From the NCBI RefSeq assembly GCF_002001205.1, contig NZ_MUNZ01000071.1, positions 1 to 64,000 of the forward strand: a stretch of 64,000 nucleotides of DNA, written 5' to 3'. The position numbers and the translations under genes are program-made. This document shows, in pieces, positions 1 through 64,000 of this stretch. Source of the DNA: Hydrogenophaga sp. A37 (lineage in GTDB: Bacteria > Pseudomonadota > Gammaproteobacteria > Burkholderiales > Burkholderiaceae_C). The notes below the pieces were generated by a model that worked only from the letters and a program-made list of their open reading frames with translations, was not told the DNA's origin and did not search any database. Every line of letters begins with the position of its first letter. Position 1 is the stretch's first letter.

Positions 1-72
1 GCCGATGGCGCCCACCATGATCCACCAGGCATTGATGCGCGAGCTGAGGTTGTCGATGACGGTGTGCGGCGC
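1..72. repeat. 72-bp inverted copy of an internal cdsA segment at the window edge
   Basis: Bases 1-72 are the exact reverse complement of 245-316, which lies inside the cdsA gene starting at 122. Identity stops sharply at base 72/73, where sequence that fits the normal upstream flank begins. A perfect inverted copy ending at the first base of the window is typical of a fold-back or amplification chimera at a contig end. A true local inversion duplication cannot be excluded from the sequence alone. It creates a false N-terminal extension of cdsA. Confidence 0.9.
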
Positions 73-125
73 CCCCCTCAGCGCCCGCGAGCCGCGAAAC
101 CCAGACACCCGGGAGCGGCGCATGA
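73..125 (+). CDS. 3' end of an upstream gene, truncated by the window edge
   Basis: One frame between the inverted copy and cdsA stays open and stops with TGA at 123-125, overlapping the cdsA start in an ATGA arrangement. The visible C-terminal residues are rich in Ala, Pro, Gly and Ser and identify no family. An ATGA overlap suggests a translationally coupled partner of cdsA. Such partners are often acyltransferases or phosphatidyltransferases, but that is inference only. Confidence 0.35.
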
Positions 126-1084
126 ACGCAGACACTTTCTTTCACCTCTTCACGCCTACGGGCTGGTTGTTCGTCGGCGTCACGGGCGTGCTCGTGCTCG
201 CCTCCAGCATCGCCGCCATGCTCAAGTGGCGCGTGGCCCACGGCGCGCCGCACACCGTCATCGACAACCTCAGCTCGCGCATCAATGCCTGGTGGATCAT
301 GGTGGGCGCCATCGGCATCGCCTTCCTGTTCGGCAAGAACGGCGTGGTCGTGCTGTTCTTCCTGATCTCGTTCCACGCGCTGCGCGAATTCCTGAGCCTG
401 GCCTACACCCGGCGCGGCGACCACACCGCCATGGCCGCGGCCTTCTACGTGGCCCTGCCCATGCAGTATTTCCTGGTGTGGACCGAGTGGTACGGCATGT
501 ACTTGATCTTCATCCCGGTCTACGCCTTCCTGCTGCTGCCCATCCTCGCGGCCACGGGTGGCGACACCCAGCGCTTCCTGGAGCGCGCCTCCAAAGTGCA
601 GTGGGGCCTGATGGTCAGCGTGTTCTGCATCAGCCATGTGCCGGCCCTGCTCACGCTGCCCGTGACCGGTTTCGAAGGCAAGAACATGCTGCTCATCGCC
701 TTCCTGGTGATCGTGGTGCAAGGCAGCGACGTGCTGCAGTACATCTGGGGCAAGCTGCTGGGCAAACACAAGGTGGCGCCCGTGCTCTCGCCCTCCAAGA
801 CCTGGGAAGGCCTCATCGGCGGCGTGGCCAGCGCCACCTTGCTGGGCGCGGCCCTGCATGGCATCACGCCCTTCTCACCGCTGCAGGCCGCCGGCATGGC
901 GCTGCTGATCTGCCTGATGGGTTTCTTCGGTGGCCTGGTCATGTCCGCCATCAAACGCGACCGTGGCGTGAAAGACTGGGGCAGCATGATCGAAGGCCAC
1001 GGCGGCATGCTCGACCGCACCGACTCCGTGATCTTCGCCGCGCCGGTGTTTTTCCATGCGGTGCGGTACTGGTGGGTGCCTTGA
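122..1084 (+). CDS. cdsA: phosphatidate cytidylyltransferase (CDP-diacylglycerol synthase)
   Basis: Integral inner-membrane enzyme that condenses CTP with phosphatidic acid to give CDP-diacylglycerol, the branch-point precursor of bacterial phospholipids. The 320-residue protein is almost all hydrophobic segments. Near its end (about residues 275-302) it carries the family signature: Ser-x2-Lys-Arg, then Lys-Asp-Trp-Gly, then the GHGGxLDRxD catalytic block. The start at 122 is preferred because GGAG lies six bases upstream and TGA of the previous frame overlaps it. The longer reading frame from base 5 runs through the inverted copy at 1-72 and is not credible. It is longer than E. coli CdsA, so a CdsA-like paralogue is possible. 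Confidence in the reaction is high. Confidence 0.9.
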
Positions 1085-1160
1085 CGCGGTTCTCTTCAAC
1101 CATCGCGCAATCGCCCCTGTCATGAAATGTGCCAAGGCTGAAGCCAGGAAGAACCCAGAT

Positions 1161-2570
1161 ATGCACGACATCATCTGCCCACACTGCCGCAAAGCATTCA
1201 AGATCGACGAGGCCGGGTACGCAGACATCCTCAAGCAGGTGCGCGACAGCGAGTTCGATCAGCAACTGCACGACCGGCTGGAACTGGCCGAGCAAGACAA
1301 GCGCAACGCCGTCGAGCTGGCCACCACCAAGGTCGCGGGTGAACTGCAGAAGGCCGCATCCGCCAAAGACTCGGAAATCCAGGAGCTGAAAGCCAGGCTC
1401 GATGCCGGCGAGGTCGCCCGCAAGCTCGCGGTGGCCGAGGCACTGAGCACGGTGGAGAAGCAGCGTGACCAGCTCGCCAACGAACTGGAGCAGGCCAGGC
1501 GCGACAAGCAAGCCGCATCCGATCTGGCCGAAGCCAAACTCGTCAACGGACTGCAGCAGGCGGCGGCCACGAAGGACGCTGAAATCCAGGGGTTGAAAGC
1601 GAAGCTGGATGCCATTTCGGTGGCGCAGAAGCTGGCGATCAACGAGGCCGTGGGCTCGGTCGAGAAAGAGCGCGACGAACTGAAGAGCAGCCTCGCACGC
1701 GCGGAGCTGGAAAAACAGCTGGCCGAAAAGTCGCTCAAGGACAAATACGAAACGCAGATCAAAGACCGTGACGACGCCATCGAACGCCTGCGCGACATGA
1801 AGGCCCGCCTGTCCACCAAGATGGTGGGCGAAACCCTGGAGCAGCACTGCGAGACCGAGTTCAACCGCATCCGGGCCACCGCATTTCCACGGGCCTACTT
1901 CGAAAAAGACAACGACGCCCGCACGGGCAGCAAGGGCGACTACATCTTCCGCGACACGGACGAAGCCGGCACAGAAATCGTCTCCATCATGTTTGAGATG
2001 AAGAACGAAAACGACCGCACTGCCACCAAGAACAGGAACGAAGACTTTCTGAGGGAACTCGACAAAGATCGCAGCGAGAAGGGCTGCGAATATGCGGTGC
2101 TGGTCTCGCTGCTGGAGCCCGAGAGCGAGCTCTACAACACCGGCATCGTCGACGTCTTCCACCGCTTCCCAAAGATGTATGTGGTGCGGCCGCAGTTCTT
2201 CATGCCCATCATCACGCTGCTGCGCAATGCGGCGATGAACTCGCTGAAATACAAGTCAGAGTTGGCGCTCGTGAAGTCGCAAAACATCGACATCACCAAC
2301 TTCGAAGCCGGCCTGGAGGAATTTAAGAGCGCCTTCGCGAAAAACTACGACCTCGCCTCCCGACGGTTCCAAACCGCCATCGACGAGATCGACAAATCCA
2401 TCGATCACCTGCAAAAAACCAAGGACGCCCTGATGGGCACCGACCGGAACCTGCGGCTGGCCAACGACAAGGCGCAGGACGTGACCATCAAGAAGCTGAC
2501 GCGCGGGAACCCGACGATGGCGGCGAAGTTTGCTGAACTCAAGGAGCAGAAACCTGCGGATGGTGGGTAG
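1161..2570 (+). CDS. DUF2130 family protein with coiled coil and nuclease-like C-terminal domain
   Basis: Protein of 469 residues. It opens with a CPHC motif (residues 6-9), then has a long charged Ala/Lys/Glu/Gln-rich coiled coil (about 20-210), in which a roughly 60-residue unit seems to be repeated at least twice. The C-terminal half has a [10 protein letters not shown] stretch followed by FEMKNE, which fits the Asp...Glu-x-Lys pattern of PD-(D/E)XK-type nucleases; DUF2130 proteins share this layout. The biological role is not established. Start chosen at the ATG preceding MHDIICPHC, with AGGA about ten bases upstream; an in-frame ATG at 1122 is possible but has no better ribosome site. 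It follows cdsA on the same strand with a 76-bp gap. Confidence 0.75.
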
Positions 2571-2757
2571 GCAGGGTCTCGGTCGTGAGTGCGTGGGGAA
2601 TGGGATTTCGGTGGCGGGTTAAGGCTGGGAGCTGTCGTAAGAAGCCGGTTCGCGACCACACAGTCCCGACCTACATAGGAAAGTAGAGTACCGCTCCTGC
2701 GCGCTGCGGCTGGGTCTGCCCTGATGACGACTGTGCTCGACGATCTCTTTATAAGAA

Positions 2758-2783
2758 AAGGGCCTGCGTCGCCGCAGGCCCTT
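2758..2783 (-). terminator. rho-independent terminator of the 43-residue protein gene
   Basis: An 11-bp perfect stem (2758-2768 with 2773-2783) closes on a four-base loop. Read leftwards on the minus strand it is followed by a T-rich run (TTCTTAT), so it fits termination of the minus-strand gene ending at 2847. The plus-strand side lacks a U tract and would at best be weak for the DUF2130 gene. Confidence 0.7.
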
Positions 2784-2846
2784 GTGTAGAAGGTGACCAT
2801 AGTCACCCAGCCGTCGAGGACGGGTAGCCGCGCAAGGCCTAAGGCC

Positions 2847-2978
2847 TCACTTCTTCTTGTCGTCGTCGACCCAGAAGCGGAAGAATTGACCCTTCTTGGG
2901 GTAGATCACGCGCCCATTCTTGCGAATGGAGCGACAGTAGATCCACCGGCCATTAGGGCTATGTTCGTTGGTAGTCAT
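2847..2978 (-). CDS. small basic protein of 43 residues, unknown function
   Basis: A complete small gene with ATG at 2978. A strong GAGG Shine-Dalgarno lies six bases upstream and a TGA stop precedes the hairpin terminator at 2758-2783. The product starts MTTNEHSPNGRW and ends in a Lys-rich tail. It is rich in Lys, Arg and aromatic residues with a single Cys (YCRSIRKNGRVIYPKKG), suggesting a compact nucleic-acid or ribosome-associated fold, but no family can be named. Ribosome site, terminator and sensible composition together make it a real gene rather than a chance frame. It sits downstream of the ImmA/IrrE gene on the same strand but is separated by another hairpin at 3104-3137. Confidence 0.6.
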   Translation of the reverse strand: MTTNEHSPNGRWIYCRSIRKNGRVIYPKKGQFFRFWVDDDKKK

Positions 2979-3050
2979 TTGACACCTCAACATCAGTGGG
3001 GTTACCCGGGATTTTTCGATGCCGAGGGTGATTCATGGGTAGAATCGCGC

Positions 3051-3138
3051 CGTCCGCCAAGACAGCTCCCCTCGGTGATTTGGAAGACCCGCTTCACCAA
3101 ACCAAAAGCCTCAAAGGTCACCCCCTTTGGGGCTTTTT
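3051..3138 (+). ncRNA. candidate small RNA ending at a strong hairpin, antisense to the immA 3' end
   Basis: A TAGAAT -10-like hexamer at 3040-3045 would start a transcript near 3051. It would end at a 14-bp stem (3104-3117 with 3124-3137, one G-U pair) followed on the plus strand by TTTTT. No open frame of note lies between. The -35 region is poor, so the promoter is uncertain. The predicted RNA would overlap the last 20 bases of the minus-strand metalloprotease gene. The hairpin may simply terminate that gene. Confidence 0.25.
3104..3138. terminator. hairpin terminator overlapping the end of the ImmA/IrrE gene
   Basis: Fourteen-base-pair stem with a six-base loop that contains the stop codon (minus strand TGA, 3118-3120) of the metalloprotease gene. 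The U run is best on the plus-strand side (TTTTT); on the minus strand it is a short TTTT. The terminator is therefore partly built into the coding sequence for the last residues (KKPQRG). Confidence 0.65.
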
Positions 3139-3753
3139 CCTTTTCTCGATCGCTGATCTGATTTCCTCTTCAACACTGGGGGACATTGAGATGAGCCCCC
3201 TATCCAAGAGTTTGTAGAGGCGGACCAGGGCAGCTGAATAGCTGACGCCACACAGCTCCATGAGAGCTTGCACCGTGCCAACGCGAGAGCACGCTTGCCT
3301 GGACATCATCACGGCCGAGGTCAGTGAATTGGCCTGCCACTCGGCATCTTCATAGACCGGATGATTTCCAAGCTGTGCGCCGCGATGCAGCGTGACGTGG
3401 TGACGCAAAGCGATGTGAGCCACTTCGTGCACTGCGGTGCTAGCCGAGAAGCAGCTGCCGGTGAAAAGCCCGTCGTAGACATCCTGTCTGAGGGCGATCA
3501 GCTTGTCATCGGGAACGGTATAGCCCGCGCAGTCAACCATCTCGTGGATGTCCAGCACCCGGAAGTCGTATCCCGCGCGAGTCATGGCAATCTCAAGCAG
3601 ACGCCAAGCGTCAACCTTGAAAGGCATCCCCTTCACCGTAGGGATGCCCGGAGCCAGCTCGATTGCCACGCCCTCCAACGACATGAATCCCTGGGGCGCA
3701 ACACGATGGCCCCTGATCTTCAAGTCATGCTTACCGTTCTCGAATGTCGTCAT
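3118..3753 (-). CDS. ImmA/IrrE family metalloprotease
   Basis: Protein of 211 residues with a zinc-metalloprotease HEVAH motif at residues 109-113, followed by EWQANSLTSAVMM, which matches the second conserved block of ImmA/IrrE peptidases (Glu ligand plus Ala-rich helix). Known members cleave XRE-type repressors (ImmA of ICEBs1, IrrE of Deinococcus). Here the XRE gene lies directly upstream with a 22-bp gap, so the likely substrate or partner is encoded next door. Start chosen at 3753, where AGGAAA precedes the ATG; the open frame extends further but without a ribosome site. Its codon use is less GC-biased than the flanking core genes, consistent with acquisition. Trigger and target are unknown. 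Confidence 0.8.
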   Translation of the reverse strand: MTTFENGKHDLKIRGHRVAPQGFMSLEGVAIELAPGIPTVKGMPFKVDAWRLLEIAMTRAGYDFRVLDIHEMVDCAGYTVPDDKLIALRQDVYDGLFTGSCFSASTAVHEVAHIALRHHVTLHRGAQLGNHPVYEDAEWQANSLTSAVMMSRQACSRVGTVQALMELCGVSYSAALVRLYKLLDRGLISMSPSVEEEIRSAIEKRKKPQRG

Positions 3754-3775
3754 GCAGTTTCCTGGTTTTTTGAAC

Positions 3776-4135
3776 TTACATCTGGCTCTCAATCCACCGG
3801 TCAACAGAAGCGTTTACCGGTTTGCCGGCTCGCAGCGCTCGCGCAAAAGCAGCAACACGTCTGCGAGACTCGCTGGTCAAGTCTTCAACGCTCACGGAAG
3901 CCATCGACTCACTGATCGCTGCACGCAAGCGTCGAATGTCTTGAATGGGCGCGCCACACTGCGTGAAAAACACACAGGTTTCCTCGCCCACCTTCTCCGT
4001 CAATCTCTTGTCCCCGTACTCGATGCCACTGAGGTACGCGGAGCTGATCTCCAAAAAATCGGCCATTGCTTTGAGCGGCTGGTCGTACGCCAACCTCAGC
4101 TCACGGACAACTCGACCAAACGTTGTCAATTTCAT
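3776..4135 (-). CDS. XRE-family helix-turn-helix regulator paired with ImmA/IrrE
   Basis: Protein of 119 residues starting MKLTTFGRVVREL, with an HTH_3/XRE domain (about residues 3-60, including the AYLSGIEYGDKRL recognition region). The C-terminal part, containing VSVEDLTSESRRRVAAFARAL, could be the protease-sensitive or dimerisation segment. The start at 4135 has AGGAGA upstream; a longer frame to 4231 runs through the promoter region and is rejected. By analogy with ImmR/ImmA pairs it probably represses its own promoter and is inactivated by the adjacent metalloprotease. No phage or ICE genes are present to say what else it controls. Confidence 0.8.
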   Translation of the reverse strand: MKLTTFGRVVRELRLAYDQPLKAMADFLEISSAYLSGIEYGDKRLTEKVGEETCVFFTQCGAPIQDIRRLRAAISESMASVSVEDLTSESRRRVAAFARALRAGKPVNASVDRWIESQM

Positions 4136-4208
4136 TTCAGTTCTCCTGGTATTCGCCCGGCCTTTCCTCGGACCGTTGATGGTTGAACCTGACCTACCGG
4201 GCGATAAA

Positions 4209-4214
4209 AGTATA
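4209..4214 (-). promoter_or_regulatory. probable -10 element of the XRE-ImmA promoter
   Basis: On the minus strand the AT-rich stretch at 4201-4250 contains TATACT, five of six matches to the -10 consensus, about 75 bases upstream of the XRE start. The -35 is not clearly matched, which would suit a regulated promoter. No clean palindrome was found here. Confidence 0.45.
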
Positions 4215-4239
4215 TCTAAGTTCTTCTCCATTTGGATAA

Positions 4240-4595
4240 CTTTTTTTCTGTTCAGAGCAGTTGCACAGAACCCGACCCGGAAGGAAAGTCAAAAGAACGA
4301 CGCTGAGTGCAGGTGAACGTCTGCGGTAGCGGGTACACAGCACCAACTGAACAGATTTTTCAGCGGGGAGGTTAAGCCCATGGCCGCAGGCATCGCCTGC
4401 ATTGCTCTGGGCCACTCAAATGGCCAGCGGCTTCTTGGTTGCTCGAATGCCAGCTTTGCCGCATGACGATGAACTGCGCTGCGACCACCAACGACCGGAC
4501 TCGCTGCAAAGCGACCTTAAAGACTCAAGATGCGTTCCGTCCAAGACTGCCCAGTGCCAATGGCTGCCGCCGCTGGCAACGGGTCTTCAGCGTCG
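4240..4595. other. intergenic stretch without a convincing gene
   Basis: Some 350 bases between the XRE promoter and the RES toxin 3' end. Several short frames exist but none has coding character throughout. One pair is worth noting: a 28-codon plus-strand frame at 4380-4466 with GGAGG upstream overlaps by ATGA a second frame at 4463-4621. The second frame encodes MTMNCAATTNDRTRCKAT, which resembles the start of small Cys-rich zinc-binding proteins but lacks the second half. It may be a decayed gene fragment. Confidence 0.3.
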
Positions 4596-5309
4596 TCAAA
4601 GTCCCGCTGCACTCAACGTGATCCACGTTGCGCCGGGCTGCTTTTCCACCACGATCTGCCCGCCCTCCAGCCTGTAGGTCAACTGGCAGTTGTGCCGTGG
4701 GTCGGAAAGCACGGCAGGGTTGAAGATGGCCAGGTTTTCTCCAGCAGGTCGGCGTACCGACTGCGTCAGCAGCCCGGGGTGGCCCTCGCGGTGAATCCGA
4801 GCCCCAACGGTCTGGCAAAACGTGTAGTCCGATGGGTGCAAGAGGTCTGGTTGGGCGGCCGCAGCTTGGCGGAAATCGAGCAGCGCCGCGTTGCAGGCCA
4901 CCCAATACACCTTGCGCTCTGCGATGACCGCCATCTGCTCAAAGCCTGCATCTCCGAGCAAGCCCCGATACCAGTGGTAGGCCGACTCATGGACCGTGGT
5001 TTCAACCGATTCCGACCCGTACCAGACACCAAAAGAGCCATCAGAAAACCGGCTGGTCTGCCAGTGTTTGAACGGCCAGTTGATGGCGTTGAACCAATGC
5101 GCATCTTCGAATGGCCGGTCAATGATGGGCTTGTGCGATGAATACGGTGGTGGCTTGACCGCGTCTTCCACCTTCTGCGCCAGCAGCCACTCGGCTGGGT
5201 CGTCTGTCAGGTCATCGAAGAGGTCTTGCGATGCTTGCAGGGACACGATGTTGCGAGCCACATCCTGGTGAATATCGGCCAGCTTGATGTGGGCAAACAG
5301 CGAGTTCAT
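4596..5309 (-). CDS. RES-domain toxin of a type II toxin-antitoxin system
   Basis: Protein of 237 residues with a RES domain across its C-terminal two thirds. Visible family blocks are [14 protein letters not shown] (Arg), [15 protein letters not shown] (Glu) and [17 protein letters not shown] (Ser), the three residues that name the family. Characterised RES toxins consume or transfer from NAD+, causing growth arrest. The gene lies 12 bases downstream of the cognate antitoxin on the same strand, the usual antitoxin-first order. Its ribosome site is weak (GAG), which would keep toxin synthesis below antitoxin synthesis. The N-terminal 80 residues are typical of longer RES proteins. Confidence in family is high; activity is inferred. 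Confidence 0.88.
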
Positions 5310-5321
5310 TCAGTGGCTCGT

Positions 5322-5717
5322 TCAAACGCCACGCGCGCGGTCAAGGTAGCCACGCACCATCAGCAAGCCCGCAAACCCCCACTCCTTCACCACCTCGACG
5401 GGCGTGAGGTTGTCGAAGGCCTTGTTGCGGGTGGTCATCCAACGGTAGGCCAGCTCACGGTTTTGAGGAAACAGCAGGCGCAGGTTCTTGTGGATACCCA
5501 GCAAGTGGCCCACGCGCTCGTACTGGTCGCGGCTGGTGCCAATGGGTTTGCCACTGCGGTAGTTGGACAAGGCTGCCCGGTTGCTGGTGGCAATACCCAG
5601 CAGTGCTGCCTGATCCTCGGTGCTCAACTTCCAGTGGTCGAGCAAGGCCATGACCATCTTGGCCAGAGCGCCACGGTCTTGTGACGCGGTCACTTCACGT
5701 TCAGCTGTTGCGCCCAT
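5322..5717 (-). CDS. Xre/MbcA/ParS-family antitoxin of the RES toxin
   Basis: Protein of 131 residues. An N-terminal all-helical Xre-like DNA-binding region includes the [18 protein letters not shown] segment. The C-terminal MbcA/ParS/Xre toxin-binding domain carries [17 protein letters not shown] and ends GYLDRARGV. This domain inserts into the RES active site in known pairs. Start at 5717 has AGGAG upstream. The gene is first in a two-gene operon and lies downstream of an interrupted palindrome at 5770-5797, which is the natural place for autorepression by the toxin-antitoxin complex. Confidence 0.88.
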
Positions 5718-5769
5718 GATGGGCTCCTAGTCTTGGCTTGTTCTGGCCCAGCAGGCTAGCACAAAGTTC

Positions 5770-5797
5770 TTTATCAAACAAATATTGTTTTGATAAA
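5770..5797. promoter_or_regulatory. palindromic operator upstream of the RES-Xre operon
   Basis: Nine-base arms TTTATCAAA (5770-5778) and TTTGATAAA (5789-5797) surround a ten-base AT-rich centre. The element lies about 50-80 bases upstream of the antitoxin ATG, in the most AT-rich patch of the region, where the promoter must be. Its symmetry suits binding by the dimeric Xre antitoxin, with conditional co-operativity by the toxin. Confidence 0.65.
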
Positions 5798-5828
5798 AAC
5801 AAGCTGGCATTTCGCCCACGCAGCGGAA

Positions 5829-5904
5829 AGCGGGAAAGGTACCGGATATCGATCCTCAAAGAGCCAACATCTGATTCCGGTACACAAGGAAGGCCTTTCC
5901 CGCT
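5829..5904. repeat. 76-bp interrupted inverted repeat of unknown role
   Basis: Outer arms AGCGGGAAAGG (5829-5839) and CCTTTCCCGCT (5894-5904) are perfect complements. Directly inside them TACCGGA (5840-5846) pairs with TCCGGTA (5876-5882), the right side having an 11-base bulge between the two arms. It sits between the RES-Xre promoter and the secreted-protein gene at 5956. It could fold in the leader RNA of that gene, or be a scar of an inserted element. Confidence 0.6.
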
Positions 5905-5955
5905 CACGCCCGCCCCACCATCCGCCCCATGTTCAACAACCCACCGAGGTTTCAC

Positions 5956-6465
5956 ATGGCAAGCACCCGTTCCCCCCTCATCGTGATGCGCGACAAGCGC
6001 CAAGGCATGACACGTTCTTTTCTGACCAAGACTTTTCTCGCCGCCGGCCTGGTGCTCGCTTTGGCTGCCGGCCCGGCGCGAGCCCAGAGCGAAGCTTCGC
6101 TGGTGCTCTCGGCGTTGCCGGTGGCGTCGGTGGTGGGGGTGGCGGGCAGTGCCGCCGCGGGCGCGGTGGCGGTGAGTGCGCTGCCGGTGGCGCTCACGGT
6201 GAGTGGCGCGGTGCTGGTGGTGAAGACGGTCGAGGTGTCTGCGCGCGGCACGGTGATCGTGCTGGAGCGGGCGTCCGACGGCGCGCGGGCCAGTGTGGAG
6301 CTGACGGGGCGCGCCGCCTCGGGCGTGGCCGCCAGCGCGGGCACGGCGGTGGCGGTGAGTGTGATCGGCACGGGCGTGCTGCTCTCGGCGGCGGGTGAGG
6401 TGCTGTGCTTCATCCCCAACGAGCTGGGGCGGGCCTTGCTCCACAACGAACGCATCACCTATTGA
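5956..6465 (+). CDS. exported hydrophobic Ala/Val-rich protein, unknown function
   Basis: Protein of 169 residues. After a basic N-terminus (MASTRSPLIVMRDKRQG) comes a signal-peptide-like segment ending AGPARAQ. The mature part is dominated by small hydrophobic residues in Ser/Ala/Val/Gly repeats, with one Cys (GEVLCFIPNELG). Start chosen at 5956 because GAGG lies six bases upstream; an internal Met at 6007 would give a shorter, more usual signal peptide but lacks a ribosome site. It is 12 bases upstream of the DUF2145 gene on the same strand, so the two are probably co-expressed. No family recognised. Confidence 0.6.
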   Translation: MASTRSPLIVMRDKRQGMTRSFLTKTFLAAGLVLALAAGPARAQSEASLVLSALPVASVVGVAGSAAAGAVAVSALPVALTVSGAVLVVKTVEVSARGTVIVLERASDGARASVELTGRAASGVAASAGTAVAVSVIGTGVLLSAAGEVLCFIPNELGRALLHNERITY

Positions 6466-6477
6466 TAGAGGGTCACC

Positions 6478-7287
6478 ATGAACAAGACACTTCAAGCGAT
6501 GCCCACCGCGCTGGCCCTGGCCGCCGCGCTGCTGATGGTGCCCGCCGCGCACGCCGGCCGCTCGTGTGAGCAGCGACCGGTGACGCCGCAGACGCTGACG
6601 CAGGGCCTGGCGCTGGCGCAGCAGACGGCGCAGGCGCTGGACGCGGAGTTCGCCCGCAGCGGCGCACGCGTGGTGGTGCTGGGCCGCGCGGGGCAGGACC
6701 TGGGCAAGTACCAACTGCGCTACTCGCACCTGGGCTGGGCCTACAAGACGGCCGAAGGGCCGTGGCGCGTGTTGCACAAGCTCAATCAGTGCGGCACCGG
6801 CACCGGTTCGATTTACCGCCAAGGCCTGGGTGAGTTCTTTCTGGACGACCTGTGGCGGCACGAGGCGGTGTGGTCGGTGCCCGCGCCCGCGTTGCAGGCG
6901 CCGCTGTTGGCGCTGCTGACCGATCCGGCGCGCAGCCTGCGCCTGCATCAGCGCGACTACAACATGGTGGCCTACGCCTGGGGCACGCGCTACCAGCAGT
7001 CCAACCAGTGGGCGCTGGAGACGCTGGCGATGGCGGCGGAGCCGGGGGTCACCAGCCGTGCGCAAGCGCAGGCCTGGCTGGGCTTCAAGGGCTACCAGCC
7101 GAGCACGCTGCGCCTGGGCGCGCTGACCCGGCTGGGCGCGAGCGCCGGTTCCGCGCACATTCGCTTCGACGACCACCCGAACGACAAGCGCTTCTCGGAC
7201 CGCATCGAAACCGTGACGGTGGACTCGGTGCTCGACTGGCTGGCGCGCACCGGCCTGGGTTCGGCGCCGCAACGGATCGCGCTGTGA
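6478..7287 (+). CDS. DUF2145 family exported protein
   Basis: Protein of 269 residues with a clear signal peptide (MNKTLQAMPTALALAAALLM, cleavage after AHA) and a mature domain that I recognise as DUF2145. Conserved-looking blocks are RYSHLGWAYK, the Cys-containing HKLNQCGTG, and DYNMVAYAWGTRYQQSNQW. A Cys plus His/Asn-rich pattern in an exported protein would be compatible with an NlpC/P60-like cysteine peptidase fold acting on the envelope, but this is inference. A GAGG ribosome site precedes the ATG. It is probably in one operon with the preceding secreted protein; the next gene follows after 46 bases. Confidence 0.75.
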   Translation: MNKTLQAMPTALALAAALLMVPAAHAGRSCEQRPVTPQTLTQGLALAQQTAQALDAEFARSGARVVVLGRAGQDLGKYQLRYSHLGWAYKTAEGPWRVLHKLNQCGTGTGSIYRQGLGEFFLDDLWRHEAVWSVPAPALQAPLLALLTDPARSLRLHQRDYNMVAYAWGTRYQQSNQWALETLAMAAEPGVTSRAQAQAWLGFKGYQPSTLRLGALTRLGASAGSAHIRFDDHPNDKRFSDRIETVTVDSVLDWLARTGLGSAPQRIAL

Positions 7288-7333
7288 GCGGGTTCACAAT
7301 GCCTTCGATAACTTTGTCTTGGAGGGAAACAAC

Positions 7334-8440
7334 ATGAGCAAGACCCTGCGTCTGTCCGAAAAGTGGTTCCACCGCGGCCTCTGGTTGGTGGCGTTCCTGT
7401 TTGCGTGGTTCCTGACCGGGCTGGGCAGCACCATCGTGGGCGATCTGCCGCAGGTGGAGCAGACCCGCTCGCTGGAAGACTTCATGGACCCGCAGCGCAC
7501 GCCCGTGCTCAAGGCATCCATCAAGACCGCCGAACGCGCCGCCGAAGAGGCGCAAGCCGCGCTGGACCAGGCGCAGCTCAAGCTGCAGACCGCGCGTGCC
7601 GACAACCGCGCCGCGCGCGAGACCTTCGACAACTGGCTGGCGACACGCCGCGTGACGCAGCGCGCGGAGCAGGACGAAGAGGTCTTGCAGCGCACGCGTG
7701 AACTCGACGGTCTGCGGCAGGCCGAGCGCGTCGCGTTGACGGCCGTGGAAAAACAGCAGCAGGTCGCGCTGGACGCGCGTCAGGCGCAGCAGCGTGCGCA
7801 GGCCGAGTTGCGCACCCTCGAAGACGCGGCCCGCAGCACCTATGTGGACGAGCAGCGCGCGCAGGAGCTGCGCGTGTTCGGCTACCGGTTGGCGCTCACG
7901 CTGCCCTTGCTGGCGCTGGCCGGCTACCTGTTCAAGAAGCACCGCAAGGGCTCGTCGTGGCCCTTCGTCTGGGGCTTCATCTTCTTCGCGCTGTTCGCGT
8001 TCTTCGTGGAGCTGGTGCCCTACCTGCCGAGCTACGGCGGCTATGTGCGCTACATCGTCGGCATCGTGCTCACGGTGATCGGCGGGCGCTACGCGATCCA
8101 GGCGCTGCAGCGCTACCTGGAGCGGCAGAAGCTGGCCGAGGCGCAACCGGCCCAGACGCGCCAGCGCGAGATGGACTACGACCAGGCGCAGGCGCGCATG
8201 ACGAAGAACATCTGCCCGGGCTGCGAGCGCACGGTGGACATGAAGGACGGCAAGACCGACTTCTGCCCGCACTGCGGCCTGTGCCTGTTCGACCACTGCG
8301 GGCACTGCAGCACGCGCAAGAACGCGTTTGCGCGCTACTGCTTCTCGTGTGGGGCGTCGGCGAAAGAGCCGGTGGCTGAGTCGGGGAAAGTTGCGGCGGA
8401 TCTGCCGCCGCAGGCGCCCGAAGGCGCCGCTGCCGCCTGA
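7334..8440 (+). CDS. membrane protein with coiled coil and C-terminal double zinc ribbon
   Basis: Protein of 368 residues. One membrane segment near the N-terminus (LWLVAFLFAWFLTGLG) is followed by a long Ala/Gln/Arg-rich coiled coil (about residues 50-180). Three or more hydrophobic segments lie between about 180 and 250. The C-terminal part has paired cysteines CPGC, CPHC, CLFDHCGHC and CFSC, i.e. a double zinc ribbon facing the cytoplasm or another partner. Start at 7334 has GGAGG eight bases upstream. The architecture suggests a membrane-anchored scaffold; no function known. It follows the two exported-protein genes and may be the last gene of that group. Confidence 0.7.
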   Translation: MSKTLRLSEKWFHRGLWLVAFLFAWFLTGLGSTIVGDLPQVEQTRSLEDFMDPQRTPVLKASIKTAERAAEEAQAALDQAQLKLQTARADNRAARETFDNWLATRRVTQRAEQDEEVLQRTRELDGLRQAERVALTAVEKQQQVALDARQAQQRAQAELRTLEDAARSTYVDEQRAQELRVFGYRLALTLPLLALAGYLFKKHRKGSSWPFVWGFIFFALFAFFVELVPYLPSYGGYVRYIVGIVLTVIGGRYAIQALQRYLERQKLAEAQPAQTRQREMDYDQAQARMTKNICPGCERTVDMKDGKTDFCPHCGLCLFDHCGHCSTRKNAFARYCFSCGASAKEPVAESGKVAADLPPQAPEGAAAA

Positions 8441-8462
8441 CGGCCGCAGCGGCTGTGCCGGT

Positions 8463-8906
8463 TTATTCGGCCGCTGCGCCGTCGATCTCGGGGTGGGCGC
8501 TGCGGAACTGCGCCACGTCGCGGATGTTCTTCTGCACCGCGACCGCGCCGAACAGCGCCAACAGGAAGGCCATGGCGTAGAAGCCTTTTTCGCTGGCGGC
8601 CAGCGTCGCGTTCCACAGGCCCACGGTCAGCAGCGACACCGACAGGCCCAGGGACACCCAGCACAGGCCGTAGTAGATGCCGGTGACGGGAATGCCCTCG
8701 ATGCGGTCGCGCACCGACTTCTGCAGCGACACGGCGGAGAACAGGCCGTACATCAGCAGCGTGAAGTAGTAGCCCTTTTCGTTGAGCAGCATCTGGGCGT
8801 TCCACAGACCCAAGAGGTAGACCACGGCTCCGAGCAGCAGGGCGGCCCAGGAGGCACCAATGAAGGCGCCGGTGGGGCGCTGGGCGGCGTAGACGGGTGT
8901 GGGCAT
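8463..8906 (-). CDS. YiaA/YiaB family inner-membrane protein
   Basis: Protein of 147 residues with two copies of the two-helix YiaA/B unit. Each copy pairs a segment of the type [15 protein letters not shown] or [12 protein letters not shown] with an adjacent [14 protein letters not shown] or [14 protein letters not shown] helix and a following KxxRD. Start at 8906 has GGAGG upstream; the upstream continuation of the frame has no ribosome site. Function of the family is not known. It ends convergently with the zinc-ribbon gene (22-bp gap). Confidence 0.85.
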
Positions 8907-8938
8907 GGGAGTCCTCCAGGGTTGTTGGTGGCCGGACT

Positions 8939-10132
8939 TTACCGGAAGCCTGTAACTTTTTGTCGCTCTTCGCGCACCAGCCGCCACATGGCCCACAGCC
9001 CCAGCGCCGGGCCGAGCGCCAGCCACGGCAGCAGCGCGCCCAGGCGGGTGGTTTCAGCCAGCGAGACGAACAGCAGGATGCTCACGATGGAGATGCCGAA
9101 ACCGATGCTGTTGGTGAGCGTGAGCACGCTGCCCACGGCCTGCGGCGGCGCGTTGCGCGCGGTGAGGGTAGAAAACTGCGGCGAGTCGCCAGAGACGGTG
9201 ATGCCCCAGAGCACCAGCCAGCCGTAGAACAGCAGCGCGGGTGCGTCGATCACGAACGGCGTGGACAGGCAACACAGGCCGCTGATCGCCAGCTGTGTCG
9301 ACGCCACGCGCGCGCTGCCCCAGCGCAGCGCCACCCAGCCGCCGCCTGCGCAGCCGATCACGCCCGCGCCCAATACCCAGAACGCGGCCCACGACAGATC
9401 GGCACCCTGCAGCCGGGTGGCCAGCACCAGCGGCACCATGACCCACATGGTGTAGAGCTCCCACATGTGGCCGAAGTAGCCCAGCACCGAGGCGCGCACG
9501 CGGGCGTCGGTCCAGAGCGCACCGAGCGCGCGCCACTGCAGCGTGCTCACGCGGGCCTGCGCGTGGGGCGGGTCGTTGGTACCGAAGTACAGCAGCAGAC
9601 CACCCGCTGCGGCGAGCGCGGCCACCCCGAGCATCAGCGTGGGCCAGGGCAGGGCGCCGCTGAGCGCGCGCAGCGCGTGTGCACTGGCCGAGCCGAGCAC
9701 CAGCGCGCCGATCAGCAGGCCGAGCGCAGCGCCCAGGCCCTTCGTGTACCACTGCGCCGCGATCTTCATGCCCACGGGGTAGATGCCGGCGAGGAACACG
9801 CCGGTGAGAAAGCGCCAGACCAGCAAGGCTTCGTAGTGCGTGACCATGGCCCACGCGCCCACGGTGCAGGCCGCGCCTGCGAGCGCGCAGAACAGGAACA
9901 CGCGGCGCGGCGCGAAGCGGTCGGCGATGGCAAGCAGGGCGAAGACCAGCGTGCCGACGATGAAGCCGAACTGGAGCGCCGAGGTCAGCGGCCCCACGGC
10001 GCTGGCCGGCCAGCCCAGCTCACGCTGCAGATCGGGCATGACCGCATTGACCGCGAACCAGAGGGACGTGCCGGCGAACTGCGCTGTCACCAGCACGGGC
10101 AGGATGTGGCGGGGAACTTGAGGCTGCGTCAT
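8939..10132 (-). CDS. major facilitator superfamily transporter
   Basis: Protein of 397 residues with 12 predicted membrane segments and a central cytoplasmic loop around residues 190-205 ([11 protein letters not shown]). The N-terminal half carries the MFS loop motif in the form DRFAPRRV after segment 2. The pattern is of the small-molecule exporter/importer type; the substrate cannot be inferred, and neighbours (yiaA, tgt) give no hint. ATG at 10132. The gene is monocistronic or loosely linked to yiaA on the same strand. Confidence 0.85.
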
Positions 10133-10180
10133 GGCGCGCAGCTTATCCGTGTGCGGTGTGGCTGTCGTGCCGCGCAGGCG

Positions 10181-11499
<1,319 letters not shown>

Positions 11500-11871
11500 T
11501 TACTTCAACCCGAGGATCCACGACACCAGCTTGGCGGCGTCTGCTTCGGTGATCGCCACCTTGTTCGGCGGCATGGCCAGACCGCTGACCTTGTCTTTCC
11601 AGTGGCTCTCGTAGGGGCTGGAGCCGGCCAGCACGGTGGTGGTCAGCTGCTTCTGCGCGCCCTTCTGGTTCTTGTATTTGGCCGACACGTCGCGCCAGGC
11701 CGGGCCGATGGGTGGCAGGCCGTTGGGGCCCTTGGCGCCGGGCTCGATGTGGTGGCAGGTCATGCAACCGCTGCCGGTGGCGAGTTTGAGGGCGGCCTCG
11801 TCGTCGACAGGGGCGGCCCAGGCGGGGGCGGCCAGCAGAACAAGGGACAGAGAAAGCAGGCTGCGTTTCAT
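11500..11871 (-). CDS. periplasmic class I cytochrome c (c551/c552 type)
   Basis: Protein of 123 residues with a signal peptide ending AWA and a haem-attachment site CMTCH (Cys36, Cys39, His40). The distal ligand is most likely Met100 in GLAMPPN. These are the features of small soluble electron carriers of the c551/c552 group. Start at 11871 has GGAG upstream. The gene is downstream of a beta-propeller dehydrogenase on the same strand (134-bp gap), so it is a good candidate electron acceptor for that enzyme. An FNR/Anr-like half-conserved box lies about 60 bases upstream. Confidence 0.92.
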   Translation of the reverse strand: MKRSLLSLSLVLLAAPAWAAPVDDEAALKLATGSGCMTCHHIEPGAKGPNGLPPIGPAWRDVSAKYKNQKGAQKQLTTTVLAGSSPYESHWKDKVSGLAMPPNKVAITEADAAKLVSWILGLK

Positions 11872-11932
11872 GGGGAGCTCCGGTGGTTTTTGAGGGAATG
11901 TCCTCAGGCTATCAGCAGGTTTTCGCTCCGGA

Positions 11933-11946
11933 TTGATCCTTGTCAA
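11933..11946 (-). promoter_or_regulatory. FNR/Anr-like binding site upstream of the cytochrome c gene
   Basis: On the minus strand the sequence TTGAC-AAGG-ATCAA differs from the TTGAT-N4-ATCAA consensus at a single base. It is centred about 68 bases upstream of the cytochrome c ATG. A 10-bp inverted repeat (11943-11952 with 11963-11972) partly overlaps it. Oxygen control of a small cytochrome c is plausible. Confidence 0.45.
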
Positions 11947-12005
11947 GTTGCGCCACCTGCGTCGCAACTTGAGACACACGGTGGCCTGCACGCCACGGCG
12001 CCGGG

Positions 12006-13292
12006 CTACTGGGCCACGGGCGCGCTGTCGGGGGCCACCACCAGCACCGTGCGGTTGCGGTCCTCGACCACCCAGAGCCGGCCCTGGCTGTCGAGCGTGA
12101 TGCCGGCGGGGTTGCCCTGCGGCCGCAGCCCGGGCATGGCCATCCAGCCCGAGACGATGTTCTCGCGCTCGCCGGTGGGGCGGCCGTCCGGGCCGAGCCG
12201 CCAGGCAACGATGCGATGCCCTTGCGAGCGGTAGCCATGCCAGACCGCGAGCAGGCGGTCGCTCCAGGGTTGCTCCGCCTGGCCCGCCGGCACGGGTGGC
12301 ACGGCCAGCAACTGCAGTGGGGCCACATGGGCCGGCCAGGCGGCGAACGGCACCTGGTGGTCGGGCTTGTCGCATTGGGCGCGCTTCTCGTAGCCGCGCG
12401 CTGCCAGACTGCGGCCGGCTTCGCTGCTCACGCAGTAGGGCCAGCCGTGGTGGGTGCCGCGGCGCAGTTCATTGAGTTCTTCGGCGGGCAGACGGTCGTC
12501 GCTGTAGTCCACCGAGTTTTCGGCTTGCCAGAGGCGTTCGTTGCCGTTGGTCTTGTCCTGTGTCAGCGCCAGACCCAGCGAATTGCGCAGGCCCAGCGAA
12601 AACGGCCGGAACACCTGCAGCTTGAAATCGGGGCCGCCCAGGTGCACTTCGTACACCGCGGCGCGTGGGCGCGGGCTGGCGGCCTCGGGGCAGGGCAGGG
12701 CCTGCTGTTGCTGCCCGTCGCGGCAGGCGTCGGTGGCCGAGCCCATGTTCAGGAAGAACCGCCCCCTTCGCCCGAACACCAGCTCCTTGAGCGGGTGGGC
12801 GCCATCGCTGGGCAGGTCGCGCAGCACGTCTTCGCGCTCGATGTGGGCCAGCGGCGTGCGCCAGATGGTGCCGGCCTCGCCGATGTAGATACGCCCGTCG
12901 GGTCCTTTTGCCAGACCGTGCGGCCGGTCCAGACCCTTGGCCAGTACCCGCACGCGGCCCTTGTCGCCGGCCTGTCCGGCGGTGTTGAGTTCCAACAGGC
13001 GACCGCGGTGCAGGTCCCAGCTGCCCATGTCGGTGATCCAGAAACGCCCGGGGGCCACTTCGAGCAGGCGCCGGGGCATCAGCAGGCCGTCGCGCGCGTC
13101 GGCCACCAGGCCCACGCACCAGCCCTTGGGCGCGGTCAGCGCCACGCGCGGGTAGCCAGCGCATTGGCCCTGGGTGGCGTAGGCGGAAGCGTCGGCGGCG
13201 TGGGTCAGGGGCGTCCACCAGGCGCCCAGCAGCAGGCCCAGTGCAGACAGGAGGGGGATCAGACGGGAGGGAAGGGAGCAGGGCGGCCGCAT
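12006..13292 (-). CDS. exported PQQ-type sugar dehydrogenase-like beta-propeller
   Basis: Protein of 428 residues with a signal peptide (ending THA) and a repeated beta-propeller pattern of the glucose/sorbosone dehydrogenase fold. Recognisable blades are RFWITDMGSWD, LDRPHGLAKGPDGRIYIGEAG, PLKELVFGRRGRFFLNMGS and GNPAGITLDSQGRLWVVEDRNR, and a central Ser-Leu-Gly-Leu-Arg-Asn-Ser segment. Members oxidise sugars or alcohols with PQQ in the periplasm and pass electrons to a cytochrome c, which fits the neighbour at 11500. The substrate is unknown, and whether PQQ is bound cannot be judged from sequence alone. No PQQ biosynthesis genes are in the window. Confidence 0.75.
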   Translation of the reverse strand: MRPPCSLPSRLIPLLSALGLLLGAWWTPLTHAADASAYATQGQCAGYPRVALTAPKGWCVGLVADARDGLLMPRRLLEVAPGRFWITDMGSWDLHRGRLLELNTAGQAGDKGRVRVLAKGLDRPHGLAKGPDGRIYIGEAGTIWRTPLAHIEREDVLRDLPSDGAHPLKELVFGRRGRFFLNMGSATDACRDGQQQQALPCPEAASPRPRAAVYEVHLGGPDFKLQVFRPFSLGLRNSLGLALTQDKTNGNERLWQAENSVDYSDDRLPAEELNELRRGTHHGWPYCVSSEAGRSLAARGYEKRAQCDKPDHQVPFAAWPAHVAPLQLLAVPPVPAGQAEQPWSDRLLAVWHGYRSQGHRIVAWRLGPDGRPTGERENIVSGWMAMPGLRPQGNPAGITLDSQGRLWVVEDRNRTVLVVAPDSAPVAQ

Positions 13293-13341
13293 CGCCCGAT
13301 TCTAGGCATGGGCCTGGCGCGCCCAATTCCCTCCCAGCCTC

Positions 13342-13533
13342 TCAGTGCAGGGGCGCTGGCTGGATGATGGGACCGTTGGCTGTGGCGGGCTGCTGGGCGG
13401 TCACGGTGTCCGAGCTGTCCCAACCCCAGGCCAACAAAAGCGCCAGGCTCAGAGACAGGAGCAATGCAACACCCAGGCGGAACAACATTTCAATCACAGA
13501 GGCACTCTCGGCGGAGTTGAGGACAGGCGCCAT
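13342..13533 (-). CDS. small single-span membrane protein (hypothetical)
   Basis: Frame of 63 residues from ATG at 13533 with one strong hydrophobic helix (RLGVALLLSLSLALLLAWGW) and a short polar tail. The open frame extends upstream but that part has no coding character. The ribosome site is poor, so the gene is uncertain. It lies 49 bases upstream of the propeller gene on the same strand. Confidence 0.4.
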   Translation of the reverse strand: MAPVLNSAESASVIEMLFRLGVALLLSLSLALLLAWGWDSSDTVTAQQPATANGPIIQPAPLH

Positions 13534-13706
13534 TGTGCCCGTGGCGCCTGCGCGTCCCGCCTGGGTTCGCTGCCCCGGGGCCTCAAATGCAGCGGTCCCA
13601 GTGGAACAAGTACCACCTTTGTGGTGTTTTGACACCAACCGATGCAGGTCTTCCTTTTGGTGACGTTGCTTTGCCCCCCCCGCGTCCTTGTTGCACGCGG
13701 CCGGCG

Positions 13707-14645
13707 TTACCCGGCGGGCGTGTCGGCGGCGCCCGCGACCGCCGTTCCAAAGCGCCGCGCCACCAGGCCGCGCAGCCACTGGTGGCCGGGGTCGCGGTGC
13801 AGGTGGGCGTGCCAGAGCTGGGCGATGGTGCTGCTCGGCAGCTTGAGCGTGAGCGGGCGGGCGACCAGGCCGAAGGGCGCGCAGGCCCGCTCGGCGAAAC
13901 GCTCGGGCACGGTCGCCACCAGGTCGGTGCTGCCCAGCACATGGCCGAGCGCCACGTAGTGCGGCACGGTGAGCTGCACCGTGCGCGCCATGCCCAGCCG
14001 CTCCAGCGCAGCTTCCACCTGGCCGTGGCCGGTGTTGGCCGAGACCACGCGCACGTGGGTGGCCTGGCGGTACTGGGCGGTGGTGAGGGGTTTTCGTGCG
14101 GCCAGCGGGTGGCCCTCGCGCATCAGTGCCACGTAGCGCTGGCGAAACAGCGCCTGCTGGAAGAAGCCGGCCTGCAGCTGGGGCAGCGAGCCCAGGGCCA
14201 GGTCCACCCGGCCGGCGGCCATGTCCTCGCGCAGGGCGGCGTCGGCCACCTGCACGCAGCGCAGCGTCACGCCCGGCGCCTCGCGGGCCAGGGCGTCCAT
14301 CAGCACCGGCAGGAAATAGATCTCGCCCACGTCGGTCATGGCCAGCGTGAAGCAGCGCTCGCTGCGCGCCGGGTCGAAGCTGGCGCGCACGTTCAACGCG
14401 CCCTGCAGCACCCGCAGCGCCTGCGCCACGGGCTCGGCCAGCTGCAGCGCGTAGGGCGTGGGCGCCATGCCGGCCGGCGTGCGCAGGAACAGCTCGTCGT
14501 CCAGCAGGTCGCGCAAGCGCCGCAGCGCGTTGCTCACCGCAGGCTGGCTCAGGCCCAGCGACTCGGCCACGCGCGAGACCCGGCCGTCCTGCACCAGGCG
14601 GTCGAACACCACCAGCAGGTTGAGGTCGATGTCGGTGAGTTTCAT
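13707..14645 (-). CDS. LysR-type regulator of the adjacent aromatic hydroxylase genes (NagR/DntR/NahR-like)
   Basis: Protein of 312 residues. The N-terminal winged HTH (residues 3-62, DLNLLVVFDRLVQDGRVSRV...LSQPAVSNALRRLRD) and the substrate-binding domain are typical of the NahR/NagR/DntR clade, which respond to salicylate-like inducers. The open frame reaches far upstream through the divergent oxygenase gene, but the start at 14645 gives the standard MKLTDIDLNLL beginning. The gene is divergent from the nagG-like gene with a 108-bp spacer containing a perfect LysR-type inverted repeat. It very probably activates that operon in response to salicylate or a related aromatic acid. Confidence 0.88.
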   Translation of the reverse strand: MKLTDIDLNLLVVFDRLVQDGRVSRVAESLGLSQPAVSNALRRLRDLLDDELFLRTPAGMAPTPYALQLAEPVAQALRVLQGALNVRASFDPARSERCFTLAMTDVGEIYFLPVLMDALAREAPGVTLRCVQVADAALREDMAAGRVDLALGSLPQLQAGFFQQALFRQRYVALMREGHPLAARKPLTTAQYRQATHVRVVSANTGHGQVEAALERLGMARTVQLTVPHYVALGHVLGSTDLVATVPERFAERACAPFGLVARPLTLKLPSSTIAQLWHAHLHRDPGHQWLRGLVARRFGTAVAGAADTPAG

Positions 14646-14652
14646 GTCGGGC

Positions 14653-14675
14653 CTGTATTCATGATGTGAATACAG
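14653..14675. promoter_or_regulatory. LysR-type operator between the regulator and the oxygenase operon
   Basis: Perfect nine-base arms CTGTATTCA (14653-14661) and TGAATACAG (14667-14675) around TGATG. The core matches the T-N11-A rule for LysR-type boxes. It begins eight bases upstream of the LysR start codon and lies 79 bases from the nagG start, the position expected for combined autorepression and activation. Confidence 0.75.
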
Positions 14676-14753
14676 CGTATCACGCCGATTCCCTTGCCGG
14701 ATGGGGGCGTGCCGGCCATCATTCGCAGCACAAGCGCACCCACGGAGACAGCC

Positions 14754-16058
14754 ATGAACCAGACCAGCGGGCCGGACGCCCTGCATTGGGAAGCCGGCGG
14801 CACCAGCCGCATTCCCTTCGCCGTCTACACCGACCAGCAGCGCCACCAGCGTGAGCTGGACCGCTTTTTTTACAAAGGCCACTGGTGTTACGTGGGCCTC
14901 GAAGCCGAGATCCCCAACGCCGGCGACTTCAAGCGCACCGCGGTCGGTGAGCGTTCGGTGATCATGACCCGCGCCGCCGACGGCGCCATCCATGTGGTGG
15001 AAAACGTCTGCGCGCACCGCGGCATGCGCTTCTGCCGCAAGCGCCACGGCAACCAGACCGAGTTCGTCTGCCCTTACCACCAGTGGAGCTACGCGCCCAA
15101 CGGCGACCTGCAGGGCGTGCCGTTCCGGCGCGGCGTGCGGCAGGACGGCAAGGTCAACGGCGGCATGCCGGCCGACTTCAACCCCAAGGACCACGCGCTG
15201 ACCAAGCTGAAGGTGGCGGTGCGCGGTGGCGTGGTGTTCGCCTCGTTTGACCATGAGGTCGAGTCGCTCGAAGACTACATGGGGCCGACCATCCTGCAGT
15301 ACTTCGACCGCTTGTTCAACGGCCGCCAGCTCACCATCCTGGGCTACAACCGCCAGCGCATCCCGGGCAACTGGAAGCTGATGCAGGAGAACATCAAGGA
15401 CCCGTACCACCCCGGCCTGCTGCACACCTGGTTCGTCACCTTCGGTCTCTGGCGTGCCGACAACAAGAGCGAGCTGCGCATGGACGCGCACCACCGTCAC
15501 GCGGCCATGGTCTCCACCCGCGGCAGCATGGGCCAGGCCAGCGGCCAGGCGTCGCAGGTGACACAGGTCTCCAGCTTCAAAGAGAGCATGCAGCTGGAGG
15601 ACCCGCGCTTTCTGGACATCGTGCCCGAGCCGTGGTGGCAACTGGGCGAGAAGATGCCTACCGCTGTCATGACGACCTTGTTTCCGAGCGTGATCTTCCA
15701 GCAGCAGGTCAACAGCGTGAGCACGCGCCACATCCAGCCCGACGGCCACGGCGCCTTCGACTTCGTGTGGACACACTTCGGCTTCGCGGACGACACAGCA
15801 GAGATGACCGAGCGCCGCCTGCGCCAGGCCAACCTGTTCGGCCCGGCCGGCTTCGTGAGCGCCGACGACGGCGAGGTGATCGAGTTCTCGCAGCAGGCCT
15901 TCGAGAGCAAGCCACAGCACCGCGCGCTGGCCGAGCTGGGCGGGCGCGAGGTGGGTGAGACCGATCACATGGTGACGGAGACGCTGATCCGGGGGATGTA
16001 CGAGTACTGGCGGAAAGTGATGGAAGCCCCGGAAAAATCGGCTGGGGGTACGGCATGA
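14754..16058 (+). CDS. nagG: salicylate 5-hydroxylase large (oxygenase alpha) subunit
   Basis: Rieske non-haem iron oxygenase alpha subunit of 434 residues. The [2Fe-2S] ligands are Cys86-x-His88 (CAHRG) and Cys106-x2-His109 (CPYHQW). The mononuclear iron site includes His219 and His224 in DPYHPGLLH. Many long blocks ([37 protein letters not shown]) are those I associate with NagG, which converts salicylate to gentisate; anthranilate dioxygenase alpha subunits are the nearest alternative. GGAG precedes the ATG. First gene of a three-gene set with nagH (ATGA overlap) and a Rieske ferredoxin, opposite a NagR-like regulator. No reductase gene is present. Confidence 0.88.
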
Positions 16059-16546
16059 GCGCGCTGGTCAAAGTGAACTTCGACACTTGGCAGGCGCTGC
16101 AGCAGCTCTACAGCGACTACGCATCCGCCGTGGACAGTGGCCAGTGGGAGCTCTGGCCGGAGTTCTTCACCGTGGACGGTGTCTACAAGCTGCAACCGCG
16201 CGAGAACCACGAACGGGGCTTTCCGTTGTCCACCCTGGCCTTCGACAGCCAGGCCATGCTGCGCGACCGCGTCTACGGCATCAAGGAAACGCTGTTCCAC
16301 GACCCGTACTACCAGCGCCACGTGGTCGGCGCGCCGGTGGTTCGGCAGATCGACGAACAGGGCCGGTGGCACTGCGAGGCCAACTACGCGGTGTTCCGCA
16401 CCAAGCTGGATGGTGCCAGCAGTGTGTTCAATGTCGGGCGCTACTTGGACATCGTGGTCAACACGCCGCAGGGCTTCAAGTTCGCCCAGCGCCACTGCAT
16501 TTACGACAGCGAAATGATCCCCAACTCCATCATTTACCCCATCTGA
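16055..16546 (+). CDS. nagH: salicylate 5-hydroxylase small (beta) subunit
   Basis: Protein of 163 residues of the ring-hydroxylating-dioxygenase beta-subunit family, a cone-shaped NTF2-like fold that supports the alpha3-beta3 oxygenase. Visible family features are the N-terminal [20 protein letters not shown] segment, [10 protein letters not shown], and the C-terminal [16 protein letters not shown]. The start codon overlaps the nagG stop (ATGA), implying coupled translation and equal subunit supply. Confidence 0.88.
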
Positions 16547-16548
16547 TC

Positions 16549-16860
16549 ATGAGCAACTGGACCGACGTGGCCGCCGAGGCCGATCTGTTTGAAGGCGCGG
16601 GCATTCCGGTGGCGCCGGGCGGGCGCGACATCGCGCTGTTTGCCGTGGACGGCGAGGTGTTTGCCACCGACAACCTCTGCACCCACGGCAACGCCCGGCT
16701 GTGCGATGGTTTTGTGGAAGGGCACGAGATCGAGTGCCCGTTCCACCAGGGCCGCTTCGACCTGCGCACGGGGGATGCGACTTTCGCGCCCTGCACCGAG
16801 GCCATCAAGGTCTGGCCGGTGAAGGTGGAGGGCGGGCGTGTGCTGCTGGACCTGGGCTGA
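16549..16860 (+). CDS. nagAb: Rieske-type [2Fe-2S] ferredoxin of the hydroxylase
   Basis: Protein of 103 residues with the two Rieske ligand pairs Cys44-x-His46 (CTHGNARL) and Cys63-x2-His66 (CPFHQG). It fits the small electron-transfer ferredoxins that feed naphthalene dioxygenase and salicylate 5-hydroxylase. It starts two bases after the nagH stop. In the classic nag cluster a flavin/iron-sulphur reductase (nagAa) precedes nagG; here none exists, so this ferredoxin must be reduced by an enzyme encoded elsewhere. Confidence 0.87.
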
Positions 16861-16872
16861 TCGCGGGCCGGG

Positions 16873-17361
16873 TCAACCGCCCCACGGAACAGGCAGGTCC
16901 GGCTTCATGACCATCAACGCGAACACCGCCAGCATGGCCACAAAGGCCGGGTAGCCCAGGCTTTCCCACCAACGCGCAAAGCGCCAGTAGCGCTCGGGCA
17001 GCTCGCCGCCGCTGCCTGCGGTGTGCGCCGCCATGCGTGCCATCTGCAGTTGCAGCCACACCACCGGCAGCCACAGGGCGCCGGTCAGCGCATACAACGC
17101 CAGCGACCAGCCGATCCAGGGCGTGTTCAGCGGCCAGCCCGCCAGGTGCGCCATGGCGATGCCCGTCACCGGCTGCACGATGACCGCGGGCGTGGTGAAC
17201 CAGAGGTCGGCGCGCACCACCAGCCGCGACACCACAGCCTGCGCCGCCAGGTTGCCGCTGCGGTTGGTGAAGAACATGAAGAACGCGGTGCCCAGGCCGG
17301 TGCCCACCAGCAACACGCTGGAGACGATGTGCAGGGTTTTCAGCAGCAGGAAAGTATTCAC
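16873..17361 (-). CDS. DUF2269 family integral membrane protein
   Basis: Protein of 162 residues with four hydrophobic segments, the first being LLKTLHIVSSVLLVGTGLG, typical of DUF2269, which often starts with a His in the first helix. A GTG start at 17361 is chosen because GGAGG sits eight bases upstream; an upstream GTG at 17385 is possible. It is the last gene of a minus-strand trio with a DoxX-like protein and a saccharopine-dehydrogenase-like protein. Function unknown. Confidence 0.75.
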   Translation of the reverse strand: MNTFLLLKTLHIVSSVLLVGTGLGTAFFMFFTNRSGNLAAQAVVSRLVVRADLWFTTPAVIVQPVTGIAMAHLAGWPLNTPWIGWSLALYALTGALWLPVVWLQLQMARMAAHTAGSGGELPERYWRFARWWESLGYPAFVAMLAVFALMVMKPDLPVPWGG

Positions 17362-17422
17362 AGGGCTACCCTCCGTGCTGCGCACTTCGGGGCTGAGCGC
17401 CTTCGGAGCGGCCGGGCGGCGC

Positions 17423-17794
17423 TCATGCGCGTGTGTCCAGGCGCCACAGCAACAGCAGCGCAGCGGCGATGGGGATGTTCTTGCTGAGCGGCCCCAGCGG
17501 GTGCAGCCACCAGCCGGGATCGATGGCCGTGGCCAGCAGCGTCATGAGCCCCATGACGATCAGCGCCGCACCGTAGGCGGGGCGACCGGGGCGCCACCAC
17601 AGCCACAGGCCCAGCAGCGCATCGGTGGCGGCACCGGCGGCGATCAGGGCCGGCTTGAGCCCCGGCCAGGTGTCGGGCAGCGAGGCCAACAGCGCCAGGC
17701 TCTGGCCGTGCCATTCCCACAGCGAAACGAAGGCCGTCCACAGCCAGACAAAGACCAGGCTGAAGCGCAGCCAGCGAAGTTCGGTGTGTGCCAT
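17423..17794 (-). CDS. DoxX-like membrane protein
   Basis: Protein of 123 residues with four membrane segments (FSLVFVWLWTAFVSLW, KPALIAAGAATDALLGLWLW, YGAALIVMGLMTLLATAI, IPIAAALLLLWRL), matching the DoxX-like group. Biochemical role unknown. It starts five bases after the stop of the saccharopine-dehydrogenase-like gene, so the two are an operon and may work on the same substrate. The open frame continues upstream but only as a shadow of that gene. Confidence 0.75.
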   Translation of the reverse strand: MAHTELRWLRFSLVFVWLWTAFVSLWEWHGQSLALLASLPDTWPGLKPALIAAGAATDALLGLWLWWRPGRPAYGAALIVMGLMTLLATAIDPGWWLHPLGPLSKNIPIAAALLLLWRLDTRA

Positions 17795-17799
17795 GGGCG

Positions 17800-18924
17800 T
17801 CAATCGGTGTCGGTGACCATGCCCCAGCGCGCGAATTCCGGGGTGAAGTCGTCCAGCGCCAGCAAACCCGTGGCCGTGTGGGCGCCGGGTGCCGGGCCGT
17901 CGCCACACGCGAGGCGCCGCGCCAGCAGGATGGCCGCCATGCAGGGGATTTGTGGGCCGTGATCGTGGTCGGCGGCGATGTCCCAGCGCGTGTCGGCGTG
18001 CTGTCCTTGCGCATCCAGCCCGGCCACCTGCACGTACATGCCGCCCAGCGCGCTGCCCCATCGGTCGAACAGCGGCGCCCCGCGCAGCAGCCAGGGCGCC
18101 AGGGCCTGCGGGCGCGGCAGCAGGCCCCAGTGGCGCAGCGCCGCCAGCCAGGCGAAAGCGGTTTGAGACAGCGGCACTTCCAGCGCGGCCCGGAACACCA
18201 CCGCTTCTTTCACCTGGTAGTGCACGGGAAACAGTTCCAGGTCGGGGATGTCGCACAGCGCGGCCCGGCGCGGCTGCATGCGCGGGAACCGAACCGGCAC
18301 CGGGTCGGCCCAGCCCAGGGCCTGTTGCCAGCGCCCTTCGCGCCAGATGTCCACCGGCGTGCCGCAGTAGCTGAGCACGGACGCCAGCGTGGCGACACCG
18401 CGCGGGGCGGTCTGGGCCGGGGCGATGCAGACGTAGATGCTGTGGATGGCCTGCCAGCCCTGCGTCAGGTGGTCCACCACCGCAGAGGAGAGCGCCGGCA
18501 CGGTGCTCGCGCCGCTGACGGCACAGCGATGCGCCGCGGCGAAGCGCGCTTGCATGGCCGCAGGGAAGTCGCACACGAAGCGGCGGCCGTCGGCCAGGTC
18601 GATGTAGTGCGCACTGGCGTCGGCGCAGGCCTCGGCCACCGTGTAGCCCTGCGCCTGAAAGGGGCCGGCGGTGTGGATCACCAGACCGACTTTTGCAGCC
18701 TTCAGCCGCGCGGCGAGGTTCGCATCGGTGGCGTCGATCACCATGGCTTGGGCGGCCGATCCGGTTTGTTGGGCCAGCGCTTTCGAACGGGCCTCGTTCC
18801 GTCCGCCGATCAGCAGCTGGATGCCCGGGTCGTTGGCGAGCGCCTGGACGATGCGGGTGCCGAAGTTGCCGTAGCCGCCCAGTACGAGCACGTTGAGGGG
18901 TGGGTGGGTGAGCGTCTGTGGCAT
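17800..18924 (-). CDS. saccharopine dehydrogenase family NAD(P)-binding protein
   Basis: Protein of 374 residues with an N-terminal Rossmann motif GGYGNFGTRIV (residues 16-26) and the following blocks VIDATDANLAARLKAAKVGLVIHTAGPFQ, characteristic of saccharopine-dehydrogenase-like (trans-acting enoyl reductase-like) proteins. The C-terminal domain differs from true saccharopine dehydrogenase, so lysine metabolism should not be inferred. It is the first gene of the minus-strand trio and probably acts at the membrane with the DoxX-like partner. Confidence 0.8.
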   Translation of the reverse strand: MPQTLTHPPLNVLVLGGYGNFGTRIVQALANDPGIQLLIGGRNEARSKALAQQTGSAAQAMVIDATDANLAARLKAAKVGLVIHTAGPFQAQGYTVAEACADASAHYIDLADGRRFVCDFPAAMQARFAAAHRCAVSGASTVPALSSAVVDHLTQGWQAIHSIYVCIAPAQTAPRGVATLASVLSYCGTPVDIWREGRWQQALGWADPVPVRFPRMQPRRAALCDIPDLELFPVHYQVKEAVVFRAALEVPLSQTAFAWLAALRHWGLLPRPQALAPWLLRGAPLFDRWGSALGGMYVQVAGLDAQGQHADTRWDIAADHDHGPQIPCMAAILLARRLACGDGPAPGAHTATGLLALDDFTPEFARWGMVTDTD

Positions 18925-18933
18925 GGGGTGATC

Positions 18934-20037
18934 TCAGCGGCGCCGTTCCAGCAGCATGGCGTCGCCATAACTGAAGAACCGGTAACCCTGCGCCACCGCG
19001 TGGCGGTACAGCGCCATCACATGTTCGTACCCGGCGAAGGCGCTGACCAGCATCATCAGCGTGCTCTTGGGCAGGTGGAAGTTGGTGACCAGCACGTCCA
19101 CCACCTGGAAGCCAAAACCCGGTGTGATGAAGATGTTGGTGTCGCCGCTGGTTTCGCCGGACCGCGCCCAGCTCTCCAGCGTGCGCACGCTGGTCGTGCC
19201 CACCGCGACCACACGGCCACCGCGTGCACGGCAGTCGGCAATGGCTTGCACGGTCTGGGGCGGGATCGCGTAGCGCTCGTGGTGCATCACGTGCTCTTCA
19301 ATGCGCTCTGTCTTCATGGGTGCGAAGGTGCCGGCGCCCACGTGCAGCGTGACGTTGGCGCGCTGCACACCGTGCGCTTCCAGCGCCGCCAGGACACCCT
19401 CGTCGAAATGCAGCGCGGCGGTGGGGGCGGCCACCGCCCCCGGCACGCGCGCAAACACGGTCTGGTAACGGCGCTCGTCGTCGGCATCGTCCGCGTGCGT
19501 GATGTAGGGCGGCAGCGGCACGTGGCCGTGGCGCGCCATCAGTTCGTAAGGCGTTTCGCCGGCTGGGCCCTGCAGGCGCAGGCGGAACAGTTGCCCTTGT
19601 TCATCGGGCCAGCGACCGATGAAGACGGCATCGAAACCGCCGCCATTCAGTCCACCGGCGAGGTGCAGCAAACCACCGGGTTGTGGCTTCTTGCTCACGC
19701 GGATGTGCGCCACCACTTCCTGCCCCGAGCCGTCCAGTGCCTCGTGCGGCAGCAGCACGCGCTCGATCAGGATCTCGAATTTGCCGCCGCTGGCCTTCTC
19801 GCCGAACAGCCGGGCCTTGACCACTTGCGTGTCGTTGAACACCAGCAGGTCGCCGCGCTTCAGAAGGCTGGGCAGCTCGCGGAAGATGCGGTCGACAGGC
19901 GGGGCGCCCGTGCCGTCGAGCAGGCGTGAGGCGCTGCGTTCGGCGGCCGGGTGCTGGGCAATCAGGGCGTCCGGAAGGATGAAATCGAAGTCGGCGACGG
20001 TGAAGGCGCGGGTCGGCGGGGTGGTGGATGTGGACAT
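18934..20037 (-). CDS. queA: S-adenosylmethionine:tRNA ribosyltransferase-isomerase
   Basis: Transfers and rearranges the ribosyl part of SAM onto preQ1-34 tRNA to give epoxyqueuosine. The 367-residue protein contains the expected blocks [23 protein letters not shown] (start of domain), [55 protein letters not shown] and [19 protein letters not shown]. Start at 20037 gives a normal length; the longer frame runs into recG's promoter. Divergent from recG with a 79-bp spacer. Confidence 0.96.
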
Positions 20038-20116
20038 GCTGCTTGAGGGCCGGACAAGGCCCGTTCCAAGTGAAAGAGACAAAAGAGGTGGATAAAAAGA
20101 CAGGCAGAATTGTCCC

Positions 20117-22216
20117 ATGCCCGACGCCAAGCCAGCCCCAGCCAAGGCGCTCTCTGCCCCACAGAAAGCCCTGCACAAACTGGGGCTCACGCGCGACATC
20201 GATCTGGCGCTGCACCTGCCGCTGCGCTATGAAGACGAAACCCGCGTGGTGCGCCTGAGCGACGCGCGCGAGGGCCAGACGGTGCAGGTCGAAGGCACGG
20301 TGACGCACCAGGAGATCACCATGCGCCCGCGCCGCCAACTGCTGGTGACGCTGGAAGACGGCTCGGACACCTGCACCCTGCGCTTCTTCAGCTTCTACCC
20401 CTCGCATCAGAAAGCACTGGCCGTGGGCGCGCAGGTGCGGGTGCGCGGCGAAATCCGCGGCGGCTTCATGGGCCGCACCATGATGCACCCGGCCTTTCAC
20501 GCGGCCGGCGGCGAGCTGCCCGACGCGCTCACCCCGGTCTACCCGACCAGCGCCCAACTGCCCCAGGCCTACCTGCGCAAGGTGGTGGCCAGCGGGCTGG
20601 GGCGGGCCGATCTGTCAGAGACCATCCCGCCCGAACTGCTGGGCAGCCTGCAGCGGGCGGTGCACGGCACCTGGACCCTGCGCGACGCGCTGCGCTACCT
20701 GCACCACCCGGGGCCGGACGTGTCGCTCGACGCGCTCGAAGACCGCAGCCACCCGGCCTGGCAGCGCCTGAAGGCCGAAGAGCTGCTGGCGCAGCAACTC
20801 TCGCAACTGACGGCCAAACGCGAACGCGATGCCCTGCGCGCGCCAGAGCTGCGCACGGCGCCCGGTGGTCTGCACGAACAGTTGCTGGCCGTGTTGCCAT
20901 TTGCCTTGACCGGTGCGCAGCGCCGCGTGATTGAGGAGATCGCTCGCGACCTGGCGCGCCCTGTGCCCATGCACCGCCTGCTGCAGGGCGACGTGGGTTC
21001 GGGCAAAACGGTGGTGGCCGCGCTGGCCGCCGCCATCGCCATCGACTCGGGCTGGCAGTGCGCGCTGATGGCGCCCACCGAAATCCTGGCCGAACAACAT
21101 TTCGCCAAACTCATCGGCTGGCTGGAGCCGCTGCTCGCGCCGCTGGGCAAACGCGTGGCCTGGCTCACCGGCAGCCAGAAGAAAAAGCAGCGCACCGAGA
21201 TGCTGGGGCTGATCGCCAGCGGCGAGGCCGCGCTGGTGGTCGGCACACACGCGGTGATCCAGGACCAGGTGGTGTTCCAGAACCTGGCGCTGGCGATTAT
21301 TGACGAGCAGCACCGGTTTGGCGTGGCGCAACGGCTGGCGCTTCGTTCAAAGATGACCGAGGGCGAGGACGGGCAGGCGCGCGAGCCGCACCTTCTGATG
21401 ATGTCGGCCACGCCGATCCCGCGCACGCTGGCCATGAGCTACTACGCCGACCTCGACGTCTCCACCATCGACGAGCTGCCACCCGGTCGCACGCCCATCG
21501 TGACCAAGGTCGTGTCCGACCAGCGCCGCCACGAGGTGATTCAGCGCATCCGCGCCCAGGTGGCCGAGGGACGGCAGGTCTACTGGGTCTGTCCGCTGAT
21601 TGAAGAGAGCGAGGCGCTGGACTTGTCCAACGCCACCGAGACGCATGCTGAACTCTCTCAGTCCCTTCCAGGCGTTCTGGTCGGCCTGCTGCACTCGCGC
21701 ATGCCGGTCGCGGAAAAGAAAGCGGTGATGTCGCTCTTCACCAGCGGTCACATGAGCGTGCTCGTGTCCACCACCGTGATCGAAGTCGGCGTGGACGTGC
21801 CGAACGCTTCCTTGATGGTGATTGAACACGCCGAGCGCTTCGGCCTCAGCCAGTTGCACCAGTTGCGCGGGCGCGTGGGGCGCGGCGCGGCGGCCTCGGC
21901 CTGCGTGCTGCTCTACACCCCGCCCGACGGCGGGCGCCTGGGCGAAACCGCGCGCGAACGGCTCAAGGCCATGGCCGAAACCAGCGACGGTTTCGAGATC
22001 GCTCGCCGCGACCTGGAGATCCGTGGCCCGGGCGAGTTTCTCGGTGCCCGTCAGTCGGGCGCCGCGCTGCTGCGCTTCGCCGACCTCGCCACCGACGGCC
22101 ACCTGCTCGACTGGGCACGCCAGGCTGCTGCACAGATGCTGGCCCAGCACCCGGCCGCCGCCGAAAAGCACATCGCCCGCTGGTTGGGCGGGCGAAGCGA
22201 GTTTCTGAAGGCCTGA
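20117..22216 (+). CDS. recG: ATP-dependent DNA helicase RecG
   Basis: Superfamily 2 translocase that reverses stalled replication forks. The 699-residue protein has the N-terminal wedge/OB domain ([20 protein letters not shown]), Walker [11 protein letters not shown] near residue 292, motif II as DEQHRFG near 396, TATPIPRTL-type motif III as [18 protein letters not shown], and motif [11 protein letters not shown]. Length and order match the family. oxyR and ubiA follow on the same strand after a small convergent lipoprotein gene, an arrangement familiar from Comamonadaceae. Confidence 0.97.
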
Positions 22217-22221
22217 GATGA

Positions 22222-22692
22222 TCAACGTCTGACGGTGGCGCGGCTCATGTCAAGCGTGGTCGGGAATCCTTCGGCGTCCACGGGAGAGCCTTCTGGTGAT
22301 TCGAACCAGCGGTCGCCCTCGACGTAGTGGATGTCCTTTTCAGCGTTGTTGCCGAGCGTCGCCGTGACCTTGTCGACTGTCTTGCCGCTGGCAGAGCCCG
22401 TGCCATGAATGGTCAAGGAGGCGGGAAGTGTCTCAGTGGCGGACGGTGTGCCCCCGCAACTTGCATTGGCGAAAGCACGCCAAGTCAGCGTTCCAGATAC
22501 GAGGTTGTCATTGGACTTGTTCAAGGTGACTTCGCCGGCGACTGACGACGATCCGTCAACCTCGCACGGAATGTCCCAGACGCCCACGTACTTGCCGGCC
22601 GGCGAGCTGTCTACCGGGTCATCACCGCCAGGGCCGCAGGCGCTCAGCAGCAGGGGTGTGGCGAGGGCGAGCGCCCAGAAGTGCTTTTTCAT
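22222..22692 (-). CDS. small lipoprotein of unknown function
   Basis: Protein of 156 residues with a lipoprotein signal peptide (MKKHFWALALATPLLLSAC, lipobox LSAC). The mature chain is mostly beta-strand, with paired Cys residues (IPCEVDG and NASCGG) that could form a disulphide. GGAGG lies eight bases before the ATG at 22692, which decides against the ATG two codons upstream. Converges with recG with a five-base gap. Confidence 0.75.
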   Translation of the reverse strand: MKKHFWALALATPLLLSACGPGGDDPVDSSPAGKYVGVWDIPCEVDGSSSVAGEVTLNKSNDNLVSGTLTWRAFANASCGGTPSATETLPASLTIHGTGSASGKTVDKVTATLGNNAEKDIHYVEGDRWFESPEGSPVDAEGFPTTLDMSRATVRR

Positions 22693-22856
22693 GTTCATGT
22701 CCTCCATGAGGGGTTGGTGTTGTAGAGCCGTTCCAGCAGCCCCGTTGCGGGCAATGTGCGGCACGGCAATATAACAATTTGTCACCAAACGCCTCTTGAT
22801 CGAGCACAAGTTTGCTCATGGGGGAGCGGGTTCGGAGTCAGCGCAAAATACCGGCC

Positions 22857-23816
22857 ATGACCCTGACCGAACTCAAATACATCGTGGCCGTGGCGCGCGA
22901 AAAGCACTTCGGCAAGGCCGCCGAGGCCTGTTTCGTGTCGCAGCCCACGCTGTCCGTCGCGATCAAGAAGCTCGAAGAAGAGCTCGAACTCAAGATCTTC
23001 GAGCGCAACGCCAGCGAGATCGCGGTCACGCCGCTGGGTGAAGAGATCGTGCGCCAGGCCCAGACCGTGCTGGAGCAGGCCGCGGCGATCAAGGAGATCG
23101 CCAAGCGCGGCAAAGACCCGCTGGCCGGCCCGCTGCGCCTGGGCGTGATCTACACCATCGGCCCGTACCTGCTGCCCAACCTGGTGCGCCAGGTGATCGA
23201 GCGCACGCCGCAGATGCCGCTGATGCTGCAGGAGAATTTCACCGTCAAGCTGCTGGAGCAGCTGCGCCTGGGCGAGATCGATTGCGCCATCCTGGCCGAG
23301 CCGTTTCCGGACACCAACCTCGCCATCGCCCCGCTCTATGACGAGCCGTTTCTGGCCGCGGTGCCGGTGGGTCATCCGCTGGCCCAGCAGAAAAACATCA
23401 CCAGCGAAGAACTCAAGCGCGAGACCATGCTGCTGCTCGGCACGGGGCACTGCTTCCGCGATCACGTGCTGGAGGTCTGCCCCGAGTTCGCACGGTTCTC
23501 GAACGACGCCGAGGGCATCCGCAAGAGCTTCGAAGGCTCGTCGCTGGAGACCATCAAACACATGGTGGCCGCCGGCATGGGCGTGACACTGGTGCCGCGC
23601 CTGTCGGTGCCCGGCTCGGCGCTCGATGGTTCGCCCGCGAACGCGCACGATTTCGGCGATTCGTCTTTTGTGCGCTACCTGCCGTTTGAGGGCGAGCCAC
23701 CCACGCGCCGCGTGGTGCTGGCCTGGCGGCGCAGCTTCACGCGCTACGAAGCCATAGCCGAATTGCGCAACGCCATCTATGGGTGTGAGTTGCCCGGGGT
23801 GATGCGCTTGTCTTGA
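22857..23816 (+). CDS. oxyR: hydrogen peroxide-inducible LysR-type regulator
   Basis: Protein of 319 residues. N-terminal HTH (TELKYIVAVAREKHFGKAAEACFVSQPTL...) and a redox-sensing domain with Cys199 and Cys208 in GHCFRDHVLEVC. These are exactly the positions of the disulphide pair of E. coli OxyR, so peroxide sensing by disulphide formation is strongly indicated. The residue after the first Cys block also matches the family. No catalase or peroxiredoxin gene is adjacent. Start at 22857 gives the normal MTLTELKYIV beginning. Confidence 0.95.
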   Translation: MTLTELKYIVAVAREKHFGKAAEACFVSQPTLSVAIKKLEEELELKIFERNASEIAVTPLGEEIVRQAQTVLEQAAAIKEIAKRGKDPLAGPLRLGVIYTIGPYLLPNLVRQVIERTPQMPLMLQENFTVKLLEQLRLGEIDCAILAEPFPDTNLAIAPLYDEPFLAAVPVGHPLAQQKNITSEELKRETMLLLGTGHCFRDHVLEVCPEFARFSNDAEGIRKSFEGSSLETIKHMVAAGMGVTLVPRLSVPGSALDGSPANAHDFGDSSFVRYLPFEGEPPTRRVVLAWRRSFTRYEAIAELRNAIYGCELPGVMRLS

Positions 23817-23897
23817 TTTGAGTTCCCCCCTGCGCCGCTTTGCGTCTTCCCGGTGTGTGCGGGTCCATCGTGCGCTCACGCCTCTGGAATGCTGACC

Positions 23898-24821
23898 ATG
23901 TTTGATCGTCTGAATCTCTACCTCGACCTGATCCGCTGGAACCGCCCGGCGGGCTGGCTGCTGCTCTTGTGGCCCTCACTGTCGGCGCTGTGGGTGGCGG
24001 CGGGTGGTTTCCCCGGCGTGCATCTGCTGGCCGTGTTTGTGCTCGGCACCATCCTCATGCGCAGCGCCGGCTGCTGTGTCAACGACGTGGCCGACCGCGA
24101 GTTCGACAAACACGTCAAGCGCACCGCGCAGCGGCCCGTGACCAGCGGGCGCGTGGGTGTGAAGGAAGCGCTGGGCGTGGGCGCGGTGCTCGCGTTCGCG
24201 GCCTTCTTGCTGGTGCTCACCACCAACGTCGCGACCATGGTGTGGTCGTTCCTGGGGCTGATGTTGGCGCTGGTCTACCCCTACGCCAAGCGCCATGTGT
24301 CCATGCCGCAGGCGGTGCTGGGCGTGGCCTTCAGCTTCGGCATTCCGATGGCGTTTGCGGCGGTGAACGGGGGCCCGGCGCTGGAGCTGTTCGGCGGCAC
24401 AGCGCCGTGGACTTCACAGGGGTTCTGGGCCGGCGTCTGGCACAGCGTGCCGCCGCTGGCCTGGGTGTTGATGGTGGGCAACCTGTTCTGGGTGCTGGCC
24501 TACGACACCGAGTACGCCATGGTCGACCGCGACGACGATCTGCGCATCGGCATGAAGACCTCGGCCATCACGCTGGGCGACGCCGACGTGCCGGCCGTGA
24601 CGGCGTTCTACCTGGTGTTTCTGGGCATCTGGACCGCCGCGCTGTGGGCGGTCGTGAACCCCCTGGTCTGGGGCGGGATGCTGCTGGTGGCGCTGGGCCA
24701 GGTGGTCTGGCACTGGCGCCTGATCAAAGACCGCACGCGCGACGGTTGCTTCAAGGCCTTCCGCCAGAACCACTGGCTGGGCTTCACGGTGTTTGTCGGC
24801 GTGGTGCTCGGGCTGGTTTGA
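23898..24821 (+). CDS. ubiA: 4-hydroxybenzoate polyprenyltransferase
   Basis: Membrane enzyme that attaches the polyprenyl tail to 4-hydroxybenzoate in ubiquinone synthesis. The 307-residue protein has eight to nine membrane segments and both Asp-rich diphosphate/Mg sites: NDVADREFD and the [19 protein letters not shown] block. An ATG three codons upstream (23889) is an equally possible start. It follows oxyR after 81 bases on the same strand. Confidence 0.95.
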
Positions 24822-24856
24822 CGTGCGATGCGTTTCTGTCGTGGCGTTACTTCGGC

Positions 24857-24955
24857 CCACGCAAGCGCCGCGCCCTGCTCCGCGGCTGTCCCCCGGCGGC
24901 TGGAGCCGCCTCCTCCTTTATGCCGCTGCGCAGGGCACGCCGCTTGCGTGGGGCG
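24857..24955. repeat. structured repeat, copy 1 (inverted relative to copy 2)
   Basis: Ends CACGCAAGCG...CCCTGC and GCAGGGC...CGCTTGCGTG pair to give a stem of about 20 bp around a conserved 62-base core (24870-24931). The core contains its own GGCGGCTGGAGCCGCC hairpin. The core recurs with three or four changes in inverse orientation at 25770-25831. The arms differ in sequence between the copies but remain self-complementary. Confidence 0.75.
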
Positions 24956-25144
24956 CTGCTGCTGGCGGGCCCGCGGCCAGGCGGTATTGGCGCTGTACGG
25001 TGACGTCTATCGGCCAGGAGCGGAAGTCATAAATAGCCTAAAAGTATCGAAGCAGTAGAGTTTTCAATCCGAGTTCAACCATCGGTCCTATTTAGGCATT
25101 GACTGAGCCTGGTGGGCCGGCAAAAAATTGGCCACTTTGGGGAA
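24956..25144. other. gene-free spacer with a sharp fall in GC content
   Basis: Together with the repeat this makes a 323-base stretch after ubiA without a gene. From about 25020 the sequence becomes AT-rich (for example AAATAGCCTAAAAGTATCG), in contrast to everything upstream. No promoter or RNA gene could be assigned. The change of composition continues through the next gene. Confidence 0.5.
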
Positions 25145-25594
25145 TTAATTTTTCTTAAATTCCTTGACGCGGTAGGCGAGGTATTTGGCCTGTGTACGAT
25201 TCTCATCTCCATTGCATTCGGAAAATGTTTTTGCCCATAGGCCGCGGTCAATATTGCCCGATTCAATTTCGTCGAGAACTTGGGCGTATAGAGTTCGTTC
25301 ATCAATTCTTTCTGGTGTAGATGATGTCTCACTCCTGTGATCTTGTTCAATCACCTGCGGGTGGTTCCAACGGTTTCGGAGGTAAATGCTATTGATGATC
25401 CAAAGCAGCGGATTTAGAGTGAGTACGGTTGCAATAATAAATGCCCAGCGGTTCTTTGTAAGCAGCGTGAGCGACAGCACTATGTGAAATAAAACGTAGA
25501 GCCAGATCCAGCCTTCCATCTGGCGATGAAAATAAACGGGGACGAAAAAGCCCCCAATAAATTGAAGTCCTCCCCAAATGTTCCACCATGTCAT
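25145..25594 (-). CDS. low-GC membrane protein with a conserved short C-terminal motif, unknown function
   Basis: Protein of 149 residues with three hydrophobic segments in its first 70 residues (FIGGFFVPVYFH, WIWLYVLFHIVLSLTLL, WAFIIATVLTLNPLLWIINS). A soluble tail ends LWAKTFSECNGDENRTQAKYL, a W-x3-F/A-x5-GDE...A-x-Y-x3-R pattern that I have seen at the C-termini of assorted bacterial membrane and zinc-ribbon proteins. Base composition and codon use are much poorer in GC than all neighbours, so recent transfer is likely. It stands alone between two inverted copies of a structured repeat. Confidence 0.65.
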   Translation of the reverse strand: MTWWNIWGGLQFIGGFFVPVYFHRQMEGWIWLYVLFHIVLSLTLLTKNRWAFIIATVLTLNPLLWIINSIYLRNRWNHPQVIEQDHRSETSSTPERIDERTLYAQVLDEIESGNIDRGLWAKTFSECNGDENRTQAKYLAYRVKEFKKN

Positions 25595-25746
25595 TCCAAG
25601 CGGTGGAGATTGGGTTTCCTGTTGGTCGCAGAATTCATGATTTAGAAAGTGAATTGAAGACGTTATTTTGCCATTTTCGAGATTTGCTGAGACTAACCGC
25701 TTAGATGATCCTCTTCGGGTCGATTCCGGTCTTCGCTCGCCAATCC

Positions 25747-25845
25747 CTCTTGCGGATGCGGTGTGCTTTGCGCAGCGGCATCAAGGAGGAGGCGGCTCTA
25801 GCCGCCGGGGGACAGCCGCGGAGCAGAGCGCACCGTATCCGCGAG
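25747..25845. repeat. structured repeat, copy 2
   Basis: Inverse of copy 1. The core 25770-25831 is nearly identical to the reverse complement of 24870-24931. Its flanking arms (TTGCGGATGCGGTGTGC and GCGCACCGTATCCGCGAG) are different in sequence from those of copy 1 yet complementary to each other with G-U pairs. It ends just before the stop codon of proC. Confidence 0.75.
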
Positions 25846-25856
25846 CCGCGCAAAGA

Positions 25857-26684
25857 CTACTTGCCGAATTCGGCGCCCAGTTCGGCGGCGCGGGTCTGCG
25901 CCGCGACCAAGGCTTTTTCGAACAGCGCCTTCATGTCCGACGCTTCCATCGAAGTAATGGCCGCATAGGTGGTGCCGCCCTTGGAGGTGACGCGCTCGCG
26001 CAAGGTTTGCAGCGGGTCGGTGGAGCGCTGGGCCAGCGTGGCGGCGCCTAGAAAGGTGCCGATGGCGAGTTGCTGGGCCACCTCGGGCGCGAGGCCCATC
26101 TTCGCGCCCGCGTCGCGCATGGCTTCGAGGAAATAGAACACGTAGGCTGGGCCTGAGCCCGAGATCGCGGTCACCGCGTCCAGGTCCGCTTCCACGTTCA
26201 CCCAGACCAGTTCACCCGTGGTGCGGACCACGCGCTCGACCAGCGCCTTGTCGTCTTCGGTGACGGCGGCGCGCGCCATCAGACCGGTCATGCCCAGGCC
26301 GACCAGGGCCGGTGTGTTGGGCATGGCGCGCACGATGCGCTGTGTGCCCAGCCAGGCGGCCATGCTCTCGCTGGTGATGCCGGCGGCCACGCTCAGGTGC
26401 AGGGCCTGACCGAGGAAGGGGGCGGCGGCCAGCGCCGCGTCTTTGAAGGTCTGGGGCTTCACCGCCCAGACCACGAGCTCGGAGGGTTTCAAGCTGGCGC
26501 CAGCGGTGGGCAGCACGGTCATGCCCGGGAACTGCTGCGCCAGCTTCGTGCGCTGCTCGTCCCAGGGTTCGACCACCTGCAAGGCGGTGGTCGGGTGGCC
26601 CTGGCGGACCAGGCCGCCGATGATGGCGCTGGCCATGTTGCCGCCGCCGATGAAGGTGATGAGGGGGTGGGTGGATGGATTCAT
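25857..26684 (-). CDS. proC: pyrroline-5-carboxylate reductase
   Basis: Reduces 1-pyrroline-5-carboxylate to L-proline with NAD(P)H. The 275-residue protein begins with the Rossmann motif FIGGGNMASAIIGGL (residues 11-25) and contains AVKPQ, IVRAMPNTPALVG, the dimerisation/active-site block AISGSGPAYVFYFLEAM and the C-terminal REKVTSKGGTT-type block as RERVTSKGGTTYAAI. Start at 26684 is chosen for normal length; the longer frame reads back into glpK. glpK lies 26 bases upstream on the same strand, so proC may be read through from it. Confidence 0.96.
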   Translation of the reverse strand: MNPSTHPLITFIGGGNMASAIIGGLVRQGHPTTALQVVEPWDEQRTKLAQQFPGMTVLPTAGASLKPSELVVWAVKPQTFKDAALAAAPFLGQALHLSVAAGITSESMAAWLGTQRIVRAMPNTPALVGLGMTGLMARAAVTEDDKALVERVVRTTGELVWVNVEADLDAVTAISGSGPAYVFYFLEAMRDAGAKMGLAPEVAQQLAIGTFLGAATLAQRSTDPLQTLRERVTSKGGTTYAAITSMEASDMKALFEKALVAAQTRAAELGAEFGK

Positions 26685-26710
26685 GCGGCGATTGTCGCTG
26701 CCACCGGCGC

Positions 26711-28204
<1,494 letters not shown>

Positions 28205-28233
28205 GGGATGTCTCGTCTGTTGTGTCGAAAGGG

Positions 28234-28995
28234 TCAGGCGACGACGCATTCCACGTCGCCCTGGGCCAGCAGGGTGTCGAACGGCGGGGGCGGGGTCTCG
28301 TCGGTGAACACCACGTCCACCTCGTTCAGCCGCGCCAGCTCCACCATGGCCGGGCGGTTGAACTTGCTGCGGTCGGCCGCGAGCCAGACCTCGCGCGACT
28401 GTTCGATGATGGTTCGCGCCACTTTGACCTCGCGGTAGTCGAAGTCGCGCAGCGTGCCGTCGGCCTCGATGGCGCTGATGCCGATCAGGCCGATGTCGAC
28501 CTTGAACTGGCGCATGAAGTCCACCGTGGCCTCGCCCACGATGCCCTGGTCGGCGCCGCGCACCAGGCCGCCGGCCACGATGACCTCACAGTCCGGGTTG
28601 CTGCTCATCAAGGCGGCCACGTGCAGGTTGTTGGTGATCACGCGCAGACCCCGGTGGTGCATCAGCTCGTGGGCCACGGCCTCGATGGTCGTGCCGATGT
28701 TGAGGATCAGCGAGCAGCCGTGGGGCACGCGCTGCGCGATGGCGCGAGCGATGCGCGCCTTGGCGTCTGACTCCATCGCTTGCCGCTGGCGGTAAGCGAT
28801 GTTTTCGGTGGTCGAGCCCGGCAGGCGCACGCCGCCGTGAAAACGCGAGAGCAGCCCGGCCTCGGCCAGGCGCTGCACGTCGCGGCGCACCGTCTGCAGG
28901 GTCACGCCGAAACGCTCGGCCAAAGCTTCAATGGTCTGCGGACCGTGGGTGCGCACCACGTTCAGCAGCAATGTGTGTCGGGGGGCCAGGTTCAT
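28234..28995 (-). CDS. glpR: DeoR-family repressor of glycerol metabolism
   Basis: Protein of 253 residues with an N-terminal DeoR winged HTH ([23 protein letters not shown], about residues 25-48) and a C-terminal sugar-phosphate-sensing domain ([52 protein letters not shown]). In GlpR proteins glycerol 3-phosphate is the usual effector. Divergent from glpS across 155 bp and followed by glpK, so it is placed to control both transcription units. Confidence 0.9.
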
Positions 28996-29025
28996 GAGGT
29001 GAGAGCAGTCAGAAAGCTATGACCC

Positions 29026-29115
29026 GAACATAACGGAAAAGGAAAATCGCCGGTTAAGGGTAAATACCGAAACTAGAAGAACATAAACGAACAATAGAAT
29101 CGCCGAAACGAAAAC
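29026..29115. promoter_or_regulatory. probable GlpR operator/promoter region between glpR and glpS
   Basis: The 155-bp divergent spacer is AT-rich compared with its surroundings. It carries the direct repeat GAACATAA at 29026-29033 and 29079-29086, 53 bases (about five helical turns) apart. Several CGAAAC/CGAACA repeats follow (29088-29115), reminiscent of the repeated TTCG-containing boxes of DeoR-family repressors. Exact -35/-10 boxes were not assigned. Confidence 0.5.
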
Positions 29116-29150
29116 AAAACAACGGCCTCAGGCCCTTTTCTGGACGATCC

Positions 29151-30308
29151 ATGCAGTTATCCCTGGAGCAAGTGGGCAAGACGGTCGGGCCCGCGGCCCA
29201 CCTCTATCCCATGAGCCTGATCCCCGCGCCGAACGCCGTCACGGTGTTGCTGGGTGCGACGCAGGCGGGCAAGACCAGCCTGATGCGCATCATGGCCGGC
29301 CTCGACGTGCCGACCACGGGCCGCGTGCTGGTGGACGGGCGCGACGTGACCGGCATGCCGGTGCGCGAGCGCAACGTGGCCATGGTCTACCAGCAGTTCA
29401 TCAACTACCCCTCGATGACGGTGTTTGACAACATTGCCTCGCCGCTCAAACTGAGTGGGCAATCCAGGGCCGACGTGGACCGCCGGGTGCGCGAGCTGGC
29501 CGATCGGCTGCACATCGACATCTTTCTCGACCGCCTGCCCGCCGAGCTCTCGGGCGGCCAGCAGCAGCGTGTGGCCTTGGCGCGCGCCCTGGCCAAGAAC
29601 GCGCCGCTGATGCTGCTCGACGAACCCCTGGTGAACCTGGACTACAAGCTGCGCGAAGAACTGCGCGAGGAGCTGACCCAGCTGTTCGCCGCTGGCGACT
29701 CCACCGTCATCTACGCCACCACCGAGCCGGGTGAGGCCCTGCTGCTGGGGGGCTACACGGCGGTGATGGACGCGGGCGAGCTGCTGCAGTACGGCCCCAC
29801 GGCCGAGGTCTTCCACCGTCCCAACTCGCTGCGCGTGGCGCGGGCCTTCAGCGACCCGCCGATGAACCTGCTGTCGGCCGAGGTCGCAGAGGGCGGCGCG
29901 CGTCTCAGTGGCGGCCTGCTGCTGGCGGTGAACCTGCCGCCCCACGCGAGCCGCGCATTGACCCTGGGCATCCGCGCCAGCGCCGTGCGCGTGGCGGCCC
30001 GCCCGGGCGACGTGGCACTGCCAGGCACCGTGGAGCTGGCCGAAATCTCCGGCTCCGACACCTTCGTGCACGTGCACACAGCGGTCGGCGAGATCGTGGC
30101 CCAGCTCACCGGCGTGCACGACTTCGCGCTGGGCAGCGCGATCACGCTGCACGTGAACCCCGCGCAGGTGTATGTCTTCAATGACGCCGGCGACCTGCTG
30201 TTTGCCCCCGAGCGCCGGAAGGTGGACATGGCGCCCCCACGTTCACTTCGTTCACTGCCCCCCGAGGGGGCGCAAGCCTCCCTTGGGGCGGCCCGGCGGG
30301 AGTCCTGA
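29151..30308 (+). CDS. glpS: glycerol ABC importer, ATP-binding subunit 1
   Basis: MalK-like ATPase of 385 residues. The Walker A loop is atypical, GATQAGKT (residues 35-42), lacking the usual second Gly. The signature LSGGQQQR (133-140) and Walker B LLDEPLVNLD are intact. The switch histidine is replaced: the block is YATTEPGEA with Thr191 where YVTHDQVEA is normal. A TOBE-like regulatory domain follows. The last about 22 residues (PRSLRSLPPEG...) are read from an intergenic-type palindromic repeat, so the ancestral C-terminus was probably shorter. Works with glpT as a heterodimer on GlpP/GlpQ. First gene of the importer operon. Confidence 0.88.
   Translation: MQLSLEQVGKTVGPAAHLYPMSLIPAPNAVTVLLGATQAGKTSLMRIMAGLDVPTTGRVLVDGRDVTGMPVRERNVAMVYQQFINYPSMTVFDNIASPLKLSGQSRADVDRRVRELADRLHIDIFLDRLPAELSGGQQQRVALARALAKNAPLMLLDEPLVNLDYKLREELREELTQLFAAGDSTVIYATTEPGEALLLGGYTAVMDAGELLQYGPTAEVFHRPNSLRVARAFSDPPMNLLSAEVAEGGARLSGGLLLAVNLPPHASRALTLGIRASAVRVAARPGDVALPGTVELAEISGSDTFVHVHTAVGEIVAQLTGVHDFALGSAITLHVNPAQVYVFNDAGDLLFAPERRKVDMAPPRSLRSLPPEGAQASLGAARRES
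30233..30301. repeat. 3'-end palindromic repeat read as the C-terminus of glpS
   Basis: Contains the CCCCCCGAGGGGG-type hairpin and flanking elements shared with the repeats at 11436-11499, 52838-52912, 56720-56785 and 57737-57804. Here the glpS frame runs through it to a stop at 30306-30308. It occupies the junction between the ATPase genes glpS and glpT. Confidence 0.6.
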
Positions 30309-30309
30309 C

Positions 30310-31379
<1,070 letters not shown>

Positions 31380-31383
<4 letters not shown>

Positions 31384-31415
31384 GCGCAGCGCAGGGCCGC
31401 CCCAAGCAAGCTCGC
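31380..31415 (+). repeat. 36-bp intercistronic ATGA-coupling repeat, copy 1
   Basis: Begins ATGAGCGCAGCGCAGG and ends CCCAAGCAAGCTCGC; 35 of 36 bases recur at 51256-51291 on the other strand. Its TGA is the stop codon of glpT. Its own ATG opens a 22-codon frame (31380-31448, product beginning MSAAQGRPKQAR) whose stop overlaps the ATG of glpP, again as ATGA. Confidence 0.75.
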
Positions 31416-31448
31416 GCCGCAGTGCAACGCACGGAGGTATTCGAATGA
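31380..31448 (+). CDS. 22-residue mini-frame bridging glpT and glpP (possible coupling peptide)
   Basis: Starts at the ATGA that ends glpT and stops at the ATGA that begins glpP. Terminating ribosomes could thus re-initiate twice and stay coupled through the 61-base gap. The first 12 residues are encoded by a repeat found again before the marR gene. The peptide itself need have no function. GGAGG for glpP lies inside this frame. Confidence 0.35.
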
Positions 31449-32335
31449 GCACAACAACCAAACCTGTCAACCAGAAGGCCTGGTTCCTGATCCTGCCGGT
31501 CCTGGTCTGCGTGGCCTTCTCGGCCATCCTGCCGCTGATGACGGTGGTGAACTACTCGGTGCAGGACATCATTTCGCCCGAGCGCCGCGTCTTCGTCGGC
31601 ACCGAGTGGTTTGCCGCCGTCATGCGCGACGAAGACCTGCACGCCGCGCTCTGGAACCAGTTGAAGTTCTCGGGTGCCGTGCTGCTGGTGGAGATTCCGC
31701 TGGGCATCGCGCTGGCGCTGTCCATGCCGGCCGACGGCTGGAAGGCCTCGGCCACGCTGGTGATCGTGGCGCTGTCGCTGCTGATCCCGTGGAACGTGGT
31801 GGGCACGATCTGGCAGATCTTTGGCCGTGCCGACATTGGGCTGATGGGCCACACGCTGCAGACCCTTGGCATCGAGTACAGCTACACCGGTGACGCCTTG
31901 CACGCCTGGCTCACCGTGCTGCTGATGGACATCTGGCACTGGACGCCGCTGGTGGCGCTGCTGGCCTACGCCGGACTGCGCAGCATTCCCGACGCCTACT
32001 ACCAGGCCGCGCGCATCGATGGCGCCAGCAAGTTCGCGGTGTTCCGCTACATCCAGCTGCCCAAGATGCGCGGCGTGCTGATGATCGCGGTGCTGCTGCG
32101 CTTCATGGACAGTTTCATGATCTACACAGAGCCCTTTGTGTTGACCGGCGGCGGACCCGGCAACGCCACGACCTTCCTCAGCCAGTACCTGACGCAGAAG
32201 GCCGTGGGGCAGTTCGATCTCGGCCCCGCCGCCGCGTTCTCGCTGATCTATTTCCTCATCATCCTGCTGTTCTGCTTCGTGCTCTACAACTGGATGCAAC
32301 GCCTCGGTGAAGCAGAGAAAGAGGTGCAATCGTGA
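31445..32335 (+). CDS. glpP: glycerol ABC importer, permease subunit 1
   Basis: Binding-protein-dependent transport permease of 296 residues with six membrane segments. The cytoplasmic EAA loop is seen as YYQAARIDGASKFAVFRYIQLP, where the ATPases dock. GGAGG lies seven bases upstream of ATG 31445. The stop overlaps the GTG start of glpQ by four bases. Sugar- or polyol-type importer permease of the MalF class; assignment to glycerol rests on glpK, glpR and glpD around it. Confidence 0.88.
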   Translation: MSTTTKPVNQKAWFLILPVLVCVAFSAILPLMTVVNYSVQDIISPERRVFVGTEWFAAVMRDEDLHAALWNQLKFSGAVLLVEIPLGIALALSMPADGWKASATLVIVALSLLIPWNVVGTIWQIFGRADIGLMGHTLQTLGIEYSYTGDALHAWLTVLLMDIWHWTPLVALLAYAGLRSIPDAYYQAARIDGASKFAVFRYIQLPKMRGVLMIAVLLRFMDSFMIYTEPFVLTGGGPGNATTFLSQYLTQKAVGQFDLGPAAAFSLIYFLIILLFCFVLYNWMQRLGEAEKEVQS

Positions 32336-33144
32336 ACGATCGCAGATTCAAAAAGAGGACGTTGTTCCTCATCGCCTACTTGGTCTTTGCCTTGCTGCCC
32401 ATCTACTGGATGGTCAACATGAGCTTCAAGACCAACGAAGAGATCGTCTCCAGCTTCAGCCTTTGGCCGCAGGCGTTCACCTGGGACAACTACCAGCTGA
32501 TCTTCACCGACGAGAGCTGGTACTCCGGCTACATCAACAGCCTGATCTACGTGGGCATCAACACGGTGATCTCGCTGACCGTGGCGCTGCCGGCGGCCTA
32601 CGCGTTCTCGCGCTACAGCTTCCTCGGCGACAAGCACGTCTTCTTCTGGCTGCTCACCAACCGCATGACGCCGCCGGCGGTGTTCCTGCTGCCGTTCTTC
32701 CAGCTCTACACCACCGTGGGACTGATGGACACGCACATCGCGGTGGCGCTGGCGCACCTGCTGTTCAACGTGCCGTTGGCGGTGTGGATTCTCGAAGGCT
32801 TCATGTCGGGCATCCCGCGTGAAATTGACGAGACCGCCTACATCGACGGCTACAGCTTTCCGCGCTTCTTCCTGACCATCTTCCTGCCCCTGATCAAGGC
32901 CGGCGTGGGCGTGGCGGCCTTCTTCTGCTTCATGTTCAGCTGGGTGGAGCTGCTCATGGCGCGCACGCTCACCAGCGTCAACGCCAAGCCCATCGTGGCC
33001 ACCATGACGCGCACCGTGAGCGCGAGCGGCATGGACTGGGCCACGCTGGCCGCTGCCGGCGTGTTGACCATCGTGCCCGGCGCGATCGTGATTTGGTTCG
33101 TCCGGCACTACATCGCCAAGGGCTTCGCCATGGGGAGAGTTTGA
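32332..33144 (+). CDS. glpQ: glycerol ABC importer, permease subunit 2
   Basis: MalG-class permease of 270 residues with six membrane segments and an EAA loop (EIDETAYIDGYSFPRFFLTI). Translation starts at GTG 32332 within the GTGA overlap with glpP, implying tight coupling of the two permease halves. Not to be confused with the glycerophosphodiesterase that carries the same symbol in E. coli. Confidence 0.88.
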   Translation: MNDRRFKKRTLFLIAYLVFALLPIYWMVNMSFKTNEEIVSSFSLWPQAFTWDNYQLIFTDESWYSGYINSLIYVGINTVISLTVALPAAYAFSRYSFLGDKHVFFWLLTNRMTPPAVFLLPFFQLYTTVGLMDTHIAVALAHLLFNVPLAVWILEGFMSGIPREIDETAYIDGYSFPRFFLTIFLPLIKAGVGVAAFFCFMFSWVELLMARTLTSVNAKPIVATMTRTVSASGMDWATLAAAGVLTIVPGAIVIWFVRHYIAKGFAMGRV

Positions 33145-33452
33145 TGTTTGAGTGGATGGCTTGGACCACGCCGGTGGCCGTTTTCTTCACCTGCATCGTG
33201 TTCATGCTCGCGGGCATGACGTTCTGGGAGCTCAAGTCGCCCACCACGATGCGCAAGGGTTTTCTGCCGATTGCCACCACACGTGGCGACCGGCTCTTCA
33301 TCGGCCTGCTTAGCGCGGCCTACATCAACCTGGCTTTCGTCGGCATGTCGGGCCACTTCGCGGAGTGGTTCTCGCTCTCCGAGGATCCGAGCATCTGGTT
33401 CAGCTTCGTGTTGTCCATGGCCGCACTGGCCCTGGTGATGCGCAAAGGCTGA
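33144..33452 (+). CDS. glpU: DUF2160 small membrane protein of the glycerol transporter operon
   Basis: Protein of 102 residues with two to three membrane segments (VAVFFTCIVFMLAGMTFWELK, LFIGLLSAAYINLAFVG, WFSFVLSMAALALVM). It matches the DUF2160 proteins found in glycerol ABC operons. Its ATG overlaps the glpQ stop (TGATG). The role is unknown; an accessory transmembrane subunit is likely because gene order is conserved with the permeases. Confidence 0.8.
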   Translation: MFEWMAWTTPVAVFFTCIVFMLAGMTFWELKSPTTMRKGFLPIATTRGDRLFIGLLSAAYINLAFVGMSGHFAEWFSLSEDPSIWFSFVLSMAALALVMRKG

Positions 33453-33467
33453 GTGGTTCGAGGGAAT

Positions 33468-33493
33468 ACGGCCCGGCGCTGCCCCGGGGCCGT
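33468..33493 (+). other. intercistronic hairpin before the binding-protein gene
   Basis: Seven-base stem ACGGCCC/GGGCCGT (33468-33474 with 33487-33493) between glpU and glpV. There is no U tract, so it is more likely an RNA-stability or processing element than a terminator. Such hairpins commonly allow higher levels of the binding-protein message. Confidence 0.45.
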
Positions 33494-33553
33494 GGTCACC
33501 CACCGCCATGCGGGGCAGCAACACATTCATCCACCCGAAAGAAGGAGACATTC

Positions 33554-35287
<1,734 letters not shown>

Positions 35288-35320
35288 TGCGTTCCTGTTG
35301 ATCTGACGTTGTTGCAACCC

Positions 35321-35348
35321 ACCGCATGCGCTCAGCGGCGCATGCGGT
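35321..35348 (+). other. strong intercistronic hairpin between glpV and glpD
   Basis: Perfect 11-bp stem ACCGCATGCGC/GCGCATGCGGT (35321-35331 with 35338-35348), six-base loop, no U tract. It lies 34 bases after the glpV stop and ends 13 bases before the glpD start, covering the expected ribosome-site region. It could protect the upstream messenger from 3' decay or lower glpD translation. Confidence 0.55.
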
Positions 35349-35361
35349 CACCTCCCCATTC

Positions 35362-36948
35362 ATGACACGCGCAGAACTGCTTCAATCGCTGGCCCAGCAA
35401 GCTGTTTTCGACCTGGTGGTGGTCGGTGGCGGCGCGACAGGCTTGGGCGTCGCACTCGATGCAGCGCTGCGCGGTTTCTCCGTCGCCTTGCTGGAGTCCC
35501 AGGACTTCGCTGGCGGCACCTCTTCCCGCTCCACCAAGCTGCTGCACGGCGGCGTGCGCTACCTTGCACAGGGCAACGTGGCCCTGGTGCGCGAAGCCTT
35601 GGCCGAACGCGCCACGGTGCTGCGCATCGCGCCCCACCTGGCCCAGCCGCTCCCCTTTGTCATGCCGTCCTACGGCTGGTGGCAGACGCCGTTCTACGGC
35701 GCGGGGCTCAAGCTGTACGACCTCATGGCCGGTCGTGCCGGCCTGGGCCGCACCGCCTTCCTGTCACGGGCCGAGACCCTGGCCGCGCTGCCCGGCGTCA
35801 ACCCGCAGGGGTTGCGTGGTGGTGTGCGCTATTGGGATGGGCAGTTTGACGACGCCCGCCTGGCGCTGACGCTGGCCCTTACCGCAGAGGCCGCTGGCGC
35901 CCGGGTGGTCAACTACGCGCAGGTCACGGGCATCCAGCGCCAGCCCGATGCCTCGCCCGCCCTGACCGAGCTGGAGGTGCGTGACGTGCTCACCGGCGAT
36001 CTTCACCGTGTCAGAGCCCGGTGTGTGGTGAATGCCACCGGGGTCTGGGTGGACGATCTGCGCGCCAAGGCCTGCCGCGTAGGCCAGGACCCGCTGCCCG
36101 AGCGCATGGTGAGCCCGAGTCAAGGTGTTCACGTCGTGGTGGACCGCGAATTCATGCCGGGTGACCACGCCCTGCTGGTACCCAAGACCCGCGACGGCCG
36201 CGTGCTGTTCGCCGTGCCCTGGCTGGGCAAGCTGATTCTCGGCACCACCGACACACCGCGCCAGGATCTACCGCGCGAGCCGCAGGCGTTCTCCGAGGAG
36301 CTCGATTTCATCCTCGGCGAGGCGGGCAGGGTGCTGAGCCGCCCGGTTCGCACCGAGGACATCCGAAGCATCTGGGTGGGCCTGCGTCCCTTGGTCGCGC
36401 CACCGTCCACCGCCGAGGGTGGTACCAAGGTGTTGTCGCGCGAACACACCATCGTGGTCGACGGCAATGGGCTGGTCACGGTCACCGGTGGCAAGTGGAC
36501 CACCTACCGGGCCATGGCCGAGGACGTGCTCCAGCGTTGCTTTGCCAGTGCGCTTTTGCCAGCCCGCGCAGGCGGATTGAGCGAGCGCCACACCCTGGTC
36601 GGTGCGCCCGACGCGCGAACCCACGCCACGCCCTTGCACCAGATGCCCGGACCCCATATCTACGGCACCCGGGCGCATCAGGTGGCCCGGTGCCCGGGCG
36701 TTTCGCGCGAACTGGGCATGGGTCTGACCGAGGCCATGGTGCGGTACGCCGTTCGATGTGAGCACGCACACACAGTGGAAGACGTTCTGGCCCGCCGTTG
36801 GCGCGCCCTATTTCTCGATGCAAGAAGGGCCGCCAGGATGGCTCCCGCGGTGGCAGCGATCATGGAAGACGAGCGCTGCACCGCGCCTGCCTTGGCCTAT
36901 TTCGAGGCGCTGTGCGCCCACTATCTGCCCGCAGCCACACATTTGTGA
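35362..36948 (+). CDS. glpD: glycerol-3-phosphate dehydrogenase (FAD, respiratory)
   Basis: Membrane-associated flavoenzyme that oxidises sn-glycerol 3-phosphate to dihydroxyacetone phosphate and passes electrons to ubiquinone. The 528-residue protein starts with the FAD motif VVGGGATGLGVALDAALRG (residues 14-32). It contains SSRSTKLLHGGVRYL, GVRYWDGQFDDARL, NATGVWVDD, FAVPWLGKLILGTTDTP, and TVTGGKWTTYRAMAED. The C-terminal DAO_C-like domain includes AVRCEHAHTVEDVLARR. Start at 35362 has no strong ribosome site because a hairpin occupies the spot. It completes the pathway glycerol, glycerol 3-phosphate, DHAP together with glpK. Confidence 0.96.
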   Translation: MTRAELLQSLAQQAVFDLVVVGGGATGLGVALDAALRGFSVALLESQDFAGGTSSRSTKLLHGGVRYLAQGNVALVREALAERATVLRIAPHLAQPLPFVMPSYGWWQTPFYGAGLKLYDLMAGRAGLGRTAFLSRAETLAALPGVNPQGLRGGVRYWDGQFDDARLALTLALTAEAAGARVVNYAQVTGIQRQPDASPALTELEVRDVLTGDLHRVRARCVVNATGVWVDDLRAKACRVGQDPLPERMVSPSQGVHVVVDREFMPGDHALLVPKTRDGRVLFAVPWLGKLILGTTDTPRQDLPREPQAFSEELDFILGEAGRVLSRPVRTEDIRSIWVGLRPLVAPPSTAEGGTKVLSREHTIVVDGNGLVTVTGGKWTTYRAMAEDVLQRCFASALLPARAGGLSERHTLVGAPDARTHATPLHQMPGPHIYGTRAHQVARCPGVSRELGMGLTEAMVRYAVRCEHAHTVEDVLARRWRALFLDARRAARMAPAVAAIMEDERCTAPALAYFEALCAHYLPAATHL

Positions 36949-36968
36949 GTGCAAAACACGAGAGTTGG

Positions 36969-36997
36969 TTGACAAGCTAAAAATGCAGTGCAATAAT
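36969..36997 (+). promoter_or_regulatory. promoter of the spc ribosomal operon
   Basis: TTGACA at 36969-36974, a 17-base spacer and AATAAT at 36992-36997 form an excellent sigma-70 promoter just after glpD. The leader to rplN is about 150 bases. It contains a hairpin TTCGGCC/GGCCGAA (37114-37120 with 37126-37132) that could take part in ribosomal-protein feedback. Confidence 0.85.
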
Positions 36998-37158
36998 CTA
37001 CGGCTTCGCTCCTAAAAGTGAAGTATCCGCCCAGCGACGCTGGTTGTGACTTGGTGAGCAGTAAGTCTGCAAATCAATCGTGACTGGCAACGACGGGCCC
37101 AAGACTGATCACTTTCGGCCGTGGTGGCCGAAGGGATTCAAGTTGGGACTTAAATCAA

Positions 37159-37527
37159 ATGATCCAAACGCAATCTCGACTCGATGTTGCTGACAACACG
37201 GGTGCCAAATCCGTGATGTGCATCAAGGTGCTCGGTGGCTCCAAGCGCCGGTACGCCAGCGTTGGTGACGTCATCAAAGTCACCATCAAAGAAGCAGCGC
37301 CCCGTGGCCGCGTCAAAAAAGGCGAGGTGTACAACGCTGTGGTGGTTCGCACCGCCAAGGGCATCCGTCGTCAAGACGGCGCTCTGATCAAATTCGATGG
37401 CAACGCAGCTGTGTTGCTCAATGCCAAGCTGGAGCCCATCGGCACCCGCATCTTCGGACCGGTGACGCGCGAGTTGCGCACTGAAAAGTTCATGAAGATC
37501 GTGTCCTTGGCGCCTGAGGTTCTCTGA
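37159..37527 (+). CDS. rplN: 50S ribosomal protein L14 (uL14)
   Basis: 122 residues, the normal size, beginning [22 protein letters not shown] and ending [10 protein letters not shown], as in proteobacterial L14. It binds 23S rRNA near the GTPase centre and forms an intersubunit bridge with 16S rRNA. It is the first gene of the transcription unit here. The S10-operon genes that precede it in E. coli (rpsJ to rpsQ) are absent upstream, where glpD lies instead. Confidence 0.99.
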
Positions 37528-37536
37528 GGAATCACC

Positions 37537-37857
37537 ATGAACAAACTCCGTAGTGGCGATGAAGTCATCGTGATTGCCGGCCGCGACAAGGGCAAGCGCG
37601 GTAAGGTGGTGCTGCGTGCCGACGACAGCAAGTTGCTCGTCGAAGGCGTCAACATCGTGAAGAAGCATGCCAAGCCGAACCCCATGAAGGGTGTGACCGG
37701 CGGCATCGTGGAAAAGACCATGCCGATTCACCAGTCCAATGTGGCCATCTTCAATGGCGCCACGGGCAAGGCTGATCGTGTGGGCATCAAGCTTCTGGCG
37801 GACGGCAAAAAAGTGCGCGTCTTCAAGTCCAGCGGCGACGAAATCAAGGCGGCCTGA
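37537..37857 (+). CDS. rplX: 50S ribosomal protein L24 (uL24)
   Basis: 106 residues with the KOW motif near the N-terminus ([19 protein letters not shown]) and the conserved [14 protein letters not shown] segment. An early assembly initiator that binds the 5' domain of 23S rRNA. Nine bases separate it from rplN, and the rplE start follows two bases after its stop. Confidence 0.99.
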
Positions 37858-37859
37858 AC

Positions 37860-38399
37860 ATGACACGCTTGCAAGAAATCTATCGCGACAAGATCGCTCC
37901 TGGCCTGGTCGAGCAGTTCGGCTACAAATCGGTCATGGAAGTGCCTCGCATCACCAAGATCACGCTCAACATGGGCGTGAGCGAGGCGGTTGCCGACAAG
38001 AAGGTCATGGACAACGCCGTGGGCGACCTGGCCAAGATCGCTGGCCAGAAGCCGGTGGTGACCAAGGCCCGCAAGGCCATCGCGGGTTTCAAGATCCGTG
38101 AGCAGCAGCCCATTGGTTGCATGGTCACCCTGCGCGGCGCCCGTATGTACGAATTCCTCGATCGTTTCGTCACCGTGGCGCTGCCCCGGGTGCGCGACTT
38201 CCGCGGTATTTCGGGCAAGGCATTTGACGGCCGTGGCAACTACAACATCGGCGTCAAAGAGCAGATCATTTTCCCTGAGATCGAGTACGACAAGGTGGAT
38301 GCCTTGCGCGGCCTCAACATCAGCATCACGACGACCGCCAAAAACGATGCAGAGTGCAAGGCTCTGTTGGTTGGTTTCCGTTTCCCGTTCAAGAACTGA
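37860..38399 (+). CDS. rplE: 50S ribosomal protein L5 (uL5)
   Basis: 179 residues, normal for L5, which with L18, L25 and 5S rRNA forms the central protuberance. Family blocks are [31 protein letters not shown] and [18 protein letters not shown]. In E. coli the repressor S8 binds the spc mRNA near this gene; whether that holds here cannot be seen. Confidence 0.99.
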
Positions 38400-38407
38400 G
38401 GTGGCGC

Positions 38408-38713
38408 GTGGCTAAACAAGCACTACTCCAACGCGAAATCAAGCGCGAAAAACTCGCAGCCAAGTTCGCCAAGAAATACGCTGAGCTCAAGTCGGTTTCG
38501 ACCAGTGCCAAGCATTCTGACGAAGAGCGTGATGCAGCCCGTCTGGCGCTGCAGAAGCTGCCCCGCAACGCGAACCCGACCCGTCAGCGCAACCGCTGCG
38601 AGATCACTGGTCGTCCGCGTGGCACCTTTGCCCACTTCGGCCTGGCTCGCGCCAAGGTTCGCGAAATGGCTTTTGCCGGTGAAATTCCCGGCATCACCAA
38701 AGCCAGCTGGTAA
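38408..38713 (+). CDS. rpsN: 30S ribosomal protein S14 (uS14)
   Basis: 101 residues from a GTG start at 38408 with GAGG six bases upstream; the longer frame upstream overlaps rplE and is a shadow. It has the long proteobacterial form without the four-Cys zinc site (only one Cys, in [10 protein letters not shown]). It binds the 3' major domain of 16S rRNA in the head of the small subunit. Confidence 0.98.
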
Positions 38714-38731
38714 GCACTAGGAGAACCACAA

Positions 38732-39127
38732 ATGAGCATGAGTGATCCTATCGCTGACATGTTGACCCGCATCCGCAACGCACAAATGGTTGAAAAAGCC
38801 AGCGTCACGATGCCGGCCTCCAAGGTCAAAGCCGCGATTGCCCAGGTCCTGAAGGACGAGGGTTACATCGACGGATTCCAGGTCAAGAGCAATGATGGCA
38901 AGAACGAACTTGAGATTGCTCTCAAGTACTACGCTGGCCGTCCTGTGATCGAGCGCATTGAGCGCGTGAGCCGTCCTGGTCTGCGTGTCTACCGTGGCCG
39001 CAACGCCATCCCCCAGGTCCAGAATGGCCTGGGTGTGGCGATCGTCACCACGCCCCAAGGTGTGATGACCGACCGCAAGGCACGCGCCACCGGTGTCGGT
39101 GGTGAAGTCCTGTGTTACGTCGCCTGA
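38732..39127 (+). CDS. rpsH: 30S ribosomal protein S8 (uS8)
   Basis: 131 residues starting [18 protein letters not shown], the family hallmark, with the C-terminal [22 protein letters not shown]. It binds helix 21 of 16S rRNA and, in E. coli, represses the spc operon by binding its mRNA. AGGAG precedes the ATG. Confidence 0.99.
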
Positions 39128-39151
39128 TGCGGGCATTGAGGAGCTACTGAA

Positions 39152-39685
39152 ATGTCACGTATTGGAAAGCAGCCTGTTTCTGTCCCTGCCGGGGTGGAAG
39201 TGGCCGTCAACGACAACCTGATCAACGTCAAGGGTGCCCTGGGTGCCCTGGCGCTGGCGCAGAACGCGCTGGTCAAGGTGGAAAACAACGCTGGCTCGCT
39301 GTCGTTCACCCCGGTGAACGAATCTCGCGAAGCCAATGCCATGTCCGGCACCATGCGTCAGCTGGTGAACAACATGGTCAATGGTGTGAGCAAGGGCTTC
39401 GAAAAGAAGCTGACGCTGATCGGTGTGGGTTACAAAGCCCAGGCTCAAGGCGCCAAGCTCAACCTCACGGTGGGCTACTCGCACCCCGTGGTGATGGACA
39501 TGCCAGCCGGCATCAAGGTGGAAACCCCCACGCCGACCGAGATCCTAATCAAGGGATCGGACCGTCAGCGCGTGGGCCAGATCGCTTCTGAGGTGCGTGC
39601 AGTGCGCCCTCCCGAACCCTACAAGGGCAAGGGCATCCGTTATGCGGATGAGAAGATCACGATCAAGGAAACCAAGAAGAAATAA
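39152..39685 (+). CDS. rplF: 50S ribosomal protein L6 (uL6)
   Basis: 177 residues with the duplicated L6 fold; [17 protein letters not shown] at the start and the signature [15 protein letters not shown] near the end. It contacts the sarcin-ricin loop region and the elongation-factor site. Confidence 0.99.
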
Positions 39686-39696
39686 GGATCAGGATC

Positions 39697-40062
39697 ATGT
39701 TGACCAAAAAAGAGCAACGTCTCCGCCGCGCCCGTCAGACGCGCATCCGCATTGCGCAACAGGGCGCTGTCCGCCTGACCGTGAACCGCACCAACCTGCA
39801 CATCTACGCCAGCGTCATCTCCGACGACGGCTCCAAGGTGCTGGCATCGGCTTCGACGGCCGAAGCAGAAGTGCGTGCCCAGATCGGTGGCGCTGGCAAA
39901 GGCGGCAACGCCGTTGCTGCTGCCCTGGTTGGCAAGCGCATCGCTGAAAAGGCCAAAGCCGCAGGTATCGAGAAAGTGGCGTTTGACCGCTCCGGTTTTG
40001 CTTACCACGGCCGGGTGAAAGCCCTGGCAGACGCGGCCCGTGAAGCCGGTCTGCAGTTCTGA
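39697..40062 (+). CDS. rplR: 50S ribosomal protein L18 (uL18)
   Basis: 121 residues with a basic N-terminus ([16 protein letters not shown]) and the conserved [23 protein letters not shown] end. It bridges 5S rRNA and 23S rRNA in the central protuberance together with L5. Confidence 0.99.
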
Positions 40063-40080
40063 TCAAACGGAATACACAAA

Positions 40081-40599
40081 ATGGCTAAATTTACGGCTAA
40101 TGTAAAAAACGAAGCGAGCGACGACGGTCTGCGCGAGAAGATGATCGCGATCAACCGCGTGACCAAGGTGGTCAAGGGTGGTCGCATTCTCGGCTTCGCA
40201 GCACTGACCGTGGTCGGTGACGGCGATGGTCGCGTTGGCATGGGCAAGGGCAAGGCCAAGGAAGTTCCGGTGGCCGTGCAGAAAGCCATGGAAAAGGCGC
40301 GTCGCAACATGATCAAGGTGTCGTTGAAGAACGGTTCCCTGCACCACAGCGTGCACGGCGAACACGGTGCTTCCAACGTCATGATGTTGCCTGCGGCAAA
40401 AGGTACCGGCATCATTGCTGGTGGCCCAATGCGCGCCGTTTTTGAAGTGCTGGGCATCACCGACGTCGTGGCCAAAAGCCATGGCTCAAGCAATCCCTAT
40501 AACTTGGTGCGGGCCACGCTGGACGCATTGCAGAACTCGACCACGCCGGCCAGCGTCGCCGCCAAGCGCGGCAAGTCGGTTGAAGACATCCTGGGCTGA
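40081..40599 (+). CDS. rpsE: 30S ribosomal protein S5 (uS5)
   Basis: 172 residues with the N-terminal dsRNA-binding-like S5 domain ([38 protein letters not shown]) and C-terminal domain ([18 protein letters not shown]). It acts in decoding fidelity and mRNA unwinding at the entry channel. Confidence 0.99.
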
Positions 40600-40610
40600 T
40601 TGGAACGATC

Positions 40611-40793
40611 ATGACCACACAAAACACCGTCAAGGTCCAACTGGTGCGCAGCCCCATTGGTACCAAGCAGTCGCACCGCGACACCGTGCGTGGCCTCGGC
40701 CTTCGCAAGCTCAACAGCACCAGCGAGCTGCAGGACACGCCTGCCGTGCGCGGCATGATCAACAAGATCAGCTACCTGGTCAAGGTACTCTGA
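40611..40793 (+). CDS. rpmD: 50S ribosomal protein L30 (uL30)
   Basis: 60 residues, standard for bacterial L30, with [20 protein letters not shown] and the C-terminal [13 protein letters not shown]. The gene lies 11 bases after rpsE and 16 bases before rplO. Confidence 0.98.
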
Positions 40794-40809
40794 ACCGGAG
40801 TCGCAAGAC

Positions 40810-41241
40810 ATGGAACTCAATAGCATCAAGCCCCAAGAAGGCGCCAAACACGCCAAGCGTCGCGTGGGTCGGGGTATCGGCTCTGGCCTGGGCAAGACCG
40901 CCGGTCGCGGTCACAAGGGTCAGAAGTCGCGTTCGGGTGGTTACCACAAGGTGGGCTTTGAAGGCGGTCAGATGCCTTTGCAGCGTCGCCTGCCCAAGCG
41001 CGGTTTCAAATCTGCGCAGCTGCAGTTCAACGCCGAAGTGACGTTGGCCGACATCGACGCCCTGAATGTCGCGGAAGTGGACATTCTGGTGCTGAAGCAG
41101 GCAGGCCTCGTGGCCCACCTGGCCAAGCGCGTCAAGGTCATCAAGACCGGCGAGATCACGCGCGCTGTCACGCTCAAGAACATTGGTGCCACCGCTGGTG
41201 CCAAGGCCTCGATCGAAGCCGCCGGCGGCACGCTGGCCTGA
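40810..41241 (+). CDS. rplO: 50S ribosomal protein L15 (uL15)
   Basis: 143 residues with the Gly/Lys/Arg-rich extension [20 protein letters not shown] that penetrates 23S rRNA and the C-terminal globular domain ([19 protein letters not shown]). A late assembly protein. The stop lies 23 bases before the GTG of secY. Confidence 0.99.
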
Positions 41242-41264
41242 TCGGACGCGAGCGGAAGAACGCT

Positions 41265-42572
41265 GTGGCAACTGCCTCCCCTACCCTGGCCAAGACAGGC
41301 AAGTTCGGCGACCTGCGTCGCCGGCTTGTGTTCCTGCTGCTGGCGCTGGTGGTGTACCGCATCGGTGCGCACATTCCTGTGCCTGGCATCGACCCCGCTC
41401 AGCTCGAACAATTGTTCAAGGGCCAGGCGGGCGGCATCCTGAGCTTGTTCAACATGTTCTCCGGCGGAGCGCTGTCACGGTTCACCGTGTTTGCCCTGGG
41501 GATCATGCCGTACATCTCAGCCTCAATCATCATGCAGCTCATGACCTATGTGGTCCCCACGTTTGAGCAGATGAAGAAAGAAGGCGAAGCCGGGCGTCGC
41601 AAAATCACGTCGTACACCCGGTATGGCACTTTGGGTCTTGCCATCTTTCAGGCCGCCGGCATCGCGCTCGCTTTAGAAAGCCAGGCGGGTCTGGTCATTG
41701 ATCCTGGCATGGGTTTCCGTCTGACCGCCGTGGTGAGCTTGGTGGCCGGAACGATGTTCCTGATGTGGCTGGGTGAGCAGATTACCGAGCGCGGCTTGGG
41801 CAATGGCATCTCGATCCTGATCTTCGCGGGCATCGCGGCAGGCCTTCCCAGTGCGGTTGGGGGTTTGTTGGAGCTGGTTCGTACTGGCGCCATGAACATC
41901 CTGGTGTCCATCTTCATCATTGCGCTTGTGGTCCTGGTGACCTATTTCGTCGTGTTTGTGGAGCGTGGTCAGCGCAAGATTCTGGTGAATTACGCGCGCC
42001 GTCAGGTGGGCAACAAGGTGTATGGCGGCCAGTCGTCTCACCTGCCGCTCAAGCTGAACATGGCCGGTGTAATTCCGCCGATCTTTGCTTCCAGCATCAT
42101 TTTGCTGCCGACCACGGTCGTCAGCTGGGTGAGCACTGGCGACTCCACCCGTTGGCTTCGTGACATTGCTTCTGCATTGTCGCCAGGGCAACCCATTTAT
42201 GTGGCGCTGTACGCGGCGGCCATCGTGTTTTTCTGCTTTTTCTACACCGCGCTGGTGTTCAACAGCCGAGAAACCGCTGACAACCTGAAGAAGAGTGGCG
42301 CGTTCATACCCGGGATTCGTCCAGGTGACCAGACGGCTCGCTACATCGACAAGATTCTGCTGAGATTAACGCTGGCGGGGGCGATCTACATCACTGCGGT
42401 TTGTCTGCTTCCTGAGTTTTTGATACTGAAGTACAACGTGCCGTTCTACTTTGGTGGCACGTCGCTGTTGATCATCGTGGTGGTTACCATGGACTTCATG
42501 GCCCAGGTGCAAAACTACATGATGTCGCAGCAATACGAATCATTGTTGAAGAAGGCCAGTTTTAAGAATTGA
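41265..42572 (+). CDS. secY: protein translocase subunit SecY
   Basis: Central pore of the SecYEG translocon, 435 residues with ten membrane segments. Recognisable parts are [11 protein letters not shown] in the first periplasmic loop, the plug region [19 protein letters not shown], the cytoplasmic loop with [13 protein letters not shown], and RPGDQT in the C5 loop that contacts SecA and the ribosome. Starts with GTG at 41265, GGAAG upstream. It is the usual last large gene of the spc operon. Confidence 0.98.
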
Positions 42573-42588
42573 TCCTGCTTTTGGTCAT

Positions 42589-42807
42589 ATGTCTAAAGAC
42601 GATGTGATTGAGATGCAAGGGGAGGTGATTGAAAACCTGCCCAATGCGACCTTCAGGGTCAAGCTGGAAAACGGACATGTGGTTCTGGGCCACATATCCG
42701 GCAAGATGCGGATGCATTACATCCGGATTCTGCCGGGTGACAAGGTCAAAGTGGAGCTCACGCCCTACGACCTGACCAGGGCGCGGATTGTGTTCCGCGC
42801 GAAGTGA
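42589..42807 (+). CDS. infA: translation initiation factor IF-1
   Basis: 72 residues forming a single OB (S1-like) domain: [20 protein letters not shown]...[23 protein letters not shown]. It binds the A site of the 30S subunit during initiation. Its place between secY and rpmJ is common in betaproteobacteria, unlike E. coli where infA is elsewhere. Confidence 0.98.
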
Positions 42808-42848
42808 CAGGTCAGCGGTTGAATGTTTTGAATATCTAGGAGAAGACT

Positions 42849-42962
42849 ATGAGAGTTTCGGCGTCGGTCAAGAAAATGTGCCGCAACTGTAAGATCATTA
42901 AGCGCAAGGGCGTCGTGCGAGTTATCTGCACGGACCCGCGCCACAAACAGCGTCAAGGCTGA
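42849..42962 (+). CDS. rpmJ: 50S ribosomal protein L36 (bL36)
   Basis: 37 residues starting [15 protein letters not shown], with the zinc ligands Cys-x2-Cys...Cys-x4-His (CRNC, CTDPRH), so it is the Cys-containing form rather than the zinc-free paralogue. It binds 23S rRNA near the peptidyl-transferase region. AGGAG lies about eight bases upstream of the ATG. Confidence 0.98.
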
Positions 42963-42985
42963 TTCGGAAGTTCAGAGGACCCAAC

Positions 42986-43351
42986 ATGGCTCGTATTGCA
43001 GGCATCAACATTCCGCCGCACAAGCACGCCGAAATCGGCTTGACGGCAATTTTTGGCATTGGCCGTACCCGCGCCCGCAAGATTTGCGAGGCCTGCGGTA
43101 TCGACTACACCAAGAAGATCAAGGATCTGAACGACGCGGAACTCGAAAAAGTCCGTGACCAGGTCGGCGTCTACACGATCGAAGGCGATCTGCGCCGTGA
43201 AACCACGATGAACATCAAGCGTTTGATGGACATCGGCTGCTACCGTGGTTTCCGTCATCGCCGTGGTCTGCCGGTTCGTGGTCAGCGCACCAAGACCAAC
43301 GCTCGCACGCGCAAGGGCCCCCGCAAGGCCGCCCAGTCGCTGAAGAAATAA
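42986..43351 (+). CDS. rpsM: 30S ribosomal protein S13 (uS13)
   Basis: 121 residues beginning [19 protein letters not shown] and ending in a basic tail ([19 protein letters not shown]) that reaches toward the P-site tRNA. Family blocks [15 protein letters not shown] and [18 protein letters not shown] are intact. First gene of the alpha-operon part. Confidence 0.99.
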
Positions 43352-43369
43352 CCGGATTGAAGGACCCTT

Positions 43370-43774
43370 ATGGCCAAGTCTCCCTCCAGCGCCGCATCTG
43401 CTCGCGTTCGCAAAAAGGTTCGCAAGAACGTTGCTGACGGCATCGCGCACGTGCACGCATCGTTCAACAACACGATCATCACCATCACCGACCGCCAAGG
43501 CAACGCTTTGTCCTGGGCATCGTCGGGTGGGCAGGGGTTCAAGGGCTCACGCAAATCCACCCCGTTCGCTGCCCAGGTGGCATCGGAAGTGGCAGGTCGC
43601 GCCGCCATTGAACAAGGCATCAAAAACCTGGACGTTGAGATCAAGGGCCCAGGTCCGGGGCGCGAATCCTCGGTGCGCGCTCTCGGCGCGTTGGGTATCC
43701 GCATCAACTCCATTGCTGATGTAACCCCCGTGCCCCACAACGGTTGCCGCCCTCAGAAGCGTCGCCGCATCTGA
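43370..43774 (+). CDS. rpsK: 30S ribosomal protein S11 (uS11)
   Basis: 134 residues, with [19 protein letters not shown], the conserved [20 protein letters not shown] and the C-terminal [15 protein letters not shown]. Located on the platform near the Shine-Dalgarno/anti-Shine-Dalgarno helix. A hairpin terminator follows before rpsD. Confidence 0.99.
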
Positions 43775-43781
43775 CCCACCG

Positions 43782-43811
43782 TTTACGGTGGTGCCGCTCG
43801 CGCGGTACAAT
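43782..43811 (+). promoter_or_regulatory. possible internal promoter before rpsD
   Basis: TTTACG (43782-43787), an 18-base spacer and TACAAT (43806-43811) give a fair sigma-70 match in the rpsK-rpsD gap. The predicted start lies only about ten bases before the terminator hairpin at 43829, so a transcript would meet the hairpin at once. Confidence 0.4.
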
Positions 43812-43828
43812 CAAAAGCTTTTTTGAGC

Positions 43829-43859
43829 GCCACCGCAGTCACCTGCGGTGGCATTTTTT
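43829..43859 (+). terminator. intrinsic terminator or attenuator inside the alpha operon, upstream of rpsD
   Basis: Ten-base GC-rich stem GCCACCGCAG/CTGCGGTGGC (43829-43838 with 43843-43852), tetraloop TCAC, then ATTTTTTG. This is a textbook terminator between co-directional ribosomal genes. Just downstream CCACCGC (43867-43873) repeats the left-arm sequence and could pair with the right arm, giving an alternative structure that would prevent termination. Confidence 0.8.
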
Positions 43860-43936
43860 GCTAAGCCCACCGCCATCCTTTGCGAAGGAAGGCTCCCGCG
43901 ACATCTTGGTTGCGGCAGAAACCATAGGACATCAAC

Positions 43937-44560
43937 GTGGCACGTTACCTCGGCCCCAAGGCCAAACTTTCCCGCCGTGAAGGCTCCGACCTGTTGCTCA
44001 AGAGCGCCCGCCGCTCCATCAGCGACAAGGCCAAGTTCGACTCCAAGCCAGGCCAGCATGGCCGTACCTCGGGTCAGCGTACCTCCGATTTCGGTCTGCA
44101 GCTGCGCGAAAAGCAGAAAGTCAAACGCACCTACGGCGTGCTGGAACGCCAGTTCCGCCGCTACTTCGCTGAAGCTGATCGCCGCCGTGGCAACACCGGT
44201 GCCAACCTGCTGTTCCTGCTGGAAGCGCGTCTGGACAATGTGGTGTTCCGCATGGGCTTTGCCTCGACCCGCGCTGAAGCGCGTCAGATCGTGTCGCACA
44301 AGGCGATCACGGTCAACGGCAAGTCCGTGAACATCCCCTCCTACTCGGTGAAGGCCGGCGACGTGATCGCGGTGCGCGAGAAGTCCAAGAAGCAGGCGCG
44401 TGTGATCGAGGCCCTGGAACTGGCCAAGCAAATTGGTTTCCCTGCGTGGGTGGATGTTGCCTCTGACAAGGCCGAAGGCGTGTTCAAGAAGTCACCCGAC
44501 CGCGATGAGTTTGGTGCCGACATCAATGAATCGCTGATCGTCGAACTGTATTCGCGTTAA
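43937..44560 (+). CDS. rpsD: 30S ribosomal protein S4 (uS4)
   Basis: 207 residues from a GTG start at 43937 (AGGA upstream). It contains [31 protein letters not shown], and the S4 RNA-binding domain ([30 protein letters not shown]). A primary 16S rRNA binder and, in E. coli, the translational repressor of the alpha operon. The hairpin system just upstream may be connected with its control. Confidence 0.98.
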
Positions 44561-44653
44561 TTTCGTTCCCGGTCTCCGCCTGTGGGTGGTGGCCGGGCCA
44601 TGCTCCGTCTGCCTTATCGGTGTAACGAGCCGAGGGTACTGAAGGAAGTCTGA

Positions 44654-45640
44654 ATGTTGAACAATCTGCTCAAGCCCAAAACCATCAACGTCGAGCAACT
44701 CTCGACCAACCGCGCCAAGGTGACCCTGGAGCCTTTCGAGCGTGGCTATGGTCATACACTGGGCAACGCGCTTCGCCGCGTGCTGCTGTCTTCGATGGCC
44801 GGCCATGCGCCGACCGAGGTCACCATCGCTGGTGTGGTGCACGAGTACTCTTCCATTGACGGCGTCCAAGAGGACGTGGTCAACATGCTCCTGAACCTCA
44901 AGGGTGTGGTCTTCAAGTTGCACAACCGCGACGAAGTCACTCTGAGCCTTCGCAAAGATGGCGAAGGGCTGGTCACTGCCGCCGACATCCAGACCCCACA
45001 CGACGTGGAAATTGTCAATCCGGGTCACGTGATTGCCACGCTGTCGGCCGGCGCCAAGCTGGACATGCAGATCAAGGTGGAAAAAGGCCGCGGCTACGTG
45101 CCCGGTAGCCTGCGTCGCAACGACGACCAGTCGCGTTCGCTGGGTCGCATCGTGCTCGACGCATCGTTTTCGCCGATCAAGCGCGTAAGCTACACCGTCG
45201 AAAGCGCTCGCGTTGAGCAGCGCACCGATCTGGACAAGCTCGTGCTGGAGATCGAGACCAACGGTTCCATCGGTCCTGAAGAAGCCGTGCGTGCATCGGC
45301 CAAGATTCTGGTGGAGCAACTCGCTGTGTTTGCGCAGCTCGAAGGTGTGGAACTCTCCGCTTTCGACGCACCGGCGCAGCGCAGTTCGCAGCAGTTTGAC
45401 CCGATCCTGCTGCGTCCGGTGGACGAGCTGGAACTCACGGTTCGTTCGGCCAACTGCCTCAAGGCCGAGAACATCTATTACATCGGTGACCTGATTCAGC
45501 GCACCGAGAACGAGCTGCTCAAGACCCCCAACCTGGGTCGCAAGTCGCTCAACGAGATCAAGGAAGTGCTCGCCTCTCGCGGGCTCACCTTGGGTATGAA
45601 GCTCGAAAACTGGCCGCCGGCTGGTCTCGACAAACACTGA
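44654..45640 (+). CDS. rpoA: RNA polymerase alpha subunit
   Basis: 328 residues. N-terminal dimerisation domain ([26 protein letters not shown], about residues 27-52) and C-terminal domain ([32 protein letters not shown]...[23 protein letters not shown]), which binds UP elements and activators such as the LysR and FNR-type regulators in this window. Ribosome site GAAGGAAG. Usual position between rpsD and rplQ. Confidence 0.99.
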
Positions 45641-45714
45641 TCCCGTCGGTCAACGTCGGACGAACTCCCAGTACCTGATCCGGCTGGGGGCAAAACACTG
45701 AAAAGGAAATCACC

Positions 45715-46110
45715 ATGCGTCACGGACACGGACTTCGCAAACTCAACCGCACCAGCGAGCACCGCCTCGCCATGCTGCGCAACATGATGAACTCGCTGCT
45801 CACGCACGAAGTCATCAAGACCACGGTGCCCAAGGCCAAAGAGCTGCGTCGCGTGGTCGAACCCATGATCACCCTGGCCAAAGTGGCCACCGTGGCCAAC
45901 CGCCGCCTGGCATTTGACCGCCTGCGTGACCGCGATGTGGTTGTGAAGCTGTTCAACGAACTGGGCCCCCGCTTTGCAGCGCGTCCCGGTGGTTACACCC
46001 GCATCCTAAAGATGGGCTTCCGCGTGGGCGACAACGCTCCGATGGCGCTCGTTGAACTGGTGGATCGCGCAGAAGAGGCTGCCCCGGCGGCAGACGACGC
46101 GAAAGCGTGA
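45715..46110 (+). CDS. rplQ: 50S ribosomal protein L17 (bL17)
   Basis: 131 residues beginning [23 protein letters not shown], with [26 protein letters not shown] and an acidic Ala-rich tail. Last protein gene of the alpha operon; the initiator tRNA gene begins 18 bases after its stop. Confidence 0.99.
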
Positions 46111-46127
46111 TAGAATACAAGGCTTGA

Positions 46128-46204
<77 letters not shown>

Positions 46205-46230
46205 ATCTGGAACTGACCAGAGTTCCTCAA

Positions 46231-46260
46231 CAAAGCCCGCTTTCAGTGGGCTTTGTTGTT
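46231..46260 (+). terminator. terminator after tRNA-fMet (end of the ribosomal cluster)
   Basis: Ten-base stem CAAAGCCCGC/GTGGGCTTTG (46231-46240 with 46246-46255, one G-T pair) followed by TTGTTTC. It ends the long plus-strand ribosomal run and faces the minus-strand aromatic operon. Confidence 0.8.
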
Positions 46261-46321
46261 TCTGCATGGTGGTCGATGGAGCCCGTGGTGTGCCTCGTGT
46301 TGCTCCCTATGGATCGGTGCA

Positions 46322-46714
46322 TCAATCCGGCAGCACCGCTGTCACTTCGATCTCCACCTTGGCTCGCGCTTCCACCAGGCGACTGACTTCCACGCAGGTC
46401 ATGGCCGGAAAGTGTTTGCCCATCACGTCTCGGTAAGCCGATCCCAGCTCGCGCAATCGGGTGTTGTACTCGTCGCGGTCGGTGATGTACCAGGTCATGC
46501 GCACCATGTGTTCGGGACTGGCACCGGCGCACGCCAGCACGGCGTGGATGTTCTGCAGGGCCTGCTTGGTCTGGTGGATGAAGTCGTCGCTCTCGAATTG
46601 TTGGTCACCGTTCCAGCCGATCTGGCCACCGACGAAAACCATCGTTCCGCGCGCGGCAATGCCGTTGGCGTAGCCCTTGGGAGTGGCCCAGCCGGGCGGG
46701 TGCAGGTGTTTCAT
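46322..46714 (-). CDS. Rid family (YjgF/YER057c/UK114) protein lacking the catalytic arginine
   Basis: Protein of 130 residues with the Rid fold (FVGGQIGWNGDQQF, QTKQALQNIHAVLACAGAS, TWYITDRDEY, CVEVSRLVEARAKVEIEVTAVL). In RidA the catalytic Arg105 lies in a PARS-type block; here the aligned residue is Met105 (HFPAMTCVEV), so classical imine/enamine deaminase activity is doubtful and the protein belongs to an Arg-lacking Rid group. Last gene of the aryl-CoA operon, 14 bases after the ligase stop; start at 46714. The pathway passes through an amino-enone CoA ester, so a binding or helper role toward such an intermediate is conceivable. Confidence 0.85.
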   Translation of the reverse strand: MKHLHPPGWATPKGYANGIAARGTMVFVGGQIGWNGDQQFESDDFIHQTKQALQNIHAVLACAGASPEHMVRMTWYITDRDEYNTRLRELGSAYRDVMGKHFPAMTCVEVSRLVEARAKVEIEVTAVLPD

Positions 46715-46728
46715 GGGTTCTTCTTTGC

Positions 46729-48465
46729 TCAGGTTCGGGCTTCGGTTGCCATCTTGCGCAGCGCAAAGCGCTGGAGCTTGCCGGTCTCGGTGCGCGGGAG
46801 TTGGGGCACGAACACCACGTCGCGCGGGTACTTGTACGGTGCCAGTGTTTGCTTCACATGGTCCTGCAGGATCTTCACTTGCGTGCTGTCCCCGGTCTCG
46901 CCGGGCTTGAGCACCACGTAGGCCACGATCACCATGCCACGTTCTTCGTCCGGTCGCCCTACAACGCCGCATTCGGCGACCGAAGGATGCTGGAGCAATG
47001 CGGCCTCCACCTCCGGGCCGGCGACGTTGTAGCCGGCGGTGATGATCATGTCGTCGGTGCGTGCCTGGTAGACGAAGTAGCCGTTGTCGTCCTGGCTGAA
47101 GGCGTCTCCGGGGAAGTTCCAGCCGCCTTGCACATAGTTGGACTGGCGCGGATCGTCCAGGTACTTGCAGCCGGTCGGGCCTTTCACGGCGAGGCGGCCA
47201 ACTTCACCGCGTGGCAGTTCTTCGCCTTGCTCGTTGACGATCTTCGCTTCGTAGCCTGGCACCACAAGGCCGATGGCGCCACGCTTCACATCGGCTGGCG
47301 CGGCCGAGATGAAAATGTGAAACATTTCGGTGGCGCCGATGCCGTCCAGCATTTCCAGGCCGCTGGCTTCCTTCCAGAGCTGGCGCGTGGCGTCAGGCAG
47401 GCCTTCACCCGCGCTCACGCTGATGCGCAGCCGTCCGATGCCGTGTTGCCTGGCAAACGCCGCCATCTGGCGGTAGAAGGTGGGCGCTGTGTAGCAAATG
47501 GTGGCGCCCACCTGGCCGATGAGCTTGACCATGGCCTCTGGTGTGTACGGAATGCTCGGGAAGTAGACCGAGGCGCCGACCCACATGGGAAAGACCAGCA
47601 GGCCGCCGAGGCCAAAGGTGAAGGCCAGCGGTGGCGAGCCCATGACGATGTCGTCGGGGGTGGCGCGCAGCACGTGGCGCGGCCAGGTCTCGCAGGCCGC
47701 GAGCACGTCGCGGTGCGTATGAACCGCCGCCTTCGGGCTGCCGGTGGTGCCGGACGTGAAAACCAGCAGCGCGATGTCGTCGGCGCTGGTGGGGCAGGGC
47801 GTGGCGCTGTCGCTCTGTTGGCGGGCCAGGGCTTCGAGCGAAAGACTTTGAGCCCCCAACCCTGGCGAAGCCAGGCCCCCCAAGGGGGTGCCATCGTCCT
47901 TGGCGCGGCCCAGCGGACGCTGGGGCAGCACCACGGCCGTGTCGCTGGTGTTGAATAGGCGCAGCGGCATGCTCGCCGCTTCCGGGCTCAGCGCCAGGGC
48001 GGCTTTGAGCTCGTCCTGCAGCTTCACGTCGCACAGTGCGGCTGAAGGCTCGGACTTGTCAATGATCGCCTTGAGTTCGGTCGCGCGCAGCAGCGGCATG
48101 GTGGCCACGGCGATCAACCCGCTCTGTACCACGGCCAGCCAGGCCAGCGCCATCGCCACCGAGTTGCCTCCGCGCAGCAGCACCCGGTTGCCGGGCTGCA
48201 GCCCCAACTGCTCCAGCACATGTGCCATGCGGTTCACCTCGGCGCGGGCCTGTGCGTAGCTCAGCGTGCGCTCGTCGCTGCGCAAGAACGGCCGGTCAGC
48301 GTGGCCGCTGGCCGAGGCGCGATCAAACAGCGCCTGCACTAGGTTGAGCTGCGCGGGCAGCTGTTGCAGTTCCGGCAGGTCGTAGCGCAGCTCAGGCCAC
48401 TGCTCGCGCGGCGGCAAACGATCATGGACGAAGCGGTCGGTTTGGGCGGAAGGATGTGGGGCCAT
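46729..48465 (-). CDS. 2-aminobenzoate/benzoate-type aryl-CoA ligase
   Basis: Adenylate-forming enzyme of 578 residues. The P-loop VFTSGTTGSPKAAVHTHRD, the A5 block LDGIGATEMFHIFISA, the hinge ARTDDMIITAGYNVAGPEVE and the C-terminal Lys block PRTETGKLQRFALR are intact. The sequence pattern is of the benzoate/2-aminobenzoate-CoA ligase group, which activates an aromatic acid with ATP and CoA. A stretch of about 20 residues (LGRAKDDGTPLGGLASPG...) before the P-loop is read from a palindromic repeat. Its operon partner, a fused monooxygenase-reductase, points to anthranilate as substrate. ATG at 48465. Confidence 0.85.
   Translation of the reverse strand: MAPHPSAQTDRFVHDRLPPREQWPELRYDLPELQQLPAQLNLVQALFDRASASGHADRPFLRSDERTLSYAQARAEVNRMAHVLEQLGLQPGNRVLLRGGNSVAMALAWLAVVQSGLIAVATMPLLRATELKAIIDKSEPSAALCDVKLQDELKAALALSPEAASMPLRLFNTSDTAVVLPQRPLGRAKDDGTPLGGLASPGLGAQSLSLEALARQQSDSATPCPTSADDIALLVFTSGTTGSPKAAVHTHRDVLAACETWPRHVLRATPDDIVMGSPPLAFTFGLGGLLVFPMWVGASVYFPSIPYTPEAMVKLIGQVGATICYTAPTFYRQMAAFARQHGIGRLRISVSAGEGLPDATRQLWKEASGLEMLDGIGATEMFHIFISAAPADVKRGAIGLVVPGYEAKIVNEQGEELPRGEVGRLAVKGPTGCKYLDDPRQSNYVQGGWNFPGDAFSQDDNGYFVYQARTDDMIITAGYNVAGPEVEAALLQHPSVAECGVVGRPDEERGMVIVAYVVLKPGETGDSTQVKILQDHVKQTLAPYKYPRDVVFVPQLPRTETGKLQRFALRKMATEART
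47851..47911. repeat. palindromic repeat read in frame inside the aryl-CoA ligase gene
   Basis: Contains CCTGGCGAAGCCAGG and CCCCCCAAGGGGG hairpins of the type otherwise found after stop codons in this window (56720-56785, 57737-57804). It encodes about 20 residues of a loop ahead of the ligase P-loop without breaking the frame. Confidence 0.6.
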
Positions 48466-48478
48466 GGCGGTCTCCGTG

Positions 48479-49684
48479 TCAGGCCTTCAAGGCGTGTTTG
48501 CCCAGGATGAGCAACTGCACCTCGCTCGCGCCTTCGTAGATGCGCAGCGAGCGGATGTCGCGGTACAGGTGTTCGATGGTCTGGCCCACCTGCACACCAC
48601 GGCCGCCAAACATCTGCAGCGCCATGTCGATGACCTTCTGCGCGTTCTCGGTGGCGGTGAGCTTGGCGCTGGCTGCCGCGGCGGTGTAGGCCGGTGTGCC
48701 GGCGCCGCTGGTGCTGCTGCTGTCGCGCATCCAGGCGGCGCGGTAGGTGAGCAGTGCGGCTGCGTCGATCAACGCGCACATCTCGCCCAGCTTCGCCTGC
48801 GTGAGCTGGAAGTCGGCCAGGGTCTGGCCGAACATCTTGCGCGTCTTGGCGTGGGCCACGGCCTCGCTGAAGGCGCGGCGCGCCATGCCCAGCGCGGCGG
48901 CGGCCACCGAGGCGCGGAAGATGTCCAGCGTCTGCATGGCGAGCTTGAAGCCGCCGTTGACGCTGCCCACCAGGGCGTCGCTGCTGACGTGGCAGTCCGT
49001 GAACGTGAGCGTGGCGAGCGGGTGCGGGGCCATCACCTGGATGTGCTCGCTGGCGTCCAGACCGGGTGCATCGGCGTCGGCGATGAAGGCGCTGATGCCG
49101 CGCGCACCAGCGTCTGGATCGGTCTTGGCGAACACCAGGTAGAAGTCCGCCATGCCGCCGTTGCTGATCCAGGTCTTCTGGCCATGGAGTTGCCAGCCGG
49201 TGGGTGTCTGCGTGGCGCGCAACGCCATCGCGGCCACGTCGGAACCTGCGTCGGGTTCGCTCAGCGCAAAGGCGGCGATCTTCTCGCCGCTGGCCACGGC
49301 GGGCAGATAGCGTGCTTGTTGTGCGGGCGTGCCCGCAAGCGTGATGGCGCCGCTGCCCAGTCCCTGCATGGCGAACGCGAAGTCGGCCAGCGGGGAGTGG
49401 TAGGCCAGGGTCTCGCGCAGGATCACCAGCGCGCGCGAGTCCAGCGCGGGCAGGGCGCCGCCGTGGGCCTCGGGCACGCAGTAGCGCAGCCAGCCGGCCG
49501 CGCCCAGGCGTTGTACCCACTCTTTGCAGGCGGCGCGGTCGTCGGATTCGTCCACGCGTTGTTCGCGCGCCCAGGCCCCGAGGCCGTTGGCCAGCGCGCG
49601 GTGGGCGTCGTCGAAGAAGGGCAATTCGAGGTGCGCGGTCGGCGCCAGCGCGCCGTGCGGGTGGGGGTGTTCAAAGGCGACCAT
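48479..49684 (-). CDS. acyl-CoA dehydrogenase of the aryl-CoA operon
   Basis: FAD-dependent acyl-CoA dehydrogenase of 401 residues. Present are the FAD/substrate block [34 protein letters not shown], the region [25 protein letters not shown] and the C-terminal [33 protein letters not shown]. This last block carries the Glu-Gly-Ala/Thr motif near the usual catalytic position. Likely role: desaturation in the beta-oxidation-like phase after ring reduction. 13 bases before the ligase start. Confidence 0.88.
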
Positions 49685-49746
49685 GGACGTCTTCCCTGAT
49701 GCGGTGTGTCACCCGCAGCGATTGAAGTGAGGCTTGGCTGGCGGGC

Positions 49747-49826
49747 CCCTCACCCCCGCCCTCTCCCCGGAGGGGCGAGGGAGTGAAGCCCCCTCGCCCG
49801 CTGGCGGGAGAGGGTTGGGGTGAGGG
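49747..49826. repeat. 80-bp palindromic intergenic repeat
   Basis: Outer arms CCCTCACCCCC and GGGGTGAGGG, then CCCTCTCC and GGAGAGGG, enclose further GAGGGG/CCCCTC complementarity. It fills most of the 176-bp gap between the acyl-CoA dehydrogenase and enoyl-CoA hydratase genes, which otherwise holds nothing. This is a widespread type of extragenic palindrome and is distinct from the 3'-end family described elsewhere. Confidence 0.75.
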
Positions 49827-49860
49827 TGTTTGCGTGCGGTGGCGCGGGCAAGGTGTCATC

Positions 49861-50715
49861 TCAATCCCCCTCAAAGGCTGGGCGCTGCTTGGCCGCAAAC
49901 GCCTCGTACGCGCGCCGGAAATCCTGCGTCTGCATGCAGATGGCCTGGGCCTGGGCCTCAGCTTCGATCGCCTGGTCCAGCGTCATGGCCCACTCCTGGT
50001 GCAGCATGGTCTTGGTCATGCCGTGTGCAAAGGTGGGCCCTTGTGCGAGCTGGGTCGCGAGCTTGTGCGCGGCGGGCAGCAAGGCATCGCTCTCGTGCAG
50101 TGCGTTGAAGAAGCCCCAGGCCTGGCCTTCGGTGGCCGACATGGCGCGGCCGGTGAACAGCAGTTCGCTCGCGCGGCCCTGACCAATCATGCGCGGCAGC
50201 AGGGCGCAGGCACCCATGTCGGCGCCGGCCAGGCCGACGCGGGTGAACAGGAAGGCGACCGTGGCGCCGGGCGTGCCCAGGCGCAGGTCCGAGGCCAACG
50301 CCATCATCGCGCCGGCCCCCGCGCAAACGCCGTCGAGCGCGGCCACGATGGGCTGCGGGCAGGCGCGCATGGCGCTCACCAGTGCGCCGGTCATGCGGGT
50401 GAAGGCCAGCAGCTCGGGCATGCTCATCTTCGTGAGCGGGCCGATGATTTCGTGCACGTCGCCGCCCGAGCAGAAGTTGCCGCCCGCGCCGGTGAGCACC
50501 ACGGCCTTGATGTCGGTGGCGCGCTGCAGGGCCAGGAACCAGTCGCGCAGCTCGGCGTAGGAATCAAACGTCAGCGGGTTCTTGCGTTCGGGGCGGTTGA
50601 GCGTGAGCGTGGCCACGCCGTCGGCGACGCTGAGGGCGAAGTGCTTGGGCGTGGCGCCGGCCATCGCGCTGTACTGCGCGCGCATGGGGTTGTGATCGGG
50701 GATGGGGTGTTTCAT
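49861..50715 (-). CDS. enoyl-CoA hydratase/isomerase family protein
   Basis: Crotonase-fold protein of 284 residues with the oxyanion-hole block [19 protein letters not shown] and the second block [25 protein letters not shown], followed by [22 protein letters not shown]. The acidic residue after Gly-Leu-Ala-Gly suggests hydratase or hydrolase chemistry on the ring-derived CoA ester. It lies between the marR gene (six bases upstream) and the acyl-CoA dehydrogenase. ATG at 50715. Confidence 0.88.
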
Positions 50716-50721
50716 TCGGGC

Positions 50722-51225
50722 CTACTCTGCTTCGGTGACGATGCGTTGGTTGATGTCCAATTGATGCTGTTTGACCTTGCCCAGCAGCTTGTGCAGGCTG
50801 TCGAGGTCGCGGGGTGACAGGCCATCGAAGGCCTCGACGATCCATTGTTCGTGTTGCGTCGCCATGTGTTCAAAGGCGCTGCGGCCCGCAGGTGTGAGCC
50901 GCACAAGGAACGCCCTGCGATCCCCTTCGACCGCCATGCGTTCCACCAGGCCTTCGGCCACCAATTGGTCGGTGATGCCGGTGACGTTGCCGCCGGTGAC
51001 CATGAGCCGGTGCGACAGTTCCTTCATCTTCAGACCCTCCGGGTGGCGTTCGAGCTGTGCCATCAGGTCGAAGCGCGGCAGCGTGGTGTCGAACTGCTCG
51101 CGCAGCCCGCCCCGCACGCGTTTTTCGATCAGCTGCGAGCAGGTCAGCAGGCGCAGCCAGAGGCGCAGTTCCTGCGCGTGTTCGCTGTGGGCGCGGGCTT
51201 CGAGATCGAGGGTGTCGGTGAGCAT
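50722..51225 (-). CDS. MarR-family regulator of the aryl-CoA operon
   Basis: Protein of 167 residues with a winged HTH (MKELSHRLMVTGGNVTGITDQLVAEGLVER, DRRAFLVRLT). Members of this family often sense aryl-CoA esters or aromatic acids and derepress degradation operons. ATG 51225 is chosen because GGAGG lies seven bases upstream. An alternative ATG at 51291, overlapping the monooxygenase stop and supplied by the 36-bp repeat, is in frame and would add 22 residues. A matching palindrome sits at the head of the operon (53754-53770). Confidence 0.85.
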   Translation of the reverse strand: MLTDTLDLEARAHSEHAQELRLWLRLLTCSQLIEKRVRGGLREQFDTTLPRFDLMAQLERHPEGLKMKELSHRLMVTGGNVTGITDQLVAEGLVERMAVEGDRRAFLVRLTPAGRSAFEHMATQHEQWIVEAFDGLSPRDLDSLHKLLGKVKQHQLDINQRIVTEAE

Positions 51226-51255
51226 GGGCATTCCTCCGTTCCATCGGGTTGTGGT

Positions 51256-51291
51256 GCGAGCTTGCTTGGGGCGGTCCTGCGCTGCGCTCAT
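51256..51291 (-). repeat. 36-bp intercistronic ATGA-coupling repeat, copy 2
   Basis: 35 of 36 bases match 31380-31415. Read on the minus strand its ATGA contains the stop codon of the monooxygenase gene, and its ATG opens a frame ([12 protein letters not shown]...) that here runs in frame into marR. Confidence 0.75.
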
Positions 51292-53753
51292 TGGGCTTCC
51301 GCCGGGTCGGTGGTGGCGGTCGCTACCAGCAGCGCCTGCTGGCGCGCGATCTCGCGGTACAGCTGATCGCGACCACTCAGGTAGGGCTGTGGCCAATCGA
51401 TGGCGCGGGTCTGCAGCTTGGCGGCCTCATGCAATGTCCAGGCCGGGTCGGCCAAGTGCGGCCGGGCCACGGCGCAGAGGTCGGCGCGGCCGGCGCCGAT
51501 GATGCTGTTGGCGTGGTCGGCCTCGCTGATCGCCCCCACGGCCATGGTGAGGATGTCCACCTCGTTGCGCACGCGGTCGGCGAACGGTGTCTGGTACATG
51601 CGGCCATAGACCGGTTTGGCCTGGCGCGTGGTCTGGCCCGAAGACACGTCGATCACGTCGCAGCCGGCGGCCTTGAACAGCCGAGCCATGGCCACCGCGT
51701 CATCGGGCGTGTTGCCGCCAGGTGCCCAGTCGTGCGCCGAGATGCGCACGCTCATGGGCTTGTCGGCTGGCCACGCGGCGCGCATGGCGGCGAACACCTC
51801 CAGCGGGTAGCGGCAGCGGTTGACCAGCGAGCCACCGTATTCGTCGGTGCGCTGGTTGGTGAGTGGACAGATGAAGGCCGAGAGAAGGTAGCCATGGGCG
51901 CAGTGCAGTTCCAGCCAGTCGAAGCCGGCGGCGGCGGCGCGCTGGGTGGAGGCGACAAAGGCGGCGGTCATCGCGTCCATGTCGGCGCGGTTCATGGCTT
52001 TGGGCACCTGGTTCTGTTCGCCGTACGGCACGGCGCTGGCCGAGAGCAGCGGCCAGTTGCCGTGTTGCAGCGGTTCGTCGGTGGTTTCCCACCCCAGCTG
52101 TGTCGAACCCTTGGGGCCGCTGTGGCCGATCTGGATGCCGATCTTGGCGCTGCTGTTGCGGTGTGTGAAGTCCACGATGCGCTGGAAGGCGGCCTGTTGC
52201 GCGTCGTTCCACAGACCCGGGCAGCCGGGGGTGATGCGGCCTTCGGGTGTCGGGCTGGTCATCTCCACCATCACCAGCGCCGCGCCACCCACGGCGCGCG
52301 CGCCCAGGTGCACCAGGTGCCAGTCGCCCGCCACGCCGTCGGTGGCTTTGTACTGCGCCATGGGCGAGACGACGATGCGGTTCTTCAGCTCGACGCTGCG
52401 CACCTTCAACGGCAACAGCATGGGCGGTGTCGGGTGCTTCTTCGGCGCGTTGCTGGGTACGGCCTTGGACTCCAGCCAGCTTTCGTAACCTTCCAGCCAT
52501 TCCGGATCGCGCAGGCGCAGGTTCTCGTGGCTGATGCGCTGGCTGCGCGTGAGCAACGAGTAGCTGAACTGTTGAATGTCCATGCCGGTGTAGCGGTCCA
52601 CATTTTCGAACCACTCAGTGGAGTTGCGCGCCGCGTTCTGGATTTTCAGAACCTCCACGCTGCGGCGGGCTTCATAGCCTTGCAGCACGGTGGCCATGTC
52701 GGCGCCCGCGTTCTTCGAGAACTCGTCCGCCAGATCGATCGCGTCTTCCAGCGCCAGTTTGGTGCCGCTGCCGATGGAGAAGTGCGCGGTGTGCGCCGCA
52801 TCGCCCATCAGCACGATGGGAATGCGGCGGCCGCGGTCCGGCGCTGGGCCGCCCCGAGCCGGACCAGCCCCCTCGGGGGGCAGCGACCCGCGCAGCGGTG
52901 GAGCGTGGGGGTCGGCAATGTCCTGCCAGTGCACCCAGGTGTCGCAAATCACGCGCGGAAAGCGGATCCAGTTGGCCGAGCCGCGCAGGTGTTTGGCGTT
53001 GCTGATGAGGGCGTTGCCGTCCAGGTACTTCGCGAACAGCCTTTCGCAGAAGGCGACGCCGTCTTCCTGGCTCATGTCCTCGATGCCGTGCGCCTTCCAC
53101 ACGGCTTCCGGTGTCTCGACGATGAAGGTGGAGGTGTCGGCGTCGTACTTGTAGGCGTGGGCCTGGAACCAGCCGTGTTCGGTCTGCTCGAACGCGAAGG
53201 TGAAGGCGTCAAAGGTCTTCTTCGTGCCGAGCCAGACGAAGCGGCACTGGCGCGTGTCGATGTCGGGCTGGTAGGTGCTTTCATAGCGTGTGCGGATGCG
53301 GCTGTTCAGGCCGTCGCTCGCGATCACGAGGTCGGCGTTGTACTGTGCGGCCAGCGCCTGGTCGTCGGTCACGTCGGTCTCGAACACGAGTTCCACGCCC
53401 AGCGCCAGACAGCGTTCCTGCAGGATGTTGAGCAGGCGCTTGCGGCCGATGCCGATGAAGCCATGGCCACCGGATCGCACGCGACCGCCCTTGTAGAAGA
53501 CTTCGATGTCGTCCCAGTGGTTGAAGGCATCGGCCATCTGTTGGGCCGACTCCGGGTCCGCGCGACGCAGGTTCTGCAGAGTCTGGTCGGAGAACACCAC
53601 ACCCCAGCCGAAGGTGTCAAACGGGCGGTTGCGCTCGACCACCGTGACGGTGAGCGAAGGGTCGCGCCGCTTCATCAGCAAGGCAAAGTACAGGCCCGCC
53701 GGGCCGCCACCGATGCACAGGATGCGCCGCAGCGCTGGATGAGGTGTGTTCAT
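51288..53753 (-). CDS. 2-aminobenzoyl-CoA monooxygenase/reductase-type fusion (FAD monooxygenase + old yellow enzyme)
   Basis: Protein of 821 residues. Residues 1-400 form a group A flavoprotein monooxygenase: the GGGPAG motif at 15-20, [14 protein letters not shown], and [17 protein letters not shown] near 315, as in salicylyl-CoA 5-hydroxylase. Residues about 440-800 form an NADH:flavin oxidoreductase ([60 protein letters not shown]). This fusion is the hallmark of the Azoarcus-type enzyme that hydroxylates and reduces 2-aminobenzoyl-CoA. About 25 residues before the GDAAH block are encoded by a palindromic repeat. First gene of the operon; ATG abuts a palindromic operator. Confidence 0.88.
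52838..52912. repeat. palindromic repeat read in frame inside the monooxygenase gene
   Basis: About 75 bases with the CCCCCTCGGGGGG hairpin, a GCCGCCCCGAGCCGG unit and a terminal GTGGGGG, the same composition as the 3'-end repeats. On the coding strand it encodes [20 protein letters not shown] and flanking residues, an insertion immediately ahead of the conserved GDAAH flavin block. Confidence 0.65.
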
Positions 53754-53770
53754 GTCTAATTAGTTTAGAC
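53754..53770. promoter_or_regulatory. MarR-type operator directly at the operon start codon
   Basis: Inverted repeat GTCTAA-TTAGT-TTAGAC (six-base arms, 53754-53759 and 53765-53770) begins at the base before the ATG of the monooxygenase gene. A TATATT -10-like element lies at 53775-53780 on the minus strand, so the transcript would start within or just before the palindrome. No Shine-Dalgarno fits in the remaining space. Confidence 0.65.
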
Positions 53771-53876
53771 CTGAAATATATCCGGCCAACCGGGTAAACC
53801 CCAATCGCATCGCTTGAATCGGTATCTTCTGCTGACCGGCAGTGCAAGAATGGCCCATCCACCCTAGGAGTTCCAC

Positions 53877-54203
53877 ATGTCCCTGTACCGATTCAAATCA
53901 CGCGAAACCGGCGATCTTGTCATGCTGCAGCCCACTGGCAAACGCATTCTGGAAGTGCTGGGCAAAGACCCCGCTGCCCCCGGCATCCTCCAGCCGGCCG
54001 AGTACCCCGGCGCCGTGATCGCGTTGCGCGCGGCGGCGGATGCTGAGGAAGCCTTGCACCGGCGGCTCAAAGACGAGGCACGAGCCAACGGCGAGCCCGA
54101 GCCGCAGTTCGAGACGGTCAGTTTCCACATGCGTTGTGTGCCCTTCATCGAGATGATGAAGCGCTGCGAGAAGGCGGATGTGGCAATCGTCTGGGGTATC
54201 TGA
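53877..54203 (+). CDS. DUF1840 family protein
   Basis: Protein of 108 residues starting MSLYRFKSRETGDLVML, with AEYPGAVIALRAAADAEEA and the C-terminal HMRCVPFIEMMKRCEKADVAIVWGI, the layout of DUF1840, a small soluble family common in betaproteobacteria. AGGAG precedes the ATG. Function unknown. It is divergent from the aryl-CoA operon and convergent with the Bug-type gene. Confidence 0.85.
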   Translation: MSLYRFKSRETGDLVMLQPTGKRILEVLGKDPAAPGILQPAEYPGAVIALRAAADAEEALHRRLKDEARANGEPEPQFETVSFHMRCVPFIEMMKRCEKADVAIVWGI

Positions 54204-54235
54204 TACAGGGGCGGATCAGCGCGCGGTCGACGCGC

Positions 54236-54259
54236 ACAAAAAAGCCGCCCGAAGGCGGC
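54236..54259 (-). terminator. terminator of the Bug-type binding protein gene
   Basis: Stem GCCGCC/GGCGGC (54244-54249 with 54254-54259) with loop CGAA. Read on the minus strand it is followed by TTTTTTGTG, a good U tract. The plus-strand side is poorer, so DUF1840 may use it only weakly. Confidence 0.75.
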
Positions 54260-54308
54260 CTTGTTGCGTGCACCTGCTCCCTGTTGGGGGTGGGTGCGCT
54301 GGGTGTCA

Positions 54309-55292
54309 TCAGTCGGCGAACTGGCCCGCTGCATCGATCACCGCCTTCAGCTTGGTGATCTCGCTGGTCACAAACGCCTTGTGGCCTGCCGGGGTCACGC
54401 GGTTGTCGCTCACGACAATGGCTCCGAGTTCGTTTTGTTTCTTGACGAACTCGGGGTCCTTCAGGGCCACCAGCAGGGCGTCGTTGAGCTTCTTCTGCAC
54501 ATCGGCCGGTGTGCCCTTGGGCGCGTACATGGCGTGCCAGATCGTCAGGTTGAAGCCCTTGAGGCCCATTTCCTGGAGCGATGGGTAGTCTTTGAGCAGC
54601 TTGTGGTTGCTCAAAGGTTTGGCGGTCGTGACGGCGAAGGCCTTGACGCGGCCGGCTTCGATCTGAGCGGTGGTGTTGGTGGTCTGGTCACACATCACGT
54701 CCACCTGGCCGCCGAGCAGGTCGTTCATGGCCGGGCCCGTGCCCCGGTAGGCGATGGTGGTCATGGACTTTTCCAGTTTCATCGCCGACTGCCACATCAG
54801 GCCACACAGGTGCGAGGCGGAACCCAGACCCGCGTGGGCCAGGTTGAGCTTGCCACCGTTGGCCTTGATGTAGTTCTCGAAGTCGCGGTAGGTGGCGGCG
54901 GGCAGCTTGGGGGCACCCAGCAGCGTCATCGGCACGTCGTTGATCATGCCGAGGTACTCGAAGTCTTCCAGCGGCTTGTAGGGCAACTTGCGGTACAGGC
55001 CGGCGGTGGCGGCCATGCCGATGTGCCAGACCAGCAGGGTGTGACCATCGGGTGCGGCGCGCGCCACCTTCGCGGCACCGATGGTGCCACCGGCACCGGC
55101 CGCGTTTTCCACCACCACCGTGGCGCCGCCCAGCGGCTTGCGCATGGCTTCGGCCAGCTGGCGCGCGACCAGATCGGTCGGGCCGCCGGCGGCAAAAGGC
55201 ACCACCAATGTGATGGGCTTGCTGGGGAAGGCTTGGGCAAAAGCGCCGGCCGAGACGGCGGCGGTCAAGGCAAAGGCCAGGATCTTTTTCAT
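54309..55292 (-). CDS. Bug-family (tripartite tricarboxylate transporter-type) substrate-binding protein
   Basis: Periplasmic protein of 327 residues with a signal peptide (MKKILAFALTAAVSAGAFAQ) and TctC/Bug hallmarks: PSKPITLVVPFAAGGPTDLVAR, VVVENAAGAGGTIGA, AHAGLGSASHLCG. Bug proteins bind small carboxylic acids and related compounds. No TctA/TctB membrane partners are nearby, as for most Bug paralogues of this group. Its ligand may be an aromatic acid given the neighbours, but nothing in the sequence shows it. Confidence 0.9.
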   Translation of the reverse strand: MKKILAFALTAAVSAGAFAQAFPSKPITLVVPFAAGGPTDLVARQLAEAMRKPLGGATVVVENAAGAGGTIGAAKVARAAPDGHTLLVWHIGMAATAGLYRKLPYKPLEDFEYLGMINDVPMTLLGAPKLPAATYRDFENYIKANGGKLNLAHAGLGSASHLCGLMWQSAMKLEKSMTTIAYRGTGPAMNDLLGGQVDVMCDQTTNTTAQIEAGRVKAFAVTTAKPLSNHKLLKDYPSLQEMGLKGFNLTIWHAMYAPKGTPADVQKKLNDALLVALKDPEFVKKQNELGAIVVSDNRVTPAGHKAFVTSEITKLKAVIDAAGQFAD

Positions 55293-55417
55293 GCGGGTGC
55301 TCCTATGAAGGGGTGATGTGACGGTGCATCGTAGCCTTCAATGCAAGCGCTGAAATGGCGGAAATTACTTAGCCAGCCACAGGGGAAAACCCTTTCGTGG
55401 CAGGTGTTTGCGTCAGA

Positions 55418-56665
55418 TCAACGGTAGCTGCGCGCGTCCTCGATCACCTTGCCGTCGTTGGGCAGGCTGCCCGGTCGCACCACCTGCACCTGCCCGCGCA
55501 GTTTGGTGATCTCGCGCATCGCGATTTCGATCTGTTCGCGCAACCCGTCGCCCACTTCGCTGGCCTCCACCTGCAGGCACATCTGGTCATTCGCCATTTC
55601 GCCGCTGACCACCAGTCGGGCCTTGTGCACCTGTGGAAAGCGCTTGGCAATGTCGGCCACTTGGGCCGCGTGCACGAACATGCCCTTGACCTTGGTGGTC
55701 TGGTCGGCGCGGCCCATCCAGCCCTTGATGCGTGGCGCGGTGCGCCCGGTGGGGCAGATGCCCGGCAGGATGGCCGAGAGGTCGCCGGTGCCGAACCGGA
55801 TCAGCGGGTAGGCCGGGCTGAGCGAGGTCACCACGAGCTCGCCCACCTCGCCGTCGGGCACGGGCGTGCCGGTGCCCGGGCGCACGATCTCGACAATCAC
55901 GCCCTCGTCCAGCACCAGGCCTTCGCGCGCGTGTGTCTCGTAGGCCACCATGCCGAGGTCGGCCGTGGCGTAGGTCTGGTACACGTCCACGCTCTGTTCC
56001 TTGAACCAGGCTGTCAGGCTCGGCGGACAGGCTTCACCACCGACCGAGGCCTTGCGCAGGCTGCGGATGTCCGCTCCAGCCTCCTTGGCTTTCTCCAGCA
56101 GGATGCGCAGGAAGCTCGGCGTGCCGGTGTAAGCGTCGGGCTTGAGGTGCTGCATCGCTTCGAGCTGCTGCTCGGTCTGGCCGGTGCCGGCCGGGAACAC
56201 GGTGCAACCCACGGCGTGCGCGCCCGATTCCAGGATGAAGGCGCCTGGCGTCATGTGGTAGCTGAAGCTGTTGTGCACCAGTTCGCCCGCGCGAAAGCCT
56301 GCGGCGAAGAGCGCGCGGCCGGCGCGCCAGTAGTCCTTGGCGGCGCCTTCGGGTTCGTAGATGGGGCCGGGCGACGCAAACACGCGTGTCATGTCGCGGC
56401 CCCAGTGCAGCGTGGAGAAGCCGCCGAACACGTTGTGCTCGCGCTTGGCCTTCTGGCGCTCCAGCAGCTCGTGTTTGCGCGTCACCGGGATGCGCGTGAG
56501 CGCGGCGCGGCTGTGGATGGCCGCCGCGTCGATGTCGCTCAGGATGTCGGCATACGCCGCGCTGTTCTGCTTCGCGTGCGCCACCTGCAACGGCAGCGCC
56601 GCCATCTGGGTGGCTTCACGGTGATCCTGCGAACGGGTTTCCAGAGTGTCAAAGAAGTCGGTCAT
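55418..56665 (-). CDS. phenylacetate-CoA ligase-like protein with degenerate P-loop
   Basis: Protein of 415 residues of the PaaK-like adenylate-forming family: SFSYHMTPGAFILESGAHAVG, YTGTPSFLRILLEKA, SVGGEACPPSLTAWF, YQTYATADLG, RIKGWMGRADQTTKVKGMFV and a C-terminal PNDGKVIEDAR with the catalytic-Lys region. The Ser/Thr/Gly-rich P-loop expected before the first of these is replaced by FASPGPIYEPEG, so ATP handling may differ or be lost. Last gene of the Liv-type importer operon. Start at 56665 (MTDFFDTLE) has no clear ribosome site. Confidence 0.75.
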   Translation of the reverse strand: MTDFFDTLETRSQDHREATQMAALPLQVAHAKQNSAAYADILSDIDAAAIHSRAALTRIPVTRKHELLERQKAKREHNVFGGFSTLHWGRDMTRVFASPGPIYEPEGAAKDYWRAGRALFAAGFRAGELVHNSFSYHMTPGAFILESGAHAVGCTVFPAGTGQTEQQLEAMQHLKPDAYTGTPSFLRILLEKAKEAGADIRSLRKASVGGEACPPSLTAWFKEQSVDVYQTYATADLGMVAYETHAREGLVLDEGVIVEIVRPGTGTPVPDGEVGELVVTSLSPAYPLIRFGTGDLSAILPGICPTGRTAPRIKGWMGRADQTTKVKGMFVHAAQVADIAKRFPQVHKARLVVSGEMANDQMCLQVEASEVGDGLREQIEIAMREITKLRGQVQVVRPGSLPNDGKVIEDARSYR

Positions 56666-56719
56666 ATTCAAAACCACAAAAGGTGGATAGAGGTGTCTCA
56701 AACCAAGAACGCGGCGGAA

Positions 56720-56785
56720 CCGGCTTTGCCGGGCCGCATCGCGTTGCCCCCTTGAGGGGGTGACGCCGAAGGCGGCGCGGGGGTG
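56720..56785. repeat. 3'-end palindromic repeat, copy after livF
   Basis: Hairpins CCGGCTTTGCCGG, CCCCCTTGAGGGGG and GCCGAAGGCGGC then GGGGGTG. It ends six bases from the stop codon of livF. The copy at 57737-57804 aligns over its whole length and lies three bases from the stop of the binding-protein gene. Confidence 0.75.
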
Positions 56786-56791
56786 CTTCTT

Positions 56792-57601
56792 TCACGCGAG
56801 CCAACGCTTCCTGCGCTTGTAACTTTTGACGTCCTTGAACGACTTGCGTTCGCCACCGCCCATGCCGAGGTAGAACTCTTTCACGTCCTCGTTGTTGCGC
56901 AGGTCCGAGGCCAGGCCGTCCATCACGATGCGGCCACTCTCCATGATGTAGCCGTAGTCGGCGTACTTCAGCGCCATGTTGGTGTTCTGCTCGGCCAGCA
57001 GGAAGGTGACCTTCTCCTTGGTGTTCAGGTCCTTCACGATCTCGAACACCTCTTCCACGATCTGCGGCGCCAGGCCCATGGAAGGCTCGTCGAGCAGCAC
57101 CACGCTCGGGTTGGCCATGAGCGCGCGGCCGATGGCGCACATCTGCTGCTCGCCGCCCGAGGTGTAGGCCGCTTGCGAGGTGCGGCGCGTTTTGAGGCGC
57201 GGGAAGTAGGTGTAAACCTTCTCCAGGTTGCGCGCGATCTCGGCCTTGTCGGTGCGCGTGTACGAGCCCGTCATCAGGTTTTCTTCGATGGTCAGGTGGG
57301 CAAAGCAGTGCCGCCCCTCCATCACCTGCACCACGCCACGGTTCACCAGATCGGCGGGCGTGAGGTTCTCAATGCGCTCGCCGCGCAGTTCGACACTGCC
57401 CTTGGTGACCTCGCCGCGCTCGGCCTTGAGCAGGTTGGAGATGGCGCGCAGCGTGGTCGTTTTGCCCGCGCCGTTGCCGCCCAGCAGCGCCGCGATCTTG
57501 CCCTCGGGCACATTGAGTGAAACGCCCTTCAACACCAGGATCACATGGTTGTAGATGACCTCGATGCCGTTGACGTTGAGAACGATGTTGGGTGTACTCA
57601 T
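56792..57601 (-). CDS. livF: Liv-type ABC importer ATP-binding protein (LivF-like)
   Basis: ATPase of 269 residues: Walker A GGNGAGKTT, signature YTSGGEQQM, Walker B VVLLDEPSMGLAP and the switch region LLAEQNTNMAL. It has a slightly long basic C-terminal tail (KSYKRRKRWLA). LivF-class subunit of a branched-chain-amino-acid-type importer, which in aromatic operons usually carries aromatic acids. Separated from the binding-protein gene by 206 bases packed with hairpins. Confidence 0.9.
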   Translation of the reverse strand: MSTPNIVLNVNGIEVIYNHVILVLKGVSLNVPEGKIAALLGGNGAGKTTTLRAISNLLKAERGEVTKGSVELRGERIENLTPADLVNRGVVQVMEGRHCFAHLTIEENLMTGSYTRTDKAEIARNLEKVYTYFPRLKTRRTSQAAYTSGGEQQMCAIGRALMANPSVVLLDEPSMGLAPQIVEEVFEIVKDLNTKEKVTFLLAEQNTNMALKYADYGYIMESGRIVMDGLASDLRNNEDVKEFYLGMGGGERKSFKDVKSYKRRKRWLA

Positions 57602-57630
57602 GTTGCTTCCTTAGGGATCCCTTGTCTGGA

Positions 57631-57685
57631 CCATTCACAAGGCGCAGCACGCCAGCCTTGTGAATGGCAACTGAATTCAGTTGCC
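57631..57685. repeat. tandem perfect palindromes between the binding-protein gene and livF
   Basis: Stem 1: CCATTCACAAGGC with GCCTTGTGAATGG (57631-57643 and 57655-57667, 13 bp). Overlapping its end by two bases is a 20-bp perfect palindrome at 57666-57685, half-site GGCAACTGAA, centred on GAATTC. Together with the repeat at 57737-57804 they fill the intercistronic gap and could set messenger stoichiometry. Confidence 0.8.
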
Positions 57686-57736
57686 GGGGGAAAGACCCGC
57701 CGCGAGCGAGATGACCCTTCCAGGGACACCAAGGGT

Positions 57737-57804
57737 CCGGCTTCGCCGGCCCAAGGTGTCGCCCCCTTGAGGGGGTGACGCGCCACAGGCGCGGCGCGGG
57801 GGTG
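57737..57804. repeat. 3'-end palindromic repeat, copy after the binding-protein gene
   Basis: CCGGCTTCGCCGG, CCCCCTTGAGGGGG and GCGCCACAGGCGC units then GGGGGTG, three bases from the stop codon of the binding-protein gene. An outer GACACC/GGTGTC pair (57725-57730 with 57755-57760) encloses the first hairpin. Confidence 0.75.
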
Positions 57805-57807
57805 GGC

Positions 57808-59136
57808 TTAGCTCTGACAGTCTTGACCCGTTCTGCGCGTCAGCTTCTTCTCGGCCGCGTACTTGTCGGCCGCGGCCTTGACCATGGGCTTGAGCACCTG
57901 CTCATCGGCCTGCAGCCAGTCGCTTGTGAACTGCCACTTGCTGCCGTCCCAGGTGTGCACGCGGGCCCAGCTCGAACCCATGTGGTCCTGGCAGCTGGTG
58001 GAGATGGGGCGCATCACCCCCTTGAAGCCCAGCGCGTCCAGCTTGGCCTGCGTCAGGTTCAGGTTTTCATAGCCCCAGCGGGCCTGCTCGGCGCTGACCC
58101 ACTTGCCTTTGCCGAAGCGCTCTTGGGCAGCGCGCACGCCTTCCACGGCCATCATGGCGCTCATGGCACCGCGCATGTACAGCACCGTGCCCACCTCTTC
58201 CTTCGGACCCGTGCCCTGGGCCTTGCCGTGCACCTTCTCCAGAATTTCCTTCACCACGGCGGAGTTCGGCTCGGCACCGTGCTGCATGGTCACGGCGTTG
58301 TAGCCCTTGGCGCCTTCGCCCACGTCTTTCACGTCCGGCTCGGCACCCGACCACCACACGCCGTACATCTTCTCGCGCGGGTAGCCGGTGGCCTGCGCTT
58401 CCTTCAGCGCGGTGGAGTTCATCACTCCCCAGCCCCAGAGCAGCACGTAGTCCGGGCGGCTCTGGCGCACCTGCAGCCAGGTCGATTTCTGTTCGATGCC
58501 GGGCGCGGTCACGGGCAGCAGTTGCAGTGTGTAGCCGTGGGCGGCTGCGCGCTCCTGCAACACAGGGATCGGCTCCTTGCCGTACGGGCTGTCGTGGTAG
58601 ACCAGCGCGATTTTCTTGCCCTTGAGCTTGTCCAGGCCGCCTTCCTTCTTGGCGATGGTCTGGATCAGCGCGTCGGCGGCCAGCCAGTAGGTGCCTGCGA
58701 GCGGGAAGTTCCACTTGAACACGCCACCGTCTTGCGACTCACTGCGGCCGTAGCCAGCGGTGATCAGGGGGATCTTGTCGACCGGGGCCTTTTCGGTCAG
58801 CGCGAAGGTGATACCGGTGGACAGGGGCTGGAACACCGTGGCGCCGCCGTGTTTGCCCTTCAGGCGCTCGTAGCATTCCACGCCGCGCGCCGTGTCGTAG
58901 CCCGTATCGCACTCTTCGTAAATGATCTTCACGCCGTTGATGCCGCCGCGCGCGTTCGTCAGCTTCAGGTAGTCGGAATAGCCGTTGGCCCATGGCACGC
59001 CGTTGGGGGCATAGGCACCTGTGCGGTAGGGCAGGCCAGGGAAGAACTGCTCTTTGGCCTGGGCGAAGGCGTTGGACGTCATCAGCGTGGCGCAGGCCAG
59101 CGACACGGAAAGAGCCAGGTTACGTACTTTCATCAT
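57808..59136 (-). CDS. Liv-type ABC importer substrate-binding protein
   Basis: Exported protein of 442 residues with a signal peptide (MMKVRNLALSVSLACATLM, cleavage near AFA) and a type I periplasmic binding fold (YRTGAYAPNGVPWANGYSDYL, ITAGYGRSESQDG, IALVYHDSPYGKEPIPVLQ). It belongs to the amino-acid/aromatic-acid binding branch, and its size is larger than E. coli LivJ. AGGAG lies four bases before this ATG; the next codon is also ATG (59133) with a better spacing of seven, so either may be used. Fifth gene of the operon. Confidence 0.88.
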   Translation of the reverse strand: MMKVRNLALSVSLACATLMTSNAFAQAKEQFFPGLPYRTGAYAPNGVPWANGYSDYLKLTNARGGINGVKIIYEECDTGYDTARGVECYERLKGKHGGATVFQPLSTGITFALTEKAPVDKIPLITAGYGRSESQDGGVFKWNFPLAGTYWLAADALIQTIAKKEGGLDKLKGKKIALVYHDSPYGKEPIPVLQERAAAHGYTLQLLPVTAPGIEQKSTWLQVRQSRPDYVLLWGWGVMNSTALKEAQATGYPREKMYGVWWSGAEPDVKDVGEGAKGYNAVTMQHGAEPNSAVVKEILEKVHGKAQGTGPKEEVGTVLYMRGAMSAMMAVEGVRAAQERFGKGKWVSAEQARWGYENLNLTQAKLDALGFKGVMRPISTSCQDHMGSSWARVHTWDGSKWQFTSDWLQADEQVLKPMVKAAADKYAAEKKLTRRTGQDCQS

Positions 59137-59182
59137 TTGTCTCCTAGAAGGAAAAGTCAGACACACACAGGAAAAACGGACA

Positions 59183-60259
59183 TCAATGGGGAAAAGGCCA
59201 GAGGCGAAGCTTTTGCTTGCCAATGCTCCAGAGCTTGGCCAGACCGTGGGGTTCCACGATCAGGAACCAGACGATCAGCGCGCCGAACACCATGAACTCG
59301 GTGTGCGAGATGGCAGCGGTGGAAATCTCCACGCCAAACAGCGAACCCACGGCCGGCAGGAACTGGTTCAGGAAGATGGGCAGCACCACGATGAAGGCGG
59401 CGCCGAAGAAGCTGCCCATGATCGAACCCATGCCACCGATGATCACCATGAACAGCAGCTGGAACGAGCGGTCGATGGAGAACGCGGCAGGCTCCCAGGC
59501 GCCCAGGTGCACAAAGCCCCAGAGCGCACCCGCCACGCCGACGATGAACGAGCTGACCGCGAACGCGCTGAGCTTGGCGTACATCGGGCGGATGCCGATC
59601 ACCGCGGCGGCCACGTCCATGTCGCGGATCGCCATCCACTCGCGGCCGATGGCCGAGCGCACCAGGTTCTTGGCCAGCAGGCCGAACACCACGAGAAAGC
59701 TCAGGCAGAACAAATACTTCTGCAGCGGCGTCTCGACGGCGAAGCCGAACACCTGCATGTTGGACACCGACACCGAGCCCGACGGGTTGTTGTTGGTGAA
59801 CCAGCCGATGCGCAGGAAGGCCCAGTCGCAGAAGAACTGCGCGGCCAGCGTGGCCACCGCCAGGTAGAGGCCCTTCACCCGCAGGCTGGGGATGCCAAAG
59901 AACATGCCCACCAGCGTGGCGAAGAAGCCGCCGGCCAGCAGCGCCAGAATCAGCGGCATGCCCTCGATGCGGATGTAGGTGTTGTAGGCCATGTAGGCCC
60001 CCACAGCCATGAAGGCGCCCGAGCCCAGCGAGATCTGGCCGCAGTAGCCCACCAGGATGTTCACGCCCAGCGCGGCCAGCGCCAGGATCAGGAACGGGAT
60101 CAGGATGGCGCGGAACATGTACTCGTCCACCAGAAACGGCACGCCGACGAAGGCGAAGGCGATCAGCGCGAGGATGGCCCAGCGGTCCTGTGCGATCGGG
60201 AAGATCTGCTGGTCGGTGCGGTAGGAGGTCTTGAATTGACCGTTTTCACGATAGAACAT
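59183..60259 (-). CDS. livM: Liv-type ABC importer permease (LivM-like)
   Basis: Protein of 358 residues with about nine membrane segments and the LivM hallmarks GYCGQISLGSGAFMAVGAY, IPSLRVKGLYLAVATLA and the ATPase-docking block GREWMAIRDMDVAAAVIGIRP. Pairs with the LivH-like permease. 46 bases upstream of the binding-protein gene. Confidence 0.92.
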   Translation of the reverse strand: MFYRENGQFKTSYRTDQQIFPIAQDRWAILALIAFAFVGVPFLVDEYMFRAILIPFLILALAALGVNILVGYCGQISLGSGAFMAVGAYMAYNTYIRIEGMPLILALLAGGFFATLVGMFFGIPSLRVKGLYLAVATLAAQFFCDWAFLRIGWFTNNNPSGSVSVSNMQVFGFAVETPLQKYLFCLSFLVVFGLLAKNLVRSAIGREWMAIRDMDVAAAVIGIRPMYAKLSAFAVSSFIVGVAGALWGFVHLGAWEPAAFSIDRSFQLLFMVIIGGMGSIMGSFFGAAFIVVLPIFLNQFLPAVGSLFGVEISTAAISHTEFMVFGALIVWFLIVEPHGLAKLWSIGKQKLRLWPFPH

Positions 60260-60292
60260 GGTGCGAGCCTTTTCTTTGCTTTTGTTGTGGCG

Positions 60293-61222
60293 TCAGACGC
60301 GGTCGATGATTTTTTCGCCGAACAAACCTTGTGGGCGAAACAGCAAAAAGACGAGGGCCAGCACATACGCGAACCAGATCTCGATGCCGCCACCGACCAT
60401 GGGGCCGAGGTAGACCTCGGAGAGCTTCTCGCCCACGCCGATGATCAGGCCGCCGATGATGGCGCCGGGCACCGAGGTGAGGCCGCCCAGAATGATCACG
60501 GGCAGGGCGCGCAGGGCCACCGTGGTCAGCGTGAACTGCACGCCGAGCTTGGAGCCCCAGATGATCCCGGCCACGAGTGCCGTGATGCCGGCCACGAACC
60601 AGACGATGACCCAGATGCGGTTGAGCGGGATGCCGATGGACTGCGCCGCCTGGTGGTCGTCGGCCACGGCGCGCAGCGCGCGCCCGGTGCTGGTCTTCTG
60701 GAAGAACAGCGACAACACGATCACCAGCAGGGCCGCCACGCAGGCCGCATACACGTCTTCCAGGTTCACCAGCACGCCGCCTTCGAACATGCCTTCCAAC
60801 AGGAAGACGGGGTCCTTGGGCATGCCCACGTCGATCTGGTAGATGTCGCTTCCGAAGATGGTCTGGCCCAGGCCGTCGATGAAGTAGGTGATGCCCAGCG
60901 TGGCCATGAGCAGGGTCACGCCTTCCTGGTTCACCAGGTGGCGCAGCACCAGGCGTTCGATCAGCCAGGCCAGTACAAACATGCACGCTGCCGCGACGGC
61001 GAACGCGAGCACGTTGCCCAGGAATTTGTTGTCCAGGCCCAGCCATTGCGGAATCCATTGCGAGAAGCGGGCCATGGCCAGCGCAGCGAACAGCACCATC
61101 GCGCCCTGCGCGAAGTTGAAGACGCCCGAAGCCTTGTAGATCAGCACGAAGCCCAGCGCCACCAGCGAATACAGCATGCCGGCCATCAGGCCGCCAAGGA
61201 GAGTTTCTAAAAAGAATGCCAT
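60293..61222 (-). CDS. livH: Liv-type ABC importer permease (LivH-like)
   Basis: Protein of 309 residues with eight or nine membrane segments: LLGGLMAGMLYSLVALGFVLIYKASGVFNFAQG at the start (given here as the family's opening helix pair), the docking loop GRALRAVADDHQAAQSIGI and GLTSVPGAIIGGLIIGVGE. ATG at 61222 is used; the upstream open frame is a shadow of livG. Confidence 0.92.
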   Translation of the reverse strand: MAFFLETLLGGLMAGMLYSLVALGFVLIYKASGVFNFAQGAMVLFAALAMARFSQWIPQWLGLDNKFLGNVLAFAVAAACMFVLAWLIERLVLRHLVNQEGVTLLMATLGITYFIDGLGQTIFGSDIYQIDVGMPKDPVFLLEGMFEGGVLVNLEDVYAACVAALLVIVLSLFFQKTSTGRALRAVADDHQAAQSIGIPLNRIWVIVWFVAGITALVAGIIWGSKLGVQFTLTTVALRALPVIILGGLTSVPGAIIGGLIIGVGEKLSEVYLGPMVGGGIEIWFAYVLALVFLLFRPQGLFGEKIIDRV

Positions 61223-61238
61223 CTGGTTGTCTCCGTGT

Positions 61239-62021
61239 TCAGTGGCTTGTGCCGAGGTACGCGCTGATGACTTCTTCGTTGTTGCGCACCTCTTCGGGCG
61301 TGCCGTCACCGATCTTCTTGCCGTAGTCGAGCACCACCACACGGTCGGAGATGTCCATCACCACGCCCATGTCGTGTTCGATCAGCACGATGGTGGTGCC
61401 GAACTCGTCGTTCACGTCGAGGATGAAGCGGCTCATGTCCTGTTTCTCTTCCAGGTTCATGCCGGCCATGGGTTCGTCGAGCAGCAGCACCTGCGGCTCC
61501 ATGGCGAGTGCGCGCCCGAGGTCCACGCGCTTCTGCAGGCCGTAGGGCAGCTGGCCCACGGGCGTCTTGCGGAAGGCCTGGATTTCCAGGAAGTCGATGA
61601 TGTGTTCGACGAACTCGCGGTGCTGTTCTTCTTCGCGCTGCGCCGGCCCGATGCGCAGCGCTTGCAGGAACAGGTTGCTTTTGATGCGCAGGTTGCGCCC
61701 GGTCATGATGTTGTCGATCACGCTCATGCCCTTGAACAGCGCCAGGTTCTGGAAGGTGCGGGCGATGCCCATCTCGGCCACCTGCCGGCTGTTCATGTGC
61801 TTGAAGGTCTGGCCGCGGAAGCTGATGCTGCCTTCTTGCGGCTGGTACACGCCGTTGATGCAGTTGAGCATGGAGCTCTTGCCGGCGCCGTTGGGGCCGA
61901 TGATGGCGCGCACTTCGTGTTCCTTCACGTTGAAGGAAATGTCGGTCAGCGCCTTCACGCCGCCGAAGCGCAGGCTGATGTTTTGAACGTCGAGGATGAC
62001 GTCGCCGATTTTCTTGGTCAT
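61239..62021 (-). CDS. livG: Liv-type ABC importer ATP-binding protein (LivG-like)
   Basis: ATPase of 260 residues with Walker A GPNGAGKSS, Q-loop RTFQNLALFKGMSV, signature LPYGLQKRVD, Walker B VLLLDEPMAGMN and switch IEHDMGVVM. It has the LivG-type extended region before the signature. Its ATG overlaps the stop of the upstream acyl-CoA synthetase gene (ATGA), so the ligase and importer are coupled. Confidence 0.92.
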   Translation of the reverse strand: MTKKIGDVILDVQNISLRFGGVKALTDISFNVKEHEVRAIIGPNGAGKSSMLNCINGVYQPQEGSISFRGQTFKHMNSRQVAEMGIARTFQNLALFKGMSVIDNIMTGRNLRIKSNLFLQALRIGPAQREEEQHREFVEHIIDFLEIQAFRKTPVGQLPYGLQKRVDLGRALAMEPQVLLLDEPMAGMNLEEKQDMSRFILDVNDEFGTTIVLIEHDMGVVMDISDRVVVLDYGKKIGDGTPEEVRNNEEVISAYLGTSH

Positions 62022-63964
62022 GCCGCAGCTTTCACAGGAGCAAAGGTCTTGGCATCGCGCACTTGCAAGGTGGCGCTCACGCTGCCGGTGCGGCCGTCTT
62101 CGAACTTCACCTGGGTTTCGATGTACTGCTCGGTCTTGCCGCTGTAGAGGGCGTCGATCAGCGCGCTGTATTTGTCGGCGATGAAGCCGCGGCGGACCTT
62201 GTTGGTGCGGGTCAGCTCGCCGTCGTCGGCGTCCAGTTCTTTGTGCAGCACCAGGAAGCGGCTGATCTGGCTGCCGGCGAGCAGCTCGTCGCGGCTCAGA
62301 TCGACGTTGACCTTCTCCACGCATTCGCGGATGAGTTCGTACACCTCGGGCTTTTGCGCCAGATCGGTGTAGCCGGCGTAGGGCAGGTTGCGGCGCTCGG
62401 CCCAGTTGCCCACGGCATCGAAGTCGATGTTCACCATCACACAGACCTGATCGCGCTGGTCGCCATAGGCCACCACTTCCTTGATCTGCGAGAAGAACTT
62501 GAGCTTGTTCTCCACGTACTTGGGCGCGAACATGGCACCGTCGTTGGCGCCGCCCTTGATGCGGCCCACGTCTTTCACGCGGTCGATGATTTTCAGGTGG
62601 CCCGAGGCGTCGATGAAGCCCGCGTCGCTGGTGTGGTACCAGCCGTCGGCGGTCAGCACCTCGGCCGTGGCCTCGGGGTTCTTGTAGTAGCCCTTGAGCA
62701 GGCCGGGCGACTTCACCAGGATCTCGCCGGTTTCGCTCAGCTTGATCTCCACGCCCTCGCAGGGCACGCCCACGGTGTCGGCGCGCGCTTCGTGGTCGGG
62801 CTGCAGGCAGACGAACACGGCCGTCTCGGTCGAGCCGTAGAGCTGCTTCAGATTGATGCCGATGCTGCGGTAGAAGCTGAACAGATCAGGGCCGATGGCT
62901 TCACCGGCCGTGTAGGCCACACGCACGCGGGAGAGCCCGAGGCTGTTGCGCAACGGCCCGTAGACAAAGAGGTTGCCCAGCGCGTACTTGAGGCCATCCA
63001 GGAAGCCGAGCGACTTGCCGTCCATCTTGGTGGGGCCGACGCGGCGCGCCACCTCCATGAAGGCGTGGAACATCTTGCGTTTGATCGTGCCCGCGTCTTC
63101 CATGCGGATCATCACGGTGGTCAGCAGGCCTTCGAACACCCGAGGCGGCGCGAAGTAATACGTGGGCCCGACTTCCTTCAGGTCGATGGTCACGGTGGCG
63201 CCCGACTCGGGGCAGTTCACCACGTAGCCGGCCACCAGCCACTGCGCATACGAAAAGATGTTCTGGCCGATCCAGGCAGGCGGCAGGTAGGCCAGCACCT
63301 CGTCTTTTTCGGTCAGCTTGTCGAAACGCGCGCCCACGGCGGCGCGGTCAATCAACGTGTTGTGGGTGTGCACCACGCCCTTGGGGTTGCCGGTGGTGCC
63401 CGAGGTGAAGAACATCGCGGCCACGTCGTCGGGCTGGGCGGCCTCCACCTGTTCGGTGAACAGCTGCGTGTGGATTTTCGCAAACGCCTGACCGGCGCCA
63501 ATCAGCTCTTCCAATGCGGCCAGGCCCGGCTGGTCGTAGTTGCGCAGGCCGCGTGGATCGTCGAAGTAGATGTGCGAAAGCTGCGGGCAGCGGTCGCGGA
63601 TCTCGAGCATCTTGTCGACCTGCTCCTGGTCTTCCACCACCGCGAAGCGCACCTCGGCGTTGTTGATCGGGAACACGCATTCGCCGCCCACGGCGTCCTG
63701 GTACAGCGGCACGGGGATCGCGCCCAGCGATTGCGCGGCCAGCATCGTGGCGTAGAGGCGCGGGCGGTTGGCGCCGATCACCACCATGTGCTCGCCGCGC
63801 TGCAGGCCGGCCTGGTGCAGGCCGCAAGCAATGGCTTCCACCAGCTGCGCCATGGCGGCCCAGGTCGTGGTTTGCCAGATGCCGTATTCCTTTTCGCGCA
63901 TCGCCGCCGCGGTGGGGCGGCGTTTCGCGTGTTCCAGCAAGAGCCGGGGGAAAGTGTTTTGCAT
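62018..63964 (-). CDS. AMP-dependent (long-chain/aryl) acyl-CoA synthetase
   Basis: Adenylate-forming enzyme of 648 residues with an intact P-loop MFFTSGTTGNPKGVVHTHN, LKQLYGSTETAVFV (A5), GWYHTSDAGFIDASGHLKIIDRVKDV and the C-terminal region with SRFLVLHKELDADDGELTRTNKVRR. The size and motif order are those of FadD15/long-chain-like synthetases often found at the head of Liv-type aromatic operons. ATG 63964 is preferred (AGGAG nine bases upstream) over a TTG two codons earlier. First gene of the operon within the window; its promoter lies at or beyond the window edge. Confidence 0.85.
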   Translation of the reverse strand: MQNTFPRLLLEHAKRRPTAAAMREKEYGIWQTTTWAAMAQLVEAIACGLHQAGLQRGEHMVVIGANRPRLYATMLAAQSLGAIPVPLYQDAVGGECVFPINNAEVRFAVVEDQEQVDKMLEIRDRCPQLSHIYFDDPRGLRNYDQPGLAALEELIGAGQAFAKIHTQLFTEQVEAAQPDDVAAMFFTSGTTGNPKGVVHTHNTLIDRAAVGARFDKLTEKDEVLAYLPPAWIGQNIFSYAQWLVAGYVVNCPESGATVTIDLKEVGPTYYFAPPRVFEGLLTTVMIRMEDAGTIKRKMFHAFMEVARRVGPTKMDGKSLGFLDGLKYALGNLFVYGPLRNSLGLSRVRVAYTAGEAIGPDLFSFYRSIGINLKQLYGSTETAVFVCLQPDHEARADTVGVPCEGVEIKLSETGEILVKSPGLLKGYYKNPEATAEVLTADGWYHTSDAGFIDASGHLKIIDRVKDVGRIKGGANDGAMFAPKYVENKLKFFSQIKEVVAYGDQRDQVCVMVNIDFDAVGNWAERRNLPYAGYTDLAQKPEVYELIRECVEKVNVDLSRDELLAGSQISRFLVLHKELDADDGELTRTNKVRRGFIADKYSALIDALYSGKTEQYIETQVKFEDGRTGSVSATLQVRDAKTFAPVKAAA

Positions 63965-64000
63965 GGCCAAAATCTCCTGAGTCCGAGGGTCGTGGCAGAC

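Follow-up and report, generated by a model that had tools for sequence, protein, structure and literature searches.

One element at three operon junctions

Why should operon junctions that have no genes in common carry the same short stretch of DNA, placed so exactly that an ATGA at its edge closes the upstream gene? The question is raised by the first 64,000 nucleotides of contig NZ_MUNZ01000071.1 of Hydrogenophaga sp. A37 (hereafter the window), in which an earlier note, made from the letters alone, had seen a 36-bp repeat that supplies stop/start coupling at two junctions. Both 36-mer copies were confirmed, at 31380-31415 (+ strand) and 51256-51291 (- strand), with a single difference between them, and no match appeared in 100 dinucleotide shuffles. 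At the first copy, as the note had read it, the stop of the upstream gene (frame open for 408 codons) is the TGA of the ATGA, and the ATG of the repeat starts a 22-codon frame, MSAAQGRPKQARAAVQRTEVFE, whose own TGA lies inside the ATGA at 31445-31448, the next start. At the second, the TGA is the stop of an 821-aa upstream gene, and the frame of the repeat continues in phase into marR, the ATG at 51291 being in frame with the marR start at 51225 (or 51231).

Two parts of the earlier description had to be enlarged. The repeat is real, but the conserved unit is about 65 nt long rather than 36; the 36-mer is its head, and a hairpin and a Shine-Dalgarno-like tail also belong to it. The neighbouring genes are indeed unrelated from junction to junction, as judged by Pfam domain matches at all three window junctions, but the count of two was too low: a third copy lies in the window, and 76 copies were tabulated in the genome. 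Copy 3 has the layout of copy 1, with a mini-ORF, MSAARPLRRRSAPKCAARRVAL, that overlaps the upstream gene at an ATGA and the downstream gene at a GTGA. At copy 2, the marR junction, the Shine-Dalgarno-like tail is degenerate. The features are collected in Table 1; E-values are those of the covariance model described below.

Table 1. Element copies and adjoining genes in the window.
Feature	Position	Strand	Remarks
Element copy 1, sub-type A	31380..31448	+	E=5.1e-20 (copy 1 itself is among the model sequences); mini-ORF MSAAQGRPKQARAAVQRTEVFE; ATGA overlaps at both ends
Hairpin GTGC-AAC-GCAC of copy 1	31422..31432	+	Element positions 43-46 with 50-53; covariation
Shine-Dalgarno-like GGAGG of copy 1	31433..31437	+	7 nt 5' of downstream ATG
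ABC transporter ATPase upstream of copy 1 ("glpT" in the earlier note)	30310..31383	+	PF00005, TOBE_2, OB_MalK; start codon picked by eye; stop TGA within the first ATGA of the element
ABC transporter permease downstream of copy 1 ("glpP" in the earlier note)	31445..32335	+	PF00528
Element copy 2, sub-type A head, degenerate tail	51225..51291	-	E=5.6e-12
821-aa protein upstream of copy 2, FAD-binding and NADH:flavin oxidoreductase domains	51288..53753	-	PF00724, PF01494
MarR-family regulator downstream of copy 2	50722..51225	-	PF01047
Element copy 3, sub-type C (absent from the earlier note)	17358..17426	-	E=5.2e-6
DoxX-like membrane protein upstream of copy 3, 3' part of gene	17423..17800	-	PF13781
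DUF2269 membrane protein downstream of copy 3	16873..17361	-	PF10027; start GTG at 17361

Structure of the element and its sub-types

When up to three mismatches were allowed, the 36-mer was found in 14 copies in the 5.55-Mb genome, and the reversed pattern, searched under the same limit, gave no match. Eleven of the 14 copies share a continuation made up of CCGCAG, a hairpin of 4 bp with a 3-nt loop, a GGAGG-like stretch, 7 nt and RTGA (in one case TTGA); the hairpin is intact in 10 of these and broken in one. The general plan of the element, which spans 62-66 nt, is RTGA, a GC-rich head, CCGCAG, a small covarying hairpin, GGAGG, about 7 nt and a second RTGA. Its usual coding content is a mini-ORF of 20-22 codons that overlaps both neighbouring genes, its start with the stop of the upstream gene and its stop with the start of the downstream one.

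The hairpin covaries. Among the 11 copies from its own genome, pairing holds in 95.5% of cells, and there are 8 double changes. In 101 copies from other genomes all 393 of 393 cells pair, 73 of them double-changed, a score that none of 500 shuffles reached, in a set that is biased because the copies were fitted to the model and most were found with a pattern fixing pairs 1 and 4 and requiring Y/R at pair 2. Pair 3, which that pattern left free, is G-C in 70 copies of the same set, C-G in 26, G-U in 2 and broken in none. Support for structure is limited to this 4-bp hairpin; a stable fold of the whole element was ruled out, four A-type copies being less stable than their shuffles (z +0.5 to +2.1).

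Upstream of the element, a Shine-Dalgarno-like motif precedes the head ATG in 28 of 69 own-genome copies and 33 of 84 copies from other genomes, compared with 19 of 276 and 46 of 336 control positions. Such an excess is expected if the ATG of the element takes over the site of the old start.

We distinguished sub-types A to D and T (the labels are ours). Sub-type A has the next start at +65 and a closed mini-ORF, whereas the head of sub-type B is 1 nt longer, its next start lies at +66 and its frame runs into the downstream gene. Sub-type C has a different head with the next start at +65, and sub-type D, seen in Variovorax and others, has it at +62. The minority T-type shares the 36-nt head, which is followed by a terminator-like tail with a strong CCCCC/GGGGG hairpin. 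Two T-type copies (L277, L138) run from RTGA to RTGA in 86 nt (lengths counted by hand), three (L278, L280, L281) do not and are sited away from RTGA overlaps, and one (L126) is joined directly to an A-type copy. The T-type was ruled out as the main form in the genome, where it gave only 6 pattern matches. Tandem copies, with periods of 62, 65 or 66 nt, chain their mini-ORFs.

Phase relative to stops and starts

A random position of the copies relative to stop codons would have spoken against the coupling idea. This was not what we found: the upstream stop overlaps the element at +1 in 43 of 69 own-genome copies (62%) and in 68 of 83 evaluable copies from other genomes (82%), while only 246 of 3621 background RTGA sites (6.8%) have an upstream stop at their TGA. 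The 69 own-genome copies were those counted as non-tandem; 26 of them are without the +1 stop, of which 13 have a stop 1-60 nt earlier and two are in fact second tandem copies filed under another locus id. With +1 stops so far above background, the portable translational-coupling cassette proposed in the earlier note fits well, the coupling itself being suggested by the layout of the DNA.

The distance from the head ATG to the next start could be scored in 135 of 177 copies, the other 42 having no head start or no downstream start under the rule used. It is 2 mod 3, the overlap phase, in 93 of the 135 (85 with the TGA of the mini-ORF exactly at the next start), 0 mod 3, the fusion phase, in 38 (37 reading through in frame) and 1 mod 3, neither phase, in 4, counts that are not independent, as sub-types share ancestry and the scoring favoured a 7-nt Shine-Dalgarno spacing. 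More telling on frame constraint than these counts are the compensating indels: seven copies with the longer B-type head (L026, L077, L078, L080, L146, L161, L188) carry a deletion that brings them back to 65 nt. Lengths of 44, 59, 62 and 65 nt all fit the phase.

Empty and filled alleles of the same junctions

Relatives carry empty alleles of the copy 1 site, the junction of the ABC transporter genes (the glp junction). A 921-nt query spanning this junction matched each of 67 genomes of the genus, in some of them only at the repeat elsewhere, and the comparison comprised 30 junction loci from 30 genomes, that of Hydrogenophaga sp. A37 included. The junction is empty in 20 of the 30. Each of these 20 has a single RTGA (19 ATGA, 1 GTGA) whose TGA closes an upstream frame of 60 codons or more, and stop and start simply overlap by 4 nt. 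The other 10 are filled by inserts of 65 nt (6 loci), 2x65 nt (2), 62 nt (1) and 59 nt (1). In all of these, the first RTGA closes the upstream frame, and each mini-ORF stops exactly where the next start lies. This layout is kept even in two filled loci (L237, L238) that scarcely resemble the element, where likeness may have been lost or the filler may be a different one.

On a tree of the glp flanks, explaining the distribution of the insert takes 8 gains or losses, 4 or more of them on supported branches, and the filled allele of Hydrogenophaga sp. A37 shares a supported clade with two empty ones. The filled state does not cluster on this tree more than shuffled labels do. Gain or loss has recurred at one junction; precise loss, instead of gain, may be the source of the patchy presence.

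Other junctions gave the same picture. When 11 further junctions were compared with five genomes (20 matches read), 5 gave informative empty alleles, 15 in all and every one with RTGA at the site. Four of the 15 are orthologous alleles of the marR junction, which also yielded one filled allele. The other six junctions gave a filled ortholog only (1), a filled ortholog and a comparator without RTGA (1), an upstream region that could not be aligned (1) or no usable match (3). The comparator without RTGA at the aligned site is L270, compared with L023. Overall, the seven junctions provide 36 alleles that lack the element, and RTGA stands at the aligned site in 35 of them. These alignments show a precise insertion/deletion unit of about 65 nt at RTGA that keeps the overlap or fusion phase.

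Distribution of the element

The family was surveyed with a covariance model of 72 columns built from 11 copies, whose E-values are rough. In its own genome the model gave 107 matches at E<=1; the tabulated 76 copies are 81 matches less 6 duplicates and 2 weak partial matches, plus 3 tandem copies, with 31 weaker matches omitted. Matches at E<=1e-4 were found in 113 of 200 genomes sampled from the family (86 of 141 genera), and at E<=0.01 in 35 of 36 genomes of the genus (own included) and in 2 of 24 genomes from other families of the order, with one weak hit each. In addition, a pattern scan of named genomes returned at least 80 loci, and the titles listed were all Burkholderiales or proteobacterial MAGs named at a higher rank; the genera among the matches listed include Variovorax, Hydrogenophaga, Rhodoferax, Acidovorax, Ramlibacter, Albitalea and others. 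Sub-type C and the glp junction are shared with loci titled Hydrogenophaga (L118, L140, L166), the genus of the window.

One copy on a Variovorax plasmid (L284, NZ_LR594673.1) has no co-directional gene listed upstream; about 200 nt before it, on the opposite strand, there is a transposase gene of the IS110 family.

Ends of the element and candidate transposases

The R of the left RTGA differs from that of the right in 54 of 125 copies, a strict 4-bp target-site duplication being unsupported for that reason, although later mutation is possible; the right RTG is followed by A in 115 of 125. Given this difference and the GTG in which most sub-type B copies end, the element seems to bring its own right end.

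The single match to a Y1 transposase in the Hydrogenophaga sp. A37 genome had no link to the element that we could find. Y1_Tnp matches occur in 57 of 66 genomes of the genus, with no visible relation to the copy number of the element when the two were compared by eye, and the own-genome Y1 transposase is therefore unsupported as the mobiliser. At L256 (G000:C162 near 24345-24629) we noted a Y1 transposase-like gene, a 237-aa ORF, which we take to be a RAYT. An adjoining ORF repeats the peptide INWGQI in its translation, which suggests a different repeat at that place.

A proposed relay and its alternatives

Taken together, we consider it likely that the element is a mini-cistron that is mobile, has the start/stop overlap as its insertion site and passes ribosomes on by termination and reinitiation; we infer translation of the mini-ORF, coupling, gain as the direction of change, selfish persistence and a mobilising enzyme. 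On this proposal, a small, dispersed, non-autonomous element would insert just 3' of an RTGA at which the start of an operon gene overlaps the previous stop, and because the element ends in an RTGA of its own, one -4 overlap would become two. The upstream stop would then overlap the ATG of the element, which would take over the old ribosome-binding site, and the mini-ORF of 20-22 codons would end in the downstream start, just past the hairpin and GGAGG. Ribosomes ending the upstream gene would be relayed via the mini-ORF, translating across the small hairpin, in two rounds of termination and reinitiation, so that downstream expression would survive the insertion. In sub-type B, the head longer by 1 nt places the mini-ORF in frame with the downstream gene.

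According to a 2023 study (PMC10666635), a gap of about 20 nt almost abolishes coupling in the six gene pairs tested, so that an insert of 61 nt without an ORF should be costly.

The covarying hairpin directly 5' of GGAGG, and the fact that DNA rather than peptide is kept between sub-types A and B, would also suit a regulatory RNA recruited by the host, in which translation downstream is set by the hairpin and Shine-Dalgarno sequence, the open frame being incidental. We hold this to be unlikely, as the RTGA-to-RTGA phase survives length variants and compensating indels, the three junctions in the window have unrelated genes, presence is patchy at one junction among near relatives, and the copies matched no family in an Rfam search, in which the sole match of the window was a tRNA. 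Far less probable still is a leader or stalling peptide (MSAA-GRPKQAR...), even though the mini-ORFs of types A and C encode recurrent, recognisable peptides. Here the earlier note, which had singled out MSAAQ(G/D)RPKQAR as a conserved peptide, did not hold: sub-type B reads nearly the same DNA in a different frame (MSAAPGRSQASSHRSPQGEG), and the peptide is thus not the conserved entity. Furthermore, sub-types C and D encode peptides other than that of A, and the two diverged glp inserts keep the frame without the peptide.

The least credible reading is that of an ordinary intergenic REP/MITE-like repeat whose stop/start overlap is a coincidence in a compact genome. The genus does have other small repeats, and some T-type relatives (L278, L280, L281) lie outside RTGA overlaps, but the excess of +1 stops (43 of 69 and 68 of 83, against the 6.8% background) and the RTGA that waits at the aligned site in nearly all element-free alleles already contradict it.

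Comparison with known systems and significance

The relay by a mobile mini-cistron that we favour has a counterpart outside the Pseudomonadota. The earlier note knew of no repeat to which a coupling role had been ascribed; mycobacterial MIRUs have such a description, and a 2025 review (PMC12548453) presents them as repeats, apparently mobile, with start codons as their insertion sites and an internal ORF coupled at -4 nt. As this is nearly identical to the behaviour of our element, we regard the latter as a MIRU-like family in Comamonadaceae; by analogy it works like a MIRU, without being classed as one, since the taxon differs and the likeness is one of described behaviour. Shared features are the short, dispersed, many-copy repeat (107 matches in its own genome, 113 of 200 family genomes), an internal ORF with a 4-nt overlap between its stop and the downstream start (85 of the 135 copies that could be scored, with 37 more as in-frame fusions) and insertion at a start codon within a coupling site (RTGA in 35 of 36 element-free alleles, stop/start overlaps in 20 of 20 at glp). 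The MIRU paper of Supply et al. 1997 (Mol Microbiol 26:991) is said to propose transposition into DTGA sites. What separates the two is the phylum (Comamonadaceae, Pseudomonadota, versus mycobacteria). For the Comamonadaceae element we document a hairpin that covaries, followed by a GGAGG tail, a sub-type fused in frame, mini-ORFs chained in tandem and empty alleles that can be aligned. Among the best matches of the long lists returned by a literature search, we found no publication naming the repeat in Comamonadaceae.

Elements of the IS200/IS605 type insert 3' of a fixed tetranucleotide and have a similar tetranucleotide at their right end. With its tetranucleotide-flanked insertion and small terminal hairpin our element recalls these and RAYT/REP systems (for REPs, PMC3733652), but no transposase could be linked to it here. 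Judged by eye, it also appears to differ from REPs, since the 5' foot of its hairpin has CCGCAG and no GTAG/CGTC tag, although GTAG does occur a few nt further 3' in several C-type copies. With Rickettsia palindromic elements (RPEs) and ERIC/RU-1 MITEs it shares small size, probable mobility, an open frame and in-frame fusion to host genes; those elements are described inside ORFs or in intergenic DNA (PMC10969869, PMC2229807), whereas ours sits at the stop/start overlap as a closed mini-cistron. Insertion within an ORF, as for RPEs, was not seen among the inserts with empty alleles, all of which lie at gene junctions, and sub-type B is fused to the downstream gene only. The mgtQ-type small ORF between mgtC and mgtB is likewise a short ORF in an operon gap that controls downstream translation, described at a single locus (PMC8092293), whereas the element here is a dispersed repeat.

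It is quite possible, if short of probable, that Comamonadaceae hold independently evolved and recently active mobile mini-cistrons that target the start/stop overlap itself, which would make the class a recurrent one and not a mycobacterial oddity. If so, operons could acquire, lose or retune translational coupling by the insertion of a complete relay (start, hairpin, Shine-Dalgarno sequence and stop/start) that can be chained in tandem or can swap its tail, for example for a terminator-like hairpin. The element extends the MIRU idea, which we found described for mycobacteria only, to another lineage, in which several genomes hold dozens of copies. The frame constraint is evidence from evolution that it pays to keep coupling at 4-nt overlaps, and natural empty and filled pairs of one operon junction offer material for a direct test of termination and reinitiation at a mini-ORF. 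For annotation, mini-ORFs of this kind may be missed, as at the one intact junction looked at on a Variovorax plasmid, where the gene table, itself incomplete, has no entry for the 61 nt that separate two permease genes. Where the copy is of sub-type B, the start annotated for the gene downstream can be displaced.

Other repeats beside the element

Two further observations concern different repeats. Just upstream of the element at L034 (G000:C139 near 5606) lies another repeat, present in many copies and about 70-120 nt long, to which most of the matches listed in five relatives fall (query positions of about 699-801). Within the window, similar stretches occur in two unrelated proteins, APPRSLRSLPPEGA at about 30230-30308 (+ strand) and a 13-residue stretch at about 52823-52935 (- strand), with positions estimated from the translations; stretches of the APPRSLRSLPPEGA type are probably another dispersed repeat that is translated in frame.
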